From Sphingobacteriales bacterium 46-32 (GTDB lineage: Bacteria > Bacteroidota > Bacteroidia > Chitinophagales > Chitinophagaceae), in contig MKTY01000020.1 of assembly GCA_001898485.1 (NCBI GenBank), forward strand, positions 1,323,203-1,387,202: a stretch of DNA of 64,000 nucleotides, read 5' to 3'. Shown here piece after piece: positions 1 through 64,000 of the stretch; position 1 is the stretch's first letter; every line of letters starts with the position of its first letter. The notes under the pieces were generated by a model. It saw only the letters and a list, made by a program, of their open reading frames with translations. It was not told where the DNA came from and ran no database searches. The translations under genes and the position numbers were made by a program.

Positions 1-165
1 GTGCTGATGTGCTGATGTGCTGATGTGCTGATGTGCTGATGTGCTGATGAAAACTAACTATGTAAGGTACGAAAATTAATCATATAATGATATAAGTATG
101 AGCCGATTTCGAAAGGAGATTTACAAATAAATCATTAGCACATCAGCATACTAGCACATCAGCAA
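1..165. repeat. Array-hairpin element, 8-mer family, copy 1
   Basis: The left array is six perfect tandem copies of the 8-mer GTGCTGAT (1-48) and probably continues beyond the window edge. After a spacer of about 85 bases comes a right array of four degenerate units of the reverse-complement word (attagcac, atcagcat, actagcac, atcagcaa; 134-165). The two arrays can pair as one long stem. The spacer is nearly identical to that of the copy at 1517-1744. The element ends 6 bases before the start codon of the carboxypeptidase gene, so here it lies upstream of a gene and not behind one. Confidence 0.85.
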
Positions 166-171
166 ATTAAA

Positions 172-1515
172 ATGACCATTATGTTTCGAAATCTGTATTG
201 GATAATCGCATTGATATTACTTACCGCGTGTGGTACGAGTAAAAAAGGGTTTACCGAAGCGCGGCAGCAACTGCTGGATAGTAAAGCGTTGCAAACAGCA
301 CATACCGGCATCAGCATCTTTGACCCGGCTACGGGCAAATATATTTTCGACTACCAGGGCGACAAATATTTTGTGCCAGCCAGTAATATCAAGATACCTA
401 CCTGCTATGCAGCTATGAAATACCTGGGCGATAGCCTGGTTGCATTCCGTTATATACAGGATGATACGGCCGTATACCTGCTGCCGGCTGGCGACCCGAC
501 CCTGCTGCACCGCGATTATAAAAAACAAAAAGCCGTTGAATGGCTCCGGTCAACGAATAAATCCATTTATGTTGCAGCAAACAACTGGCAGGATACCCAT
601 TGGGGTTCCGGCTGGTCGTGGACCGACTACCTGGAAAGTTATATGCCGGAGCGCAGTCCACTGCCAGTATACGGTAATATGCTGCGGTGGATTAAAACAG
701 AGATAAAAGATCCTTATTCTGAAGAAGATGAAATGGTGAGTACGGTGTTTTCTGAACCATCACCCACCTGGCCGGTCGAATTTTCAATTGATGATAAAGA
801 CAGCAGCTTTTCTATTGACCGGGCTCTTGGTGAAAACACCTATACCATTCACGAAGGAAAACAAAAACAGGCCCAACTGGATATGCCCTTTGTAACACAT
901 GGACTGCAGTCGGCCCTGGAGCTAATGGCCGATACAGTGGGGCGCTCCCTGGCATCCATTCCCAAACTCCCGGGCAAAAAAGGTCCGCTTCAGGTAGTGC
1001 ATTCACAGCCCGTTGACTCGCTGCTGCGACCCATGATGCACCGCAGTGATAATTTCTTTGCAGAGCAATCATTGCTAATGGTGTCAAATGAGCGCCTGGG
1101 TGTTATGAACGACAACCGCATTATTGATACCTTGCTGAAAACCGATCTGCGCGACCTGCCGCAGGCACCACGCTGGGCCGATGGCTCGGGTCTGAGCCGG
1201 TATAATCTGTTTACTCCGCAGGACTTTGTAGCCATTCTTGCCAAAATGGAAAAAGAGTTTGGCATGGAGCGGCTGAAAAATGTTTTTCCCGCAGGGGGAA
1301 AAGGCACTTTGTCGAATTATTATAAAGCCGACACTCCTTATTTATTTGCCAAGACCGGCTCCCTCTCCGGTGTGATAGCACTCAGCGGCTACCTGTACAG
1401 CCGCAGTGGCAAACTGCTGATCTTCTCTGTACTGGTAAACAATCACCGGGCCACTGCAACAGAAGTGAGAAGAGCGGTGGAAAGTTTTTTGATAGAAATA
1501 AGAAACAGGGAGTGA
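172..1515 (+). CDS. dacB: D-alanyl-D-alanine carboxypeptidase/endopeptidase, PBP4 (peptidase S13) family lipoprotein
   Basis: Removes the terminal D-Ala from, or cleaves cross-links in, peptidoglycan on the outside of the inner membrane. All three penicillin-binding motifs are visible: S71-N-I-K74 (SxxK, acylated serine), S292-D-N294 (SxN) and K394-T-G. An N-terminal hydrophobic stretch ends in a lipobox LTAC with Cys20, so the protein is probably a lipoprotein. 447 residues is normal for the family. The first ATG (172) or the one at 181 could be the start; both leave the signal intact. The stop codon is followed after one base by a 14-unit 8-mer array, and another copy of the same element lies just upstream, so the gene sits between two near-identical repeats. 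The symbol is by family; assignment as the dacB orthologue is inference. Confidence 0.9.
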   Translation: MTIMFRNLYWIIALILLTACGTSKKGFTEARQQLLDSKALQTAHTGISIFDPATGKYIFDYQGDKYFVPASNIKIPTCYAAMKYLGDSLVAFRYIQDDTAVYLLPAGDPTLLHRDYKKQKAVEWLRSTNKSIYVAANNWQDTHWGSGWSWTDYLESYMPERSPLPVYGNMLRWIKTEIKDPYSEEDEMVSTVFSEPSPTWPVEFSIDDKDSSFSIDRALGENTYTIHEGKQKQAQLDMPFVTHGLQSALELMADTVGRSLASIPKLPGKKGPLQVVHSQPVDSLLRPMMHRSDNFFAEQSLLMVSNERLGVMNDNRIIDTLLKTDLRDLPQAPRWADGSGLSRYNLFTPQDFVAILAKMEKEFGMERLKNVFPAGGKGTLSNYYKADTPYLFAKTGSLSGVIALSGYLYSRSGKLLIFSVLVNNHRATATEVRRAVESFLIEIRNRE

Positions 1516-1516
1516 T

Positions 1517-1744
1517 GTGCTGATGTGCTGATGTGCTGATGTGCTGATGTGCTGATGTGCTGATGTGCTGATGTGCTGATGTGCTGATGTGCTGATGTGC
1601 TGATGTGCTGATGTGCTGATGTGCTGATGCAAACTAACTAAGTAAGGTACGAAAATTAATCATATAATGATATAAGTATGAGCCGATATCGAAAGGGATC
1701 TACAAATAAATCATTAGCACACCAGCACATTAGCACACCAGCAC
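1517..1744. repeat. Array-hairpin element, 8-mer family, copy 2
   Basis: Fourteen perfect tandem copies of GTGCTGAT (1517-1628), an ~84-base spacer, then four units of the complementary word (attagcac/accagcac alternating, 1713-1744). The spacer matches the copy at 1-165 at all but a handful of positions. The left array starts one base after the dacB-like stop codon and the right array ends 9 bases before the mutL stop codon on the other strand, so the element fills the space between two convergent genes. A perfect 14-unit tract is a likely site of slipped-strand length change. Confidence 0.9.
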
Positions 1745-1753
1745 ATTGATCTC

Positions 1754-3586
1754 TCATCCTTTAAACATCTTCTCCAGCTGCTCCTGTTTAAACTCCAGAT
1801 AAGTGGGGTAGCCATCGGGAGTGCTGTTGGGTTGAGCGCAGTGAAACAGGTCCTGCAGCAGGTTGCGCATTTCACGTTCGGTAAGACGGGTACCGGTTTT
1901 TACGGCCTGCTGACGTGCCAGTGAGCGCACCAGTTTTTCGCGGCTGCTGAATTTCAGATCACTGCTGAAGTGTTTGTATTGCTCCAGCAACAGATCCAGT
2001 ACATGTTTTTCGTTGCCGGCTTCCAGATCGGCCGGCGTGCCCTGGATTACAAAACTGTTTTTACCAAAAGGTTCTACCTGATAGCCTAATAAGGATAAGT
2101 CGGGGAGGAGCTCCTGCATGATCACGGCATCGGCGGGAGTGAGTTCGAGTGTCGAAGGAAACAGACTACGCTGTGTGGCGATGGGTTTGCCATTGGCAGC
2201 AGCAATCATCTGCTCATATAATACACGCTCATGCGCTGACTGCTGATGAATGAGCAGAAAACCCTGCGGACTGGGCGTTACGATATAGGTATTGAGCAAT
2301 TGATGCAGCTCTACGTTTGAAAAGTCATTTTCATCTTCCTTATGAGCGGTGAGCTGCTGCGATTCATTGTAATGGCCAATGGTATCGTCTCCGCCAGGCG
2401 GTGCATAAAACTCCTGGAAGGGCTGCATGTTGCCGCGCCGCGTAGGTTCAATAAAGTGTGCCTGATTTTTTTGTGTAAATCCGCGAAACAGGCTGCTGCC
2501 TGAAATAGCATTCTGCCGTTCTTCTGTAAAAGGTTGCTGAATGCTGGGCAGTTGCTGAATGCCGGCATCGAGGTCAAAATCGAGGGTAGGCGTCACGCTA
2601 AACTGTGCCAGTGCATGTTTGATGGCTGCCTGCACAAATGCATATACGATCTTTTCGTCTTCAAACTTGATCTCCTGCTTGGTTGGGTGCACATTCACAT
2701 CTACCTGTGCGGGATCCAGATCAATGAAGAGCACATACATCGGGAAGCTGTCGCCGGCAATCAGCTCCTGGTAAGCATTCATGATGGCATGGTTGAGATA
2801 GGGGCTGCGGATAAAACGGTTGTTGACAAAGAAATACTGATCGCCTCTTGTCTTTTTAGCCGTATCCGGTTTGCCTACAAAACCATGAATATTCAGGTAG
2901 TCGGTATCTTCTTTTACAGTTACCAGGCGTGCATTGTAGTGATTGCCGAGTAGCTGTATGATGCGTTGCTTAAGACTGCCGGCATCGAGGTGAAACATCT
3001 GCTGCCCGTTGACAGTAAGTGTAAAGAGGATATGGGGAAATGCCATCGCCACACGTGTGAATTCATCGACGATATGGCGCATTTCTGCAGCATTACTTTT
3101 TAAGAAATTGCGGCGGGCAGGTACATTGAAAAACAGGTTTTTCATGGCAATGCTGGTACCTACGGAAGCGGCTACCGGCTCTTGCAGGGTGACTACGCTG
3201 TTTTCTACTTCTATACGTGTACCGGCATCATCCTGCTGGCGGCGGGTCTTTAGTTCAACCTGTGCTACCGCGGCAATAGAAGCCAGGGCTTCTCCGCGAA
3301 ATCCCATCGTACGGATATGAAAGAGGTCATCGATATGACGGATCTTGGAAGTGGCGTGACGTTCAAAACAGAGTCGGGCATCGGTTTCGCTCATACCCGA
3401 TCCGTTATCTATCACCTGGATCAGTGATTTGCCCGCATCGGCCACGATCAATTGTATTTCGGTAGCACCTGCGTCTACCGCATTTTCGAGTAACTCCTTG
3501 ACGGCACTGGCCGGCCGCTGTATCACCTCTCCGGCGGCTATCTGGTTGGCAATATTATCAGGTAAAAGGACGATTTTGTCAGACAC
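1754..3586 (-). CDS. mutL: DNA mismatch repair protein MutL
   Basis: Couples MutS mismatch recognition to strand removal. The N-terminal GHKL ATPase is complete: the KELLENAVDAG motif (30-40), DNGSGM (60-65), GFRGEAL (95-101), and the transducer domain to about residue 330. A linker follows, then a C-terminal dimerisation domain (about 420-610). The C-terminal endonuclease signatures are altered: the DQHA motif reads HQQS (447-450), the ACxxA motif has Arg in place of Cys (558), and the CPHGRP motif reads TPDGYP (589-594). The metal-binding residues known from endonucleolytic MutL proteins are therefore absent. 610 residues is a normal length. The coding strand faces the upstream dacB-like gene. 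Confidence 0.96.
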   Translation of the reverse strand: MSDKIVLLPDNIANQIAAGEVIQRPASAVKELLENAVDAGATEIQLIVADAGKSLIQVIDNGSGMSETDARLCFERHATSKIRHIDDLFHIRTMGFRGEALASIAAVAQVELKTRRQQDDAGTRIEVENSVVTLQEPVAASVGTSIAMKNLFFNVPARRNFLKSNAAEMRHIVDEFTRVAMAFPHILFTLTVNGQQMFHLDAGSLKQRIIQLLGNHYNARLVTVKEDTDYLNIHGFVGKPDTAKKTRGDQYFFVNNRFIRSPYLNHAIMNAYQELIAGDSFPMYVLFIDLDPAQVDVNVHPTKQEIKFEDEKIVYAFVQAAIKHALAQFSVTPTLDFDLDAGIQQLPSIQQPFTEERQNAISGSSLFRGFTQKNQAHFIEPTRRGNMQPFQEFYAPPGGDDTIGHYNESQQLTAHKEDENDFSNVELHQLLNTYIVTPSPQGFLLIHQQSAHERVLYEQMIAAANGKPIATQRSLFPSTLELTPADAVIMQELLPDLSLLGYQVEPFGKNSFVIQGTPADLEAGNEKHVLDLLLEQYKHFSSDLKFSSREKLVRSLARQQAVKTGTRLTEREMRNLLQDLFHCAQPNSTPDGYPTYLEFKQEQLEKMFKG

Positions 3587-3730
3587 AACTAAATTTCTCC
3601 GGCGTCAAAAATAACAAATTGATTTTTAAGCCGCTCTTCACAGCCTGATCGCCTGAAAAGAAGTATTTTTAAGGCTGCTGCAGCCCGAGGTCGCTGCGGC
3701 TGGTATTATGCTGACCATCAAAATTTTAGT

Positions 3731-6625
3731 ATGATCAAGTCTGTCTCTTTTTTGCTGAGTTGTTGTTTTCTTATGGTTACGGCTACACGCGCACAGTTTT
3801 CGAGCCAGTTGCCGGAGCAGGCCTGGGTCGACTCGGTGTTTCACAGCCTGAGCAAGGAAGAAAAGATCGCACAGCTGATGGTGATCCGCGCCCATTCCAA
3901 CCTGGGGCCTGATCATATCGCCAAAGTGACCAGCGATATTCGGCAATATAATGTAGGAGCCCTCTGCTTTTTTCAGGGAGGTCCGGTGCGCCAGGCACAG
4001 CTTACCAATGCCTACCAGGCCATGGCCAAAACTCCCCTGATGGTGACCATCGATGGGGAATGGGGCGTAGGCATGCGGCTAGACTCTGTTACCAAATTTC
4101 CCTATCAGCTTACCCTGGGTGCATTGAAAGATGAAGACCTGGTATACCGGATGGGAGTAGCTGTGGGTGAGCAGTGCAAACGCCTGGGCATACACGTGAA
4201 CTACGCACCCGTAGTGGATGTAAATAATAACCCTAACAATCCTGTGATTGGTTACCGCTCCTTTGGTGCCAATAAGGATAAAGTGGCCAGCTTTGGTGCC
4301 GCTTATACCAGAGGTATGCAGGCTGCAGGTATTATGGCCTGTGCCAAACATTTTCCCGGTCATGGTGATGTGGATGTGGATTCACATTATGATCTGCCGG
4401 TTGTCAATAAAACTATTGCACAACTCGACAGTCTTGAGCTGGTTCCTTTTTATGCCCAGGTAAAAGCCGGTGTGGGCAGTTTTATGATTGCTCACCTGTC
4501 TATCCCTGCGGTTGATAATACCGCTAACCGCGCTACCTCTATTTCTAAAAATGCCGTGACGGGATTGCTGCGCGAAAAACTCGGTTATGACGGACTCACA
4601 TTTACCGATGCGCTGGAGATGAAAGGCGTGGCCAAATATTTTCCCGGAGGTACTATTGCGGTAGAAGCATTGATAGCAGGTAATGATATGCTGTGTCTGC
4701 CGGCCAGTGTGCCCGAAACGATTGAGGCGGTTAAAAAAGCCATTAAACAAAAAAAGCTGAGCTGGGATGATATCGATGAAAAAGTATTGAAGGTATTGCA
4801 TGCCAAATACCGCCTGGGACTGGCAAACCTGCAGCCGGTAAAGCTCGATAACCTGCTCGAAGACCTAAATGCCAAAACAAATGAGATCCGTTACGAAGCT
4901 GCCAGCCAGTCGATCACCGTACTGCGTGCAGAGACAGCCATGGCCGCTCTATCTGGTCCCAAAACGGCTTTTGTGGGTATTGGTCTCAGCAGCAACAACG
5001 ATTTTGGTAAACGGATGGAAGAAGAGCTGAAGGCAGATGTGTATTTATATAGTTATGCCGCTAATGCCGATGCTGCTGCCAGCCTGCAGCAATCACTTAA
5101 AAATGGCGGTTATGAGAGGGTGATTATAGGCGTACACAATTACAGTCTGCGTCCGGCTAATAATTATGGTATCAGCGAAAATGCGCGGCAGTTATTTAGC
5201 AGCCTGCAAAGCTATAATCCGCTCACGCTGGTTTTTGGCAACGTGCTGGCGGTATCCAATTTTTGCGATGCAAAAAATCTGATCGCCTGCTACCAGGACG
5301 ATGATATTACCCAGCAGGCGGCCGCCGATCTGCTGACCGGCAAATTATTTTCCATGGGTACACTACCGGTAGCTGTATGTCAGTTTAAGGTGGGCGATGG
5401 GTTGGTACACGGCGGTATTAAGCCGGCAAGAGCTGTTATAAATAGAGACAGGCTGAGTGTGATTGATACCATTGCGCTGGACGGCATTGCACAAAAGGCT
5501 TATCCCGGTTGCGTGGTGCTGGCGGTGCATGACGGAGAGATTGTGTATCACAAGGCCTTTGGCAGTCTGGAATATGATGGTAAACAGCCCATGAATATGG
5601 AGGATGTGTTTGACCTTGCTTCCGTAACCAAGATATCGGCCACTACGGTATCGGTGATGAAGCTGGTGGAGCAGGGCAAACTCGATATTACGAAGACCCT
5701 GGGCAATTACCTGCCGGTGGTGCGGGGGACTGATAAAGCGGGTCTGCGTATCGATGATATCTTGTTGCATCAGGCCGGTCTCGTACCTTTTATTTCTTTT
5801 TATAAGGAAACGATTGATCCGGCAACGGGCATTCCCAATCCCGCTATTTATAGTGATAAAAAGAAAAAAGGTTTTGAGATACGGGTGGCGGAGAACCTGT
5901 ACCTGCGCAACGACTGGGAAGATACGCTCATGAGCCGTATTCTGAAGAGTCCGCTGGGGCCACGTAATAAGTATGTGTACAGCGATAACGATTTTATTTT
6001 TCTCGGAAAAATTGTGGAGCAGATTACGGGTATGCCCCTGAATGAATATGTGCAGAAAACCTTTTACGATAAAATGGGCATGGCCACTACCGGGTTTACG
6101 CCACGTAAGCGGGTGGCACTGGATCGTATTGTGCCTACGGAAGAAGAAAAACATTTTCGCCGACAGCTGATGCGCGGAGATGTGCATGATGAAGGGGCTT
6201 CACTCTTTGGTGGGGTAGCCGGTCATGCCGGGCTATTTTCAGATGCCTATGACCTGGCTATGCTGTACCAGATGCTGCTCAATGGCGGTGAGTTTAATGG
6301 TATGCGCTACCTGAAACCTGAGACTATTAAGTTATTTACCGCTTATCATAGCGATATCAGCCGCCGGGGCTATGGTTTTGATAAACCCGAAAAAAATAAT
6401 GCCACGCGCAAGGATCCTTATCCTGCTATCAGTGTATCGCCCGATACGTATGGCCATACCGGTTTTACCGGCACCTGTGTATGGGTAGATCCCCAGGTGA
6501 ACCTGGTGTATGTCTTTCTCAGCAACCGTGTGTATCCCACACGCGATAATCCGAAACTATCGCAGCTCAATATCCGTACGCGTATTCAGGATGCGTTGTA
6601 CCAGGCTCTGGAGTTGAAGAAATAG
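3731..6625 (+). CDS. Fused glycoside hydrolase family 3 (NagZ-like) and beta-lactamase-like serine hydrolase
   Basis: A 964-residue exported protein with signal peptide (about 1-22, ending TRAQ). The first part (about 25-390) is a GH3 N-terminal domain: it contains KHFPGHGD (206-213, the NagZ-type loop with catalytic His211) and the nucleophile Asp293 in FTDALEMKG. A middle segment (about 400-560) resembles the GH3 C-terminal fold. The last part (about 580-964) is a class C beta-lactamase/PBP-like domain with S631-V-T-K634, Y750-S-D-N753 and H909-T-G911 standing in for KTG. The likely job is trimming of cell-wall fragments: N-acetylglucosaminidase plus a peptidase or esterase. The fusion is known from Bacteroidota; the serine hydrolase substrate is unknown. 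It diverges from mutL. Confidence 0.9.
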   Translation: MIKSVSFLLSCCFLMVTATRAQFSSQLPEQAWVDSVFHSLSKEEKIAQLMVIRAHSNLGPDHIAKVTSDIRQYNVGALCFFQGGPVRQAQLTNAYQAMAKTPLMVTIDGEWGVGMRLDSVTKFPYQLTLGALKDEDLVYRMGVAVGEQCKRLGIHVNYAPVVDVNNNPNNPVIGYRSFGANKDKVASFGAAYTRGMQAAGIMACAKHFPGHGDVDVDSHYDLPVVNKTIAQLDSLELVPFYAQVKAGVGSFMIAHLSIPAVDNTANRATSISKNAVTGLLREKLGYDGLTFTDALEMKGVAKYFPGGTIAVEALIAGNDMLCLPASVPETIEAVKKAIKQKKLSWDDIDEKVLKVLHAKYRLGLANLQPVKLDNLLEDLNAKTNEIRYEAASQSITVLRAETAMAALSGPKTAFVGIGLSSNNDFGKRMEEELKADVYLYSYAANADAAASLQQSLKNGGYERVIIGVHNYSLRPANNYGISENARQLFSSLQSYNPLTLVFGNVLAVSNFCDAKNLIACYQDDDITQQAAADLLTGKLFSMGTLPVAVCQFKVGDGLVHGGIKPARAVINRDRLSVIDTIALDGIAQKAYPGCVVLAVHDGEIVYHKAFGSLEYDGKQPMNMEDVFDLASVTKISATTVSVMKLVEQGKLDITKTLGNYLPVVRGTDKAGLRIDDILLHQAGLVPFISFYKETIDPATGIPNPAIYSDKKKKGFEIRVAENLYLRNDWEDTLMSRILKSPLGPRNKYVYSDNDFIFLGKIVEQITGMPLNEYVQKTFYDKMGMATTGFTPRKRVALDRIVPTEEEKHFRRQLMRGDVHDEGASLFGGVAGHAGLFSDAYDLAMLYQMLLNGGEFNGMRYLKPETIKLFTAYHSDISRRGYGFDKPEKNNATRKDPYPAISVSPDTYGHTGFTGTCVWVDPQVNLVYVFLSNRVYPTRDNPKLSQLNIRTRIQDALYQALELKK

Positions 6626-6668
6626 GTACAAATCACTGGCAATTGGTAGCTATAATAATTATTTCGTT

Positions 6669-7226
6669 ATGAGAATTGTATTAAGTGTGCTACTTGTCGG
6701 GGTACTATTAATTATTTCCTGCAATAGCGAAACCCACGTTGAAAAATCAAATCCTGATTCTGTTACTATATCTAAATCGGATACAACAAATGTCAAAAAA
6801 CCTATTGGGTTAAGGAAAGAACCTGCTGATACGGGTTTTAATGACGACCAGCAGCAGGCTATTAGTGACAGCATCTATTATTCAATAATACAACACGCAA
6901 AAATCGATATTCTTGAAACCAGATAAAAGAGCTCAGTAGATACCTTGCGGGATGGAGCAGATGTAGTGAAGATGTGCGGCGAATGGAAAAAATTAAGCAG
7001 AAAGGACCTCATAGATATTTTTAAGAAAAGTGAACCGATTAATGCTTTTGAGTTTCACTATATGTTTCTGGTATATCTATGTAGTATAGAAGGCCGGGCG
7101 CTTGTGGGTGACCAGGAAGTCTCATTTTCTATTAATGCAGCGGCTACCAGCTATTTACAATTTCCTGATGGGTCGATACGGTTGGCTGCGATGGTAGCAG
7201 ACTTCTTCTGTAATACCATAGCATAA
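6669..7226 (+). pseudogene. Small lipoprotein gene of unknown function interrupted by one in-frame stop
   Basis: An ATG at 6669 opens a frame with a lipoprotein signal (LLIISC, Cys18). The frame meets TAA at 6924-6926 after 85 residues. Directly behind the stop the same frame continues without a shift (KSSVDTLRDGADVVKMCGEW and on) to 7226, giving about 185 codons in all. The second half looks like ordinary folded protein. One nonsense mutation, or a sequencing error, explains the pattern. I do not recognise the family. It follows the GH3 fusion by 43 bases and could once have been cotranscribed. Confidence 0.65.
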
Positions 7227-7545
7227 TAACACAATGAATACCCCAACCGAAATTGGGTGATTAAACCCGGTTTAGAATCACCATGAATGGTTACTTTTTG
7301 CCTGTTAATTCTGTGTCAGGCATACTGTAATTGTGTACGCCTATGATCACCCTTTCATAACTGCCATTTTTAAGTGATTGCTGCAGGCGGATTATTTGGA
7401 ACTTCCAACTGCAAGGGGACCTGTGCGGAGGCTAACGGCCCTGCTATTCCCACCTGAGGAGTAGCAACGGTATGAACTCATACAATAGGCGGTGTATAAT
7501 AAGCATCGCCTATTTTTAGAATATTCCTAAACTTCTTATCACACT
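7227..7545. other. Gene-free stretch with a possible peptide remnant
   Basis: No long reading frame is present. A 27-codon frame opening with GTG (7374-7457, plus strand) reads VIAAGGLFGTSNCKGTCAEA and a short tail. It has a Gly-Gly pair followed by a CxxxC core, a layout like the end of a double-glycine-leader peptide, but no leader can be found upstream in any frame. A partial inverted repeat (taggcggt...atcgccta, about 7486-7514) lies shortly before the next gene. The peptide reading is speculative. Confidence 0.3.
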
Positions 7546-8430
7546 ATGTATCTGGGCCTTACCGTTTACAGTCTCCTGACAGCACCATTGTTTACCTTTA
7601 TTGTTTATAATATTGGTCTGCCGGGGCGTACAACACAATACTTTGTTTCATTTCTGCTCTTCCTGTTTTCCTACCTGCTGGCTAAAAGGATTTTTAAAAA
7701 GAATAAATGGGAAACTTATGCTATTATCATTTTGCCTGCTATCCTGATTGATGCAACGGTGCTTGTGGGAGGCCAAACACTCATCCCGCTTCGTTTTCCA
7801 TTCGCTACGCTTTTTTCTGTGTCCGGAGCCCTTCTGGGTCTACTCATAACAGAACGAAAGCGAATGCCTGTAATTATTATGGCAGTGGCCGCCGTTGTTT
7901 TCTTTTTATGCAGCCACTTTGTCTTTATTCCCCGCATCACTATGCAGATGTTGAAGCGCAATACACTCCGGCAATCCGTGAAAGATATCAGCTCATTTTT
8001 TGAAATGACCTTGGTTGACAAAGAGGGTAAAAAGCTATTATTGAAGGATACGTTAGGACGCCTGAGTTTAATTGACTTTTATTTCGTAGGCTGCCCGCCT
8101 TGTGAGGCGAAAATTCCCTCTATGGAAAAAATTGCTGAAGAATTTGCTGCCGATAATTACAGGACGATACTTATTTGTAACGGCGAAGCAAGTTCTTTTT
8201 CGGACTTTCAAAAGCATCTCAGCAGAAAACAGAGCAAATTATTTATTTTTTTGTACGATCCGCAGGCAGCAATGGAAAAGAAAATGGGAATAAACAGTTT
8301 TCCACATGAGTTCATTCTTCACCAGGGTAAGATTATTGCTCAGCTCAAAGGATTTAATGATGAAGCGGCAGCGCAATATGAAAAACAAACTATCGAAAAA
8401 ATAAAAACAGCACTACGTGAAACAAAATAA
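7546..8430 (+). CDS. Membrane protein with C-terminal thioredoxin-like (TlpA/redoxin) domain
   Basis: The first ~130 residues contain about four hydrophobic segments. The remainder is a thioredoxin fold facing the periplasm, with the active-site motif C183-P-P-C186 in DFYFVGCPPCEAKIP and a later cis-Pro region (NSFPHEFIL). It is therefore probably a disulfide reductase or thiol exchanger anchored in the inner membrane. It overlaps the following DUF1573 gene by 14 bases, so the two are translationally coupled. TlpA-like and DUF1573 proteins often occur together in Bacteroidota; their substrate is not known from the sequence. Confidence 0.8.
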   Translation: MYLGLTVYSLLTAPLFTFIVYNIGLPGRTTQYFVSFLLFLFSYLLAKRIFKKNKWETYAIIILPAILIDATVLVGGQTLIPLRFPFATLFSVSGALLGLLITERKRMPVIIMAVAAVVFFLCSHFVFIPRITMQMLKRNTLRQSVKDISSFFEMTLVDKEGKKLLLKDTLGRLSLIDFYFVGCPPCEAKIPSMEKIAEEFAADNYRTILICNGEASSFSDFQKHLSRKQSKLFIFLYDPQAAMEKKMGINSFPHEFILHQGKIIAQLKGFNDEAAAQYEKQTIEKIKTALRETK

Positions 8431-8797
8431 TATTGTCTGTCTGTTGTTGATCATCGTCATCTCCTGTACTACCCGGGGTCCCATATTGCAGATAGACACA
8501 CAGGATTTTACAGCAATTGATACTGTGGCGGCAGGATCTACCGCCGTTCGTCAACTGGTGCTCCATAATAAGGGTGATGCGCCGCTTATTATCGAAGATT
8601 TTCTCTCCAGTTGTAATTGCACTTCCTTTGATATTACCAAAGGGTTAACGATACGAAAAGGAGAAAGCCGTATTGTAAAAATTAACATCACAGCAGATAG
8701 CAGCAAACTGAAGAGACTGAATGACATTGTACTTACCTTCAAAACCAATGCTTCACCGGCCTTTTATACGATTGAAAAAGCTTTTTATATAGAATAA
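8417..8797 (+). CDS. DUF1573 family lipoprotein
   Basis: A 126-residue protein starting at GTG (8417) inside the end of the thioredoxin-like gene. The N-terminus is a lipoprotein signal (IIVISC, Cys17). The body matches the DUF1573 pattern, an immunoglobulin-like beta-sandwich: a stretch like VLHNKGDAPLIIEDFLSSCN, the two close cysteines C-N-C after it, then KGESRIVKI. DUF1573 proteins are exported and of unknown role. The overlap makes it the partner of the upstream redox protein. Confidence 0.8.
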   Translation: MKQNNIVCLLLIIVISCTTRGPILQIDTQDFTAIDTVAAGSTAVRQLVLHNKGDAPLIIEDFLSSCNCTSFDITKGLTIRKGESRIVKINITADSSKLKRLNDIVLTFKTNASPAFYTIEKAFYIE

Positions 8798-8920
8798 ATA
8801 ACAGTATAAAACTGGCAAATGATTTTAAAAGAAGCACTCGGTCAACTGATTACCAGATTGAATAAAAAAATAGAATGCCTATTTAGTTAGGAGGATACAA
8901 AAACTACAATTTAGATATTC

Positions 8921-9075
8921 TTGTGCTTAGCTGGTAGCTGAGCACCATTTTGGCCAAAGGATTGTTTCCTTCATCCTATTATTTCTATACGTATTTATCT
9001 TTTACAAAGAATAGTGGCTTATTAGACCTGTTCTTTATCCGAACAGATGCTTCGTTGCAAACGAAGCATAACAGG
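8921..9075. repeat. ~155-bp bipartite palindromic element, copy 1
   Basis: The left end is a hairpin (gtgcttagct, 3-base loop, agctgagcac; 8923-8945). The right end (9027-9075) has a nested structure: outer stem cctgtt/aacagg, an inner stem ctgttc/gaacag, and the hairpin tgcttcgtt-gc-aaacgaagca. Copy 2 at 9219-9375 has the same ends in the same order with a diverged middle. The structure resembles REP or IS200/IS605-type end hairpins. The right end overlaps the tail of a transposase remnant on the minus strand. Confidence 0.75.
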
Positions 9076-9190
9076 GCGTTGCTGATTGTAGTAAGCCATC
9101 CATTCATCCAGGTCCGTTTGAAAGTAAGCATCCGGCCAAGTACATCTTTTCCAACCTGCCGGGCTATTATATCTCCCGGTTAAAAAGAAT
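9022..9190 (-). pseudogene. C-terminal remnant of an integrase-core transposase
   Basis: The minus strand is open from about 9190 to a TAA at 9022-9024 and reads FQTDLDEWMAYYNQQR, the DLDxW..YYNxxR pattern found near the end of DDE integrase-core transposases (IS3/IS481-like). After the final Arg the family's usual PHxGxxxxGxTP tail is replaced by sequence encoded by the palindromic repeat (PVMLRLQRSICSDKEQV). No transposase N-terminus, catalytic triad or terminal inverted repeat is present, so this is a scar, not an active element. Confidence 0.55.
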
Positions 9191-9218
9191 GGAAATTAGT
9201 TCGTCTCTTTAGCCACTG

Positions 9219-9375
9219 TTGTGCTTAGCTTGTAGCTAAGCACAATTTCGATATATGGCTTGTTGCCTACATCTTATTATTTCTGCAAAGATTGCTATTT
9301 TGCAAAAAGTAATGTGTCTTATTAGACCTGTTCTTTATCCGAACAGCTGCTTCGTTGCAAACGAAGCATAACAGG
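9219..9375. repeat. ~155-bp bipartite palindromic element, copy 2
   Basis: A perfect 12-base inverted repeat with 3-base loop (ttgtgcttagct / agctaagcacaa, 9219-9245) begins the element. The right end (9327-9375) is the same nested palindrome as in copy 1 with one base change in 49. The open reading frame of the toxin tip downstream begins immediately after this element, so the element marks the 5' break of that gene. Confidence 0.78.
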
Positions 9376-9483
9376 TTTTAATCTGGTTCTTTTTGTAGAG
9401 GACATTCTCCGGAGAACGGGGGTAATAACTTTGTTAATACTGTAGATATTGCTGGTAATCTTTTCATTTTTGCAAATGGTTTT

Positions 9484-10215
9484 ATGCTTAATCAATATTT
9501 AGGTGGTCAAAACCCAACGCAAAGAGAGCCTACGGGACATGATAGAAGGGGAAATCCAACTGGTTGGAGAACTGTGCCCAACCCAAGCTATTACAATCCA
9601 GACAGAGGATTCTATGAGGATGGGCCTCGCAATAACGGGAAAACTTTCAGTTATTGGGAAGGTGTTGATAAGGCCTACATGCAATATAATGGTGATTTTG
9701 AAAATGAAAAGGCATATTATACGAATGGGTCATTTACACCAAAAGCTACGGCCGACGCAAGATATGCTGAGGGTGCTGAAGCAGGCGCAGAACTTATTGC
9801 CAAACTTGAATCTGGTGAAATTTCGTTACAACAAGGAGAAACAATAAAAATTGTGGGACATAGCCAAGGAGCAGCTTATGCTGCTGGAATTGCTTCTGCT
9901 TTAGCAAAACATTCAAAATATGGCAACCTTATAGAATTTGTAGATTATCTTTCTCCACATCAACCAGGTGATATCAAGCATCCTAATGGAGTTAAAGGCC
10001 GTCAATTTTCTACCAGAGAAGACAGGATATCTTCGAAAGGTTTGAAATCATGGCTATTTGGGAACTCTAAATGGGCGAGAATTCCCGGTACCGAAATGGG
10101 AATAGATAGGCAGGACCATCCCGGAGAATATCACGGACATATGATAGATAGCTGGCTAGATGATTTGATTAATTACTGGAGAAACTTGGGTATTGTAGTA
10201 ACAGTTATTGAATAA
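9484..10215 (+). CDS. Orphan polymorphic-toxin tip (Rhs-type C-terminus) with GxSxG hydrolase motif; 5'-truncated
   Basis: 243 residues from the first ATG. The frame is open further upstream to 9382, just after the palindromic repeat, and reads FVNTVDIAGNLFIFANGFML, so the true gene began earlier and has lost its front. The core motif G125-H-S127-Q-G129 is the nucleophile elbow of alpha/beta hydrolases, followed by a small-residue helix, as in lipase-like effectors. The base composition is clearly more AT-rich than the housekeeping blocks. There is no signal peptide. An Rhs core relic lies 0.7 kb downstream and a lipoprotein follows after 5 bases, the layout of a displaced toxin cassette with its immunity gene. 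Family assignment is inference; the motif is seen. Confidence 0.65.
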   Translation: MLNQYLGGQNPTQREPTGHDRRGNPTGWRTVPNPSYYNPDRGFYEDGPRNNGKTFSYWEGVDKAYMQYNGDFENEKAYYTNGSFTPKATADARYAEGAEAGAELIAKLESGEISLQQGETIKIVGHSQGAAYAAGIASALAKHSKYGNLIEFVDYLSPHQPGDIKHPNGVKGRQFSTREDRISSKGLKSWLFGNSKWARIPGTEMGIDRQDHPGEYHGHMIDSWLDDLINYWRNLGIVVTVIE

Positions 10216-10220
10216 ATACT

Positions 10221-10808
10221 ATGAAAAAGCAACTAATTTCGTTTGTGCTCTATTCACTGATTTTGGCTTCTTGCGGGAAACTAAACAGATTATCGGAAGA
10301 AGATTATTCATGGATGCCGTACAATGGGGATGAAACGTTAGTATTTAAATCCAGTACAGGGGAAATAGATAGCATTTTCTTAATAAAGAAAGATACATTA
10401 TTAGCCTATCCCGAAGCTCAATCTATAAACGGAGTAAAGTATGAGGAAGTAGCCGTTTTTTGTAATCATTATAGACAAGACAACCAGAATGTTGGCCGTA
10501 GCTATTATTTATTTAAAGTACAGAAAGCAAAAGACAATCGCGCTGAGTTAGTTTTTGATTTATCAACAAAGGGAAATAAGTTTTATAGACTGCTTCCTGT
10601 TAAGATATACAGTTTAAGAAAAGAGAGTCCTGTATCATTAGAAACCTCTTTTGGAAAGTACAATGATATTTATATTATCTACCCCGACGATAATGCGAAA
10701 GACTTTTATCAACTCAGCAATTTTGTAACAAAATTGTATTGGAGTAAGTCACAAGGTTTAATCCGGTTCGATAAAAAAGATGGCGTATTTTGGGAGTTAT
10801 CAAGATAA
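10221..10808 (+). CDS. Lipoprotein of unknown family, probable immunity protein for the preceding toxin tip
   Basis: 195 residues with a clear lipoprotein signal (SLILASC, Cys18). The mature part is rich in beta-strand-like segments and charged residues and has no motif I recognise. It starts 5 bases after the toxin-tip stop codon and has the same low GC content, so both probably arrived together. A periplasm-facing lipoprotein would suit protection against an exported lipase-like toxin. The immunity role rests on position only. Confidence 0.6.
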   Translation: MKKQLISFVLYSLILASCGKLNRLSEEDYSWMPYNGDETLVFKSSTGEIDSIFLIKKDTLLAYPEAQSINGVKYEEVAVFCNHYRQDNQNVGRSYYLFKVQKAKDNRAELVFDLSTKGNKFYRLLPVKIYSLRKESPVSLETSFGKYNDIYIIYPDDNAKDFYQLSNFVTKLYWSKSQGLIRFDKKDGVFWELSR

Positions 10809-10904
10809 TTCTGTGTACCCGTTCTTCGTAGTTTGAAAAATCATCCTGTTTTGATTTGTTATGCTTAGCTTTTAGTTAAGAATGTTTTACAGCTTTTTTT
10901 AGTG

Positions 10905-10931
10905 TTGTGCTTAGCTTGTAGCTAAGCACAA
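10905..10931. repeat. Left-end hairpin of the palindromic element, solo copy
   Basis: Identical to the left 27 bases of the element at 9219-9245 (ttgtgcttagct, tgt, agctaagcacaa), followed by the same aatttcgata. The right-end palindromes are missing. A degenerate version (atgcttagctttta..) lies just upstream at about 10861. The Rhs core frame opens directly behind it, so this hairpin again marks a break point. Confidence 0.7.
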
Positions 10932-11883
10932 TTTCGATAGTGGAGGTACACGCCCCCAATGGGATGGCGTTAATATTACCGGTTACGTATATGATTATAT
11001 AATCAAGGATCACCTGGGCAATGTACGCATGCTGCTAACCGATGAGAAGAAAACGGACATGTATCCGGCAGCAACCATGGAAGATTCCAGTATCGCAGCC
11101 GAAGAAACCTATTATACTAATCTGACCAATACGCAATCCGACAAACCGGCCTGGTTTACGGATCCCAGTTATCCGACTAACGCGAAAGTAGCCCGTTTAA
11201 AAAACGAAGCCGATTCGCAGTAGATAGGCCCAATATCTTGTTGAAAGTGATGGCCGGAGATAGTTACAACGTGCGTGTAACAGCCGGATGGGAAAGTGGC
11301 GAAGCAACCAACAGCAGCACCAATGTACTGAACGACCTGTTGAATATACTGAGCACCAGTGTAGCGGGCCAGAGCGGTGGAAAAGTGGCAGCCGGCGATT
11401 TGCAGGCCGGTGGTAGTGGCCTGAGTTCTGCGCTTACCAGCTTTTTAGGTACGCAAACCACTTCGGGCAGCAAACCAAAGGCCTACCTGAACTGGATATT
11501 GCTGGACGAACAGTTTAAGGTAGTCAGTGGCAGCAATGGCTTTATACAGGTAGGAGCCAGTGGCAGTGCGGTGCCTCTTACCCAAACCGGGTTAATGGTG
11601 CCTAAGAGTGGATATTTGTATATTTATACCAGCAACGAAGCGACCAATATCGATGTGTTCTTTGATAATTTGCAGAGCTTGTCCCGAGAGCGAAGCGATT
11701 CGGGATGACCCATATTCATGGACCGGTCCTGGAGGAGACGCAACTTGCCCCGGCGACGGCGGGGTTATTATTCTTTTGTTCCGATACTTCGGGATGACGA
11801 TGGCGGGGATATCGTCGAAAGTACTAGCATTTGGAGGTTTTGAGAATAAGAAGACGCCTATGAAAGAGCGACCGCTTTTGTAA
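10921..11883 (+). pseudogene. Rhs/YD-repeat core remnant, frameshifted and 5'-truncated
   Basis: The frame opens behind the hairpin with GGTRPQWDGVNITGYVYDYI and IKDHLGNVRMLLTDEKKTD, a core sequence typical of Bacteroidota Rhs-family proteins. It stops at 11221-11223. The family sequence resumes in another frame (ILLKVMAGDSYNVRV, from about 11235) and runs to ..NEATNIDVFFDNLQ. It is then cut by a small palindrome (11682-11705), reappears in a third frame as HIHGPVLEETQ (11711 on), is cut again, and reappears once more as YFGMTMAGISSKVLAFGG up to a stop at 11883. At least three frame changes mean the gene is dead. The intact version would be a large surface or secreted toxin-delivery protein. 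Confidence 0.75.
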
Positions 11884-12029
11884 TGAAACAAGCCGGCGTA
11901 ACGATGGTGAAAGCAAGCCCTAATTCAAATACTTTTAAGAAAGTCGGATTAAAAATTAAAATGCAAAACGGAACCCCGGTTCTAAATTCCTACGGAGATC
12001 CCTTGTTCGAAAACGCTGATTGTCCTTAA
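11883..12029 (+). pseudogene. Tip fragment behind the Rhs core remnant
   Basis: A 48-codon frame (ATG at 11883) overlaps the last base of the Rhs remnant and reads MKQAGVTMVKASPNSNTFKK then a Pro/Asn-containing tail ending in DCP. Its position between an Rhs core and a small exported protein suggests it is the end of a second, mostly deleted toxin tip. It is too short to assign. Confidence 0.35.
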
Positions 12030-12050
12030 TCATCTAAAACGCTTCATACT

Positions 12051-12509
12051 ATGAATAAGAAATTAATGATGTTGCTTCTTTTGATAATAACTTCTATATG
12101 CACATTTGCTCAGAAAGAAAGCATAAAAAACAGGTTGGCAAAGGTTAATAACGATACTATGCAGTATGTAAAAACCTACATAGTCTCTCAAAAAGAATTA
12201 TACGTGCAGAATCCCCTTGATAGCTTATTAAGTAATTTACCGACTACCGTTAAGCGGTATGTACTTCTAACTTCGGATAAGCCAGGATTCTACAAAGGCG
12301 TTTACTTGATCTTGAATAAGGTAAATCAAAGCATGCTGTTAGAAAGGGATAAAAAAGAGATCTATGTAACAGTAGAATTTGCAACCACCATTAGTAGAGA
12401 AGAGATTAAGCGAGCCGGCATACAGAAACTTCAGAGTACATGGGACGAGCCAGCAAAAAAGGTATTCGAAAAACTCACCGTGTCAGATGTTGGTCTGGTC
12501 GAAAATTAA
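12051..12509 (+). CDS. Small exported protein of unknown function, possible orphan immunity protein
   Basis: 152 residues with a Sec signal peptide (cleavage likely after CTFA, about residue 20). The mature part is Lys-rich with no recognised domain and no cysteine. It follows the remains of an Rhs tip by 21 bases, the place where immunity genes normally sit, and has the same low-GC character as the first toxin/immunity pair. The role is inferred from context only. Confidence 0.5.
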   Translation: MNKKLMMLLLLIITSICTFAQKESIKNRLAKVNNDTMQYVKTYIVSQKELYVQNPLDSLLSNLPTTVKRYVLLTSDKPGFYKGVYLILNKVNQSMLLERDKKEIYVTVEFATTISREEIKRAGIQKLQSTWDEPAKKVFEKLTVSDVGLVEN

Positions 12510-12901
12510 AAGTTTAAGAACTGACACTATCTCATGCTCCGGTTCAGGCAGCATATATCTAGAATGCCGATAAGCGTCCGGAACGCTGAAGCGAGCGTGG
12601 CAACAGACGATGATAGTAGTAATGCAGCCGGGCTCCTAAAAAATAAATTGATGAATGAGATCTTGCCACAGGATATACTACTGGTGGCTGATTGATCGCT
12701 TCGCCCGATCAGGACGCTTCGCGTCCCGATCGGCGTACTACAGTTATTGAGTACACGTGAAAGATTCGGGCCGAAGTCTCGGCCCGAGACCTCGGGCGAG
12801 TGTACAAACGAATTCGCTACCCCCTAAAAACGTATTGCAGGCCCTGAGCCTGCAATAACATTTCTTCTACCCTCCACCTTTATACCTTTAAACTTTTATA
12901 C
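12510..12901. other. Gene-poor end of the Rhs island with a short frame and palindromes
   Basis: Contains a 43-codon frame (12564-12695) of unknown origin, two compact palindromic clusters (12694-12731 and 12751-12805), and an orphan 7-mer-type array arm (about 12869-12905, words such as cacctttatacctttaaac) that runs into the end of ricT. Only a weak match to a partner arm (about 12504-12518) exists. No convincing gene is seen. Confidence 0.5.
12694..12805. repeat. REP-like palindrome cluster
   Basis: Three adjacent hairpins: gatcg/cgatc (12694-12710), ggacgc-ttc-gcgtcc (12712-12726), and a branched palindrome bounded by gtacac (12751-12756) and gtgtac (12800-12805) with inner stem tcgggccga-agtc-tcggcccga (12766-12787). 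The core word CGCTTCG is shared with the small palindrome that interrupts the Rhs relic at 11682-11705. Confidence 0.6.
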
Positions 12902-14281
12902 CTATTTCTTCGGCGGCTGCGGCGGACGATTGGGATTATTATTGGGTTTGTTGGGTCTTTGTTGCTGACGGGGTTGTTGATTTCCGCCCTGTTGCTGCTG
13001 ACCGCCACCCTGCTGCGGCGGACGATTGGGCGCCTGACCTCTTTGAGGAGGCGCTGGTTTGCGACCAGGCTGTTGGGGTGGACGTTGCTGATTGCCGCCA
13101 CCTTGTTGTGGTTGCCCACCCTGCTTCTGCTGCGGACGTGGTTGCTGACGCTGCTGCTGATTTTGCTGCCGGCGTTTTTTATCTGCTTTTTCCAGGCTGC
13201 GCAGGCTGATCTGACCCACCACATCTACAAACTCAGGTTCTACTTCCTTGGGTTTATTGCTGGTCACATCTACTGCCTCCAGCTCTTCGGGAATCACCCC
13301 CTGCTTGTTAAGTGATTTTATTTTCAATACACGTTCAATAGTGAGCGGATATTGTTTGGTGCTGTCGGGCAGCGTATACCACATCAGGTTTTTGAAAATA
13401 TCTTTTTTGATGAGGTAGGCATTGCCTTTGGCCACCTGTATCTGATCACAATTGTCGGGGAAATGCTGCAGGGCATCGAGGTAGGTATCCAGCTCGTAGT
13501 TAAGACAGCATTTGAGACGACCACACTGACCACTCAGTTTGGTCTGGTTGATCGACAGGTTTTGATAACGCGCAGCGGCTGTATTGACCGATTTAAAATC
13601 GGTGAGCCAGGTACTGCAACAGAGCTCACGGCCACAGCTGCCAATGCCGCCCACTTTACCGGCTTCCTGGCGGGCACCGATCTGGCGCATTTCCACTTTT
13701 ACCTTAAACTCGGAGGCGTATACTTTGATGAGCTCGCGAAAATCCACACGGCCATCGGCAATATAGAAGAAGGTGGCTTTGCGGCCATCTGCCTGCATCT
13801 CTACCTGGCTGATCTTCATATCCAGCTTCAGCTGTTTGGCGATGGCGCGGCTGCGGATCACTGCTTCTGGTTCACGCTCCTTATTTTGCCGCATGAGGTC
13901 GAGGTCACGGTCGGTAGCTACGCGCAGCACCTTTTTCATTTCGGGATTATCTTCCCGCACATTGCGCTTCTTCATCTGCAACCGCACGATCTCGCCGGTG
14001 AGCGATACCTCGCCCACGTCAAAACCGCTTACCCCCTCCACGGCGATCATATCGCCTTTTTCAAATTGCTGAAGAGTGGGATTACGGAAAAAATCTTTAC
14101 GGGAACCTTTATTGAAACTAACTTCTATTACACGGCAGGCCATGTCCACATCGGCCATGGGCAGATTATGCAACCAGTCATAGGTATTCATTCGGTTACA
14201 ACCGCCAGTACTACATCCGCCATTGCTCTTGCATCCACCCGGCTTACTGCCTTTGGCGGTACCACAACTGGAACAACCCAT
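12902..14281 (-). CDS. ricT: PSP1-domain protein RicT (YaaT) family
   Basis: 459 residues. The N-terminus is a Cys/Gly-rich cluster (CSSCGTAKG..CKSNGGCSTGGC, about 3-29). The PSP1 domain follows (about 75-260) with the conserved cysteine sites GSCGRELCCSTW and SGQCGRLKCCLNYE. In Bacillus the homologue is part of the Fe-S-containing RicAFT complex that affects RNA processing and sporulation. The last ~110 residues are a low-complexity Gln/Pro/Gly/Arg/Asn tail, not part of the fold. It is the next gene after holB on the same strand, a pairing also seen in Firmicutes (holB-yaaT). The start at 14281 is the first ATG and gives the full Cys cluster. Confidence 0.88.
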   Translation of the reverse strand: MGCSSCGTAKGSKPGGCKSNGGCSTGGCNRMNTYDWLHNLPMADVDMACRVIEVSFNKGSRKDFFRNPTLQQFEKGDMIAVEGVSGFDVGEVSLTGEIVRLQMKKRNVREDNPEMKKVLRVATDRDLDLMRQNKEREPEAVIRSRAIAKQLKLDMKISQVEMQADGRKATFFYIADGRVDFRELIKVYASEFKVKVEMRQIGARQEAGKVGGIGSCGRELCCSTWLTDFKSVNTAAARYQNLSINQTKLSGQCGRLKCCLNYELDTYLDALQHFPDNCDQIQVAKGNAYLIKKDIFKNLMWYTLPDSTKQYPLTIERVLKIKSLNKQGVIPEELEAVDVTSNKPKEVEPEFVDVVGQISLRSLEKADKKRRQQNQQQRQQPRPQQKQGGQPQQGGGNQQRPPQQPGRKPAPPQRGQAPNRPPQQGGGQQQQGGNQQPRQQQRPNKPNNNPNRPPQPPKK

Positions 14282-14514
14282 TGGTTTAAAAATTTCAGAT
14301 TAATGTAAACAAGTGAAAATCAACGGATTGAGTTTATTCTGTTTGATCCGCTGTGCAAAAGGGCGGGGTTAAATGCTGCCTGTGGGCATGCGGCCACGTC
14401 CTGTGAAATATATATGGAGATCGAATATGCACAACGAATCAGTAAACGGAATAACACCAGACCTTGCTTCACTTTTTCACTTATTCCCCGCTGCCAGCAG
14501 GCGGGCGGGAAACC

Positions 14515-15708
14515 TCATTCAGTCAAAAATACAATTTTGTCCTGAATGATGTGGTATACTTTAATGGTGAGGGCATGGAAGAGCATTTTGGCATTGGCAT
14601 TTCGCTCAATATAGTAGGCCGCCCGGTCCAGCTCTTCAATAATAGCCTGCTGCTGCTCGATGCCGGCAATTTTATTGAGCCGCTGGGCAAAGTCCCGGTC
14701 TTTTTCGGCTATTTCGAGGTGGCCGATAGCCCGCAGTCGCACAGCCTGCTCCAGCAGATGATTAAAATAACGGAGAAACTGTTTCTGTTTTTCGCGCCCC
14801 AGCTTGCTGACCTCTTCAATCCATTTCACCTGGGCGATAGGGCCATTTTTCATGATGGCATTGAGCCATTCCCGCAGCAGGCTGTGCCAGTCTTCGTCTG
14901 CATGCTGCAACTGCTGCAGCGCTTCACGATAGTTGCCTTCACTTACGGCGGCAACCTGCCGGGCAGTAGCAGCCTCGGTTTTATTACGGGAAATGAGTGC
15001 TTCTTCGATATCGGCGACCTCGAGTGCCGGCACTTTCACGAGCTGGCAACGGCTGAGGATCGTCTGCAGAATCAGTGATTCATTTTCGGCTACGAGTATA
15101 AAAAGCGTATTGGGTGGCGGCTCTTCAATGAGCTTGAGCAGTTTGTTGCCCTCATTGCCCAGGTATTCGGGCATCCACATCACCAATACCTTGTAGGCAC
15201 TTTCAAAACTCTTGAGATTCAGCTTGCGGATGATATCGTTGCATTCGTGCGCGGTGATATTGCCCTGCTTATTCTCGGCCCCAATAAACTGGAGCCAGTC
15301 ATATATATTTCCGTAGGGATATGTCTTAACAAACTCACGCCACTCGGTAATATAATCGGTACTGATGGGAGGACTGCCCGCCTTACGCGTCACTACGGGA
15401 TAAGAAAAATGAATATCGGGGTGTACCAGTTGTGCGGCTTTTATGCAGGAGGCGCAGGTGCCACAGGCATCTGTACGGGGAGCAACAGGCTCGGGAGCGG
15501 CTTCTCCAAAAAGAGAGGGGCCGGCCGCGGCGGCCGGGGCATTCACTTTTTCGCACACCACATACTGGGCAAATGCCAGGGCCAGCGGCAGGGCGCCACT
15601 GCCTTCCTTTCCTAAAAAAAGAAGCGCATGCGCCAGGCGATTGGCCTGCATCAACTCCGGCAATTCCCGCTTTAAAACCGATTGACCGATAACATCATGG
15701 AAGGGCAT
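14515..15708 (-). CDS. holB: DNA polymerase III subunit delta prime
   Basis: 397 residues, a clamp-loader AAA+ subunit. It begins with the typical MPFHDVIGQSVLKRELPELM and LAHALLF. The P-loop position reads GKEGSGAL (33-40), degenerate as expected for a delta-prime that does not hydrolyse ATP. Zinc cysteines are visible as C82xxC85xxC88 with C52 as a likely fourth ligand. A 30-residue Ala/Pro-rich insert separates C52 from the others. The sensor region reads LLKLIEEPPPNTLFILV. It lies upstream of ricT in the same direction with a 233-base gap. Confidence 0.92.
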   Translation of the reverse strand: MPFHDVIGQSVLKRELPELMQANRLAHALLFLGKEGSGALPLALAFAQYVVCEKVNAPAAAAGPSLFGEAAPEPVAPRTDACGTCASCIKAAQLVHPDIHFSYPVVTRKAGSPPISTDYITEWREFVKTYPYGNIYDWLQFIGAENKQGNITAHECNDIIRKLNLKSFESAYKVLVMWMPEYLGNEGNKLLKLIEEPPPNTLFILVAENESLILQTILSRCQLVKVPALEVADIEEALISRNKTEAATARQVAAVSEGNYREALQQLQHADEDWHSLLREWLNAIMKNGPIAQVKWIEEVSKLGREKQKQFLRYFNHLLEQAVRLRAIGHLEIAEKDRDFAQRLNKIAGIEQQQAIIEELDRAAYYIERNANAKMLFHALTIKVYHIIQDKIVFLTE

Positions 15709-15730
15709 GGGAGCAAAGATAAAGTTTAAT

Positions 15731-15875
15731 GTGCTGGTGTGCTGATGTGCTAATGGTCTTTTAAAGATTCAATATTGATCCTGCAAAGGCCTTGATAATT
15801 TTTCAAATATGCAATTGACTACTTGAAAAACAATCTGACCGTTATTAGCACATCAGCAAATCAGCACATCAGCAC
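15731..15875. repeat. Array-hairpin element, 8-mer family, copy 3
   Basis: Left arm of three units (gtgctggt, gtgctgat, gtgctaat; 15731-15754) and right arm of four units (attagcac, atcagcaa, atcagcac, atcagcac; 15844-15875). The ~89-base spacer is unrelated to that of copies 1 and 2. It lies between the holB start and the M16 peptidase stop codon, ending 6 bases from the latter. Confidence 0.8.
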
Positions 15876-15881
15876 ATTGCC

Positions 15882-18728
15882 TCAAAACGCTTTCTTCGGC
15901 TCTTCCGGCATCTTCACATTTTCGGGAAAGAGCAATGCCTTTACCATTTTATCGAGTGGCAGGAATCGCTGGGCGGCTTCCTTCAGATCGTCGGTAGTCA
16001 ATGCACTTACCTTTTGCTCATAATCGAGTATGTTTTCGGGATTAGTGCGATTGATCCAGGCATTTGACAACTGGCTCAGCCAGTAGCCATTGTTTTGCAG
16101 ACCTACTTCATATTGTTTTTTCCAGGTTTCTTTAACCTTATCAAGATCTTTTTGCTCCACGCCTTTCTCCTGCACACTCTTGATGATGGCTACCAGCGAG
16201 TCGGTCAGCTTCTGTACATTTTCCGGTCCGCAGGGTATGTTGGCCACGATCTTGTAATGTACATACGGCCTTTTTTCGATGCTGCCGTACAGGCCACCGC
16301 CATAGATGCCGCTCATTTCTTCGCGCAGCTTTTCGGTAATGCGGATATTGATGGCTTCGAGCAGGGCGGCCAGTTTGAGCCGCGATTCACGGCTATCATC
16401 GGCCTCGCCTTCAAACATCAGGTTGATGAAGCTTTGCGACTCCTTACCTTTTTGTACGGCAATAGTACGTGGCCCCTGTATCATCCGGATGCCATTGTCT
16501 TTAAACGCGTTTTCTTTGGGTGATGAAGGCAATGAGCCCAGGTATTTTTCGAGCAGGGGAGTCACGGTTTTAGGATCGAGTTTGCCCACAAAGGTGAAAT
16601 GCATGCCATAGGCATTGCCAAAGCGTTCTTTGTAAATGTCAAAACTGCGGTCGAGATTTAGCTTGTCAAAATCTTCGGCGCGGGGTACCACATCATTCCA
16701 GGGATTGTTGTTGTAGGCAACACGACCTACGGTGTCGGCAAAATAGGCCTCGGGATCCTGCATGATGAATTTCAGGGATGCCTTTTGTTTGCTCACATAA
16801 GAGTTAAACAGGCTGGCATCCTTGCGGGGAGTAGTCATATAGAGATTGACCAGTTGCAGGAAGGTTTCAAAATCTTTTACGCTGCTGCTGCCTTCGATAC
16901 CTTCTTCGTGATCGTTGATATAGGGAGATACATTCACCGATTTGCCAGCCAGAAATTTCCGCAGATCGGTGGGTGAGAAATTGCCTGCCCCCATCTGCTG
17001 TACCAGCATGGCGGCATATTTGGCATTTTGCTTATCGGCCAGCGGACCATTCTGGAAACCTCCCCAGCGCCAGGCATCCATCAGCACTTCATCGTTTTTA
17101 TAATTCGTTGGCTTGAGGGTAATGGTAACGCCATTGCTGAGTGTGATATCGGTAGTGCCCAGTTTTTCATTGGTGGTGCTGGCTGTAACCTGACCAGGGG
17201 TGGGTGCCTTGGGCAACAGTTCGGTAGCCAGGGCTTTTTCCTGGTAGGGAGTGACCGGCTTGCTGTTGGCGGCAACCAGTCCTTTGAGCAGGCCACTATT
17301 GTCGGGCAGTTTACTTTTTACACTGCTGGGCGCCTGTATCATGGCAAAAGCATTGTTGGTACCCGGCATCTGCGATGCCAGTGCATTGATCTCTTTCAGC
17401 GAAATGCCCGGCAATACCTGCTGCAGAAAACGATAGCGATGCTCTGCACCGGGAATGGCGGAGCCCTGCAGAAAATTGCTGACGTATTGCCAGATCAGGG
17501 TACCGGACTCTGATTTGTCGCGTTCATTGTATGCCCGTTCAGCACCATTGAGCAGGCTGGCTTTGGCCCGGTCCAGCTCAGTTTGCAGGAAGCCGAATTT
17601 GCGTGCACGATTGGTTTCTTCCATCAATGCATCGAGTGCATTTTGTACAGAGCCTTCGCCGAGTACGGCAAAAGAAGAAAAGCTATTGTAGCCGCGGATA
17701 AATTCGGAGTAAGAGGTATTGGCGAAAATGAAAGGAGGATTTTCTTTTTGCGTGAGCTCGGCCAGGCGCTGGCTGATAAGGGAGCTTACCAGTCCCTGTA
17801 CAATGTTTTGGCGATAAGCGGCCCATGTTTTGACAGGTGTGGCCTGTTTGACATAGTTATAGATCTGGATAGTAGTATTGGTGGCTTCATCATCCGTAAT
17901 CACGAGGGCTTCGGGAGCTGTACGTGGCTTGATGGGAATGATAGAAGGGCGGGCGGGAGCACCTGCTGGGTTGGTGAATTTTCCGAAGTGGGCAATGATC
18001 TTTTTCTCAGCATCAGCCGGATCAATATCGCCTACTACCATTACAGCCATCAGGTTGGGACGATACCATTCTGTATAGAACTTTTTCAGTGTTTCATACT
18101 TAAAGGTTTTCAGTACATCGTCGGTACCGATAGGCAGGCGTTGTGCATATTTTGAACCGTTTAGCAGCTTGGGAAAATACTGCCGGCTCATTCGTTCCCA
18201 GGATCCTTTGCTTAGGCGCGACTCTTCGAGGACCACACCCCGTTCTTTCTCTACCTCTTCTTTGTCGAGCAGGTTGTTGAATGCCCAGTCTTCGAGTACC
18301 AGAAATCCTTTGTCAACAATAGTAGGGTCATCGGCCGGAAGGGAAAGTATATAAACGGTTTCATCAAAGCTGGTATAGGCATTGAGGTCGGCGCCAAAGT
18401 CAACACCGGTCTTTTGCAAAAAATCTACCAGTTCGTTTTTAGGAAAATGTTTGCTGCCATTGAATCCCATATGCTCCATAAAGTGAGCGAGGCCGCGTTG
18501 ATTATCATTCTCCAGTACAGAGCCGGCATTGATGGCCAGCCGCAGCTCCACTTTCTTTTCGGGCTTGGGGTTTTTGCGGATATAATAGGTAAGTCCATTG
18601 CTCAGCTTACCCACTTTTACCGAAGGGTCAACAGGTATGGGCGCATTGAGGTTGTATTGCGCCAGTGAAGTGGAAAAAAGAAATCCCGACAGCAGTAGTG
18701 CTGCGAGGAGTTTGGAAAAGGTTTTCAT
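15882..18728 (-). CDS. M16 family (pitrilysin/insulinase-type) zinc metallopeptidase
   Basis: 948 residues, exported (signal peptide about 1-23, TSLAQ). The active-site M16 half has H82-x-x-E85-H86 in HFMEHMGFNG and the distant Glu in KERGVVLEE (about 162), so zinc binding is complete. The second half (about 520-930) is the inactive M16_C partner domain; both halves sit in one chain, like pitrilysin. It probably degrades peptides in the periplasm. It is followed on the same strand by an array-hairpin element and preceded by glutathione peroxidase. Confidence 0.9.
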   Translation of the reverse strand: MKTFSKLLAALLLSGFLFSTSLAQYNLNAPIPVDPSVKVGKLSNGLTYYIRKNPKPEKKVELRLAINAGSVLENDNQRGLAHFMEHMGFNGSKHFPKNELVDFLQKTGVDFGADLNAYTSFDETVYILSLPADDPTIVDKGFLVLEDWAFNNLLDKEEVEKERGVVLEESRLSKGSWERMSRQYFPKLLNGSKYAQRLPIGTDDVLKTFKYETLKKFYTEWYRPNLMAVMVVGDIDPADAEKKIIAHFGKFTNPAGAPARPSIIPIKPRTAPEALVITDDEATNTTIQIYNYVKQATPVKTWAAYRQNIVQGLVSSLISQRLAELTQKENPPFIFANTSYSEFIRGYNSFSSFAVLGEGSVQNALDALMEETNRARKFGFLQTELDRAKASLLNGAERAYNERDKSESGTLIWQYVSNFLQGSAIPGAEHRYRFLQQVLPGISLKEINALASQMPGTNNAFAMIQAPSSVKSKLPDNSGLLKGLVAANSKPVTPYQEKALATELLPKAPTPGQVTASTTNEKLGTTDITLSNGVTITLKPTNYKNDEVLMDAWRWGGFQNGPLADKQNAKYAAMLVQQMGAGNFSPTDLRKFLAGKSVNVSPYINDHEEGIEGSSSVKDFETFLQLVNLYMTTPRKDASLFNSYVSKQKASLKFIMQDPEAYFADTVGRVAYNNNPWNDVVPRAEDFDKLNLDRSFDIYKERFGNAYGMHFTFVGKLDPKTVTPLLEKYLGSLPSSPKENAFKDNGIRMIQGPRTIAVQKGKESQSFINLMFEGEADDSRESRLKLAALLEAINIRITEKLREEMSGIYGGGLYGSIEKRPYVHYKIVANIPCGPENVQKLTDSLVAIIKSVQEKGVEQKDLDKVKETWKKQYEVGLQNNGYWLSQLSNAWINRTNPENILDYEQKVSALTTDDLKEAAQRFLPLDKMVKALLFPENVKMPEEPKKAF

Positions 18729-18757
18729 GACTATATATGGTTAAGGTTAATGGGAGA

Positions 18758-18820
18758 AGGTAGAAGGATGAGGGCGGGGGCTGTTGTTTACTTTTACCTT
18801 CCGCCCTATACCTTCTACCT
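18758..18820. repeat. Array-hairpin element, 7-mer family (AAGGTAG-type)
   Basis: Left arm aggtagaaggatgagggcgg (18758-18777) and right arm ccgccctataccttctacct (18801-18820) pair with two mismatches in 20. The left side can be read as 7-base steps (gggagaa, ggtagaa, ggatgag, ggcgggg). It lies between the M16 gene start and the glutathione peroxidase stop codon. Confidence 0.65.
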
Positions 18821-18838
18821 CTACTATCTATAGTATAA

Positions 18839-19360
18839 CTAGTTTAGATATTTCAACACCTCCTCACTTAGCGGCTTTGTTTTAGGGCTGAATACAGTTA
18901 TGAGCTCTCCTTTTTCGTTGAGGAGGAATTTGGTAAAATTCCAGCTGATGGGGTCTTTAATACCTTTTTTGGCGGCTTCGTCTACCAGGTATTTGAAGAT
19001 TGGCGCTATGTCTTCGCCTTTTACCGATACTTTTTCTGCCATGGGAAATGATACGCCATAGTTCTTTTTACAGAACTCAGCAATTTCGGTATTGCTGCCG
19101 GGCTCCTGCTGGGCAAAGTTGTTGGCAGGGAAGCCAACGATCACCAGCTTATCGCTATGCTCTTTGTATAGTTTTTCCAGCTCTTCATACTGCGGAGTAA
19201 GTCCGCATTTGGAGGCGGTATTTACAACCAGAATTTTTTTGCCTTTAAACTTTGCGAAGTCGATAGTGCCGCCTTCCAGTCCGGGTACCTTAAAAGTATA
19301 GATAGAACCGTCTGTGCTTACAAAAAGCGAGAATAATAAAGTGACGAATAGTGTTTTCAT
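18839..19360 (-). CDS. Glutathione peroxidase family thiol peroxidase, exported
   Basis: 173 residues with a hydrophobic N-terminal signal (about 1-17). The peroxidatic cysteine is C52 in NTASKCGLTPQYEEL, and the family Gln and Trp are in FPANNFAQQEPG and WNFTKFL. It carries Cys, not selenocysteine, and such bacterial enzymes usually take electrons from thioredoxin. It reduces H2O2 or lipid peroxides, here probably outside the cytoplasm. Upstream lies the beta-helix lipoprotein with a 72-base gap. Confidence 0.9.
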   Translation of the reverse strand: MKTLFVTLLFSLFVSTDGSIYTFKVPGLEGGTIDFAKFKGKKILVVNTASKCGLTPQYEELEKLYKEHSDKLVIVGFPANNFAQQEPGSNTEIAEFCKKNYGVSFPMAEKVSVKGEDIAPIFKYLVDEAAKKGIKDPISWNFTKFLLNEKGELITVFSPKTKPLSEEVLKYLN

Positions 19361-19432
19361 ATCTGGTCTATTTAGATGTTAGAAATAAACAGACCCTAAA
19401 GTTAGTGGCTTTTGAGTTTGTGGCGCACTTTC

Positions 19433-20830
19433 TTATTGCCGCTCATAGCAGCCCAGATCGGGCAGTCCCACGGGTCGCAGTTTGCCGTCGAGGTCGATGG
19501 TGAGCGGCGTGCCGGTGCCTGCCTCCAGGGCCGGCGAACTGTATTTGAGCCGGAAGTCATAATAGTGGCGCGGGGCATCAATGCTGTCAAACTGGGGTGG
19601 TTCATTGATCACATTCGTGCTGGTTACGTTGGGCGGTGTAGCCGTTACCTTCCACAATACATGGTCAAAGCTGGCGGAGAAGGCGGCAGCGCCTTTGCGG
19701 TCGGTCAGCACTTCATTTTCCGTAAGTCCGCCTTCGCCCCAAAATATACAATTGCGGAATAAGGCATTGAGGGTAAAATTATTCCCATTTCCATCATTAT
19801 CACTCAGCCATAGCACGGGGTCTTTGTGATTGATATAGGTATTGGAGATACTTACAACGGTGCAATGGGTAAACTGGTAGTTGCCGCCTGCACTGAGTAC
19901 GAGGTTGCGTCCGCAGTTGCTGATGAGGCTGTTTTGCGCATCGATGCGCGCATTGCTGGCTAGTATACCGGCATCATAGGCATTGTCGATAATACATTGC
20001 AGCAGGCTTAGCTGTGTGCCACTGCCGGTATTATTACCCTCAATGGCAATAGCCTGGTAGGTATTGCGGATGACTGCATAGGTCAATACATTGCTGTTGC
20101 TGGTGGCACGGAAATATATACCCGGCCAGGCGGCGGGATAGCGGTTATATGGCGCATCGAGACGGTCGCCGGAAAAATATACGCGATCCACACTGTCGGC
20201 CATACCATTGACCTGCAGAGAGCCATCTACCACAATGGGTGCATCGGCATGCATATAAAGACGGCATCCTTTGTCGAGCGTGAGCGTGGCTCCGGGAGCT
20301 ACATAGAGGTAATCCAGGATTACATAAGGAAGGTCGTTGGTCCATGTTTCGTTGGCATCCACTTCGTGGCCACGTAAGAAATGAGCGTTTTGTCCCCAGG
20401 CTTCCAGCTGTACCCATCGTTCATTGCCATTGTACTGGATGCGGATACTATCCTGTACAATAAAAGGCAACTGTCCGGAGGCGGGGTCTACTTTTACCTG
20501 TACAAATACATAAATACTGTCATTGGCTTCTATCTCGATATTGCTGGCAGCAACACCTGCATCGCCGTCTACATTCATGCGGTAGCTGGAGCTGGTACCG
20601 CCCATGAGCCGCACTTCATTGAGGCGTAGCTTCTGATTATTTTCATTGATGATTTTGAAAGATTGTGTGACCGATCCGGTGCTGGTAAAAAGGGTATCGT
20701 ATTTCAGTGTATCAACGGTAATACTAAGCCTTGCATCGGCACTGGTGATGAAAGAGTCTTTGCGGCAGGCTCCCAGCAGGAGCAGGCATACACCGGCTAT
20801 CAGAAGGCAGAGAGGTTTCATGGGTTTCAA
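19433..20830 (-). CDS. Lipoprotein with right-handed parallel beta-helix
   Basis: 465 residues; lipobox LLLGAC with Cys22. The middle (about 200-340) shows repeated short strands (YAVIRNTYQAIAIEGNNT, LLQCIIDNAYDAGILASNA, SLISNCGRNLVLSAGGNY) typical of a parallel beta-helix. The C-terminus ends DLDGKLRP..DLGCYERQ, the choice-of-anchor-Q pattern of Bacteroidota surface proteins. An N-terminal Ig-like part precedes the helix. It probably binds or processes polysaccharide at the cell surface; no catalytic motif is evident. Confidence 0.8.
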   Translation of the reverse strand: MKPMKPLCLLIAGVCLLLLGACRKDSFITSADARLSITVDTLKYDTLFTSTGSVTQSFKIINENNQKLRLNEVRLMGGTSSSYRMNVDGDAGVAASNIEIEANDSIYVFVQVKVDPASGQLPFIVQDSIRIQYNGNERWVQLEAWGQNAHFLRGHEVDANETWTNDLPYVILDYLYVAPGATLTLDKGCRLYMHADAPIVVDGSLQVNGMADSVDRVYFSGDRLDAPYNRYPAAWPGIYFRATSNSNVLTYAVIRNTYQAIAIEGNNTGSGTQLSLLQCIIDNAYDAGILASNARIDAQNSLISNCGRNLVLSAGGNYQFTHCTVVSISNTYINHKDPVLWLSDNDGNGNNFTLNALFRNCIFWGEGGLTENEVLTDRKGAAAFSASFDHVLWKVTATPPNVTSTNVINEPPQFDSIDAPRHYYDFRLKYSSPALEAGTGTPLTIDLDGKLRPVGLPDLGCYERQ

Positions 20831-20844
20831 AAGTAATCAGAATA

Positions 20845-20993
20845 GTTGACAGTTAATAGATGACAGTTAACAGTTGACAGTGGACCGTGGATAGTGGACA
20901 GCCATTATTGGGTAATTGTTTTAACGGCTAAGTAAGCAGCGCCTTGTTTGATTTTTTCTGTTAACTGTCAACTGTCAACTGTCCACTGTCCAC
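20845..20993. repeat. Array-hairpin element, 7-mer family (GTTGACA), copy 1
   Basis: Left arm of eight contiguous 7-mers (gttgaca, gttaata, gatgaca, gttaaca, gttgaca, gtggacc, gtggata, gtggaca; 20845-20900). Right arm of five 7-mers (tgttaac, tgtcaac, tgtcaac, tgtccac, tgtccac; 20959-20993). The word order mirrors between arms: the TTAAC/TTGAC block and the GTGGAC block occur in matching order for pairing. The right arm shares one base with the comF stop codon; the left arm lies 14 bases upstream of the beta-helix gene start. Confidence 0.88.
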
Positions 20994-21691
20994 TAATTCG
21001 CGTAGCACAAAGCAGCTACACTCAACTTCACTTCAGGTGCCTGTAGCAATACGCTGCCGCAGGCTTCGAGGGTGGCGCCGGTGGTGATCACATCGTCTAC
21101 CAGCAGCAGGTGTTTGCCGGCAACAGGCTGGTGGTTGATGAGTTGAAAATTGCCGGCCATATTTTGCCATCGTTCAATACGTGTTTTATGCGTTTGCGAT
21201 TCGGTATGCCTTGATCGGACTACGATATCGTTGTATACCGGCCAGCCAGTCTCAGCAGCAATACCCTGGCATAATAGTGCTGATTGATTATAACCGCGTG
21301 CCTTTTCGCGCGAAGCGTACAATGGAAGAGGTATGAGTGCATCTGGCTGTATGCGAGGGCTGGTGATTAAAGCTTCTCCCATCAGCCTGCCGGCAAATAA
21401 TCCCCATTCGCGATGTCCTTTATATTTCAGGGCATGCATGAGGCGCTGTATGGCCGATGCGCGGGAGAAATAAAAGTGTGCATAGGCTGCTTCGAGCGGC
21501 AGCCTGCCCCAGAATTTTTTTTCAACCGGATTATCGGCTATGGCAGCAAACCCCGTTTCGGGCAATGCTGCCATACAACGGATACAAACAGGCTGGTGCC
21601 GGGGTAGCCGGTCACTGCCACAGCCGGCACAGCAATGCGGAAAAAACAAATGCAGTATGGCCTCCTTCCACTGTTTCCATTCCCTTCTCAT
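20993..21691 (-). CDS. comF: ComF family phosphoribosyltransferase-like protein
   Basis: 232 residues. An N-terminal zinc-ribbon-like part has CCAGCG and CIRCMAAL cysteine pairs. The C-terminal phosphoribosyltransferase domain has the PRPP-binding loop LLLVDDVITTGATLEACG near residues 195-212. ComF proteins act in the cytoplasm in uptake or processing of transforming DNA. A comEC homologue is present 28 kb away in this window. It is 23 bases from radA on the same strand, so the two may be cotranscribed. Confidence 0.88.
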   Translation of the reverse strand: MRREWKQWKEAILHLFFPHCCAGCGSDRLPRHQPVCIRCMAALPETGFAAIADNPVEKKFWGRLPLEAAYAHFYFSRASAIQRLMHALKYKGHREWGLFAGRLMGEALITSPRIQPDALIPLPLYASREKARGYNQSALLCQGIAAETGWPVYNDIVVRSRHTESQTHKTRIERWQNMAGNFQLINHQPVAGKHLLLVDDVITTGATLEACGSVLLQAPEVKLSVAALCYAN

Positions 21692-21714
21692 ATGGCCGTT
21701 TTTTTAATGATTAC

Positions 21715-23112
21715 CTAAAACAGGTACTTATATACTTCCTCTACATGTCCCAGTGGCACTACTTCTATATTGAATTTGGGAAAAGCTGCAGTACGGCCTC
21801 CCTGCTGACGAAGTCCCTGGTTGTATTTGGAAATAATTATTTTTTCGAATCCGAGTTTTTCTGCCTCTGCAATGCGTTGCTCAATCCGGTTTACGGCGCG
21901 TATCTCGCCGCTAAGGCCTACTTCGCCGGCAAAACACAGCTGATGCGGCAATGCAATATCTGTATAGGAGGAGAGTAGTGCACATAAGACGGCCAGGTCA
22001 ATAGCGGGATCTTCGATCTTGAGGCCGCCGGCAATATTGAGAAACACATCGCGCATCCCAAACTGGAATCCTCCTTTTTTCTCGAGTACGGCCAGCAGCA
22101 GCTGCAAACGCCGCAGATCGAAACCGCTCACCGTTCTTTGCGGAGTGCCGTACGCAGATTGTGTTACCAGCGCCTGCACTTCTATCAGCAACGGACGCAT
22201 GCCTTCGAGTGTGGCTGCAATAGCAATACCACTTAACTGGTCTTCTTTTTGTGTAAGCAGAATCTCGCTGGGATTTAATACGCCGCGCATGCCTGCTTCT
22301 GTCATTTCATAGATACCAAGCTCTGCAGTGCCACCAAACCTGTTTTTGTGTGTGCGTAATATACGGTAGGCATAATGGCGATCGCCTTCAAACTGAAGAA
22401 CGGTATCAACCATATGCTCCAGTATTTTGGGTCCCGCAATGCTGCCATCTTTTGTAATATGGCCAATGAGAAAAACGGGTGTATTGGTTTCTTTGGCAAA
22501 ACGCTGAAACTCTGCCGCACATTCTCTTATCTGCGATACACTGCCCGGAGAAGATTCAATAAAAGGAGTATGCAGCGTTTGAATAGAATCAACAATGACC
22601 AGGTCTGGTTTTAGTTTTTTTATTTCCTGGAAAATAGTCTGTGTAGAGGTTTCGGTAAGCAGGTAAAAGTTTTCATGACTCTGCCGCAACCTGTCTGCCC
22701 GCATCTTTATTTGCTGTTCACTTTCCTCACCACTGATATAGAGTACGCAGATGTCTTTTAATTGCAGGCCTACCTGCAGAAACAATGTTGACTTACCAAT
22801 ACCGGGCTCACCTGCTACCAGCACAATACTGCCTGGTACAATACCACCACCCAGTACACGGTTAAGTTCAGCATCTGCTGTTGTCAAACGTCTTTCTTCA
22901 CCACTTTTTATTTCCGACAGTGTAACCGGTTTGTTGGATCGTTTATCTTCTTTATAATCTTTCCAGCCTTTACTGCTTTTACCCGAAGTATCTTTTTGAA
23001 TCAATTCTTCTACAAGACTGTTCCATTGTCCGCAGGATGGACATTGACCAACCCATTTCACACTTTCATAACCACAATGCTGACAAAAAAATGCTGTTTT
23101 TACTTTACTCAT
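21715..23112 (-). CDS. radA: DNA repair protein RadA
   Basis: 465 residues. C4 zinc finger C10/C13 and C24/C27 (FFCQHCGYES..GQCPSCGQW). Walker A GEPGIGKST (101-109), Walker B LVIVDSIQT (171-179), and the RadA-specific KNRFG (256-260). The C-terminal Lon-protease-like domain (about 290-465) has no catalytic serine-lysine dyad in the family. It is a branch-migration helicase that assists RecA in recombination and natural transformation. Cotranscription with comF is likely. Confidence 0.96.
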   Translation of the reverse strand: MSKVKTAFFCQHCGYESVKWVGQCPSCGQWNSLVEELIQKDTSGKSSKGWKDYKEDKRSNKPVTLSEIKSGEERRLTTADAELNRVLGGGIVPGSIVLVAGEPGIGKSTLFLQVGLQLKDICVLYISGEESEQQIKMRADRLRQSHENFYLLTETSTQTIFQEIKKLKPDLVIVDSIQTLHTPFIESSPGSVSQIRECAAEFQRFAKETNTPVFLIGHITKDGSIAGPKILEHMVDTVLQFEGDRHYAYRILRTHKNRFGGTAELGIYEMTEAGMRGVLNPSEILLTQKEDQLSGIAIAATLEGMRPLLIEVQALVTQSAYGTPQRTVSGFDLRRLQLLLAVLEKKGGFQFGMRDVFLNIAGGLKIEDPAIDLAVLCALLSSYTDIALPHQLCFAGEVGLSGEIRAVNRIEQRIAEAEKLGFEKIIISKYNQGLRQQGGRTAAFPKFNIEVVPLGHVEEVYKYLF

Positions 23113-23600
23113 GCGATAAAGTTAACTGAGAACAGCAGTTGAAAAGATGTAATCAGAAAAATACCAGAAAAGCAGCGTGATCTGATCAAAAAAAATGGAG
23201 AAAAAAACGGATGAAAACGGACCTTAAACGGAGCAAAAAATCCTTCAGTTGAAACAATGTAAAAGGGGCCAATCTTTCGACGGCCCCCGTTACTTACTAA
23301 CCCATTAAATTCTATCGCTAAGTTACAATTCTGGGCAACATTTCAAAATAAAATTTTTGATCTGTGAATAAATTAATTGGCTTTTGAGAGGCGGAAATTG
23401 ATCAATGCGGAATTAACATAATATAAGCATAAATATTTGATATACATACTATTATAAACGTATTTTTAAGATTCTACAATTGACAGTCAATTGTTTTGAT
23501 GTAACTCAGAAAGATGACAAAAAGGCTGAGTTTGAGGCATTAATCTAATTGGTAGATTCTTTGTTATTATTTATCAATTAACCATAAAAAATTAAGTAAG
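23113..23600. other. Long intergenic region between radA and the zinc peptidase
   Basis: A 488-base AT-rich stretch with no protein frame. On the minus strand it holds a promoter-like pair and a terminator-like hairpin (separate entry, 23261-23348). The plus-strand part before 23601 must hold the zinc peptidase promoter; TTTG followed by TAGATTCTTTG (about 23532-23564) is a possible but imperfect match. Confidence 0.5.
23261..23348 (-). promoter_or_regulatory. Promoter plus early terminator-like hairpin in the radA leader; possible short RNA
   Basis: On the minus strand, TTTTG (23344-23348) and TAACTTAG (23318-23325) are 18 bases apart, close to the Bacteroidota promoter pattern TTTG/TAnnTTTG. 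About 30 bases downstream is a GC-rich hairpin, stem ggggcc/ggcccc with an 11-base loop (23265-23287), followed by TTTT. The transcript could end after ~50 bases, or the hairpin could be an attenuator in the radA leader, whose start codon is 150 bases further on. Confidence 0.45.
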
Positions 23601-24296
23601 ATGACAGGTCCTATTATGATTGTTTCGTTGATTTTTCTGGGGATCAGTATGCTTGTTTCCTATGTGTTGAAAAGCCGCTTTACAAAGTACAGCCGGGTGC
23701 CTCTGTCATCTGGTCTGAGTGGCCGGGAAATAGCCGAAAAAATGCTCCGGGAAAATGGGATTTATGATGTGAAAGTGACGTCGGTAGACGGTTTTTTGTC
23801 GGACCACTATAACCCCGCCAATAAAACGGTGAACCTCAGTCCGGATGTATATAATGGTACAAGTGTGGCAGCAGCCGCTGTAGCGGCGCATGAGTGCGGG
23901 CATGCCGTGCAACATGCTCAGGCGTATACCCCTCTTACCCTGCGTAGTAAGCTGGTACCGGCTGTTCAGTTCAGCTCCATGCTGGTTAACTGGGTTTTGC
24001 TCATAGGTATTATTATGGCCTACTCCGGAAATACCACTGTTTTGCTCATCGGTATTATCTTAATGGCTGTAACTGTGCTATTTACGCTTATTACCCTGCC
24101 GGTCGAGTTTGATGCCAGCAACCGGGCCCTGGCCTGGCTGCAGCACACCAATGTGACCAATACAACAGAATACCCCCAGGCCAAAGACGCCCTGAAATGG
24201 GCTGCTACCACTTATGTAGTTGCTGCCCTGGCCGCGGTGGTTACCCTCATACAATATATTATGCTCTTCATGAACATGCAGCGAAGAGACGAATAA
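23601..24296 (+). CDS. Membrane zinc metallopeptidase (YugP/Zn_peptidase_2 family)
   Basis: 231 residues. The N-terminal segment (about 3-23) is transmembrane, and two or three more hydrophobic segments follow after residue 125. The zinc motif is H97-E-C-G-H101 in AAHECGHAVQH. The family pattern at the start of the soluble part (SGREIAEKMLRENGIYDVKV) is typical. Physiological substrates are unknown for this family. It is transcribed alone: a strong terminator follows its stop codon. Confidence 0.9.
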   Translation: MTGPIMIVSLIFLGISMLVSYVLKSRFTKYSRVPLSSGLSGREIAEKMLRENGIYDVKVTSVDGFLSDHYNPANKTVNLSPDVYNGTSVAAAAVAAHECGHAVQHAQAYTPLTLRSKLVPAVQFSSMLVNWVLLIGIIMAYSGNTTVLLIGIILMAVTVLFTLITLPVEFDASNRALAWLQHTNVTNTTEYPQAKDALKWAATTYVVAALAAVVTLIQYIMLFMNMQRRDE

Positions 24297-24317
24297 GATG
24301 CAAATTTGTCATCCTGT

Positions 24318-24347
24318 AAAAAAGGCACTCCCCGGAGTGCCTTTTTT
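24318..24347 (+). terminator. Rho-independent terminator after the zinc peptidase
   Basis: Perfect 14-base arms (aaaaaaggcactcc / ggagtgcctttttt) with a 2-base loop, followed by another T. It separates the peptidase from the susC gene. Confidence 0.9.
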
Positions 24348-24440
24348 TGTGTGAATAAATAATCTCATATGAAGTGGAATTAAATATCATGGCGTTAACA
24401 TAAATTTAACATCATTCTAAATCGCTTAAAGACCACACAC

Positions 24441-27400
24441 ATGAGAACTCTAAAACTGTTGTTTTGGGCAGTTTTTGCTATGTCAGCTCTTACCAGCCGG
24501 GCTCAGACAAAAACAGTTACCGGCAAGGTGACTGATGGCAAAGACGGCACGCCCATTATCGGTGCCTCAGTAACTGTAAAGGGGACCAATGCTGGTACGG
24601 TAACCAATTCGGAAGGCAATTTCTCCATTTCGGTATCCGCTTCTGCCACTTCCCTTTCTATATCCGCATTGGGGTATGAAAGCCAGGAAGTACCTATCAC
24701 CGGGGCCCCACTGGATATCACCCTCCAGCCTGCTCAGGCCAGAAACCTTGATGAGGTACTGGTGGTGGGCTACGGCGGTACCAAGATCAAAAAAGACATG
24801 ACGGGTAATGTGGCCAAGGTGAAAGGTGCTGATGTACAGGGCATGCCGGTCAGCAATTTTAATCAGGCTTTGCAGGGGCGTGCCGCGGGTGTATTTGTTG
24901 AAGCCAACAACGGTAAAGTGGGTGAGGGTGTAAAAATCCTCATCCGCGGGTCGGGTTCTATCTCTGCATCCAACAGTCCTTTGTATGTAATTGATGGTGT
25001 GCCCATCAATAACTCATCTTACTCCGGAAATCCCATTGCTGATATCAACTTCAATGATGTGGAATCTTTTGATATCCTGAAGGATGCATCTGCATCGGCC
25101 ATTTACGGTTCGCGTGCAGCTAATGGCGTGGTGCTCATTACCACCAAAAGGGGCAAGGCCGGACGTACCAACATCCAGGTAAATACACAGTATGGTGTCA
25201 ACAAGCCAACCAATTACCGTGGTTTCCTGAATGCGCGTGAATATATAGATCTGCTTCGTGAAGCGGCAATTAACAGCGATCACATCGATGGTGTAGATCC
25301 GCTTGACCCCACTCAATACGAAGACTCCTGGCTGGAGTTTGCAGAAGGACGCCTCGATCGTTATTCCGGCTGGTCAGACTGGCGTTCGGTAGAAACGAAT
25401 ACCAACTGGGAAAAAATGGCCTTCCAGAAAAGAGCACTTACTTCCATGCTCGATATCTCTGCCTCAGGTGGTACAGATAAGACCAAATTCTATATCAGCA
25501 CCTCTTACAACAATCAGGATGGTATACTGATCGGCAACCGGTTTCGCCGCCTGTCGACCCGTATCAACCTCGACCAGACAGTAACCGATAAGCTGAAGAT
25601 AGGGTTCAACCTGGGCCTGTCGCAGACAAAAGCCGGCCGTGTACCGGTGGATAATGAGTTCTCTACACCCATGCAGATAGTAGCGTTGTCGCCCGTGACA
25701 CCTGTACGTGATCTGGATGGTAAGCTTTATAATACTCCTACTACCACTTACTCCAATCCTTATGTAGATTATATAGACGGTAAATATCAGTCGCTAATCT
25801 ATCGGAATATCGGGAACATCTATGCGCAGTACAGTTTCCTTCCCAACCTGTTTTTCCGTACAGAGCTGGGTGCCGATATTCAAAACCAAAACGATGATCA
25901 GTTTTACGGATTCAATACAACCTATGGCAATGGTACGAACGGTTATGGAGAATCTGACTGGTATCGCTCACTTGACTACAACGTCAACAATTTCTTCAAC
26001 TACAAAAAGACTTTTGCTGATGTACATGATCTGGATGCGATTGTCGGTATGTCTTATCAGCGGTACAACTCAGAATATGCCAATGTATTTGGAGAGCAGT
26101 TTCCTGTAGAAGATCTGCAGAAACTGGCCAGCAGTGCCCTCATCAAAGGCGGTACTTCTGTAGAAAGCAATTCTTCATTTCTGTCGTATTTCCTGCGCGC
26201 CAACTATAAGTTCAGCAACAAATACCTGTTTACATTCAGTGGTCGTGTAGATGGTTCATCGGTTTTTGGAAATGATCGCCGCTATGGTTTCTTCCCTGCG
26301 CTTTCTGCCGGATGGATAGCCACGGAAGAAGATTTTCTTAAAAACAGCAACTGGCTTAGCTTCCTGAAACTGCGCGGCAGCTGGGGCCTTACAGGTAATG
26401 CCGATGGCTTTGGCGATTTTGCTCACCTGGGCTTGTGGGCCGGCTCTTCCTATAATGGCACAAGCGGCCTGGTGCCAACTCAACTGGCCAACGATAAACT
26501 GCGTTGGGAAAAATCAAACCAGGTAGACATTGGCCTCGATTTCGGATTATTCAATAACCGCGTGAGCGGTGAGATCGATTTTTATAACCGTAAAACAAAC
26601 GATCTGATCTATAATGTACCTGTGCCGTCCAACTCCGGCTTTACTACACAAACAGTCAATATTGGTGCGATGCAGAACCGGGGTGTGGAGATCGTATTGA
26701 ATTCAGACAATATCTCTACACGCAGCTTCCGCTGGTCAACCAATCTCAATGTGTCATTCAACAAGAATAAGATCCTGAAGCTGGATGGTGATCAAACCAT
26801 TGTGCCGGGCACTGATGGCCGTTATCTCAACTCACTGATGGTGGGACAGTCGATCGGTATTTTCTACGGACCCCGTTATGCCGGTGTGGATCCTGCCAAT
26901 GGCGATGCCCTGTACTATGAGCAGGACGGGAAAACAACCACAAATGATTATAACCTTGCCGGAAATTTCATTGTGGGTAATCCCAATCCCAAAGCTATCG
27001 TTGGCTTCACCAATAGTTTTGCCTATAAAGGCATTGAGCTGAGTGTACTGTTTCAGGGAGTGTTTGGTAACCAGGTTATGAATGGTGCAGGAGGCTTTAT
27101 GAGTGCCAGTTTTGACTGGTTCGATAACCAGACCCGCGACCAGCTGCGCCGCTGGCAAAACCCCGGCGATATCACCGATGTGCCCCAGCTGCGTTTAGGA
27201 TACGGCAATGGAATCAGCGCATCGAGCCGGTATATCTATGATGCGGATTATATCCGGTTAAAAAATATCACATTGGCTTACCAGCTGCCCAATGCTGTTT
27301 TGCAACGGTTGAAAATGAAAAGCCTGAAAGTGTATGTAACAGGTGTTAACCTGCTTACGTTCACCGATTATCCCGGATGGGATCCGGAAGTAAATACCGA

Positions 27401-27491
27401 TTACCGGGCCAGTAACCGAAACCAGGGAAGCGACTTTTATGCAGCTCCGCAGATCAAAAATATTTCTGTGGGTCTCAACATTGGACTTTAA
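24441..27491 (+). CDS. SusC/RagA-type TonB-linked outer-membrane transporter
   Basis: 1016 residues, signal peptide 1-22 (LTSRAQ). A carboxypeptidase-like regulatory beta-sandwich follows (about 23-100, VTGKVTDGKDGTPIIGASV), then the TonB-box/plug start LDEVLVVGYGG (about 106-116), the plug with SPLYVIDGVPI and the signature DASASAIYGSRAANGVVLITT, and a 22-strand barrel ending in NISVGLNIGL. It imports a ligand across the outer membrane together with the SusD lipoprotein encoded next. No glycosidase, sensor or anti-sigma gene sits beside it, so the substrate cannot be deduced; the M14 peptidase downstream would fit peptide uptake. Confidence 0.95.
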   Translation: MRTLKLLFWAVFAMSALTSRAQTKTVTGKVTDGKDGTPIIGASVTVKGTNAGTVTNSEGNFSISVSASATSLSISALGYESQEVPITGAPLDITLQPAQARNLDEVLVVGYGGTKIKKDMTGNVAKVKGADVQGMPVSNFNQALQGRAAGVFVEANNGKVGEGVKILIRGSGSISASNSPLYVIDGVPINNSSYSGNPIADINFNDVESFDILKDASASAIYGSRAANGVVLITTKRGKAGRTNIQVNTQYGVNKPTNYRGFLNAREYIDLLREAAINSDHIDGVDPLDPTQYEDSWLEFAEGRLDRYSGWSDWRSVETNTNWEKMAFQKRALTSMLDISASGGTDKTKFYISTSYNNQDGILIGNRFRRLSTRINLDQTVTDKLKIGFNLGLSQTKAGRVPVDNEFSTPMQIVALSPVTPVRDLDGKLYNTPTTTYSNPYVDYIDGKYQSLIYRNIGNIYAQYSFLPNLFFRTELGADIQNQNDDQFYGFNTTYGNGTNGYGESDWYRSLDYNVNNFFNYKKTFADVHDLDAIVGMSYQRYNSEYANVFGEQFPVEDLQKLASSALIKGGTSVESNSSFLSYFLRANYKFSNKYLFTFSGRVDGSSVFGNDRRYGFFPALSAGWIATEEDFLKNSNWLSFLKLRGSWGLTGNADGFGDFAHLGLWAGSSYNGTSGLVPTQLANDKLRWEKSNQVDIGLDFGLFNNRVSGEIDFYNRKTNDLIYNVPVPSNSGFTTQTVNIGAMQNRGVEIVLNSDNISTRSFRWSTNLNVSFNKNKILKLDGDQTIVPGTDGRYLNSLMVGQSIGIFYGPRYAGVDPANGDALYYEQDGKTTTNDYNLAGNFIVGNPNPKAIVGFTNSFAYKGIELSVLFQGVFGNQVMNGAGGFMSASFDWFDNQTRDQLRRWQNPGDITDVPQLRLGYGNGISASSRYIYDADYIRLKNITLAYQLPNAVLQRLKMKSLKVYVTGVNLLTFTDYPGWDPEVNTDYRASNRNQGSDFYAAPQIKNISVGLNIGL

Positions 27492-27518
27492 TATTCCCGC
27501 ACCTTCAAATCAAAGAAA

Positions 27519-28868
27519 ATGAGATACCCCATATTATATTTATTGCTCGCGCTGTTATTGGCAACAGGCTGCAGCAAAAAACTGGACATCAAACCCACGC
27601 AAAGTATCAGCGAGGACCAGGTGTTTACCAACGATGCCAATATTAAAGCAGCTCTTAATGGAGCTTATGATAAAGTAAGCAGCGCCTCGTTGCTGGGCGG
27701 AGACCTGCAGCTGTTTGCCGAGCTGCTGGCTGCAGATGGAGAAATCCGCTGGGCCGGTACCTACAATCAGCCGGAAGAAGTATACAATAAAGCCATACTT
27801 ACCAACAATTCTTATGTGTTTTCTACCTGGTCTACTGCATACAGCGCCATCAATATCTGCAACAACATTATAAGCGCCATCAATGTTGTGAATGCAGATG
27901 ACCAGGACAGAATAAGGGGAGAGGCGCTCTTTCTCCGCGGCCTCATGTATTTTGAACTGGTGAAACTGTTTGGCCAGCCCTACAGCGCAGGTAATACTAC
28001 CAGTAACCTGGGTGTACCACTTATCATTACACCAACCATTGGCAATATTTCAGACGCCAACCGGGTACCCCGTAATACAGTAGAAGAGGTATATACGCAG
28101 GTGCTCGATGATCTTACAGATGCCAAAACACTGCTGCCCGAAGAGAATGGCGTATATGCCACTACGTATATGGCTGCTGCCGTGCTCTCGCGTGTATACC
28201 TGCAAATGGCTAATTATGTAGGCGCCCGCGATGAGGCCAACTATGTGATCGAAAGCGGCTACTACGATTTACCATCGACTTATGCTGCCTCTTTCAATAA
28301 CACCGCCAACAGCTCAGGCGATATACTGGCTATGCAGGTAACAGCGCAGGACGGTGATAATGACATGCATATGTTCTGGTCCATTCCCGACTATGGTGCC
28401 CGCGATGGCGATGTGGATGTGCTGCAGAAGCATATCAACCTCTATGAAGTTGGAGATGCCCGCCGCGCCCTTTTTTATATCGACGATCTCGGTATTTATC
28501 GTAGTGGTAAATGGAAATTGCAATACCGTAATATACCCTGCGTACGCCTCGCCGAAATGTACCTGACCCGAGCGGAGTCTAATTTCCGGCTCAGCACCAA
28601 TGTAGGCGATACACCCGATGCAGATATCAATGATGTGATCAGGGCTAAGGCTGGTCTGGGTTCTATACCCATTACCCTCGATGCCATTTTGCTGGAGCGT
28701 CATAAAGAACTGGCACACGAAGGCCAGCGCATTCACGATGTAAAACGGCTGAAACTGTCGGTGGATGGTTTTGCGTACAACGACAACAAACTGGTATTTC
28801 CCATTCCCATCCGCGAGATCAATGCGGTCGGTGGTGGTGTACTGCAACAAAACCCCGGCTATCAGTAA
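27519..28868 (+). CDS. RagB/SusD family substrate-binding lipoprotein
   Basis: 449 residues; lipobox LLATGC, Cys18, then SKKLDIKPTQSISEDQVF, the classic SusD start. The TPR-like scaffold includes LRGLMYFELVKLFGQPYS, and the C-terminus holds the HKELAHEGQRIHDVKRL and FPIPIREINA signatures. It forms the lid on the SusC barrel at the cell surface. It starts 27 bases behind susC, and a terminator follows 15 bases after its stop, so the pair forms one short operon. Confidence 0.95.
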   Translation: MRYPILYLLLALLLATGCSKKLDIKPTQSISEDQVFTNDANIKAALNGAYDKVSSASLLGGDLQLFAELLAADGEIRWAGTYNQPEEVYNKAILTNNSYVFSTWSTAYSAINICNNIISAINVVNADDQDRIRGEALFLRGLMYFELVKLFGQPYSAGNTTSNLGVPLIITPTIGNISDANRVPRNTVEEVYTQVLDDLTDAKTLLPEENGVYATTYMAAAVLSRVYLQMANYVGARDEANYVIESGYYDLPSTYAASFNNTANSSGDILAMQVTAQDGDNDMHMFWSIPDYGARDGDVDVLQKHINLYEVGDARRALFYIDDLGIYRSGKWKLQYRNIPCVRLAEMYLTRAESNFRLSTNVGDTPDADINDVIRAKAGLGSIPITLDAILLERHKELAHEGQRIHDVKRLKLSVDGFAYNDNKLVFPIPIREINAVGGGVLQQNPGYQ

Positions 28869-28883
28869 AAAACTAATTATTGA

Positions 28884-28913
28884 AAAGCCAGTCCGCTTTT
28901 GCGGATTGGCTTT
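28884..28913 (+). terminator. Terminator after the susCD pair
   Basis: Arms aaagccagtccgc and gcggattggcttt (one G-T pair) with a TTTT loop, followed by CTTATTTTTTTG. It overlaps a possible upstream extension of the M14 gene and so argues for the later M14 start at 28949. Confidence 0.85.
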
Positions 28914-28948
28914 CTTATTTTTTTGCGTACTTCGTTAAAAATAATTCC

Positions 28949-31477
28949 ATGTCTAAGAAAACAGGTCTTTCCTTCCTGCTTTGTCTTTTCTCACTAACTG
29001 TGCTTGCCCAGCTAAAATCACCCCAGGAGTTTCTTGGTTACAAAATCGGCACCCGCTATACACCGCACTGGCGTATTGTGAGCTACTTTCAGTATGTGGC
29101 CCAGACTGTTCCCGGTCGTGTAAAACTGCAGCAATATGGCGAAACCAATGAGCATCGTCCATTGTATCTAACGTTTATTGCCTCAGAAGAAAATCTCAGC
29201 AACCTTGAGAATATCCGGCAAAACAATCTGCGCCTGGCCAATCTGGCTCGCGATAAAGCCATGCCACAGGAAAATGCACCGGCCATTGTGTGGCTCAGCT
29301 ATAATGTGCATGGCAATGAAACCAGCTCTTCTGAAGCATCTATGCTTACTTTATATGACCTGGTGAGTGGTAAGGATGCGCGCACCAGCGAGTGGCTCAA
29401 AAATACTGTAGTCATTATCGACCCCTGTATCAACCCCGATGGGCGCGACCGTTATGTCAACTGGTTTAACTCCATTGTAGGCGATCAGTATAATCCGCGC
29501 CTGGATGCACGCGAACATCGTGAACCCTGGCCCGGCGGCCGTACCAATCACTACAATTTTGATCTTAACCGCGACTGGCTCTGGCAAACACAGGTGGAAA
29601 GCCGTCAGCGCATCAGCCAGTATCTGCAGTGGATGCCGCAGGTGCATGTAGATTACCACGAACAGGGGGTCAATTCACCTTATTACTTCGCTCCGGCTGC
29701 ACAGCCCTATCATGAGGTTATTACCAAATGGCAGCGCGACTTTCAGGTGACCATTGGCAAGAATCACGCAAAATATTTTGATAAGAATGGGTGGCTTTAT
29801 TTTACGCGAGAAACGTTTGATCTTTTTTATCCGTCCTATGGTGACACCTACCCTGTCTACAATGGTGCCATTGGTATGACCTATGAGCAGGGTGGCGGCG
29901 GCGCAGCGGGCCTGGGTGTGCTCACGGATGAAGAAGATACGCTTACGCTTACTGACCGTGTAATGCACCATTACACCACCTCATTAAGTACTATTGAAAT
30001 AGCCTCTCTTAATGCTACACAGCTTATGAAAGAGTTCAGAGCCTATTTCAATAATGCTGTAAGCGGCAATGTGGGGCAGTATAAAACTTATGTGATCAAA
30101 AACAACCCAGCCGATGCAGAGCGTATACGTGCCTTGCTTAAGCTGATGGATCAGAATGGTATTCAGTATGGCACCGGAAGCGGGGCCGGCAAAGGATATA
30201 ATTATCATACAGGTAAGGAAGAAGCTTTTACATTCAAATCGGGTGATGTGGTGATCAGCAATGCACAACCCCGTGCGGCACTCGTGCAGGTATTGTTTGA
30301 GCCACAGTCGAGACTGGTCGACTCACTGACCTATGATATTACTGCGTGGGCGCTTCCCTATGCATATGGATTGAGCGGCTACGCCTGCAAACAATCTGTA
30401 GCTATGAGCGGTGCTATGCCTGCCGCAGATACTATCCGCAATGAATCGGCTGATGCCTATGGCTATGTGCTGCGCTGGCAGGGCATGTCATCGGCACGTA
30501 CAGTAGCCCAGTTGCTGAAAAAAGAAGTACGCCTGCGTTATGCCGAAACCGCATTTGAACTGAATGGTCAGAGTTTTCCGGCCGGATCAGTAATCATTCT
30601 GCGAAAAGGAAATGAAAAATTCGGTAGCACATTGTGGCCACTGGTAGCCAAACTGGCCAATGATAACCAGGTAAAATTAAACATGGTCAATACCGGTATG
30701 GTGGATAAAGGGTTTGACTTTGGCAGCTCCAAAGTACATCCGATGAAAGCAGTGAATGTAGTATTGCTTACCGGCGAAGGTGTTGGCACACTCGCTGCCG
30801 GCGAAGTATGGCATTTCTTTGAGCGAGACCTGCAGTATCCCATTACACTCGTCAATGCCAACGACTTTGGTCGTATTCGCTGGAGTGAAGTGCAGGTACT
30901 CATACTGCCCGATGGCAATTATCGTTTTCTGAACGATAAAGCAGCAGCTGCTCAGTTGCAGCAATGGATACAGGGCGGCGGTCGTGTAATAGCCATGGAG
31001 TCGGCAGTAAGCCAGCTATCGCGCCAGGAATGGAGTGTACTGGCTCCGCGCAAGGATCCCGATCCAGATAGCGCCGACAAAAAGAATCCTTATCAGCCGC
31101 TGAAGGCATTTGCCAACCGCGAAAAAGAAGATGTCACAACCTATACACCCGGCTCCATTTTCCGCGTAGATGCAGACAGTACACACCCGCTGATGTATGG
31201 GTACCCTAGTTTTTATTATACCCTCAAGATGGATACCAACATCTATGACTATATAAAAAAGGATGGATGGAATGCCGGCGTTATCAAAAAAGATAATCAG
31301 CTGTCTGGATTTGTAGGTTATCGGCTTAAACGCAAACTGGTGGATGGACTGCTGTTTGGCGTGCAGGATGAAGGCCGCGGCGCTATCGTTTACCTGGCAG
31401 ATGACGTACTGTTCCGCAACTTCTGGGAAAACGGAAAACTCATGTTTGCCAATGCAGTATTTATGGTCGGACAGTAG
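28949..31477 (+). CDS. M14 family zinc carboxypeptidase-like protein, exported
   Basis: 842 residues from ATG 28949; the frame is open from 28880 but only the later start puts a signal peptide (KTGLSFLLCLFSLTVLAQ) at the N-terminus. The M14 domain covers about 30-370. Zinc ligands H121 and E124 lie in HGNETSSSE, and the third His is in VHVDYHEQG (233 or 237). The catalytic Glu region is GMTYEQGGGGAAG. The second half (about 420-842) contains a glutamine-amidotransferase-like fold (VLILPDGNYRF, GGRVIAMES), as in large Bacteroidota M14 proteins. It probably trims peptides in the periplasm or outside. Its own promoter lies between the susD terminator and 28949. Confidence 0.88.
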   Translation: MSKKTGLSFLLCLFSLTVLAQLKSPQEFLGYKIGTRYTPHWRIVSYFQYVAQTVPGRVKLQQYGETNEHRPLYLTFIASEENLSNLENIRQNNLRLANLARDKAMPQENAPAIVWLSYNVHGNETSSSEASMLTLYDLVSGKDARTSEWLKNTVVIIDPCINPDGRDRYVNWFNSIVGDQYNPRLDAREHREPWPGGRTNHYNFDLNRDWLWQTQVESRQRISQYLQWMPQVHVDYHEQGVNSPYYFAPAAQPYHEVITKWQRDFQVTIGKNHAKYFDKNGWLYFTRETFDLFYPSYGDTYPVYNGAIGMTYEQGGGGAAGLGVLTDEEDTLTLTDRVMHHYTTSLSTIEIASLNATQLMKEFRAYFNNAVSGNVGQYKTYVIKNNPADAERIRALLKLMDQNGIQYGTGSGAGKGYNYHTGKEEAFTFKSGDVVISNAQPRAALVQVLFEPQSRLVDSLTYDITAWALPYAYGLSGYACKQSVAMSGAMPAADTIRNESADAYGYVLRWQGMSSARTVAQLLKKEVRLRYAETAFELNGQSFPAGSVIILRKGNEKFGSTLWPLVAKLANDNQVKLNMVNTGMVDKGFDFGSSKVHPMKAVNVVLLTGEGVGTLAAGEVWHFFERDLQYPITLVNANDFGRIRWSEVQVLILPDGNYRFLNDKAAAAQLQQWIQGGGRVIAMESAVSQLSRQEWSVLAPRKDPDPDSADKKNPYQPLKAFANREKEDVTTYTPGSIFRVDADSTHPLMYGYPSFYYTLKMDTNIYDYIKKDGWNAGVIKKDNQLSGFVGYRLKRKLVDGLLFGVQDEGRGAIVYLADDVLFRNFWENGKLMFANAVFMVGQ

Positions 31478-31478
31478 A

Positions 31479-31563
31479 GTTGACAGTTGACAGATGACAG
31501 TTGACAGAAGGAGATTCGGATAAAGGAGAATCTACTTACTACTTAGCACTGTTAACCGTCCAC
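31479..31563. repeat. Array-hairpin element, 7-mer family (GTTGACA), copy 2
   Basis: Left arm of four 7-mers (gttgaca, gttgaca, gatgaca, gttgaca; 31479-31506), starting one base after the M14 stop codon. Right arm of two (tgttaac, cgtccac; 31550-31563), abutting the terminator. The arms are unequal, so pairing is partial. Confidence 0.7.
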
Positions 31564-31600
31564 TAACAATAAAAGCGGCCAAAGGCCGCTTTTATTGTTA
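31564..31600. terminator. Bidirectional terminator between the M14 gene and rng
   Basis: Perfect 17-base inverted repeat (taacaataaaagcggcc / ggccgcttttattgtta) with an AAA loop. The outer right bases form the rng stop codon (TAA on the minus strand, 31598-31600). The A/T-rich flanks make it work in both directions for the convergent genes. Confidence 0.95.
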
Positions 31601-33151
31601 TAATTTGATTTCTTCATCGTGCTGATCAAAAAACTTGTATTCGGTGAGGTGATAATTGGTATCGGCCTCCACGCGGGTTTTTTGATTGAATTTCTTTTTC
31701 CAGTAAGCCATCTTGGTCTTCCAGGGCCAGCCCTTGGTCAGATAGGCATACATGATGGGATTGACTACCAGTTTAAGGTTTTTGTGCTTATGAGTAATCA
31801 GGTAGCTTAGGTTCTTTTCGATTTCGTCTTCAAGCAGCAGGGTAGAAGAGATTTTGCCGGTGCCATGACAACTGGGACAAACTTCCTGGGTGTTGATGTT
31901 GACTTCGGGTTTCATGCGCTGACGCGTAATCTGCATGATACCGAATTTGGAGATGGGCAGCACAGCATGCTTGGCACGGTCGGGTGCCATAAATTCTTCC
32001 ATCTTTTCTACCAGTTTGCGCTTGTTTTCGGGCAGCTTCATGTCAATGAAATCAACCACGATGATACCACCCAGATCGCGCAGGCGTAGCTGGCGGGCGA
32101 TCTCTTCTGCAGCTTCAAGGTTGGTCTCAAGCGCATTCTGCTCCTGGTTATTGCTTACACTTTTATAGCCGCTGTTTACATCAATCACATGCAGAGCTTC
32201 TGTATGTTCAATGATGAGGTAGGCGCCACTGTTGAGATTGACCGTTTTACCGAAAGACGATTTCACCTGTTTGGTAATACCAAAAGAATCGAAGATGGGC
32301 GATCCGTTCTGATAATAAGAAACGATATCGGCCTTCTCCGGTGCAATACGCTGAATATAATTCTTGGTATCGGTGAAGATGGTGCGGTCATTGACCACAA
32401 TACGGTTAAAGTCTGCGTTGAGCAGATCGCGCAGGATGCTGTTGGTCTTTGTTTGCTCGCTCAGGATCTTGGCCGGAGGTGCAGCGCCTTTGAGATTGCG
32501 TTGTATCGTCTTCCACATTTCTGTAAGGGCAGACAGATCCTCGTGCAGCTCGGCGGTGTTTTTACCTTCGGCAGCAGTACGCACAATCACCCCAAAGTTT
32601 TTGGGCTTGATCGCTTCCACGATCTTCTGCAGGCGTTTGCGCTCTTCAGAAGAATGGATCTTGCGCGATACTGCCACAATGTTGTTGAATGGCGTTATCA
32701 CAACAAAGCGGCCTGGCAATGAGATTTCGCAACTAAGACGGGGGCCTTTGGCAGCTATCGGCTCTTTCAGGATCTGCACCAGTATATTGGGTTTTCCGCC
32801 CAATACTTCATTGATCTTACCCGTTTTGATGATCTCCGGCTCTATTTCAAATTTTCCAAAGTCAGGACCTGTTTCGCTTTTGTCGGCGATGGTCATGGCC
32901 GTGAATTTGAGCAGTGAGCGGGCATATGGGCTCAGATCTGTATAATGAAGGAATGCATCCTTTTCGAAGCCTACATCTACGAATGCGGCATTGAGCCCGG
33001 GAATAAGTTTTTTAACTTTTCCCAGGTATAGATCCCCTACGGCAAAACGTGCATCGCTTTTTTCGCTATGCAATTCCACCAGCTTCCTGTCTTCCAGCAA
33101 GGCGATCTCTACACCCTGTGGAGCGGCATTAATAATGAGTTCTTTGTTCAT
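31598..33151 (-). CDS. rng: Ribonuclease E/G family endoribonuclease
   Basis: 517 residues. An N-terminal S1 domain (about 35-125, VGDLYLGKVKKLIPGLNAAFVDVG) is followed by the 5'-sensor/RNase H-like part and the catalytic DNase I-like part with the metal-binding aspartates in HVIDVNSGY and VVDFIDMK. The zinc-link is CPSCHGTGK. There is no long C-terminal degradosome tail, so the protein is RNase G-like. It processes rRNA and mRNA in the cytoplasm. The neighbourhood rng, HU, mutY, ssb, gldE is conserved in Bacteroidota. Confidence 0.95.
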   Translation of the reverse strand: MNKELIINAAPQGVEIALLEDRKLVELHSEKSDARFAVGDLYLGKVKKLIPGLNAAFVDVGFEKDAFLHYTDLSPYARSLLKFTAMTIADKSETGPDFGKFEIEPEIIKTGKINEVLGGKPNILVQILKEPIAAKGPRLSCEISLPGRFVVITPFNNIVAVSRKIHSSEERKRLQKIVEAIKPKNFGVIVRTAAEGKNTAELHEDLSALTEMWKTIQRNLKGAAPPAKILSEQTKTNSILRDLLNADFNRIVVNDRTIFTDTKNYIQRIAPEKADIVSYYQNGSPIFDSFGITKQVKSSFGKTVNLNSGAYLIIEHTEALHVIDVNSGYKSVSNNQEQNALETNLEAAEEIARQLRLRDLGGIIVVDFIDMKLPENKRKLVEKMEEFMAPDRAKHAVLPISKFGIMQITRQRMKPEVNINTQEVCPSCHGTGKISSTLLLEDEIEKNLSYLITHKHKNLKLVVNPIMYAYLTKGWPWKTKMAYWKKKFNQKTRVEADTNYHLTEYKFFDQHDEEIKL

Positions 33152-33314
33152 TACAGCTTAATAATAATGAGTAACCAAGGTGCTGTAAACACACTGATTG
33201 TTTGTGAGGTGTACCCGAATGCAGAGAGGGAGGGTTGCAGCAGAGATCGATGGGGGAAAGTGCACGCTAGTACGACAAACAACCAGTTGAGAATAAAGAA
33301 AGGCCTCGGACCGC

Positions 33315-33352
33315 AAAACCGAAAGCTTCTTCGGAAAGACGCTTTCGGTTTT
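33315..33352. terminator. Terminator-like hairpin downstream of the COX24-like gene
   Basis: Perfect 12-base arms aaaaccgaaagc and gctttcggtttt with a 14-base loop. It lies 36 bases past the stop of the small basic protein gene on the minus strand and before rng. The oligo-U run is within the stem, so efficiency is uncertain. Confidence 0.6.
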
Positions 33353-33387
33353 GGCTGGCCGGAGCCAGCAAGTCCGCAATGCCTTAA

Positions 33388-33483
33388 TTATTTATTTCTC
33401 TTCTTATGGCGGTTCTTTCTCAATCTTTTTTTACGCTTGTGCGTCGCAATTTTATGACGCTTTCTTTTCTTACCACAAGGCAT
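33388..33483 (-). CDS. 31-residue AURKAIP1/COX24-like basic protein, probable ribosome component
   Basis: A short minus-strand frame from ATG (33483) to TAA (33388) reads MPCGKKRKRHKIATHKRKKR, then LRKNRHKKRNK. This is the COX24/AURKAIP1 C-terminal signature (KRKRHKIxTHKRKKRLRKNRHK), also found in mitochondrial small-subunit protein mS38 and in tiny actinobacterial and Bacteroidota proteins. Twenty of 31 residues are Lys, Arg or His. It lies between the TPR gene and rng. The ribosomal role is known for relatives and inferred here. It is easily missed by gene finders because of its size. Confidence 0.85.
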   Translation of the reverse strand: MPCGKKRKRHKIATHKRKKRLRKNRHKKRNK

Positions 33484-33546
33484 ACGATAATAATTTTTTG
33501 TTCTTGTTTATAAATAAGTTGAATCAACTTCACCTTTGTGCCGGCC

Positions 33547-34413
33547 TTATTTTTTCAGCTCGGCTATTCTTGCTTCAATATCACTTCTCACATCCTGACG
33601 CCTTACATGTTTCAGGCTTTCCATATACCACTTGATGGCTTCTGCTTTATTCTTCATCCGCTCATGTGTATCGGCCAGCATCAGAATGGCTTCGATGTTT
33701 GCAGGATCCACTTTATGTACAATCTCCAGCCGCTCAATCACTTTATCCAGTTGCCCTGTCATAAGCGCACCGCGCGCCAGGGTAAGCTGAGCATATACAT
33801 TCGTGCTATCCTTTGCCACCACCTGCCTGATCAGCGCTATACCTTCCATCGGGTTGTCTGATGCGCCACCAAACAAATAAGCAGACCCTAGACCCACTCT
33901 GGCCGAATCATTGGCAGGATTAATTGCCAGTGCCCGTTCAAACAGATCTTTGGCCTGAAGAGCTTCCCACTTGCGGAGACCGGCATCAGGTTCCTGCTGC
34001 AGGTATTCCAAAAACAAGCGGGCTGCAAAGGTGAGGGTTTTTTCCGAATTTTCCAATCTTGCTGCTTCTGCTTCATACCAGCCATAAGCCGGGAAATAAC
34101 GCATAGAATCGCCCCAGAAGTGCGAAAGCTGATGAAATACCTTCAGTTGCTGAGCCTGTACATCGCCACGTGAAATGGAGTTTTCGAGCATCGTGATGCG
34201 GCTAAGCTGTTCAGTATTAAGCTCTTTTTTACCTACAAGCAGTATCGAATCAATGGTCACAGCAGCCGGAGCCGGTCCGTGATCATGACCATCATCTTCG
34301 CTATGTGTTTCTGCAACTTTTTCGGTATGACGGGGCAGCGTACGGCCAAAAAAGAAAAGGGCCAGGGTAAGAACCAGGGCCGCACCAATTGTAATCCATT
34401 GCGGTTTCTTCAC
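33547..34413 (-). CDS. Membrane-anchored TPR protein
   Basis: 288 residues. One N-terminal membrane segment (about 7-24, WITIGAALVLTLALFFFG) is followed by a His/Asp-rich linker (HSEDDGHDHG) and then at least three TPR units in the second half (AKDLFERALAINPANDSARVGLG, ..QLTLARGALMTGQLDKVIERLE, AILMLADTHERMKNKAEAIKWY). It probably acts as a periplasmic scaffold; no partner is evident. It is 87 bases behind the HU gene on the same strand, a conserved order in this lineage. Confidence 0.8.
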   Translation of the reverse strand: MKKPQWITIGAALVLTLALFFFGRTLPRHTEKVAETHSEDDGHDHGPAPAAVTIDSILLVGKKELNTEQLSRITMLENSISRGDVQAQQLKVFHQLSHFWGDSMRYFPAYGWYEAEAARLENSEKTLTFAARLFLEYLQQEPDAGLRKWEALQAKDLFERALAINPANDSARVGLGSAYLFGGASDNPMEGIALIRQVVAKDSTNVYAQLTLARGALMTGQLDKVIERLEIVHKVDPANIEAILMLADTHERMKNKAEAIKWYMESLKHVRRQDVRSDIEARIAELKK

Positions 34414-34500
34414 TAGCTGATAATTTTAAAAAGCAAAGTTACCGCCGGAGCACGTAATAATCCCAATAAAACTTGGGGTATCAAACCTGCCGTAATTTTA

Positions 34501-34818
34501 TTAAGCATCTTCACCCGGGCCATCGTCTGGCTTGGGCTCTTTCAGCTTCTTTACTTCTGCAACGAATTCTTTTGCAGGTTTAAACGCAGGAATGTAATGT
34601 TCAGGAATATGCACTGCAATATTCTTCTTGATATTACGGCCAATCTTGGCCGCTCTTTTCTTCGTAATAAAACTACCGAAGCCACGGATGTAAATATTTT
34701 CACCGCTGGCCAGGGTGTCCTTTACTTCCTTGAACATAGTTTCCAGTGTAACAAGGACATCCACTTTGGGAATTCCTGTTTTTTCTGATATCTGGTTAAC
34801 GAGATCGGCTTTCCTCAT
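34501..34818 (-). CDS. HU/IHF family DNA-binding protein
   Basis: 105 residues. It starts MRKADLVNQISEKTGIPKVDV and carries the DNA-arm sequence IYIRGFGSFITKKRAAKIGRN, with the intercalating Pro region (HIPEHYIPAFKPAKEF). An acidic tail (KPDDGPGEDA) extends beyond the usual ~90-residue HU. It compacts and bends DNA. It diverges from mutY, so their promoters share the 138-base gap. Confidence 0.93.
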   Translation of the reverse strand: MRKADLVNQISEKTGIPKVDVLVTLETMFKEVKDTLASGENIYIRGFGSFITKKRAAKIGRNIKKNIAVHIPEHYIPAFKPAKEFVAEVKKLKEPKPDDGPGEDA

Positions 34819-34956
34819 TGTTGGTAGGTTTATGATTTCAGAATGCCAATTTATAACAAAATAATATGATTGTCAATAGGATAGGGAAAAATTTTATCAC
34901 CATACCCCATTTTTCCTGTAAAAAATGCCAGAAATTTGCCTCCGCACCCCCAAAAA

Positions 34957-36039
34957 ATGACAGAAAAACGCTTTTCAACCCTTCCAACCGGGGATTTTGC
35001 CCCCCGTCTTCTGCACTGGCACCGCCATCAGAATAAACGGCAAATGCCGTGGAAAGGAGAGAAGGATCCATATCGCATCTGGTTAAGTGAAATCATCCTG
35101 CAGCAAACACGCGTAGATCAGGGCCTTGCTTATTACGAGCGGTTTGTTGCTCAGTTTCCTTCGGTGAAAGCGCTGGCTGCTGCTCCTGATGCACAGGTAA
35201 TGAAACTATGGGAAGGACTGGGTTATTATTCGCGTTGCCGCAACCTGCTGGCCACTGCACGTATAATTGCAACTACCTACAATGGTCATTTTCCCGATAG
35301 CTATGAAAATATCCGGACATTGAAAGGCATCGGTCCATATACAGCAGCTGCTATTGCTTCCTTTGCCTATAACCTGCCGCATGCAGTAGTCGATGGAAAT
35401 GTCTATCGTGTGCTGGCAAGAATATGGGGTAATGATCTGCCTGTTGACAGCACAGCGGGTAAAAAAGCATTTGCAACGCTTGCCGATTCATTGCTCGATA
35501 AAAAAAATGCCGGATTATATAACCAGGCAATAATGGATTTTGGCGCCACCATATGTAAGCCGCAGCTTCCGCTCTGCGGACAATGCATATTCGAAAAAGA
35601 ATGTGTGGCACGCCGGCAAAACCGCATACAGGAATTGCCTGTAAAGGAAAAGAAGACCAAAGTACGCAAGCGCTGGTTTTACTATCTCGTCATGGAATAC
35701 CGCGGAAAAGTGGCTATCCGTAAGCGAACAGAAAAAGATATCTGGCAGGACCTCTATGAATTTCCTGTTCTTGAACAGAGCAACGAAACAGCAATTCCCG
35801 ATCTGCTGAAGCTGGCCCGCCAGAAAAAATGGCTGAAGACAGATGCCTTTGAATTAAAGGATACTTCCGGAGCCATGCGCCAGCTTTTGTCACACCAGGT
35901 TATTACGGGCCAATTCATCAGGCTGCAGTTAAAACAAAAAACCTACCAGCAGGAAGACACTATGTGGGTGCCGGTAAAAGAGCTCGGTGACTATGCATTT
36001 CCCCGATTTATCCGTTCTTATTTTCAGCAATATGGATAA
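34957..36039 (+). CDS. mutY: A/G-specific adenine glycosylase MutY
   Basis: 360 residues from ATG 34957 (a TTG at 34936 in the same frame would add seven residues and is less likely). Catalytic Glu is in WLSEIILQQTRV and catalytic Asp in VVDGNVYRVL after the helix-hairpin-helix LKGIGPYTAAAI. The Fe-S cluster motif C-x6-C-x2-C-x5-C is visible (CKPQLPLCGQCIFEKEC). The C-terminal NUDIX-like domain recognises 8-oxoG (about 225-355). It removes A mispaired with 8-oxoG. Confidence 0.95.
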   Translation: MTEKRFSTLPTGDFAPRLLHWHRHQNKRQMPWKGEKDPYRIWLSEIILQQTRVDQGLAYYERFVAQFPSVKALAAAPDAQVMKLWEGLGYYSRCRNLLATARIIATTYNGHFPDSYENIRTLKGIGPYTAAAIASFAYNLPHAVVDGNVYRVLARIWGNDLPVDSTAGKKAFATLADSLLDKKNAGLYNQAIMDFGATICKPQLPLCGQCIFEKECVARRQNRIQELPVKEKKTKVRKRWFYYLVMEYRGKVAIRKRTEKDIWQDLYEFPVLEQSNETAIPDLLKLARQKKWLKTDAFELKDTSGAMRQLLSHQVITGQFIRLQLKQKTYQQEDTMWVPVKELGDYAFPRFIRSYFQQYG

Positions 36040-36103
36040 CAAATCCACTCTGTACAAAGTACTGCTGCAATTTCAATTAAGTCACTACCTGTCGGGCAAC
36101 AGT

Positions 36104-37552
36104 TTAATTGATGGAGCAGACATTGCGAAACTGGATGCCTCCACGACCGTTTACAGTGATGTTGACTGATGAGGTGCCGCGACCCTGCAATTGCAGGCTG
36201 ATGGTATTTTCGCCTTTCTGCAATGGAATGCGGGTATAATAGATGGTATGTGGCAGACTTTGCCAGTTGCGTGTGTCAGCTTTTTCCGAAGCTGCATTAA
36301 ACAACTGCAGGGCAAGTGCCATTGCCTCGCGGGTATTTTCTTTCTTCTTATCCTTTTTCTTCTCTTCTTCCGATTTGTTTTTGTCGTCTTTATCAGATTT
36401 GTTTGGACGCACAGCGGCCTCTGCCAGTTTTTTAATAGCCAGGCGTGTGAGTGTGGAAGAGAGTTCGCGCAGCATACGCTCACGCAATGTGGCAAATGCG
36501 AGTGCATTTACATTTTCTGCGGCTTCCAGTCGCCAGGTTTGTCCGTTGAGTTGTGCCTGCGCTCCGCTGTATGCGGGTGGTTGTGTAACGTATTTGGGCA
36601 ATGCTACGCGGAAACTGCGCAGATCTTCCAGTTTTGCGCCGTTGCTGTTATAACTGTTATCGAAGGGGATGTTGTAAAGACCACCTGCATCGGTAAAGAA
36701 CATTCCTCCATTTCCTTTTATGAGCGAAAACCAGATATCTTCCTGCGCTTTTACTGGTGCGGAACCATTTTCCCAGAAGAGAATGAGTTCGCCGCCCGGT
36801 GCTTCGGGTGCAGTTGCCACTGCATCTATTCCCAATAGCCGCTGATAGCGGTCTGCCTCATCCGAAAAGCCGTTTTGCTGTGCCAGCCGGATCACATCTT
36901 TTTTCAACTGTTCGGGTAACTGTACACCATAATAACTGCCTTTATTTTCAAGATATACATCCACCGCATTGCGGCAGGCAATAAATGCATTGTTGATATC
37001 GCCACTGGCTTCGTAGATCAGCGCCTGGATAGACAGGGAGAAGGCGTCTTCGCTGTATTTATCCTTATTGCCGGTCTTATCCTGCTGTGTTTGTGTGCGC
37101 AGCGTGATGCGGCGGGCTTCCACCATAGCTTCGTCTGTGAGACCCAACTGCAGGTAGTTAATCGCTTTGTAATAGTGTACCAGGTATTTTTCAAAATCTT
37201 CGGCACGGTAGGTCTGCATCATCGGATTGAGCAGATTGCCGAGTGCGATATCGCCGGCCGTTGTACGCGCATCTTCCATTTGCAGATCGGCTTCGTTGAA
37301 ATACCGGTTGCTTTCTTCCCATTGTCCGCGCAGATGTGCCACCTTACCCATTTCGAGGTTAAAGAGTAGCTGGTTGCGCCTCTTTTTCAGCAGTTTTGTC
37401 TTTGCCAGTTCTTTTTGTGCAGCGTCATAATTACCGGCACGCAATTGTGAATAGTAGCCTGCAGCCTGCCGGTTGTAACTGGCACAGGAGCTGAGTAGCA
37501 GCAGAAGTACGCTGCAGAGCACAAATATCCTATTGTAGCTATTAAGTAGCAT
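36104..37552 (-). CDS. COG3014-like lipoprotein with TPR-like repeats
   Basis: 482 residues; lipobox LLLSSC, Cys23. The first ~230 residues are helical with TPR-like units (YYSQLRAGNYDAAQKELAK, YLVHYYKAINYLQLGLTDEAMVEA, AFSLSIQALIYEASGDINNAFIACRNAV). The middle is mixed, with FWENGSAPVKAQ. A Lys/Asp/Glu low-complexity patch (about residues 380-400) precedes a final beta-rich part. It lies behind an LpoB homologue, and the two families are often adjacent, which suggests an envelope or cell-wall role. A terminator separates them. Confidence 0.75.
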   Translation of the reverse strand: MLLNSYNRIFVLCSVLLLLLSSCASYNRQAAGYYSQLRAGNYDAAQKELAKTKLLKKRRNQLLFNLEMGKVAHLRGQWEESNRYFNEADLQMEDARTTAGDIALGNLLNPMMQTYRAEDFEKYLVHYYKAINYLQLGLTDEAMVEARRITLRTQTQQDKTGNKDKYSEDAFSLSIQALIYEASGDINNAFIACRNAVDVYLENKGSYYGVQLPEQLKKDVIRLAQQNGFSDEADRYQRLLGIDAVATAPEAPGGELILFWENGSAPVKAQEDIWFSLIKGNGGMFFTDAGGLYNIPFDNSYNSNGAKLEDLRSFRVALPKYVTQPPAYSGAQAQLNGQTWRLEAAENVNALAFATLRERMLRELSSTLTRLAIKKLAEAAVRPNKSDKDDKNKSEEEKKKDKKKENTREAMALALQLFNAASEKADTRNWQSLPHTIYYTRIPLQKGENTISLQLQGRGTSSVNITVNGRGGIQFRNVCSIN

Positions 37553-37575
37553 AGCGGAGCAGGAGCAATGGGTAA

Positions 37576-37610
37576 AAAAGGAAGGAGGTGTTGCGGGCCT
37601 CCTTCCTTTT
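37576..37610 (-). terminator. Terminator between lpoB-like gene and the COG3014-like gene
   Basis: Perfect 13-base arms (aaaaggaaggagg / cctccttcctttt) with a 9-base loop; on the minus strand it is followed by further T residues. It lies 21 bases past the lpoB-like stop, so transcription of the next gene needs read-through or its own promoter. Confidence 0.85.
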
Positions 37611-37631
37611 ACTGTTGTACAGGCTGAGAAA

Positions 37632-38219
37632 TTAGTTTTTAACGTATTTGGCTATTTTCTTTTCACCAATCCATACCACTTCGTTGGTTTCAATATTGGT
37701 GAGTTCGAGGTTAATCTGGTAGTAAACTACTTTTTTACGTTTGTGGGAATCTACAATGGAGTTGATAGAACCCTGAAGAATATAATCGGCACCCTGCTCC
37801 AGACCAAACTTTTTCATACTGCTGGCGCTGGCATTGGTTTGCTGATCGGCTTTTTCTGCACGCAGTTCTTCACGTTTTTTGCCACCCTGCACCAGGCGCA
37901 CGCGCTGCGATGTAATGAAAGAATTTTCTACATCTTTTACGAAGGTTTCTGCTTCGATATGTTCATGACTTTTGTTGGTTACAAAACCCACGATTACCAC
38001 GGGACGTTGTCCGTTCTTGGCGGCCATATGATCGGTCAGCCAACGCCCACCCAGAATGGTTTTGGTCATATCTTCTGCTACCAGTCGAGAGTCTGTATTG
38101 TTCCAGCGGCCACTGATGTCAACCTGCTCTGCGGGGTCAATGCGGGTTACCTTGCGGGAGCAGGAGCTGATAAGAAGAATGGCGGCAAGGGGCAAAAGAT
38201 AAAATATACGTTTTGTCAT
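37632..38219 (-). CDS. LpoB-like penicillin-binding protein activator lipoprotein
   Basis: 195 residues; lipobox LLISSC, Cys20. The pattern NNTDSRLVAEDMTKTILGG, VVIVGFVTNKSHEHI, and GADYILQGSINSIVDSHKRKKVVYY matches the LpoB/CsgG-like fold (PF13036-type). In E. coli LpoB reaches from the outer membrane to activate PBP1b; a like role is inferred here. It is second in a minus-strand row with the 133-residue protein upstream and the COG3014-like gene downstream. Confidence 0.85.
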   Translation of the reverse strand: MTKRIFYLLPLAAILLISSCSRKVTRIDPAEQVDISGRWNNTDSRLVAEDMTKTILGGRWLTDHMAAKNGQRPVVIVGFVTNKSHEHIEAETFVKDVENSFITSQRVRLVQGGKKREELRAEKADQQTNASASSMKKFGLEQGADYILQGSINSIVDSHKRKKVVYYQINLELTNIETNEVVWIGEKKIAKYVKN

Positions 38220-38322
38220 AAAAAAATAAGTATTGAGTTAATGTAGTTGGTATATAAAAATCCCGGTAGCGCCTGTAGAGGGCTTCGGAAAATACGTTGA
38301 TCCGGATTGAAAATGCGTTTAC

Positions 38323-38724
38323 TTAACGCCACCAGTAGCCGAGGCCCCAGGGGTTGATGTAAAATGAATTGTTGCGCCAGTTGCGGCGACCCCAGTTGTT
38401 GTACTGCGGATAGAGCCAGCGGTTGCCATACGTAGGATAGTAATAATCACCATACCAGGTATTGCGTTCGAGGCGCAACTGACGGCGGAAGGCGCGGCGC
38501 TCATCGCGGGCTTCCTTACGGTCGGCCATGTAATCGATCGCTTTATATGTTTCCTGTACTGTGGTGCTGTGCCAGGTATTGATAGAGTCTGCCAGCTTCA
38601 TGTATTTGCTGCGGCTTACTTCATAATTGGGATTCTGATTGGCTGCCAGTTCGGTCTGTGCCTGCAGGCTGGAAACAAATCCGGAAGTGAGCAAAAGGAT
38701 AATAAAGGGTAGATATTTTTTCAT
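38323..38724 (-). CDS. Small exported protein rich in Trp, Tyr, Asn and Arg
   Basis: 133 residues with a signal peptide (about 1-22, VSSLQAQ). A charged helix (YMADRKEARDERRAFRRQLRLER) is followed by a Tyr/Trp/Asn/Arg-rich tail (GDYYYPTYGNRWLYPQYNNW.. GLGYWWR). I do not recognise a family. It shares direction and spacing (103 bases) with the lpoB-like gene, so it may belong to the same envelope cluster. Confidence 0.65.
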   Translation of the reverse strand: MKKYLPFIILLLTSGFVSSLQAQTELAANQNPNYEVSRSKYMKLADSINTWHSTTVQETYKAIDYMADRKEARDERRAFRRQLRLERNTWYGDYYYPTYGNRWLYPQYNNWGRRNWRNNSFYINPWGLGYWWR

Positions 38725-38961
38725 ACATCAGGTTTTGATCAGAAAAGCCACAGCTAAAGTACAAAGAGCGCCGTTAAGTGGCAGTTAAAACTTGATTGAT
38801 TCGTGATTTTACGGTGGTGAATTGAAAATCAAGGGAGATGGCGGGCAAAAAAGGGTGATTTAGCCCGGCGGGTAAAATTTTACAGTCCGCATAAAAAAAA
38901 TTAATTTTAAGTAACACGCACAGCCTTAAGACGAATTATTAATCTGCAAAACGAATAGCGT

Positions 38962-39390
38962 ATGAGGGGCGTAAACAGAGTAATGCTCATTGGCAATTTG
39001 GGTAAAGACCCGGAAGTACAGGTACTGGAAGGGAATATTGCTGTAGCTAAATTTCCGTTGGCTACAACAGAAACATTTAAAGACCGTACGGGTAAACTGA
39101 TTTCGCAAACAGAATGGCATACCGTGGTATTGTGGCGGGGCCTGGCAGAGCTGGCTCAAAAGTATCTGCATAAAAGCAGCCTGGTCTACATAGAAGGAAG
39201 ACTGCGTACCCGTAGCTGGGAGGATAAGGATGGCAACCGGAAGTTTGCTACCGAAGTAGTGGGCGACAACCTGATCATGCTGGATAAACGAATGGATGGT
39301 AATGGTCCACCAGCCGAGTCAGGAGGTCTGGAGGGATTGGGAAGTTCAGACAGCCCCCTGGGTGATCCTTCCGAATCACTGCCTTTTTAA
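38962..39390 (+). CDS. ssb: Single-stranded DNA-binding protein
   Basis: 142 residues; OB fold over the first ~110 (MRGVNRVMLIGNLGKDPEVQ, AKFPLATTE, QTEWHTVVLWRGLAELAQKYLHKSSLVYIEGRL, KFATEVVGDNLIML). The acidic C-terminal tip is partly conserved (PSESLPF, where most SSBs end DDDIPF), which is the protein-interaction tail. It is an essential replication and repair protein. The gene lies between mutY and gldE, the usual Bacteroidota order. Confidence 0.95.
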   Translation: MRGVNRVMLIGNLGKDPEVQVLEGNIAVAKFPLATTETFKDRTGKLISQTEWHTVVLWRGLAELAQKYLHKSSLVYIEGRLRTRSWEDKDGNRKFATEVVGDNLIMLDKRMDGNGPPAESGGLEGLGSSDSPLGDPSESLPF

Positions 39391-39472
39391 TTGTAAAGTC
39401 CTAAGCTGTAACTTTGCCCGGCCCCTTCCAGAGTAGTCGGGCCTTAATTAATCATACTGACATCAAAACCAC

Positions 39473-40819
39473 TTGCATTTGGACACGCATTCGGCACTGA
39501 CATTTCTTAAAGTACCGTTATCCTATTCGTTTCTGGTTGCCGATACACAGGTGATTAAAATACTGGTATTTCTATTGGCGGTACTGCTGCTGCTGGCATT
39601 TACCATATCCGGAGCCGAAGTAGCCATCTTTTCGCTCAACAGCAGGGATATAAACATGCTGAAGACCAAACAGCACCCTGCCGCCCGCCGTATAATCGAT
39701 CTGCTGGAACGCCCCAAGGAAGTATTTGCCACCCTGCTTATTGCCAGCATACTGGTTAATATCTGCATTATCGTTTTATCAAATTTCCTGATTGACCAGT
39801 TTATGACGTTCAGGGGACTTTCGCCTGCCCTGGTCATATTCCTTAAAATGCTGATGATTGCCCCGGTTATTATCTTCCTGGGCGAAATACTGCCTAAGTT
39901 CTGGGCCACGCAGAATAATCTCCGCTTTGCCTACGGTACAGTCTCTATCGTTGAAGTGGTACACTGGCTGCTGGGGGGAATCAGTAAATGGGTCGTATCG
40001 CTGGCCGACCGGATTGGCCGACGGGTGGGAGCAAATAAATCGGAAGCTGTAAGCATTCAGGAGCTGGATGAAGCGATCGATATTCAGACAGATGAAGAAG
40101 CCTCGCCCGAAGAAAAAAATATCATGAAGGGTATTGTGAAGTTTGGTACCATTTCGGTCAAACAGATCATGCGCAGCCGGCTGGAGGTAAATGGTGTTGA
40201 ATACAACAGCGGTTTTGAAACAGTCATAGCCAAGGTGCGTGAGCTGCATTACAGCCGTCTGCCTGTATATAAAGGCAGTATGGATGAAGTAGCCGGCATC
40301 ATCAATACCAAAGACCTCGTGCCGCACCTGCAGGAAGGTAATGAGTTTGACTGGCGCCAGCTGATGCGGCAGCCCTATTTTGTACCGGAGTCAAAACTGA
40401 TTGCAGACCTGCTGCGCGATTTTCAGCAAAGACGCATTCATTTTGCCGTGGTGGTAGATGAATTTGGCGGCACCAGTGGCATCGTAACCATGGAAGATAT
40501 AATGGAAGAAGTAATTGGCGACATTCATGACGAGTATGATGAAGAAGTATCGCGCGATAAAAAAATAGATAATAATACCTACGTCTTCGAGGGCAAAACA
40601 ATGATTCACGATGTATGCAAAATGATGCACCTGCCTCAGGATACATTTGATAAAGTACGGGGCGAAAGCGAATCGGTAGGAGGGCTGGTGCTCGAACTGG
40701 CCGGAGAGTTTCCCAAAGTAAATGATGTGGTAACCAGCGGAGACTTTAACTTTACCGTGCTGGAAGCAGCCAGCAATCGTGTACAACTGGTGCAGGTCAC
40801 CATACGCGGAAAAGAATAA
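39473..40819 (+). CDS. gldE: GldE, CNNM/CBS-domain membrane protein
   Basis: 448 residues. An N-terminal DUF21/CNNM membrane domain with four hydrophobic segments (about 25-185) is followed by a CBS pair (about 205-325) and a CorC/HlyC transporter-associated domain (about 345-440). No ATG is available before the membrane part: the start is a TTG, either at 39473 or at 39479, and the latter gives MDTHSALTF, like the MDT starts I recall in relatives. GldE works with GldD in gliding motility and type IX secretion in flavobacteria; in non-gliding relatives it may serve in ion handling. Confidence 0.88.
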   Translation: MHLDTHSALTFLKVPLSYSFLVADTQVIKILVFLLAVLLLLAFTISGAEVAIFSLNSRDINMLKTKQHPAARRIIDLLERPKEVFATLLIASILVNICIIVLSNFLIDQFMTFRGLSPALVIFLKMLMIAPVIIFLGEILPKFWATQNNLRFAYGTVSIVEVVHWLLGGISKWVVSLADRIGRRVGANKSEAVSIQELDEAIDIQTDEEASPEEKNIMKGIVKFGTISVKQIMRSRLEVNGVEYNSGFETVIAKVRELHYSRLPVYKGSMDEVAGIINTKDLVPHLQEGNEFDWRQLMRQPYFVPESKLIADLLRDFQQRRIHFAVVVDEFGGTSGIVTMEDIMEEVIGDIHDEYDEEVSRDKKIDNNTYVFEGKTMIHDVCKMMHLPQDTFDKVRGESESVGGLVLELAGEFPKVNDVVTSGDFNFTVLEAASNRVQLVQVTIRGKE

Positions 40820-40849
40820 AAAAGTGCCTGATACAGGCCAATCAAAAGA

Positions 40850-41458
40850 ATGGACATAATGAGCACAGGCATTTTGAAGAAAACCCTTGGGGCTGTGGTG
40901 GTATTGATTGCACTAGCAGCCTGCAATTCTCCGTATACCTACAAGAAAAAAGGTTATTTCAGAATCGATTTCCCTCAAAAAGAGTATCAGCTGTTTGATG
41001 AGCCCGGTTATCCCTACACCTTTGAATATCCCACCTATGCACAGGTAAAAAGGGACACCTCTTTTTTTGATACAAAAGCCGGCGACTGGTGGGTGAATAT
41101 TGATGTGCCCCGCCTGCATGGCCGTATTTATATCAGCTACAAGCCGGTACGCAGCAGTACCGGTTTCGATTCGCTGGTGAGTGATGGCTTTAAACTGGCC
41201 TACAAACAACACACGGAAATATCAACCGGTATAGAAGACAGTGTAATGACCACGCCTAATGGAGTAGAAGGTATCTTTTTTTCATTGCGCGGCAATACGG
41301 CTACTGCCAACCAGTTTTTCCTTACTGACTCAACACGCCATTTTCTGCGGGGTGCCCTGTATTTTGATGCTACGCCAAATGAAGACTCGCTCAGTGTTGT
41401 CAATAATTTTCTTAAAGAAGATCTGCGGCATTTGATTAATACGCTGAAGTGGCGATAA
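40850..41458 (+). CDS. gldD: Gliding motility lipoprotein GldD
   Basis: 202 residues; lipobox ALAAC, Cys25. The family start KKKGYFRIDFPQKEYQLFDE and YPYTFEYPTYA is clear, as is the middle WWVNIDVPRLHGRIYISY. The ATG at 40859 is an alternative start. GldD is needed for gliding/type IX secretion in Flavobacterium. It follows gldE by 30 bases, the conserved gldE-gldD pair. Confidence 0.92.
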   Translation: MDIMSTGILKKTLGAVVVLIALAACNSPYTYKKKGYFRIDFPQKEYQLFDEPGYPYTFEYPTYAQVKRDTSFFDTKAGDWWVNIDVPRLHGRIYISYKPVRSSTGFDSLVSDGFKLAYKQHTEISTGIEDSVMTTPNGVEGIFFSLRGNTATANQFFLTDSTRHFLRGALYFDATPNEDSLSVVNNFLKEDLRHLINTLKWR

Positions 41459-41461
41459 GAA

Positions 41462-41569
41462 AAGTATAAAAGGTTTAATAAGTTTAAAGAGTATAAAGAG
41501 AACACATATCTGCTAATTTGCCATGCTTAACCTTTTAAATACTTTAAACTTATTAAACCCTTTATACTT
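41462..41569. repeat. Array-hairpin element, 7-mer family (AT-rich)
   Basis: Left arm 41462-41489 (aagtataaaaggtttaataa and on) and right arm 41542-41569 (mirror complement) pair over 28 bases with one mismatch. A ~50-base spacer lies between. The left arm starts 3 bases after the gldD stop codon. The words (gtataaa, aggttta) resemble those of the carB-side element at 55144-55292. Confidence 0.8.
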
Positions 41570-41617
41570 GTTTTCAGTGTAATTATAACATAAAGAAACA
41601 TCTACAAATATCGTTAC

Positions 41618-43450
41618 ATGACCCGCCTACTGCTTTCACTTATACTGCTTACATCCATACTTCCTGTTTTTGGTCAACAGGCTGCTGCAATAGATTCCAT
41701 GCGGCTGGCAGTGAGTCATGCCAAAACCACAGAAGGCAAAGCATACTGGATGGATATGCTGGCACGTACGCTTATGAGCGTTGACCTGGCTCAATCCGAA
41801 AAGGCGGGGCAGGAACTTATTGAGCTGGCAGAAGAGTCGAGAGACCGTAAGCTGATGATATTTGCCTACCGGTCGAGTGCGATACGTTACAGCTACTATG
41901 GAGGACAAAAAGAGTATACAGAGAAAAGTATCTCCTACTATAATAAAGCACTGAACATTGCGCGGGATAATAAACTGGATGCCGAAACCGGTGGTATATT
42001 GTTGCGACTGGCCAATGTATACCTGATGGTACCCGACAAGGATAAAGCATTGGGATATGCCAATCAGGGCGCCTCCATTATTTCTACGCTCAATAACGAC
42101 AGCCTGCAGGTAGAAACCGAAAATACATTTGGTCAGGTATATCTGTTTCGTAACGAAAGAATACTGGCGCTGCGTCATTACCTCACCGCATTGCGGCTGG
42201 CAGAGTCATTGAAGGAGGGCAGCGATGATGCCAGGTCAAGAAAGAATGAGATACTGCGGAAATGTTATATGCATCTGAGTACTTTTTATACAGCCATAGA
42301 GGCGTATGATAAAGCGATTGACAATGCCCTGCTTGCGTATAAGACGCTGGATAATATTCGGGAAAAAAATGTACCCTACCAACGGGCTATTGACCTCAAT
42401 GGAATAGGCAACCTCCATGCTTACAATAACAACCCCGAGCTGGCCATGCAGTACTTCAGACGATCTATAGCCCTGGCCGATACCCTTCATTTCACTAACC
42501 TGAAAGTACCGGGCTATACCAGCCTGCTCAATCAGTACCTGCGTATCAATCAGCCCGGGAAAGCGCTGGAATTTATGGAGTCTGCCGAGGGAAAAAGCTT
42601 ACAGGACTTCATGCGGAATTTTGGTATGGCCAGTATTATCGACCAGGCCTATGGTGTGGTGTATACGGAAAATGGCAAATATGATTCCGCGCGGGTGCGC
42701 CTGCAAAGAGCTGTTCCCTATTTTGAAAATCAGGCCAACGACAACAACCGCATCTATTTCTATACACAGCAGGCCCGTTTCTATACCCGTACCGGCCAGT
42801 TTCAGGAGGCTATTAGCACCTATCAGAAAATGAAAGAGCTGAGCGATAAGATAGGAGAAATAAAAATGGCCACCCTGGCAGCACAGATGCTCGATTCTTT
42901 ATATGGAGTAACGGGTAATTATCAGCAGGCAATGAAGTACAATAGTCTTTATCATTTGTATAAGGACAGCAGTGCCAAACTGAGCCGCGAAAAGGAGATT
43001 ACCCAGGTAGAAGCCGCCGATGAGCAGTTGCGCCAGGCACGGATAGAACGCGAACAACTGGAAGCCAAACGTAAACGCTACAATATTCAATACCTGGCCA
43101 TCACTGTAGGCATTGCCGGTGTGTTTATCGTAATGGTTATGCTGGGCATGTTTAAGGTATCGGCTACCACCATCAAGCTGGTTGGTTTTTTTGCCTTTTT
43201 GATGTTCTTTGAATTTATATTTCTCATTCTTAAAAAGAACATAGCCGGTATTACGCAGGGCGAACCCTGGAAGGATCTGCTGTTTATGATCGGCCTGGCT
43301 GCATTGCTATTGCCACTGCATCACTGGCTGGAGCATAAAGTGATTCATTATCTTACCTCGCATAACCGGCTTACCTCTTCCGGTAAGGGACTGCTCAACA
43401 GGCTGAAAGGTAACCGCAACCTGCCGTCAGGAGACGACCAGCACTCCTAG
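41618..43450 (+). CDS. TPR protein with C-terminal membrane domain, no kinase
   Basis: 610 residues. A signal peptide (about 1-19, SILPVFGQ) is followed by a periplasmic TPR array (about 50-440: LAEESRDRKLMIFAYRSSAIR, ISYYNKALNIARDN, AYDKAIDNALLAYKTLDNI, NPELAMQYFRRSIALADTL). A coiled coil (EKEITQVEAADEQLRQARIEREQLEAKRKR) leads to three membrane segments (about 488-570). The layout equals the sensor half of Bacteroidota TPR histidine kinases, but the chain ends in a short Lys/Arg-rich tail without kinase or HTH domain. It probably signals through a partner; function unknown. Confidence 0.8.
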   Translation: MTRLLLSLILLTSILPVFGQQAAAIDSMRLAVSHAKTTEGKAYWMDMLARTLMSVDLAQSEKAGQELIELAEESRDRKLMIFAYRSSAIRYSYYGGQKEYTEKSISYYNKALNIARDNKLDAETGGILLRLANVYLMVPDKDKALGYANQGASIISTLNNDSLQVETENTFGQVYLFRNERILALRHYLTALRLAESLKEGSDDARSRKNEILRKCYMHLSTFYTAIEAYDKAIDNALLAYKTLDNIREKNVPYQRAIDLNGIGNLHAYNNNPELAMQYFRRSIALADTLHFTNLKVPGYTSLLNQYLRINQPGKALEFMESAEGKSLQDFMRNFGMASIIDQAYGVVYTENGKYDSARVRLQRAVPYFENQANDNNRIYFYTQQARFYTRTGQFQEAISTYQKMKELSDKIGEIKMATLAAQMLDSLYGVTGNYQQAMKYNSLYHLYKDSSAKLSREKEITQVEAADEQLRQARIEREQLEAKRKRYNIQYLAITVGIAGVFIVMVMLGMFKVSATTIKLVGFFAFLMFFEFIFLILKKNIAGITQGEPWKDLLFMIGLAALLLPLHHWLEHKVIHYLTSHNRLTSSGKGLLNRLKGNRNLPSGDDQHS

Positions 43451-43502
43451 GGGGAGGCCATCTTGCCAACTAAAGAATTATCTTTGCCCCAAAACGAGGC
43501 AG

Positions 43503-44111
43503 GTGATTGTAATTGATAATAAGCTGATAAGTGACGATATTATCGAAAAAAAGTTTGTGTGTGATCTGGGGCGTTGCAAAGGAGGCTGCTGTGAGGATGG
43601 TGATGCCGGGGCTCCGCTGGAGCGGGCAGAACTGGCCCTGGTACAGGAGTATTATGAAGTGGTGAAACCCTACCTTCCCCAGGCTGCAATCAAAGAAATA
43701 GAGCAAAGGGGATTTTATGAGTATAATCGTGACTTTGGTTGGGTGACACCCACACTGCCCAGCGATAATGAGATTTGTGTGTATGCATTCCGGGAAAAAG
43801 AAGGCCTTATCAAATGCGCTTTTGAGCAGGCCTACTACGATGGCAAAATCCCCTGGAAAAAACCGATAAGCTGCCATCTCTATCCTATTATTGCCAAAAA
43901 AGGGGCGCATGGCGATTACGACCGTGTAAACTATGAACCACGTGAGGTATTGTGCCGCCCCGCCTGCGCACTGGGTGAGCAGTTGCAGGTGCCGGTTTAT
44001 AAATTTCTGAAAGAGCCGTTGATCCGCAAGTATGGCACAGAATTTTATGAAGCACTCGACACCATTGCACGTACCTATTACGAAAAAGATCAAACAGACG
44101 AAAACCAGTAA
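43503..44111 (+). CDS. DUF3109 family cysteine-rich protein
   Basis: 202 residues from GTG 43503. It begins VIVIDNKLISDDIIEKKFVC and has the Cys cluster C-D-L-G-R-C-K-G-G-C-C, with later Cys at CAFEQAY, PISCHLYPI, LCRPACALG. The cysteines resemble the YkgJ-like zinc or Fe-S binding families. Function is unknown. It lies 11 bases before lutB and is probably cotranscribed with it. Confidence 0.85.
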   Translation: MIVIDNKLISDDIIEKKFVCDLGRCKGGCCEDGDAGAPLERAELALVQEYYEVVKPYLPQAAIKEIEQRGFYEYNRDFGWVTPTLPSDNEICVYAFREKEGLIKCAFEQAYYDGKIPWKKPISCHLYPIIAKKGAHGDYDRVNYEPREVLCRPACALGEQLQVPVYKFLKEPLIRKYGTEFYEALDTIARTYYEKDQTDENQ

Positions 44112-44122
44112 ATATATTTCTT

Positions 44123-45505
44123 GTGAAAGAAACAGCTGCAAATTTTAAAGCCCGCTCTACCGTGAAAGCTACCGACCGCATTCACCGCAGAGTTATCAAT
44201 TTTAATATCGGCCGCTACAATGCTGTAGTGCCTAAGGGGAAGGAACAGTTTGCAGATCTGTCTACCGCACGGGAGCGGGCCAAAAACCTGAAATGGCGTG
44301 CCATAGAAAGCCTCGATACACAACTGGAAAATTTTGAAGCGATGATCACCCGCAGGGGCGCACGTGTGGTATGGGCCAACGATGCCAGTGAAGCCCTGGA
44401 TGAAATTGGAAGAATTTGTGCCGAAAAAAACTGTAAAACGCTGGTGAAGAGTAAAAGCATGGTGACAGAAGAAATACACCTCAATGCTTATCTCGAAAAA
44501 CAGGGAATTGAAAGTGTGGAGACAGACCTGGGTGAATATATTCAGCAACTGGATGGTGAGCCGCCTTATCATATTGTAACACCCGCCATGCACAAAAGCA
44601 AGGAAGATATTGCTAAACTTTTTTCCGAAAAACTGGGTACCGATCCGGGCCTCACACCCGAACAATTAACCCTGGTGGCCAGAGATGTACTTCGCAGAAA
44701 ATATGTACAGGCCGAAGTAGGTGTAACCGGGGCTAATTTTATAATAGCAGATATTGGCGGTATTGCCGTTACAGAAAACGAAGGAAACGGACGCCTGAGC
44801 TGCTCTATGCCTAAAACGCATATTGTAATCGTAGGTATTGAAAAAGTGATTCCTTCGCTTACCGATCTCGCTCTGTTCTGGCCACTGCTCGCCACTTTTG
44901 GTACCGGCCAGCGAATTACCTCTTATAATACGATTGTGACCGGTCCGCGGCAACCCGGCGAAACCGATGGCCCCGACGAAATGATTGTTATCCTGCTCGA
45001 CAATGGACGTACCAATATTCTGGCCAACGAAAAACAACGCGAAAGCCTTTATTGCATCCGTTGCGGCGCCTGCCTCAACGCCTGCCCGGTATATAAAAAT
45101 ATTGGTGGTCATACCTATGCGGCTACCTATAGCGGACCCATTGGCTCAGTGATTACGCCGCACCTCAAAGGCATGGACGAATGGAAACACCTGAGCTATG
45201 CCTCTTCGCTGTGTGGCAACTGTACCGAAGTATGTGCTGTAAAGATCAATCTGCATGAGCTGCTGCTCGAAAACAGGCATGAAGCAGTAGAGTCGGGGAG
45301 CAGTACTTTTGCTGAGCGGATGGCCTGGAAAATGTGGCGGCAGGGCATGCTGCGGCGCAGCTGGATGAATATGGCCAGCGGATCCATTAAGAACTGGGTC
45401 GTCAACAGTCTGGTAAAAGGCTGGTCAGTTAATCGCTCTCCCATGCATTTCCCCAAAAAATCTTTCAATGAGCAGTGGAAAGAGCGGCATTCCAAAGACA
45501 AATAA
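44123..45505 (+). CDS. lutB: LutB-like iron-sulfur protein (LUD domain, lactate utilisation)
   Basis: 460 residues from GTG 44123. The LUD domain (about 65-290) includes LVKSKSMVTEEIHLNAYLE and TGANFIIADIGGIAVTENEGNGR. Two [4Fe-4S] ferredoxin motifs follow: CIRCGACLNACPVY and CGNCTEVCAVKI. A LutB C-terminal segment (WKMWRQGMLRRSWMN) closes it. LutABC oxidises L-lactate to pyruvate; LutB is the electron-transfer subunit. No lutA or lutC homologue lies in this window, so the partners must be elsewhere. Confidence 0.9.
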   Translation: MKETAANFKARSTVKATDRIHRRVINFNIGRYNAVVPKGKEQFADLSTARERAKNLKWRAIESLDTQLENFEAMITRRGARVVWANDASEALDEIGRICAEKNCKTLVKSKSMVTEEIHLNAYLEKQGIESVETDLGEYIQQLDGEPPYHIVTPAMHKSKEDIAKLFSEKLGTDPGLTPEQLTLVARDVLRRKYVQAEVGVTGANFIIADIGGIAVTENEGNGRLSCSMPKTHIVIVGIEKVIPSLTDLALFWPLLATFGTGQRITSYNTIVTGPRQPGETDGPDEMIVILLDNGRTNILANEKQRESLYCIRCGACLNACPVYKNIGGHTYAATYSGPIGSVITPHLKGMDEWKHLSYASSLCGNCTEVCAVKINLHELLLENRHEAVESGSSTFAERMAWKMWRQGMLRRSWMNMASGSIKNWVVNSLVKGWSVNRSPMHFPKKSFNEQWKERHSKDK

Positions 45506-45511
45506 GTAAAC

Positions 45512-46831
45512 GTGCTTTTATATGCGCCAGTCATAACACCACGACTTCGTTACATGGCCAGTTTTGCAGGAACCATGATAACGGGTCAGCCACTGGCACT
45601 GACGGATAATAATACCGAAGCGCAGCACTACCAGGGGCCATTGATCAACTACAGCAGCAACCGCGTTCGCCAGCTGGAATATCACATCTATCCGCAGGGA
45701 TTACTCTTCGAAACCGGTATTAAAGCAATAAAGCCCGAAGTGACGGTTGAAGAGGAGTTACCTGTGTTTTTCCGCACAGCCGGTCAGCATGCTTTTGATG
45801 TGCTCGCTGCTTCCTTTTACCTGATCAGCCGCTACGAAGAATATCTGCCTTTTACACCCGATAGTTATGGTCGCTTTGATCACCGCCATTCACTTGCCTG
45901 GCAGGCTCAGTTTCTTGACCGTCCGCTGGTAAATGAATGGATGAATCAACTGCGGACGAAGCTGGCACAACAGTTTGGTACCTTACCCCAGCCCCCGCGG
46001 CCGGTTTCGTTTCTGCCTACTTACGATATTGATATTGCCTGGTCATACCTGCATAAGGGTTGGCTGCGTACGCTTGGTGGCGGCATGGCTGCGCTGATAA
46101 AGGGAAACTGGAAAAAGCTTAAAGAACGTCTGCAGGTATTGAGAGGGCGGGTTAAAGACCCCTTTGATGCCTATGGCTGGATGAACCAGCTGCATGAACG
46201 GTTAAAACTCAAACCGTACTATTTTTTCCTGCTGGCCCCGCAACGCGGGCGGTATGATAAAAATATTTCACCAACACATAAAGCCATGCAGGCACTGATA
46301 GCAGATCATCTGATCAGGTATCCTGTAGGTATACACCCTTCGTGGCGAAGTGGTGATAATCCTGCTCAGCTGCAAACAGAACTTCAGCTGCTGGCGCAAC
46401 TGAGCGGCCAGGCCGTGCAGTCGTCGCGGCAGCATTATATCCGGATGCAACTGCCACAAACCTACCGGCGCCTGGCCGCAGCCGGCATTGGCTTCGACTT
46501 TTCGATGGGTTATGGAAGTATTAATGGCTTTCGCGCATCGGTGGCTTCGCCCTATTACTGGTATGACCTGGAAAAAGAAGAACAAACCTCCTTACTGCTC
46601 TTCCCGTTCTGCTTTATGGAAGCCAATTCTTTTTATGAGCAGAAGAATACGGCTCAGCAGGCGCTGGCTGAAATGAGACATTACCGGCATGTTGTTGCCG
46701 GCGTCAACGGCACACTCATTACTATCTGGCACAATAACTTTTTAGGCACCGATGCCGCTCTGCAGGAGTGGAAACAGATTTATCAGACCTTCCTCGAAGA
46801 AACTGCGGCTACCAGCCAGCCTGCTTTTTAA
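45512..46831 (+). CDS. Polysaccharide deacetylase-like (DUF7033-type) protein
   Basis: 439 residues from GTG 45512, six bases after lutB. The N-terminal half carries the DUF7033-like pattern (DVLAASFYLISRYEEYLPFTPDSYGRF). The C-terminal half is a NodB-like barrel: the metal D-x-D site is in FLPTYDIDIAW, a His motif in PVGIHPSW, and later FSMGYGSINGFRA and TLITIWHNNF. No signal peptide is evident, so it is probably cytoplasmic. Substrate unknown; relatives occur in envelope-polysaccharide regions. The last four bases overlap the convergent transporter gene. Confidence 0.75.
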   Translation: MLLYAPVITPRLRYMASFAGTMITGQPLALTDNNTEAQHYQGPLINYSSNRVRQLEYHIYPQGLLFETGIKAIKPEVTVEEELPVFFRTAGQHAFDVLAASFYLISRYEEYLPFTPDSYGRFDHRHSLAWQAQFLDRPLVNEWMNQLRTKLAQQFGTLPQPPRPVSFLPTYDIDIAWSYLHKGWLRTLGGGMAALIKGNWKKLKERLQVLRGRVKDPFDAYGWMNQLHERLKLKPYYFFLLAPQRGRYDKNISPTHKAMQALIADHLIRYPVGIHPSWRSGDNPAQLQTELQLLAQLSGQAVQSSRQHYIRMQLPQTYRRLAAAGIGFDFSMGYGSINGFRASVASPYYWYDLEKEEQTSLLLFPFCFMEANSFYEQKNTAQQALAEMRHYRHVVAGVNGTLITIWHNNFLGTDAALQEWKQIYQTFLEETAATSQPAF

Positions 46832-47850
46832 ACACCCTCTGTTTCCGGTTGCTCAGGCGGGGGAATTGTTTTAAAGGCACGGTTTACCATAAACACACCC
46901 AATAGTGTTACCGCTCCCCCAATTGCAATAAACAAGGTAAGCGGCTCTTCAAAAATGAGCCAGCCCAGTAATACTGCTACTACCGGATTAATGTAAGCAT
47001 AGATAGAGGTCTGCTCGGCCGGCAGGCGTTGCAGGGCATATATATAGGCAATGAAGGAAATTACGGAACCAAAGACTACCAGGTAGGCAATAGCCAGCCA
47101 CGACTGCCAGGGTATGGATGAAAAAGGAATAACCGGTTTGGTGTGTGGTACATGCACCAGTTGCGTAATCAGTGTAGTGAGCATACCGGAGATTACCATC
47201 TGCAGTCCAAGACTGAGATAAGGATTGAAACGGGCCGCCTGTTTTTTGGTATATAGTGTGCCAAAGGCCCAGGTCCAGGTGGCAATCAGCGAAAGAATAA
47301 TACCAAAAAGAAAATCGGGATTCAGGAAATCGGCCAGATGCTCATAAAAGATGATGCAAATACCGGCAAAGCCAATCAGCAATCCCCATACTGCCCGAAG
47401 GGGCATACGCTCACTGGAAGAGAATAGCCCGATTATTACCAGCCATAGCGGAAAAATAGCGGCAATGATAGACCCAAGGCCAGCGGATATGTATTGGATG
47501 CCCCATGTACTGAGTCCGTTGCTGAGTGTAAAATTGAGCAGGCTTAATACGATGACAGCCCACCACTCACGTCCACGCGGTAGTTGCATGCCTTTTGCCA
47601 GGAAGAATACCACATAACACAATCCTCCCAGAAACTGCCGTATACCGGCAAGCTGCAGGGCTGGCATATACCGGATGCCGGCTTTGGAAGCGATCCATGT
47701 AGTGCCCCAGAAGAAACAAACAAGTGCCAGCGCAAAGATGGCCCGGGCCCTTGTTCCCTTACGGTGAATCGTAAGCGGATTAAAAGCACCCAGCTGCTTC
47801 AGCGTATGGCTGGTATGCGATAAGGTTTTATGTAGTTCAAATCGGGGCAT
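46828..47850 (-). CDS. EamA/DMT superfamily permease
   Basis: 340 residues with ten hydrophobic segments in two EamA repeats (first: ALVCFFWGTTWIASKAG..; second: IILSLIATWTWAFGTLY..). The signature at the second half end, LPAEQTSIYAYINPVVAVLLGW, is typical. An N-terminal hydrophilic extension of ~30 residues (MPRFELHKTLSHTSHTLKQL) precedes the first segment. It exports or imports a small metabolite of unknown identity. The stop codon overlaps the convergent deacetylase-like gene by four bases. Confidence 0.88.
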   Translation of the reverse strand: MPRFELHKTLSHTSHTLKQLGAFNPLTIHRKGTRARAIFALALVCFFWGTTWIASKAGIRYMPALQLAGIRQFLGGLCYVVFFLAKGMQLPRGREWWAVIVLSLLNFTLSNGLSTWGIQYISAGLGSIIAAIFPLWLVIIGLFSSSERMPLRAVWGLLIGFAGICIIFYEHLADFLNPDFLFGIILSLIATWTWAFGTLYTKKQAARFNPYLSLGLQMVISGMLTTLITQLVHVPHTKPVIPFSSIPWQSWLAIAYLVVFGSVISFIAYIYALQRLPAEQTSIYAYINPVVAVLLGWLIFEEPLTLFIAIGGAVTLLGVFMVNRAFKTIPPPEQPETEGV

Positions 47851-47914
47851 AGTGTGACGATGAAAGTCTTTTGACTTTCCCGGAGCAAAGCAAGGTGCAA
47901 CATCCGTTGCAGCA

Positions 47915-49435
47915 TTAATGCTTAAAATGCCGCAGACCGGTAATCACCATAGCCAGGTTATGTTGCTTGCAGTACTCGATCGAGTCATTATCGCGAATGG
48001 AACCACCAGGTTGAATAAAGGCCTGAATACCGGCCTCATGGCCCAGTTGCACACAATCATTGAACGGGAAAAAGGCATCGCTGGCGAGTACAGCACCATT
48101 CAGATCAAAGTTGAACTGACGGGCTTTTTCGATGGACTGACGAAGTGAATCGATGCGGCTGGTTTGCCCGCAGCCTTTTCCGATCAGTTGCTTGTTTTTT
48201 ACCAGTGCAATAGCATTTGATTTCAGGTGTTTGCAAATGAGATTGGCAAACAGCAGATCGTCTTTTTCGGCAGCGGTGGTGTTGCGGCCGCCTGCTTCCT
48301 TCCAGTCTGCATAGTTGCCTTCATCTGTACCCTGTACCAGTACGCCGTTAAGTACCGATTTGTATTGCACTGTGCGCTGAGGCTGTGCTTTCAGCTGCAG
48401 TAGTATCCTGTTTTTCTTTGAACGGAGAATAGCAAGTGCATCTTCATCAAAAGCGGGAGCAATGAGTACTTCAAAAAAGATTTCATTGATAGCTTCTGCG
48501 GTGGCCTTATCAATAGTACCATTAGTAACGAGTACACCACCGAAAGCACTTTCAGGATCGCCGGCCAGTGCAGCGTCCCAGCTTTCTTTGCTGCTGGCTC
48601 TGCTGGCCACTCCGCAAACATTGGTATGTTTAATTATTCCGAATGTAACGGCCGTGTTATCAGGAAACTCATTGATAAGCTGGTAAGCCGCATCTACATC
48701 CACAAAATTATTGTAGGAAAGTTCTTTGCCGTTCAACTGCTCAAAAAGCTGGCTGGCATTTCCATAAAATATGCCGGTCTGATGAGGATTTTCGCCATAA
48801 CGCATGATTTTGGGATCGGCCAGTGACTCCAGAAAGTACTGACCATTTTCGGCATTGAAGTAGCGGGCAATAGCTACATCATAATGTGCTACGATCTCAA
48901 AAGCACGGGCGGCAAAATTGCGGCGCTGCTCAATAGTGGTCTCACCTTTTTGATTGCGCAGCAGTTCTTCCACTTCTGCATAATCTTTTTTTGCAGCTAC
49001 CACCAGCACATCTTTAAAATTTTTGGCTGCACCGCGGATCATGGATGGTCCACCGATATCAACTTTTTCAATGATAAGCTTTTCATCGCTGGTGCTGGCT
49101 ACTGTTTCTTCAAACGGATACAAATCCACAATCACCAGGTCTATTACCGGAATATTATATTGCTGCATTTCCTGCACATCCGTCTCATTGTCGCGCCGGC
49201 CAAGAATACCGCCAAATACGGCAGGATGCAGCGTTTTTACACGACCTCCTAAAATAGAAGGGTAGGTGGTAAGCTGCTCAACCGGCACCACAGTAATATT
49301 CAGTTTTTCGATGAATTGCTGGGTGCCACCGGTAGAATAGATGGTCACTCCCAGTTCTGCCAGTTGTTTTACCAGGGGTTCGAGGCCGTCTTTATAAAAA
49401 ACGGAAATGAGTGCAGATTCAATTTTTTTGTTCAT
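47915..49435 (-). CDS. purH: Bifunctional AICAR formyltransferase/IMP cyclohydrolase PurH
   Basis: 506 residues from ATG 49435 (the frame is open to 49462 only through a weak TTG). The N-terminal MGS-like IMP cyclohydrolase part (about 1-190) has YSTGGTQQFIEKLNI and GGRVKTLHPAVFGGIL; the AICAR transformylase part (about 195-506) has KHTNVCGVA, ESAFGGVLV and KSNAIALVKN. It catalyses the last two steps of purine synthesis in the cytoplasm. It ends DSIEYCKQHNLAMVITGLRHFKH, full length. Confidence 0.96.
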   Translation of the reverse strand: MNKKIESALISVFYKDGLEPLVKQLAELGVTIYSTGGTQQFIEKLNITVVPVEQLTTYPSILGGRVKTLHPAVFGGILGRRDNETDVQEMQQYNIPVIDLVIVDLYPFEETVASTSDEKLIIEKVDIGGPSMIRGAAKNFKDVLVVAAKKDYAEVEELLRNQKGETTIEQRRNFAARAFEIVAHYDVAIARYFNAENGQYFLESLADPKIMRYGENPHQTGIFYGNASQLFEQLNGKELSYNNFVDVDAAYQLINEFPDNTAVTFGIIKHTNVCGVASRASSKESWDAALAGDPESAFGGVLVTNGTIDKATAEAINEIFFEVLIAPAFDEDALAILRSKKNRILLQLKAQPQRTVQYKSVLNGVLVQGTDEGNYADWKEAGGRNTTAAEKDDLLFANLICKHLKSNAIALVKNKQLIGKGCGQTSRIDSLRQSIEKARQFNFDLNGAVLASDAFFPFNDCVQLGHEAGIQAFIQPGGSIRDNDSIEYCKQHNLAMVITGLRHFKH

Positions 49436-49529
49436 ACAAGATGTGATTAAAGCGGCGTGCAACCGTGCTCCGGGCTGTCATACTGATCTGTGCAGGCACC
49501 GGGTTTGCTGTGTGAGGCGCAAAGGTAAG

Positions 49530-51614
49530 CTACCGCTGCCTCATCACAAAAGCGCCATCGCTTTTAACGGCATGAAATGCGATAGAATGAAGCCGGCAGT
49601 AACGGCGCCATTGCTCCACAGCCCTGTTGCTGAGGGTGCTGGTGGCGATCACCTGCTTTAGGCGGCCCGTCTGTATCAGCTGCTGCAGGCTGCTATCTGC
49701 CCGCGAGGTCAGTACCAGTATATCAATAGCCTGCATGCTGTCAGCGGACGGCAACGGTAGCCGCCCGGCTATCCATATGCGTTCCCCACGCCAGCTGATG
49801 CAATGCTGTTTCCATTTCAGTCCCGCCACGGTTGCTGCAGGCCGGGCATTGTACAGGGCCCGACTGCCATCGAGATAATAAGAAAGACTGCCCGCCCCGC
49901 TGGTATCGTGCCAGCTGGCATACCGGGTGCCATTAATAAAATCGATGACCACGGCGCGCGGGCTGTTGTAAACAATAAACAGCTGTTGACGCTGCCGCTC
50001 TATCTGGCTGTGCCGTAAAAGTCCCCATAATACAATACAACTACCCAAGGTGAACCAGGCATAGTAACGGGATTTTTTCAGCCAGGCCCTGGCCATCAAC
50101 AGCAGTATCAGCATAAGGCAGGTAGCTTCAGTGACGGTAAGCTGAATACTGTGGGTAAGGGCATAAGGCAGCTTTTCAATATACCGGACTGTTGCATTCA
50201 TCAGCCAGATGAGCCAGTTCAATGCACTGCCCAGAACTATGGCTGCAGGCGGCAGCAGGGCGGCGAGACAAAGCAGGATCTCGCCCATGAGAATGAGACT
50301 GGAAAACGGTACAATAAGCAGGTTGGCCACGAGGAAATAGTTGGGAAACTGGTGAAACTGATAAAGGCATACAGGTAGCGTAAGCAACTGGGCGGCGAGG
50401 GTTACCGCACACATTTTCCAAATCAAATCGAGTGGTTTCCATTTAATGTATATAAGCTGATAAACCGGTTGCATAAACAGGATCAAACTGGTTACAGCAA
50501 GAAATGATAATTGAAACCCGATATCCCATAACCAATAGGGCTGATAACAAAGCATCAGGAAGGCCGCAAGGGCCAGTGAGTTATAGATGGCGTGTTTGCG
50601 TGACAGGGACTCGCCCAGGATCAGGATGGTAAACATTACAGCCGAACGCAGGACAGAGGCCTGCGCACCAGCCAGCAAACTGAATATCCAGAGTGCTGTT
50701 ATCTGCAAAAGGGGACTAAACAATCGCCAGCGGCCATGCCGGGGAAGAAAGGCACAGACCTTTTTCAACAGCCAGTAAATAAGTCCCAGGTGCAGCCCTG
50801 ATATAGCTATGATGTGAACAATACCGGTATTGGTATAAGACTGGACCAACTCACGATCGAGGTTGTCTTTGTAACCGATGAGCAGTGCCTCTGCCAGACC
50901 AGCTTCTTTTTTGCCGGGAATATATTTGTCGAGCGTATGTATAATCCAGTTGCGGCAGCGCACAAGCCACTGACTAAAGCGGGAATTGTAGTTGCCGGGT
51001 TTAATGACGTAATCGCCGGGCTGCAGATAAAGCTGATGTGTGACGCCGTTGAAGAGACTGTAGCGGGCATAATCAAAGGCACCGGGGTTGCCGGTGCTGG
51101 TAACCGGCTGCGGGATAGCGCGCGTCAATAATAAGGTACCCGCCGGGAGCCCGTTAAAGCTGCTGTCGCGGGCAAAATAAATCCACAGCAGGGCCTGAGT
51201 CTGCTGGATTTTATCAGGTGAGATCAGCCGGTTTAAACGCGCCAGTGCTTTCCAGGAGTTTGGTCGCTGCATAGTTGTGTCCTGTAATATCAGCTCAAGT
51301 TTTTCGGCGCCTGTATAATTTTTTTGGATTGATAGCGGATGGTGATGCGGATTTTTGTGCCAGGCAAGTAAGGCGCCAGCACAGATGAGGCAGATGCAAA
51401 GCAGGAATCCTGCTGCTGCACGCCATCTGTATCTTTTTGCCGGTGGCAGTAGCCGGAGGAATAAAAATAGCAGTATGGATATACCTCCGCATAACCAGAG
51501 CGGGGAAGGCGGCAATTTATATTGCCATTGGAGGTAGATGCCGGGAGCAAAGGAAAACAACAAGCGTACTGCCGGCAACCCTCTCCATACAGGTATGATA
51601 AATTTTCTGGCCAC
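49530..51614 (-). CDS. comEC: ComEC/Rec2 family DNA-uptake channel
   Basis: 694 residues. N-terminal membrane segments and DUF4131-like part (about 1-190), then the ComEC core (about 225-500) with VHIIAISGLHLGLIYWLLKK and several membrane helices. The C-terminal ~150 residues occupy the place of the metallo-beta-lactamase domain but show no HxHxDH motif, as is common in Bacteroidota ComEC. It carries single-stranded DNA across the inner membrane during transformation. comF and radA are in the same window. Confidence 0.88.
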   Translation of the reverse strand: MARKFIIPVWRGLPAVRLLFSFAPGIYLQWQYKLPPSPLWLCGGISILLFLFLRLLPPAKRYRWRAAAGFLLCICLICAGALLAWHKNPHHHPLSIQKNYTGAEKLELILQDTTMQRPNSWKALARLNRLISPDKIQQTQALLWIYFARDSSFNGLPAGTLLLTRAIPQPVTSTGNPGAFDYARYSLFNGVTHQLYLQPGDYVIKPGNYNSRFSQWLVRCRNWIIHTLDKYIPGKKEAGLAEALLIGYKDNLDRELVQSYTNTGIVHIIAISGLHLGLIYWLLKKVCAFLPRHGRWRLFSPLLQITALWIFSLLAGAQASVLRSAVMFTILILGESLSRKHAIYNSLALAAFLMLCYQPYWLWDIGFQLSFLAVTSLILFMQPVYQLIYIKWKPLDLIWKMCAVTLAAQLLTLPVCLYQFHQFPNYFLVANLLIVPFSSLILMGEILLCLAALLPPAAIVLGSALNWLIWLMNATVRYIEKLPYALTHSIQLTVTEATCLMLILLLMARAWLKKSRYYAWFTLGSCIVLWGLLRHSQIERQRQQLFIVYNSPRAVVIDFINGTRYASWHDTSGAGSLSYYLDGSRALYNARPAATVAGLKWKQHCISWRGERIWIAGRLPLPSADSMQAIDILVLTSRADSSLQQLIQTGRLKQVIATSTLSNRAVEQWRRYCRLHSIAFHAVKSDGAFVMRQR

Positions 51615-51665
51615 TGCAAAGATTATGGCCTCGGAATGATCTTACAAAGGGAAAAACCTCAGTAA

Positions 51666-52139
51666 TTAATGGGAAAAAAACTTTGCGATATAGGCTATTT
51701 GTGCAGCGTGGTAGATATTGTGTTGTATAAGACCGTTCAGTAAGAACCGGAAGTTGTAGTGGCGGAAATCGACCTGCTCATCCAAAAAGCTGTCGGGCAT
51801 TCCGTTAAGGGTGGTTATAAGGCTTTCGTGGGCTGCCTCGAGCCGGCGCAGGCCTTCTTCCCAGTCATGGGTGCCGGGGTCGATGGGGTCCCAGTCATGT
51901 GATTCAAACCAGGCCAGGTCCTGTAATTGATCCCTTTGCACTCTTTTAAGGGCAAATTCGGCCCAGTTCACCATATGAAAAAGAAGCTGGGCGGGAGAAT
52001 GACCATTGTGCCCCGGATTTTTAAAGGCGATTGCCGGGGGAACTTTCCGTAACAGTTCATATACGGGCAGGCCATACCAGGGGGTTCCGGCCAGCGATTG
52101 CTGGAGGCTACGCAATAAAGAACTGATCTCGGAGTCCAT
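51666..52139 (-). CDS. DinB family protein
   Basis: 157 residues from ATG 52139 (MDSEISSLLRSLQQSLAGTPW; nine more codons are open upstream). Four-helix DinB/YfiT fold: LLRKVPPAIAFKNPGHNGHSPAQLLFHMVNWAEFAL and the C-terminal LLNGLIQHNIYHAAQIAYIAK. The metal-binding histidines (H in FHMVNW and HNIYHAAQI) are present. Members act as metal-dependent thiol transferases or hydrolases; this one's substrate is unknown. Confidence 0.85.
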   Translation of the reverse strand: MDSEISSLLRSLQQSLAGTPWYGLPVYELLRKVPPAIAFKNPGHNGHSPAQLLFHMVNWAEFALKRVQRDQLQDLAWFESHDWDPIDPGTHDWEEGLRRLEAAHESLITTLNGMPDSFLDEQVDFRHYNFRFLLNGLIQHNIYHAAQIAYIAKFFSH

Positions 52140-52458
52140 GTTTTTTTTTGCCAAAAATACAGGCAAATGGGTAGGCTATTCCCCACATTTTTACTATACG
52201 GCTTTAAAGTCATTATTTTACCCCCGATTTTCACCCTTTTTTTCCCATAAAAATACCCCGTAATTTTCACGGTATTTATTTCATATTTTACCCGTTTTTT
52301 TTGTGTTTTTTCCCCATAGATTGCTGGTAATCTTCGTTATACGAATATGTTTAATTCATAATTAATTGATTGCCTATTCATTGTAGAAAGGTTTGAGCGG
52401 GCCTCCGGGATAGCTTTACGGCATCATCATTTTAATCAACCCTCAAAATCTTAAGGCA
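52140..52458. other. Divergent intergenic region, T-rich
   Basis: 319 bases between dinB (minus) and the unknown 160-residue gene (plus). It contains long T runs (about 52140-52320) and no protein frame. A TTTTTTGTG run followed about 20 bases later by TAATCTTCG (about 52298-52335) is a weak promoter-like pair for the plus-strand gene. An imperfect palindrome tacccCGTAATTTTCACGGTA lies near 52253-52273. Confidence 0.4.
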
Positions 52459-52941
52459 ATGGTAGAAGCTCAAAAAAAATCAGTAAAAGTTGGCAAATTG
52501 GTTAACACTGCCCATGTAGACACCGCTATTAAAAATTACAAGCGTGAGCGTTGGGCACAGAATTCAGAAAGACTTGGCAAAGAAGACTCGCTGAGTGTAT
52601 GGTATTCAGTAGAGGAGCTGCAGCAGTTCCTGGAGATGGCTAAAGATCATGGCGCAGATGGTATCCGCATGTACTTTGGCGCTTATAGCGAAGATTATGC
52701 AGATCAGCCACTGTTTGCCGGTCGTCAGACCGTAATGCTGGTAGCAACGAAAGAGAAAGAGACCGCAGACGGTACTTATAACAAGGATGTTTATATTAAT
52801 ACAGACAATGGAACCTCTATCCTGGCTTACAATGCAGGTCGGCTTTGCCCTCCTCTTTGTTCAGGATTTGGCGGTGGCGGTTACGACGAAATTGGAATCA
52901 CGATTGTAGATAAAGGCGACAAAGGCATGGTAGTAGCTTAA
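52459..52941 (+). CDS. Conserved-looking protein of unknown function, 160 residues
   Basis: No signal peptide or membrane segment. The body reads as a compact alpha/beta domain: a Lys-rich start (KKSVKVGKLVNTAHVDTAIK), WYSVEELQQFLEMAKDHGADGIRMYFGAY, a strand TVMLVATKEK, then a Cys/Pro/Gly segment RLCPPLCSGFGGGGYDEIG. I do not recognise the family. It is a single-gene unit with a strong terminator behind it, and stands just before the sensor-regulator trio. Confidence 0.75.
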   Translation: MVEAQKKSVKVGKLVNTAHVDTAIKNYKRERWAQNSERLGKEDSLSVWYSVEELQQFLEMAKDHGADGIRMYFGAYSEDYADQPLFAGRQTVMLVATKEKETADGTYNKDVYINTDNGTSILAYNAGRLCPPLCSGFGGGGYDEIGITIVDKGDKGMVVA

Positions 52942-52966
52942 TCTTATTCTGATTCCCGAAAAACCT

Positions 52967-52992
52967 AAACCTCCTTAGTAATAAGGAGGTTT
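52967..52992 (+). terminator. Terminator after the 160-residue protein gene
   Basis: Perfect 11-base arms aaacctcctta and taaggaggttt with a 4-base loop, followed by TATTTTTTATT. Confidence 0.92.
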
Positions 52993-53033
52993 TATTTTTT
53001 ATTGCGCTACCTTTAGTTGGTTATTATATATCT

Positions 53034-53687
53034 ATGCAAAACCTACCGGTATATTTTTATTTTATTGCGCTTTGTCTGCTGGTAAGCCTTACCAGTTTTT
53101 TTATAAAACCCCGGGCCGAATTGTATTTGCGTGTGTTTACGCCATTCCTGCTGCTTACGCTTACTATTGAAATGATTTGTGACCGGTTATTTAATAAAGG
53201 GATACCCAACGTAGATATCTATAATTATTTTACCGCTTTCGAATTCGTATTTTACATGTTTGCCGTGCGGTTGATGATGGAAAGTAAACGTGTAAAACAG
53301 ATCATACTCATAGCTATATTAGCATATACTGTGGCGGTGATAATTAATATTCAATTTGTCCTTGGCCGCTTCGAATTTCACACCATTACCTACTCTATAG
53401 GCTGCCTGCTGGTCGCCACCTGCTGTATTTTTTATTTCCTGGAATTATTCCGCCGTCCCAAATCAGTCAATCTGATGCGTATTCCCGCCTTCTGGATCTG
53501 CTCCGGCCTCCTGTTTTTTTATTGCAGCAGTTTTCCTCTCTTCAGCCTGGTGAACCTTTGGGGGAAAATTTCTCCCATAATTAATAAAAACTTTGGTGCA
53601 ATTATCTCAATTCTGAATATTTTCCTTTATTCGCTTTTTACGATAGCCTTCCTATGCAGAATCAGACGCCGGAAATATATTTTATAA
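53034..53687 (+). CDS. Multi-pass membrane protein of unknown function, coupled to a histidine kinase
   Basis: 217 residues with about seven hydrophobic segments (for example VYFYFIALCLLVSLTSFFI, IILIAILAYTVAVIINIQFVL, YSIGCLLVATCCIFYFLELF, IISILNIFLYSLFTIAFL). The C-terminus is basic (RIRRRKYIL). The stop codon lies 34 bases inside the kinase gene, so translation is coupled. It may be the sensory or regulatory membrane component of the kinase; no known domain is recognised. Confidence 0.75.
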   Translation: MQNLPVYFYFIALCLLVSLTSFFIKPRAELYLRVFTPFLLLTLTIEMICDRLFNKGIPNVDIYNYFTAFEFVFYMFAVRLMMESKRVKQIILIAILAYTVAVIINIQFVLGRFEFHTITYSIGCLLVATCCIFYFLELFRRPKSVNLMRIPAFWICSGLLFFYCSSFPLFSLVNLWGKISPIINKNFGAIISILNIFLYSLFTIAFLCRIRRRKYIL

Positions 53688-54460
53688 TCGTAATCGGCAT
53701 TGCGCTGGGGTTACTGCTGGTGGGATTTATCATCACCACGCTGTTGCTATACCAGCGGCGCCAGCAAAGGCAGGAACAGGAAATGGAACGTTTGAAAGAT
53801 GCATACGAGAAGGAAGAACTTCGCTCGCAACTCGAGATACAGGAAAATACCTTCAAGTCTATAGCCCAGGAGCTGCATGACAATATCGGTCAGATGCTTT
53901 CTGTGGTCAAATTGTCATTATCTGTATTGCCCATCGAAAAAGAACATAAAGCCTACGACCAAATCGAAAACTCCCGTCAGATTCTGAATAAAGCAATTTT
54001 CGATCTTTCCAATCTTACCAAAAGCCTGCATACCGACCGTATTGCACAGGTGGGTCTGGCAGATTCTATCCGGTTCGAGTCTTATGCACTCAACAAGACC
54101 GGTATCGTAGAAGTCAAATTTGAGCTCAATGGGCTGGAACAACAGCTTGATGACCAGAAATCAATTTTTCTCTTCCGTATTTTTCAGGAAGCCATGAACA
54201 ATGTGCTGAAACATGCAAAGGCTACCGAGGTACAAGTGATTCTCAATTACTTAGATAATATTTTCACACTCGAAATCAGGGATAATGGCCTTGGTTTCAA
54301 CGTGGCAGAAAAGCGCCAGTCTGCTGATTCTTTCAGTGGTGTCGGATTAAAAAGTATTTTTAACCGGGCCAAACTCATCGGTGCCGATCTCAGCATCGAT
54401 AGCAAACCCGGAACCGGCACTAGGATATTGATAGAACTTCCCCTGGAAGAAGAGGAATAA
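53654..54460 (+). CDS. Sensor histidine kinase, HisKA_3/NarX-like
   Basis: 268 residues. One N-terminal membrane helix (about 9-32) is followed by a coiled coil (RRQQRQEQEMERLKDAYEKE), the dimerisation/phospho-acceptor helix with H75 in AQELHDNIGQML, and an HATPase domain with EAMNNVLKHAKA (N box), IRDNGLGF (G1) and GTGTRILIELP (G2). The extracellular sensor is only a few residues, so sensing probably relies on the preceding membrane protein. The response regulator follows 5 bases later. Confidence 0.92.
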   Translation: MQNQTPEIYFIIVIGIALGLLLVGFIITTLLLYQRRQQRQEQEMERLKDAYEKEELRSQLEIQENTFKSIAQELHDNIGQMLSVVKLSLSVLPIEKEHKAYDQIENSRQILNKAIFDLSNLTKSLHTDRIAQVGLADSIRFESYALNKTGIVEVKFELNGLEQQLDDQKSIFLFRIFQEAMNNVLKHAKATEVQVILNYLDNIFTLEIRDNGLGFNVAEKRQSADSFSGVGLKSIFNRAKLIGADLSIDSKPGTGTRILIELPLEEEE

Positions 54461-54465
54461 CAGTC

Positions 54466-55128
54466 ATGGCAAAAGCAACAAAAAAAATTCAGGTGGGCAT
54501 CGCAGATGACCATAGCCTTCTGCGGAATGCACTCGCCAACCTGATCAATACTTTCGAAGGATACAGCATCTTGTTTGAAGCCGATAATGGCAAAGACCTG
54601 CGCAATAAGATTATGCAGCATATGGTACCCGATATAGTGCTGCTCGATGTGAATATGCCGGAGATGGATGGCTTCGAAACCACTCAATGGCTTCACAAAA
54701 ATTATCCGCATATACGCGTACTGGCCCTGTCAATGCTGAGCGATGAAAAAACAATCATCAAAATGTTCAGACTTGGCGCCAAGGGCTACCTGCTCAAAAA
54801 TGCAGAACCTGCAGAATTGCGTGAAGCACTGGATTCGCTGATGGATAAAAATGTATATCTGTCAGAGTACGTATCCGGAAAACTGGTCAGTGGCCTGCAG
54901 CAGACAGATCTCGAAGCCAGTAGCCGCGAAGTGGTACTGAATGAAAAAGAGCGGGAATTTCTCCGCTGGGTATGCTCCGAACTTTCGTATAAGGATATTG
55001 CCGCAAAAATGTATATCAGCGCCCGCACAGCCGATGACTACCGGCAATCGCTATTCAATAAACTCAAAGTACACAGCCGGGTAGGGCTGGTGATGTATGC
55101 GATCAAGCACGGGATTGTCGAAGTATAG
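54466..55128 (+). CDS. NarL/LuxR-type response regulator
   Basis: 220 residues. Receiver domain (about 7-125) with acidic pocket D14-D15, phospho-acceptor D61 in LLDVNMPEMDG, Ser/Thr in LALSMLS and Lys in GYLLKNAEP. LuxR-type helix-turn-helix at the C-terminus (about 150-215, EKEREFLRWVCSELSYKDIAAKMYISARTADDYRQSLFNKL). It is the partner of the preceding kinase; its targets are unknown. Confidence 0.93.
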   Translation: MAKATKKIQVGIADDHSLLRNALANLINTFEGYSILFEADNGKDLRNKIMQHMVPDIVLLDVNMPEMDGFETTQWLHKNYPHIRVLALSMLSDEKTIIKMFRLGAKGYLLKNAEPAELREALDSLMDKNVYLSEYVSGKLVSGLQQTDLEASSREVVLNEKEREFLRWVCSELSYKDIAAKMYISARTADDYRQSLFNKLKVHSRVGLVMYAIKHGIVEV

Positions 55129-55143
55129 TGGAGGCAGAAGTAG

Positions 55144-55292
55144 AGGTTAAAAGGTATAAGGTGAAAGGTAAAAAGGTTTAAACGTTTAAAGGTCTATAAA
55201 GAGGAGAAACAAAGTATACCTTCCTCCTCTTTATCATCTTGTATTAATCAATCTTGTACTCCCTTTACCTTTCACCTTATACCTTTTAACCT
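55144..55292. repeat. Array-hairpin element, 7-mer family (AAGGTAA)
   Basis: Left arm 55144-55172 and right arm 55264-55292 form a perfect 29-base inverted repeat. The left arm reads as 7-base steps (aggttaa, aaggtat, aaggtga, aaggtaa). Inside the spacer a second perfect stem lies at 55196-55206 and 55224-55234 (ataaagaggag/ctcctctttat). The right arm ends on the first base of the carB stop codon, and the left arm starts 15 bases after the response regulator stop: the element fills the gap between convergent genes. Confidence 0.92.
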
Positions 55293-58117
55293 TACTTACT
55301 CAGGTACATACTTCTGTCCTTATACAACTGTCTGAAATAAGGATCACGAAGGTCTTTTACAAAACGAATGGCTTCTCCGGTCGACTTCATCTCGGGTCCG
55401 AGCTCCTTATTTACACCGGGGAATTTGTTGAAGCTGAATACCGGCTCCTTGATCGCAAAACCAGCCAGTTTTTTCTCAAACCGGAAGTCGGTAAGCTTAC
55501 TGGCGCCAATCATCACCTTGGTGGCAATATTGAGATAGGGAATCTGGTATGCTTTGGCAATAAACGGTGTGGTACGCGATGCACGTGGGTTGGCTTCAAT
55601 CACAAACACTTTACCATCTTTGATGGCAAACTGAATATTGATCAGGCCGCGGATATTGAGTGCACGTGCTATCTTTTCTGAGTAATACTCCATGGTAGTT
55701 ACTTCCATGGGCGAGAGGTTGAAGGCTGGCAGCACGGCATGGCTGTCGCCGCTATGGATACCCGCGGGTTCAATATGCTCCATCACCCCCATTACGTGGA
55801 AGTTTTCTCCATCAAAAATGGCATCTACTTCCGCCTCCTGGCAACGATCCAGGAAATGATCAATCAGAATCTTGTTGCCGGGAATATGTTTCAGCAGGCT
55901 TACTACAGCATTTTCCACTTCGTCATCATTGATCACAATCCGCATACGCTGTCCGCCCAGTACATACGAAGGCCGCACCAGTACCGGATAACCTACTTTG
56001 TTGGCCACTGTGATAGCCTCGTCTACATCGTAGGCAGTGCCATAATCGGGGTAAGGAATGCCCAGTTCTTTGAGCAGATCACTGAAGCGTCCGCGGTCTT
56101 CGGCAATATCCATACTGTCGAAAGAAGTACCGATGATAGGAATGCCTTTTTCATGGAGCCGCTCGGCCAGCTTCAGTGCTGTTTGTCCGCCCAGCTGTAC
56201 GATCACACCTTCGGGCTTTTCATGTTCTATGATTTCCCACAGGTGCTCCCAGTATACGGGTTCGAAGTAGAGTTTGTCTGCAATATCGAAATCGGTTGAT
56301 ACGGTTTCCGGATTACAGTTGACCATGATGGCTTCATAGCCGGCTTCTTTAATAGCCAGCAGTCCATGTACGCAGCAGTAGTCAAACTCAATACCCTGAC
56401 CAATCCGGTTGGGTCCCGAGCCCAGTACAATTATTTTCTTTTTATCTGATACGCGGCTCTCATTGATGTTGCCGCCTTCAAAAGAAGAATAGAAATAAGG
56501 AGTGCGTGCTTCAAATTCGGCACTGCAGGTGTCTACCATTTTGTAAACACGGGTGATGCCCAGTTCTTTCCGGCGTTGATAGATATCTTCTTCGTTGCCG
56601 TGGCCAATAATCCGGCTTATTTGCTCATCGCTGAAGCCATTTACCTTGGCTTCGCGCAGCAATTCTTCAGGCAGGGTAGTCAGATCATATTTCTCCAGGC
56701 GTTTTTCGAGGTTTACGATCTTCTGGATTTCATAAAGAAACCAGCGGTCAATGCCATTGGTAGCTTTAGATATCGTACCTACAGAGATGCCGGCCATGAG
56801 CGCATCCTTGATCCGGAAGAGGCGATCCCATTTCGGGGTCTTGATATATTCCAGCAGATCGTCGGCATGCATAAGACTTTTACCATAATAGCCCAGGCCA
56901 ACTGCATTATTTTCCAGGCTCTGGCAGGCTTTCTGGATAGCTTCGGTAAAGCTGCGGCCAATGGCCATTACTTCGCCCACACTTTTCATCTGCAGCCCCA
57001 GCGTATCATTGGCTCCTTTGAACTTGTCAAAATTCCAGCGGGGTACTTTTACAATTACATAGTCAAGTGCCGGTTCAAAATAAGCTGAGGTAGTCCGGGT
57101 GATCTGGTTTTCCAGTTCATCGAGATTGTAGCCAATAGCCAGTTTGGCGGCAATTTTAGCGATGGGATACCCTGTGGCTTTAGAGGCCAGAGCCGAAGAT
57201 CGGCTTACCCGCGGGTTGATCTCAATGGCAATGATCTCTTCTGTATCGGGATTAAGTGCAAACTGCACGTTGCAACCGCCGGCAAAATTACCCAGGTCGC
57301 GCATCATGCGGATGGCCGTATTGCGCATCAGCTGCATGGCTGTATCGCTCAGGGTCATAGCCGGTGCCACAGTAATGGAGTCGCCGGTATGTACACCCAT
57401 GGGATCAAAATTTTCAACCGTACAAATGATACATACATTGTCGGCCGCATCTCGCAGCAGCTCCAGCTCAAACTCTTTCCAGCCCAGTACAGCTTTTTCT
57501 ACCAGTACTTCATGTATGGGTGAGGCCTGCAGGCCGCGGTTCAGTGCTTCGTCGAGGTCGTTTTTATCATGTACAAATCCACCACCGGTACCACCCAGGG
57601 TAAAAGAAGGGCGTATTACCAGCGGGAAACCGATTTGCTGTGCAAATTCCTTTCCTTCCAGAAAAGAGTTGGCTGTTTTGGCAGTAGCTACAGGTACGCC
57701 CAATGCGATCATCCACTGGCGGAATTTTTCGCGGTCTTCTGCTTTGTCAATAGCTTTAATGTCAACTCCAATCAGCCGTACATTATATTTCTCCCAAAGA
57801 CCCAGGTCTTCTGCCTCTTTGGCGAGATTGAGCGCCGTTTGGCCACCCATGGTAGGCAATACGGCATCTATCTCATTTTCCTGTAATATTTGTTCAATAC
57901 TTTCTACGGTCAGGGGCAACAGGTACACTTTTTCTGCCATCATAGGGTCTGTCATGATGGTAGCAGGGTTACTGTTGATCAGGTAAACCTTAATTCCTTC
58001 TTCGCGAAGGCTACGTGCGGCCTGGGTTCCGGAATAGTCAAATTCACAGGCCTGACCAATAACAATAGGCCCTGAGCCGATGATCAGGACCGAACGAATG
58101 GAAGTATCTTTTGGCAT
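55292..58117 (-). CDS. carB: Carbamoyl-phosphate synthase large subunit, without allosteric domain
   Basis: 941 residues. Two homologous ATP-grasp halves: [30 protein letters not shown] and [24 protein letters not shown] open them, with the metal/ATP sites [21 protein letters not shown] and [21 protein letters not shown]. The chain ends right after [24 protein letters not shown]. coli CarB (about 1073 residues) has a further MGS-like allosteric domain there, which is absent here. It makes carbamoyl phosphate for pyrimidine and arginine synthesis; carA is not in the window. Confidence 0.95.
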
Positions 58118-58328
58118 TTTTTAAAACTAGGGGGGTCTGAAAAAACAAATTGCGCAAAAGTAAGGGTTTCGGCCCTTTTTTACGGTCACGATTCAAAGAA
58201 ATTCCCAAATAAAATGTCGGGTAAAATGAAAAGGAGGGGAAAAGAGAAGGGTACGGATCAAAACTGCCTGGCTGCCAGTGGGATCAGGCCAGGCCCTATA
58301 ATATATTATATATGGACATCCATACAGA

Positions 58329-58532
58329 TCAGCTGTGGTAGGCTGTCAGTTCAAATTCGTCCAGGCTTACTTCTACTTCAGTATCTGCAGAAGCGATCAC
58401 AGCTTTTTTCTCTTCAGCTTTATTCTTCATTTTGGCCATCCAGCGCTGACGCACTTCCTGGCCTTTAAAAATGCCGATAAAAAGCCCTGCTACAAATAAT
58501 GCCGTGTAAATAATCTTTTTCATACGCTTCAT
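58329..58532 (-). CDS. Small single-span membrane protein of unknown function
   Basis: 67 residues from ATG 58532 (a second ATG three codons later is possible). A membrane helix (about 6-22, IIYTALFVAGLFIGIF) is followed by a basic segment (KGQEVRQRWMAKMKNKAEEKKA) and an acidic end (EVEVSLDEFELTAYHS). The charge pattern suggests an anchored cytoplasmic tail. No family is recognised. It lies upstream of carB in the same direction with a 211-base gap. Confidence 0.6.
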   Translation of the reverse strand: MKRMKKIIYTALFVAGLFIGIFKGQEVRQRWMAKMKNKAEEKKAVIASADTEVEVSLDEFELTAYHS

Positions 58533-58612
58533 TTTAAAAATCCATAACTGCCTATGCAAACTAAAATATCGTGCCACTTTTACCAATACCACATTAATGG
58601 TATTTTAATTTA

Positions 58613-58752
58613 GATGACAGTTGACAGTAAACAGTTGTCTGCAATGCAAACCAAAGTAGGTGACATGAAGTTTGGCTGTCAGTGATAATGTTTTCTTAAA
58701 AGATTAAACTTTACTTTAAAGAGCTGTCATCTGTTTACTGTCAACTGTCATC
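58613..58752. repeat. Array-hairpin element, 7-mer family (GTTGACA), copy 3
   Basis: Left arm of four 7-mers (gatgaca, gttgaca, gtaaaca, gttgtct; 58613-58640) and right arm of four (tgtcatc, tgtttac, tgtcaac, tgtcatc; 58725-58752). Words mirror in order: gatgaca/gttgaca/gtaaaca against tgtttac/tgtcaac/tgtcatc. It lies between two divergent start codons, so here it cannot be a terminator of either neighbour. Confidence 0.85.
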
Positions 58753-58777
58753 CACACACGATCCCTTAAATTTGCAG

Positions 58778-60601
58778 ATGCTCAGAATCATTGTTTTGGC
58801 TGGTTTTTTCCTGGGCCTCAGTGCTGCCACTTTTGCCCAGACACCTGCCTACCCCAAAGGATACTTTCGCTGGCCCCTTAATCTGAATCCCGAAATTGTG
58901 GCTAACCTGGGTGAGCTGCGCAGTAACCACTGGCATATGGGACTGGATATTCGCACAGCACAAAAAGTAAATCAGCTGGTTTATGCAGCAGCAGACGGAT
59001 ACATTGCATCCATTGGTATCAGGCCACTGAGTTTCGGACGTTTTATAGTGATCAATCATCCCAATGGGCTATCAACGCTATATGCCCACCTCAATGATTT
59101 TGCCCCCGAACTGGAAGCCTATGTTACCCGTCAGCAGTACGAACGTGAAAGCTGGGCTGTAGAGTTGAATTTTACGCCCGATCAGTTTCCGGTAAAAAAA
59201 GGCAGTTTCATTGCCTATAGCGGTACGACCGGTGGCTCGCAGGGGCCGCATGTGCATTTTGAAATCCGGGATACGAGGTCGGGAAAATGCCTGAACCCGC
59301 TTTTATTTGGTATGCCACTGCAGGATCGTGTACCTCCTTCGATCGTAAAGCTGGCTCTCTATGACCGCACTGTGGGAGTATATGAAAGTAAACCACGTAT
59401 GTTCTCTACAAAAGCCGTAACGGGCGGGCTCACGCTCGCCGGCAATGAATTGGTGCGTACCGGATCAAAAAGGGTGAGCCTGGCTATTCAAACCTATGAT
59501 CGCATCAGCGGCTCAGCAAACCAGGATGGCGTATATAGAGCGGCACTTTATCTCGACAATGAGCCCCGTATCAATTTTGTCATAGACAGCATTGGCTACG
59601 ATGAAACACGTTACATGAATGCACATATCGACTATAAGCTGGAAGCCGGCGGAGGTCCGTATCTGCAGCACCTCAGCCGTCTGCCCGGTGACCGCAGCAG
59701 CGTTTACCATCCTGCAGCAGCCGATGGCATATTGCTGCTCAACGATACACTTGTGCATGCAGTGCGTGTAGATGTAGATGATGCCTATGGCAACCGCACT
59801 ACATTGCGGTTTAATCTGCAGTATGACCCTTCCCTGATGGTGGCCTTCCGCCCACCGGTAGTTACCACCGATCCGCAGACGATTTCGGGTGAATTATTTA
59901 TTCCCAATTATGTAAATGTGCTGGAGCGATCCGATTTTGAACTGTATATGCCCGAGACGGCCATTTATGATACAATTGTTCCTGTATATTATCGCAGCAC
60001 TGCTTTCGGAACCAATGCTGTTTCGGCCATGCACCAGGTAAATGATCCATCCTTACCCATACATACTCCCATACGCGTACGGATCAAACCCGATTCAAAT
60101 ATTCCATCGGCCTGGCGCGATAAATTGCTGATCGTACGAAGTTATCAAAGCAGCCGTACCGTACGCAAGGCAGAGTGGCAGGGAGAATGGCTGGCAGCCG
60201 AGTTTACTGATTTTGGTTACTACCGCGCCTATGTTGATCTTGAACCACCTACAATACTGCCTCCGGGTCGCGGAGATACCATTCTACTCACTGGCAGCCA
60301 GATCGCATTTACACCTACAGATAATTTTGGTATAAAAAACTTCCGGGCCGAACTGGATGGCAGCTGGCTGCGTTTTACAAACGACAAGGGACGTACCTGG
60401 ATCTACCGGTTCGATGAGCGTTGTCCGTACGGAGTACACCAGCTGAAAGTGACAGTAGAAGACCTGGCTGGCAATGTGACGGAAAAAGTATGGTGGTTTA
60501 AGAGAGAAGCATACAAAGCGCCTGTAAAAAAAGCGTCTTCCAAAAAGGCTCCGGCCAAAAAAACTCCCGTCAGAAAAAAGACGACTACAAAAAAGAAGTA
60601 A
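58778..60601 (+). CDS. M23 family (LytM) metallopeptidase
   Basis: 607 residues from ATG 58778 (a TTG two codons earlier is in frame). Signal peptide about 1-21 (SAATFAQ). The LytM domain has H53-x-x-x-D57 in HWHMGLDI and the motif H158-V-H160 in GPHVHFEIRD, all zinc and catalytic residues. It is located at the N-terminus, where many M23 enzymes have it C-terminal. The rest (about 190-580) is beta-rich, and the last 30 residues are a Lys/Ala/Pro/Thr tail (VKKASSKKAPAKKTPVRKK). It cleaves peptide cross-bridges in peptidoglycan or exported proteins. Confidence 0.9.
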   Translation: MLRIIVLAGFFLGLSAATFAQTPAYPKGYFRWPLNLNPEIVANLGELRSNHWHMGLDIRTAQKVNQLVYAAADGYIASIGIRPLSFGRFIVINHPNGLSTLYAHLNDFAPELEAYVTRQQYERESWAVELNFTPDQFPVKKGSFIAYSGTTGGSQGPHVHFEIRDTRSGKCLNPLLFGMPLQDRVPPSIVKLALYDRTVGVYESKPRMFSTKAVTGGLTLAGNELVRTGSKRVSLAIQTYDRISGSANQDGVYRAALYLDNEPRINFVIDSIGYDETRYMNAHIDYKLEAGGGPYLQHLSRLPGDRSSVYHPAAADGILLLNDTLVHAVRVDVDDAYGNRTTLRFNLQYDPSLMVAFRPPVVTTDPQTISGELFIPNYVNVLERSDFELYMPETAIYDTIVPVYYRSTAFGTNAVSAMHQVNDPSLPIHTPIRVRIKPDSNIPSAWRDKLLIVRSYQSSRTVRKAEWQGEWLAAEFTDFGYYRAYVDLEPPTILPPGRGDTILLTGSQIAFTPTDNFGIKNFRAELDGSWLRFTNDKGRTWIYRFDERCPYGVHQLKVTVEDLAGNVTEKVWWFKREAYKAPVKKASSKKAPAKKTPVRKKTTTKKK

Positions 60602-60652
60602 CTACAATACAGGCAGCAAAAACATCAGTAAATACAAGCATCACATCAGTAT

Positions 60653-61117
60653 ATGGCAATCACATTGAAAGAAGGAGATAAAGCGCCTACATTTACCGCA
60701 CCTGATCAAAACGGGAAAAAAGTAAGTCTGGCAGATTTTAAAGGAAAAAAACTGGTCTTATACTTTTATCCGGAAGATGATACGCCTACCTGCACCATAC
60801 AGGCCTGCAACCTGCGCGACAACTATGCATTACTGAAGCAGCATGGCTTTGAAGTGGTGGGCGTTAGTCCGGATGAAGCCGGTAAGCACAAAAAGTTTGA
60901 AGCAAAGTTTCAGCTGCCGTTTACATTACTGGCTGATACGGAACATAAGATACTGGAGAAATATGGCGTATGGGGCGAGAAGCAGATGTTTGGTCATAAG
61001 TATATGGGTGTGCACCGCACCACATTTGTAATAGATGAGAAGGGCGTGATCCGGAAAATATTTCTGCGGCCCAAAAACAAAGCACATGCGGAGGAAATTG
61101 TTGCGGCCAGCTGGTAA
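60653..61117 (+). CDS. bcp: Thioredoxin-dependent peroxiredoxin Bcp
   Basis: 154 residues. The active site reads EDDTPTCTIQACNLRDNY: peroxidatic C47 and resolving C52 five residues on, the atypical 2-Cys arrangement of the Bcp/PrxQ type. The family Arg and Phe/Tyr regions (FAPDQNGKKVSLADFKGK-like start, MGVHRTTFVID) are present. Cytoplasmic reduction of hydroperoxides using thioredoxin. It lies 51 bases after the M23 gene. Confidence 0.94.
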   Translation: MAITLKEGDKAPTFTAPDQNGKKVSLADFKGKKLVLYFYPEDDTPTCTIQACNLRDNYALLKQHGFEVVGVSPDEAGKHKKFEAKFQLPFTLLADTEHKILEKYGVWGEKQMFGHKYMGVHRTTFVIDEKGVIRKIFLRPKNKAHAEEIVAASW

Positions 61118-61135
61118 CAATTGCATATAAATAAT

Positions 61136-62047
61136 ATGACAAACCGTATCAAACGTATTTATTGCGGCTTGCTGTTTGCCTCGATGGTTTTATTAAATAA
61201 TGTCTGGGGCCGGCAGCAATCAGAACTGGTACTGGGTACGTATACCTATGCCAGCAATAACCGGTTGAGCAGCCTCGAGGCACTGGCGGGATACCTGCAT
61301 CGTGAAGCAGGCCTGACGGTTACGGTAAAAAGTTATCCAAACGTTCCCGCTTTGTTAAATGCAATCAGGGCAGACAGTGTACAGCTGGCTGTGCTCAATA
61401 CGGTGGGTTACCTGTTACAGCAACGCCACGATGCCGGACGTATGATTCCGCTGCTTAACCTCAACCTGGGTATGGATACAGCCACGCAATACGGAGGATG
61501 TATCATTGCAGCACGCAGCACAGATATATTACAATTGCCGCAATTGCGTAATGCGGCCAGGTATACATTAGCGCTGGTAGCGCCTTCTTCTACCTCTGGC
61601 AACCTGGTGCCACGCTTATTGCTCAACAGCATTGGTATTACAGATGCTGCTTCACGTTTCGATACATACTATGCCGGCACACATCAGCAGGCTGTGGCAG
61701 ATGTGCTGAGCGGAAAAGCTCAGCTGGCAGGTTGCGGATGTGCTGAGGTAGATACCGCAAAGCTCCGTCACGACTTTGACCGCAAAGCTGTAGTGGTTGC
61801 CAGCTTCAATGATATTCCGCTCGGTCCGCTGGCCTACCACCATAGACTTCCAACTGCTGTAGTGCAGAAAGTACAGCAGGCACTGATGCGTATACATGAA
61901 AAGGATACTGAAAGCTTCCGGACTTTTTGCAGCGGCTGGACGGAATTCAGAAAAGCAAAAAGTTTTCAGCCGGTGGCTGATCGGGCATATGATCCTTTTC
62001 GGCACATGTTTGGCAATAATGAATCGCTCTGGCAATTGATTCAATAA
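61136..62047 (+). CDS. PhnD-like periplasmic binding protein
   Basis: 303 residues from ATG 61136 (a TTG five codons earlier is in frame). Signal peptide about 1-25 (VWGRQQ). Phosphonate/phosphate-type substrate-binding fold: VLGTYTYASNNRLSSLEALAGYL, VQLAVLNTVGYLLQQRH, LALVAPSSTSGNLVPRLLL, and VVVASFNDIPLGPLAYHHRLP match the PhnD family order. No ABC permease or ATPase gene is adjacent, so it may instead be a sensor-associated or stand-alone binding protein. Neighbours are bcp and the DUF5777 gene, same direction. Confidence 0.8.
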   Translation: MTNRIKRIYCGLLFASMVLLNNVWGRQQSELVLGTYTYASNNRLSSLEALAGYLHREAGLTVTVKSYPNVPALLNAIRADSVQLAVLNTVGYLLQQRHDAGRMIPLLNLNLGMDTATQYGGCIIAARSTDILQLPQLRNAARYTLALVAPSSTSGNLVPRLLLNSIGITDAASRFDTYYAGTHQQAVADVLSGKAQLAGCGCAEVDTAKLRHDFDRKAVVVASFNDIPLGPLAYHHRLPTAVVQKVQQALMRIHEKDTESFRTFCSGWTEFRKAKSFQPVADRAYDPFRHMFGNNESLWQLIQ

Positions 62048-62108
62048 CCCGGATACCGGGGCAACGCAGTTGCGGCATATTCCGATTGGAATAGAAACCA
62101 ATTGAAAT

Positions 62109-63032
62109 ATGCACAAATTCATGCTATCGGCTGCTTTACTTGCAGCCAGTGCTGCCGGAGCGCAGACACCGGGAAAAGACACACTTAAAGCTGCGCCGGA
62201 CTATATCTGGATATTTTCCTCGCCCCGCCTTATCAATGCCAATACGGTTGAATTATTACCGAAAGGAATACTGGAATTCAAGGTCACTCACAATTTTGGT
62301 GATATTGCCGGTGATAATGGAGGTGCCAAAACCTTCTTTGGGCTCGATAATGCCACAGATGTACGCATAGGTTTCCAGTACGGCTTAAGCCGCCGCATAA
62401 ACCTGGTGGCGGCCCGTGCCAAAGGAGCGGGTCTGGTACAGCAGTTATACGAGCTGGGTCTGCGGTATCGCATTTTGCAGCAGGCCAGTGATGACCGTCA
62501 TCCCTTATCGGCCACCCTGTTTGCCAATGTAGTGGCATCTGGTATGAAACGCAGTACACAACCTGATCAGGAAAACTCTTTCGGCAATTTTTCGGACAGG
62601 CTCAGTCAGACAGTGCAGCTAATGCTGGCGCGGCGCGCCGGTAAAATAAGTCTGCAGGTAAGTCCCACACTGGTACATCGCAACTGGGTAGTGCCGGGCG
62701 ATGATAAAACGCTTTTTGCACTGGGGGGTGCCGTACGGCTTCCGGTAAAAGGGCGCTTCAGCCTGCTGGTGGATTACTTCCATACTTTTCGCAGCCAGGA
62801 AAGCACAGACTTTTTTAAGACGCAGGGTGTACGATTTTATGATGCACTGGGCGTAGGTATAGAGATACTCACAGCCGGTCACGTTTTTCATCTCAATTTT
62901 ACCAATGCTACAGAAATTCTCGAAAACCGGTTTATTGCACGCACCGTTTCTTCCTGGGGTAAGGGACAGTTCAGATGGGGATTCACAATTTCGCGCGACT
63001 TTGATCTTTTATGGAAAAAGAAACGCGGTTAA
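62109..63032 (+). CDS. DUF5777 family outer-membrane beta-barrel-like protein
   Basis: 307 residues with a signal peptide (about 1-18, SAAGAQ). The pattern FSSPRLINANTVELLPKGILEFKVTHNFGDI and FFGLDNATDVRIGFQYGLSRRINLV is the DUF5777 signature. Alternating hydrophobic strands throughout suggest an outer-membrane barrel. The family often sits beside cytochrome- and electron-transfer-related exported proteins; here the next gene, convergent, encodes a cytochrome c-type lipoprotein. Function unknown. Confidence 0.82.
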   Translation: MHKFMLSAALLAASAAGAQTPGKDTLKAAPDYIWIFSSPRLINANTVELLPKGILEFKVTHNFGDIAGDNGGAKTFFGLDNATDVRIGFQYGLSRRINLVAARAKGAGLVQQLYELGLRYRILQQASDDRHPLSATLFANVVASGMKRSTQPDQENSFGNFSDRLSQTVQLMLARRAGKISLQVSPTLVHRNWVVPGDDKTLFALGGAVRLPVKGRFSLLVDYFHTFRSQESTDFFKTQGVRFYDALGVGIEILTAGHVFHLNFTNATEILENRFIARTVSSWGKGQFRWGFTISRDFDLLWKKKRG

Positions 63033-63120
63033 TATAATAAATGTATTTCGGCAGACGCAGCTAACCACCTGCAGTTTGCATCTATCGGGCTCTCGCAGCA
63101 AGAACAGTTGGTTAAAAAGT

Positions 63121-63148
63121 AAGGGTTCCTGTTTTTACAGGAACCCTT
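63121..63148. terminator. Bidirectional terminator between convergent genes
   Basis: Perfect 11-base arms aagggttcctg and caggaaccctt with a 6-base loop. It serves the DUF5777 gene (plus) and the cytochrome-type lipoprotein gene (minus); U runs are short. Confidence 0.75.
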
Positions 63149-63173
63149 GATGTATAGGACACTGATGGGCGGA

Positions 63174-64000
63174 TTAATCGGAGAATCGGCCACCGGCATT
63201 GATCCATGCTGTGATCTTGTCTTTATCTGCCTGCGACAGCGGACCGGTAGGAGGCATAGAACTGGGGTTGTTGTCCACAGCACGAGCTTTTACACGGTCT
63301 TTATTGATTACAATATTGCAATCAACGGTCCAGTTCATACCGCCATTGGCAATGCTGTTGTTGTGACAGCTAACACAGTTGGTGTTGATCAGGCTGCGCA
63401 CGGCTGTAAAGAGCGGACCGGCTGCTGCACTGGTTATGGTTACTGCAGCTGTACCCGTGCAGCCATTGGCATCACGTGCTGTGACGGTATAATCGCCGGG
63501 AGCCAGGCTGGTAAATGAACCGGATGCCTGGAAGGTTCCGCCATTGATGCTGTAGGTAAATCCCGTACTGCCTGTGGCAGATGCGGTGATGGTACCTGTG
63601 GCCGGTGTATTGCAGGGTACTGCAGCTGTAGCACTGGCAGTGACCACAATATTCACACCTGTGCAGGATGGTGTGGGGTTAGTAAGTGTAAACTGACGTG
63701 AACCGGTACAGCCATCGCTGGTTTTTGCCGTGATGGTATGGGTGCCGGCGGCCAGGTTATTGAAGACGGTTCCGGTCTGGAATGTACCGCCATTGATACT
63801 GTAGGTAAAACCCGACCCGCCCGTAGCAGTAACGGTGATGCTGCCATTGGTACCGCCTACAGTAGTTGGGTTGGCAGCGGTGCCGTTTACGACAACAGTA
63901 ACTCCTGCGCAGGGATTATTGGGTGGCGTGTTACCTCCCCCGCCCTTGCTGCAGGCATTAAGAATAAAAAATGAAATAAGAACGACAGATACGACGCTGG
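63174..64000 (-). CDS. Lipoprotein with SprB-type repeats and C-terminal cytochrome c-like domain (5' end off window)
   Basis: The frame is open to the window edge. About 15 residues in from the edge is a lipobox (FFILNAC) followed by SKGGGG, so only the first few codons are missing. Two SprB-like adhesin repeats follow, each with GSITVTATGGSGFTYSINGG or a close variant, and ending in a GC-containing turn (DGCTGS, NGCTGT). The last ~90 residues hold a haem motif C-V-S-C-H in INTNCVSCHNN and a distal Met in SSMPPTG, ending in ITAWINAGGRFSD as in monohaem cytochrome domains. It is therefore probably a cell-surface electron-transfer lipoprotein. It faces the DUF5777 gene. Confidence 0.8.
   Translation of the reverse strand, partial: SVVSVVLISFFILNACSKGGGGNTPPNNPCAGVTVVVNGTAANPTTVGGTNGSITVTATGGSGFTYSINGGTFQTGTVFNNLAAGTHTITAKTSDGCTGSRQFTLTNPTPSCTGVNIVVTASATAAVPCNTPATGTITASATGSTGFTYSINGGTFQASGSFTSLAPGDYTVTARDANGCTGTAAVTITSAAAGPLFTAVRSLINTNCVSCHNNSIANGGMNWTVDCNIVINKDRVKARAVDNNPSSMPPTGPLSQADKDKITAWINAGGRFSD

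Follow-up and report, generated by a model that had tools for sequence, protein, structure and literature searches.

Most prokaryotes have no MutH, and in these organisms MutL itself holds the endonuclease activity, according to a passage of PMC9405553; a 2025 review, in the portion cited here, credits 'many bacteria' with a MutL endonuclease (PMC12733681). The zinc of MutL is bound by residues of the motifs DQHA(X)2E(X)4E, ACR, and CPHGRP, as described in part of PMC10366529. The same part of that paper identifies the Arg of CPHGRP as catalytic and required in vivo in Thermus, where an Arg-to-Thr substitution left a strain without mutL unrescued; in the A. aeolicus enzyme, in which all of the ligands are present, an Arg-to-Lys substitution left weak activity (PMC10366529). 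E. coli MutL, which is without a nuclease, works as a matchmaker, as stated in a section of PMC12733681. The mutL gene considered here lies in a 64,000-nucleotide stretch of the genome of Sphingobacteriales bacterium 46-32 (contig MKTY01000020.1), which is called the window. Almost every sampled member of its class departs from the rule that a bacterium without MutH has a nicking MutL.

A full-length MutL and its former metal site

The mutL ORF occupies 1754..3586 of the window, stop codon included, and encodes 610 residues from a GTG start at 3586. The first-pass annotation gave these coordinates correctly and left out the strand, which is minus. Pfam places HATPase_c_3 at residues 26-121, DNA_mis_repair at 209-326 (131 bits), and MutL_C at 428-568 (positions 2-142 of the 142 in the model, 96 bits). 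With boundaries of our own choosing, the N-terminal GHKL ATPase and transducer region comprises residues 1-335 (2582..3586, minus strand), and the C-terminal MutL_C domain (CTD) residues 426-610 (1757..2311, minus strand). The NCBIfam model TIGR00585 matches with 521.5 bits against a cut-off of 180; its name is 'DNA mismatch repair endonuclease MutL', which is what NCBI still calls such a protein. Judged by its domain content, then, the ORF is a full-length MutL, with GHKL ATPase, transducer, and MutL_C in one protein.

The CTD aligns by phmmer with that of B. subtilis MutL (the sequence common to 3gab, 3kdg, and 3kdk; E 5.5e-18), and the alignment sets H447, Q449, R558, T589, D591, and Y593 opposite B. 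subtilis D, H, C, C, H, and R, while E453 and E458 are retained. On the minus strand, the former DQHA(X)2E(X)4E motif reads HQQSAHERVLYE (residues 447-458; 2213..2248), with the Asp and the ligand His lost and both Glu residues kept. The former AC(R/K)xxA motif is ARQQAV (residues 557-562; 1901..1918, minus), its Cys having become R558, and the former CPHGRP motif is TPDGYP (residues 589-594; 1805..1822, minus), from which the C, the H, and the catalytic R are all gone. Six residues before this last motif is a cysteine, C583 (1838..1840, minus). The sliding-clamp binding motif, QxxLxP, is kept as QRSLFP (residues 472-477; 2156..2173, minus). Thus, of the features that mark an endonuclease MutL, the Asp and ligand His of DQHA, the Cys of ACR, and CPHGRP are all missing, and QxxLxP, a feature not specific to nicking MutL, is present.

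Of the five zinc ligands, the B. subtilis alignment confirms, E453 alone is still in place; the other four have been replaced, as have the Asp of the first motif and the Arg that is catalytic. The alignment bears out the earlier claim that the metal site of nicking MutL proteins is gone here, and the motifs on which that claim was built (HQQS from residue 447, R558 within ARQQA from 557, and TPDGYP from 589) were read exactly. Judged from these replacements, it is nearly certain that this MutL has lost canonical nicking. A genome of the same genus (L003, 98% identical) has the same three motifs. Sequencing error or chance is ruled out, since L003 shares the motifs and all 115 rows of the family in the survey described below keep two ligands or fewer.

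The CTD itself has not been lost. AlphaFold2 predicts the MutL fold for residues 411-610 with confidence (pLDDT 87.7, pTM 0.80), and the model aligns with the MutL CTD structures of N. gonorrhoeae (3ncv, Z 16.8), B. subtilis (3gab, Z 14.7), and E. coli (1x9z, Z 13.7, rmsd 3.3, with 14% identity across the CTD), with 5b42 (Z 13.1), and with the MutL part of the clamp-MutL complexes 6e8d and 6e8e. In the predicted structure, then, the CTD is present and the metal site alone is gone. When compared with its nearest relative, L032, the gene has dN/dS values of 0.009 for the N-terminal region, 0.043 for the linker, and 0.016 for the CTD, and this is the one comparison of six in which dS is unsaturated in all three regions; the other five involve more distant relatives, and dS is saturated or nearly so in at least one region. 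In all six, constraint is strongest on the N-terminal ATPase region. These ratios indicate that MutL is under strong purifying selection and is not decaying. A pseudogene or an assembly error is ruled out by the motifs of L003 together with the dN/dS values.

Distribution and history of the loss

The survey began with 284 MutL loci. Searches by handle and at the level of family, class, and phylum each contributed no more than 30 of them; 80 were named loci of Chitinophagaceae, and chosen stretches supplied more. Exclusion of one partial locus (L236) and removal of identical sequences left 261; the MutL of the window, entered alongside the copy from its own genome, brought the total to 262 rows. 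The row of L158 ends before the last motif. Class and family are GTDB ranks, and we take the class in question to be GTDB Bacteroidia; the NCBI taxonomy puts Chitinophagaceae in class Chitinophagia of the Bacteroidota. Five ligands were counted: H449, E453, C558, C589, and H591.

In this sample, which is non-random in that the rows of the bacterium's own family are mostly nearest matches and most other families contribute one or two rows, none to two of the five ligands are kept by 115 of 115 rows of the family and by 94 of 95 rows of the other families of the class, the remaining row keeping all five. Outside the class, 32 of the 52 rows from the phylum keep five ligands and 20 keep none to two. 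Counted by family, a full site is present in one of 55 within the class; among 39 families outside it, 22 are intact throughout, 16 lack the full site altogether, and one is mixed. The clamp motif, as QxxLx[PA], is found in 115 of 115 rows of the family, 89 of 94 other class rows, 18 of 20 other degenerate rows, and 30 of 33 intact rows. Loss of the site in this lineage, as first annotated, is real, but it is far older and wider than had been supposed, extending to almost the whole sampled class and to other branches of the phylum.

The string DQHxAHER is present in all 33 intact rows. A degenerate DNA pattern for it matches 22 of 395 class genomes, some of which are incomplete, and is blind to full sites without His452; three of the 22 also have CPHGRP, and all three belong to one family, f84. 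A full site was found in three of three f84 genomes examined (L281, L300, and L301), so that the exception is genuine and does not come down to a single stray contig. This family provides a ready control within the class. As for the gene as a whole, MutL is without a match in four of 195 genomes of the family, one of which (G139) is given as 100% complete, and is present in 193 of 198 class genomes, the five without a match including one (G544) given as 98% complete.

A tree was built from the N-terminal region alone, with the motifs unused, for 163 rows (33 of them intact), and was rooted at the midpoint. Seven changes between the intact and the lost state are required on it. A clade of 116 rows (support 0.99) consists of 111 class rows and five rows of f21, f23, f42, and f50; within this clade, f84 alone is intact, and its placement is weak (the adjoining group has a support of 0.21). 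The additional changes between intact and lost fall outside the class. Loss of the MutL site is thus old and has probably happened more than once, and gain of an intact site by transfer is possible.

Repair partners and candidate nucleases

MutS1 is present in this genome (940 bits), and all 19 relatives have a MutS1 match above the family cut-off, split into two pieces in one of them (G137). Three more ORFs of this genome (718, 443, and 613 residues, at C25:63986, C19:145963, and C20:1302130) match only the C-terminal part of the MutS model. One relative, G002, has 30 matches to the MutS model, a large expansion of MutS-like proteins mostly of 430 to 490 residues. UvrD-type helicases (UvrD_C, 268 bits) and RNase HII (142 bits) are also present, and are found in 12 of 14 and 14 of 14 control genomes, respectively.

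The suggestion in the first-pass annotation that a second MutL might exist does not hold for this genome, in which PF08676 and PF01119 match once each. Some other genomes have two or three MutL matches each. Part of these were re-examined and proved to be halves of one gene, except in G195, in which a 433-residue ORF has a 56-residue MutL match, and G476, in which there are partial pieces. As for a fused nuclease domain, none of the 262 rows, as cut, is longer than 679 residues. The search for MutH that had been proposed was carried out with PF02976, which gives no match in this genome and does match in the E. coli control. Among 296 phylum genomes, four have PF02976 matches (L200-L206), in ORFs of 463 to 481 residues, three of which have two MutH-like stretches. 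We take these ORFs to be reminiscent of Sau3AI-type restriction enzymes. NucS was likewise considered and rejected: the best match in this genome reaches 23.1 bits against a NucS_C cut-off of 24, and the same ORF, a YhcG_C/DUF1016_N protein, matches YhcG_C with 200.6 bits.

Within the window, mutL is flanked by a Peptidase_S13 gene (172..1515, plus strand) and a Glyco_hydro_3/Beta-lactamase gene (3731..6625, plus strand), both assigned by Pfam, and no nuclease gene stands beside it. Among the 80 family loci, a gene like that at 3731..6625 (judged by eye) is near mutL in 61 and one like that at 172..1515 in 55. Of the 13 largest clusters of neighbors, 11 were judged by eye alone. A gene for Uma2, described by Pfam as a putative restriction endonuclease, is within 5 kb of mutL in eight of the 80 loci, L077 among them; the assignment comes from one tested member of this cluster. 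As a general partner of MutL, Uma2 is unlikely, given this low count and its absence beside mutL in the window.

The window also contains repeats. Arrays of an 8-bp unit (TGATGTGC, its rotations, and its reverse complement) are located at 1-49, 1513-1629, and 15847-15877, and 14.6 perfect copies stand immediately downstream of mutL. Runs of at least two perfect units are absent from the fetched loci of other genomes, including the 98% identical L003 and L032. Short tandem repeats with a 7-bp unit are present at 20841-20994 and 31478-31507; the unit AGTTGAC occurs in two locations, one of which has CTGTCAA next to it.

A working model and its relation to known systems

The chances seem evenly balanced that the MutL described here is a nuclease-free, ATP-driven matchmaker, for which the cut is supplied by nascent-strand ends that already exist and are reached through the sliding clamp. 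MutS bound at a mismatch would load MutL as an ATP-driven clamp; MutL would bind the replication clamp through QxxLxP and would hence act close to fresh nascent-strand ends, which it would pass to helicase and exonucleases. Its role would be like that of E. coli MutL, without MutH. The entry nick would most likely be an end made by replication or by ribonucleotide removal, that is, an Okazaki-fragment end or an RNase HII site, and, according to a passage of PMC8744996, both have been put forward as points of entry in a bacterium without MutH. The nascent-strand-end reading is favored because it requires no extra part and because the nuclease-less MutL of E. coli is a matchmaker. In E. coli, a persistent nick can reportedly stand in for MutH. 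Several considerations count against it: nascent-strand ends should be frequent on just one strand, the lagging one; the cysteine C583 leaves room for a remodeled site; and the position of the third-motif Arg, across the 209 degenerate rows of the class, is occupied by Arg in 17 and by Lys in 90.

Alternatively, the strand-specific nick may be made throughout the class by a dedicated novel nuclease, unrelated to MutH and NucS, that MutL activates. This is the main rival, possible but doubtful. The first-pass annotation had raised another nuclease as a source of the cut; nicks already there during replication are a third option, which it did not list. MutS and MutL have been kept and remain constrained although the nuclease site was lost, as such a partner would lead one to expect, and E. 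coli, whose MutL is also without the site according to a passage of PMC2965676, has a partner of this kind in MutH. The Uma2 genes near mutL point in the same direction, but they are found at just eight of 80 loci and not in the window, and this genome has neither a MutH match nor a NucS match above the cut-off. The presence of RNase HII and UvrD-type helicases does not favor nascent-strand ends over a hidden nuclease, because both are near-universal.

Either reading supposes that MutL itself no longer cuts. That it nicks through a rebuilt metal site, composed, for example, of H452, E453, and the newly conserved C583, is improbable, even though C583 lies near the former site and may leave room for a remodeled one. 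Of the 210 class rows, 189 have E453, 182 have H452, and 194 have C583; 154 rows have the full set, and C583 is present in only eight of the 33 intact rows. Moreover, the commonest residues at two of the lost positions in the family are H447 (87 of 115) and D591 (57 of 115). However, every one of the 33 intact rows has H452 and E453, which are therefore not new, and no Cys, His, Asp, or Glu is dominant across the class at any lost ligand position, the commonest residues in the 209 degenerate class rows being Q449 (154), R558 (96), T589 (97), and D591 (70). Departure of the class MutL from mismatch repair for another role, such as anti-recombination, would fit the loss of a catalytic site in a single-copy gene, yet it is very unlikely when set against the retention of MutS1 in all 19 relatives and of MutL in nearly all class genomes, and against the position of the N-terminal ATPase region as the most constrained part of the protein. 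It is rather likely, in sum, that the MutL nuclease was lost long ago, that the class now carries out MutS-MutL repair with neither of the known nicking enzymes, and that either a new nuclease or clamp-read replication nicks have taken over. The class would then offer a natural test of repair run on nicks left by replication, a matter of strand discrimination, or a place in which to look for a new repair nuclease.

Among literature under open licence, no report of MutL nuclease loss in the class was found, and Banasik and Sachadyn (2014) may mention it. Of the known systems, NucS/EndoMS resembles this one in that cutting at mismatches needs neither MutH nor a MutL nuclease, and differs in that the present genome has both MutS and MutL and no NucS above the cut-off. 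The endonuclease MutL proteins of B. subtilis, N. gonorrhoeae, and A. aeolicus are homologous to the MutL described here, as indicated by CTD sequence, predicted fold, and the clamp motif, but the protein of this genome is without the zinc ligands H, C, C, and H and the catalytic Arg. Its predicted CTD fold without nuclease residues is like that of E. coli MutL, which a passage of PMC2965676 describes as lacking them; unlike the genome that supports methyl-directed repair in E. coli, however, this one is without MutH. The combination seen here is an E. coli-like MutL in a genome that has no MutH.
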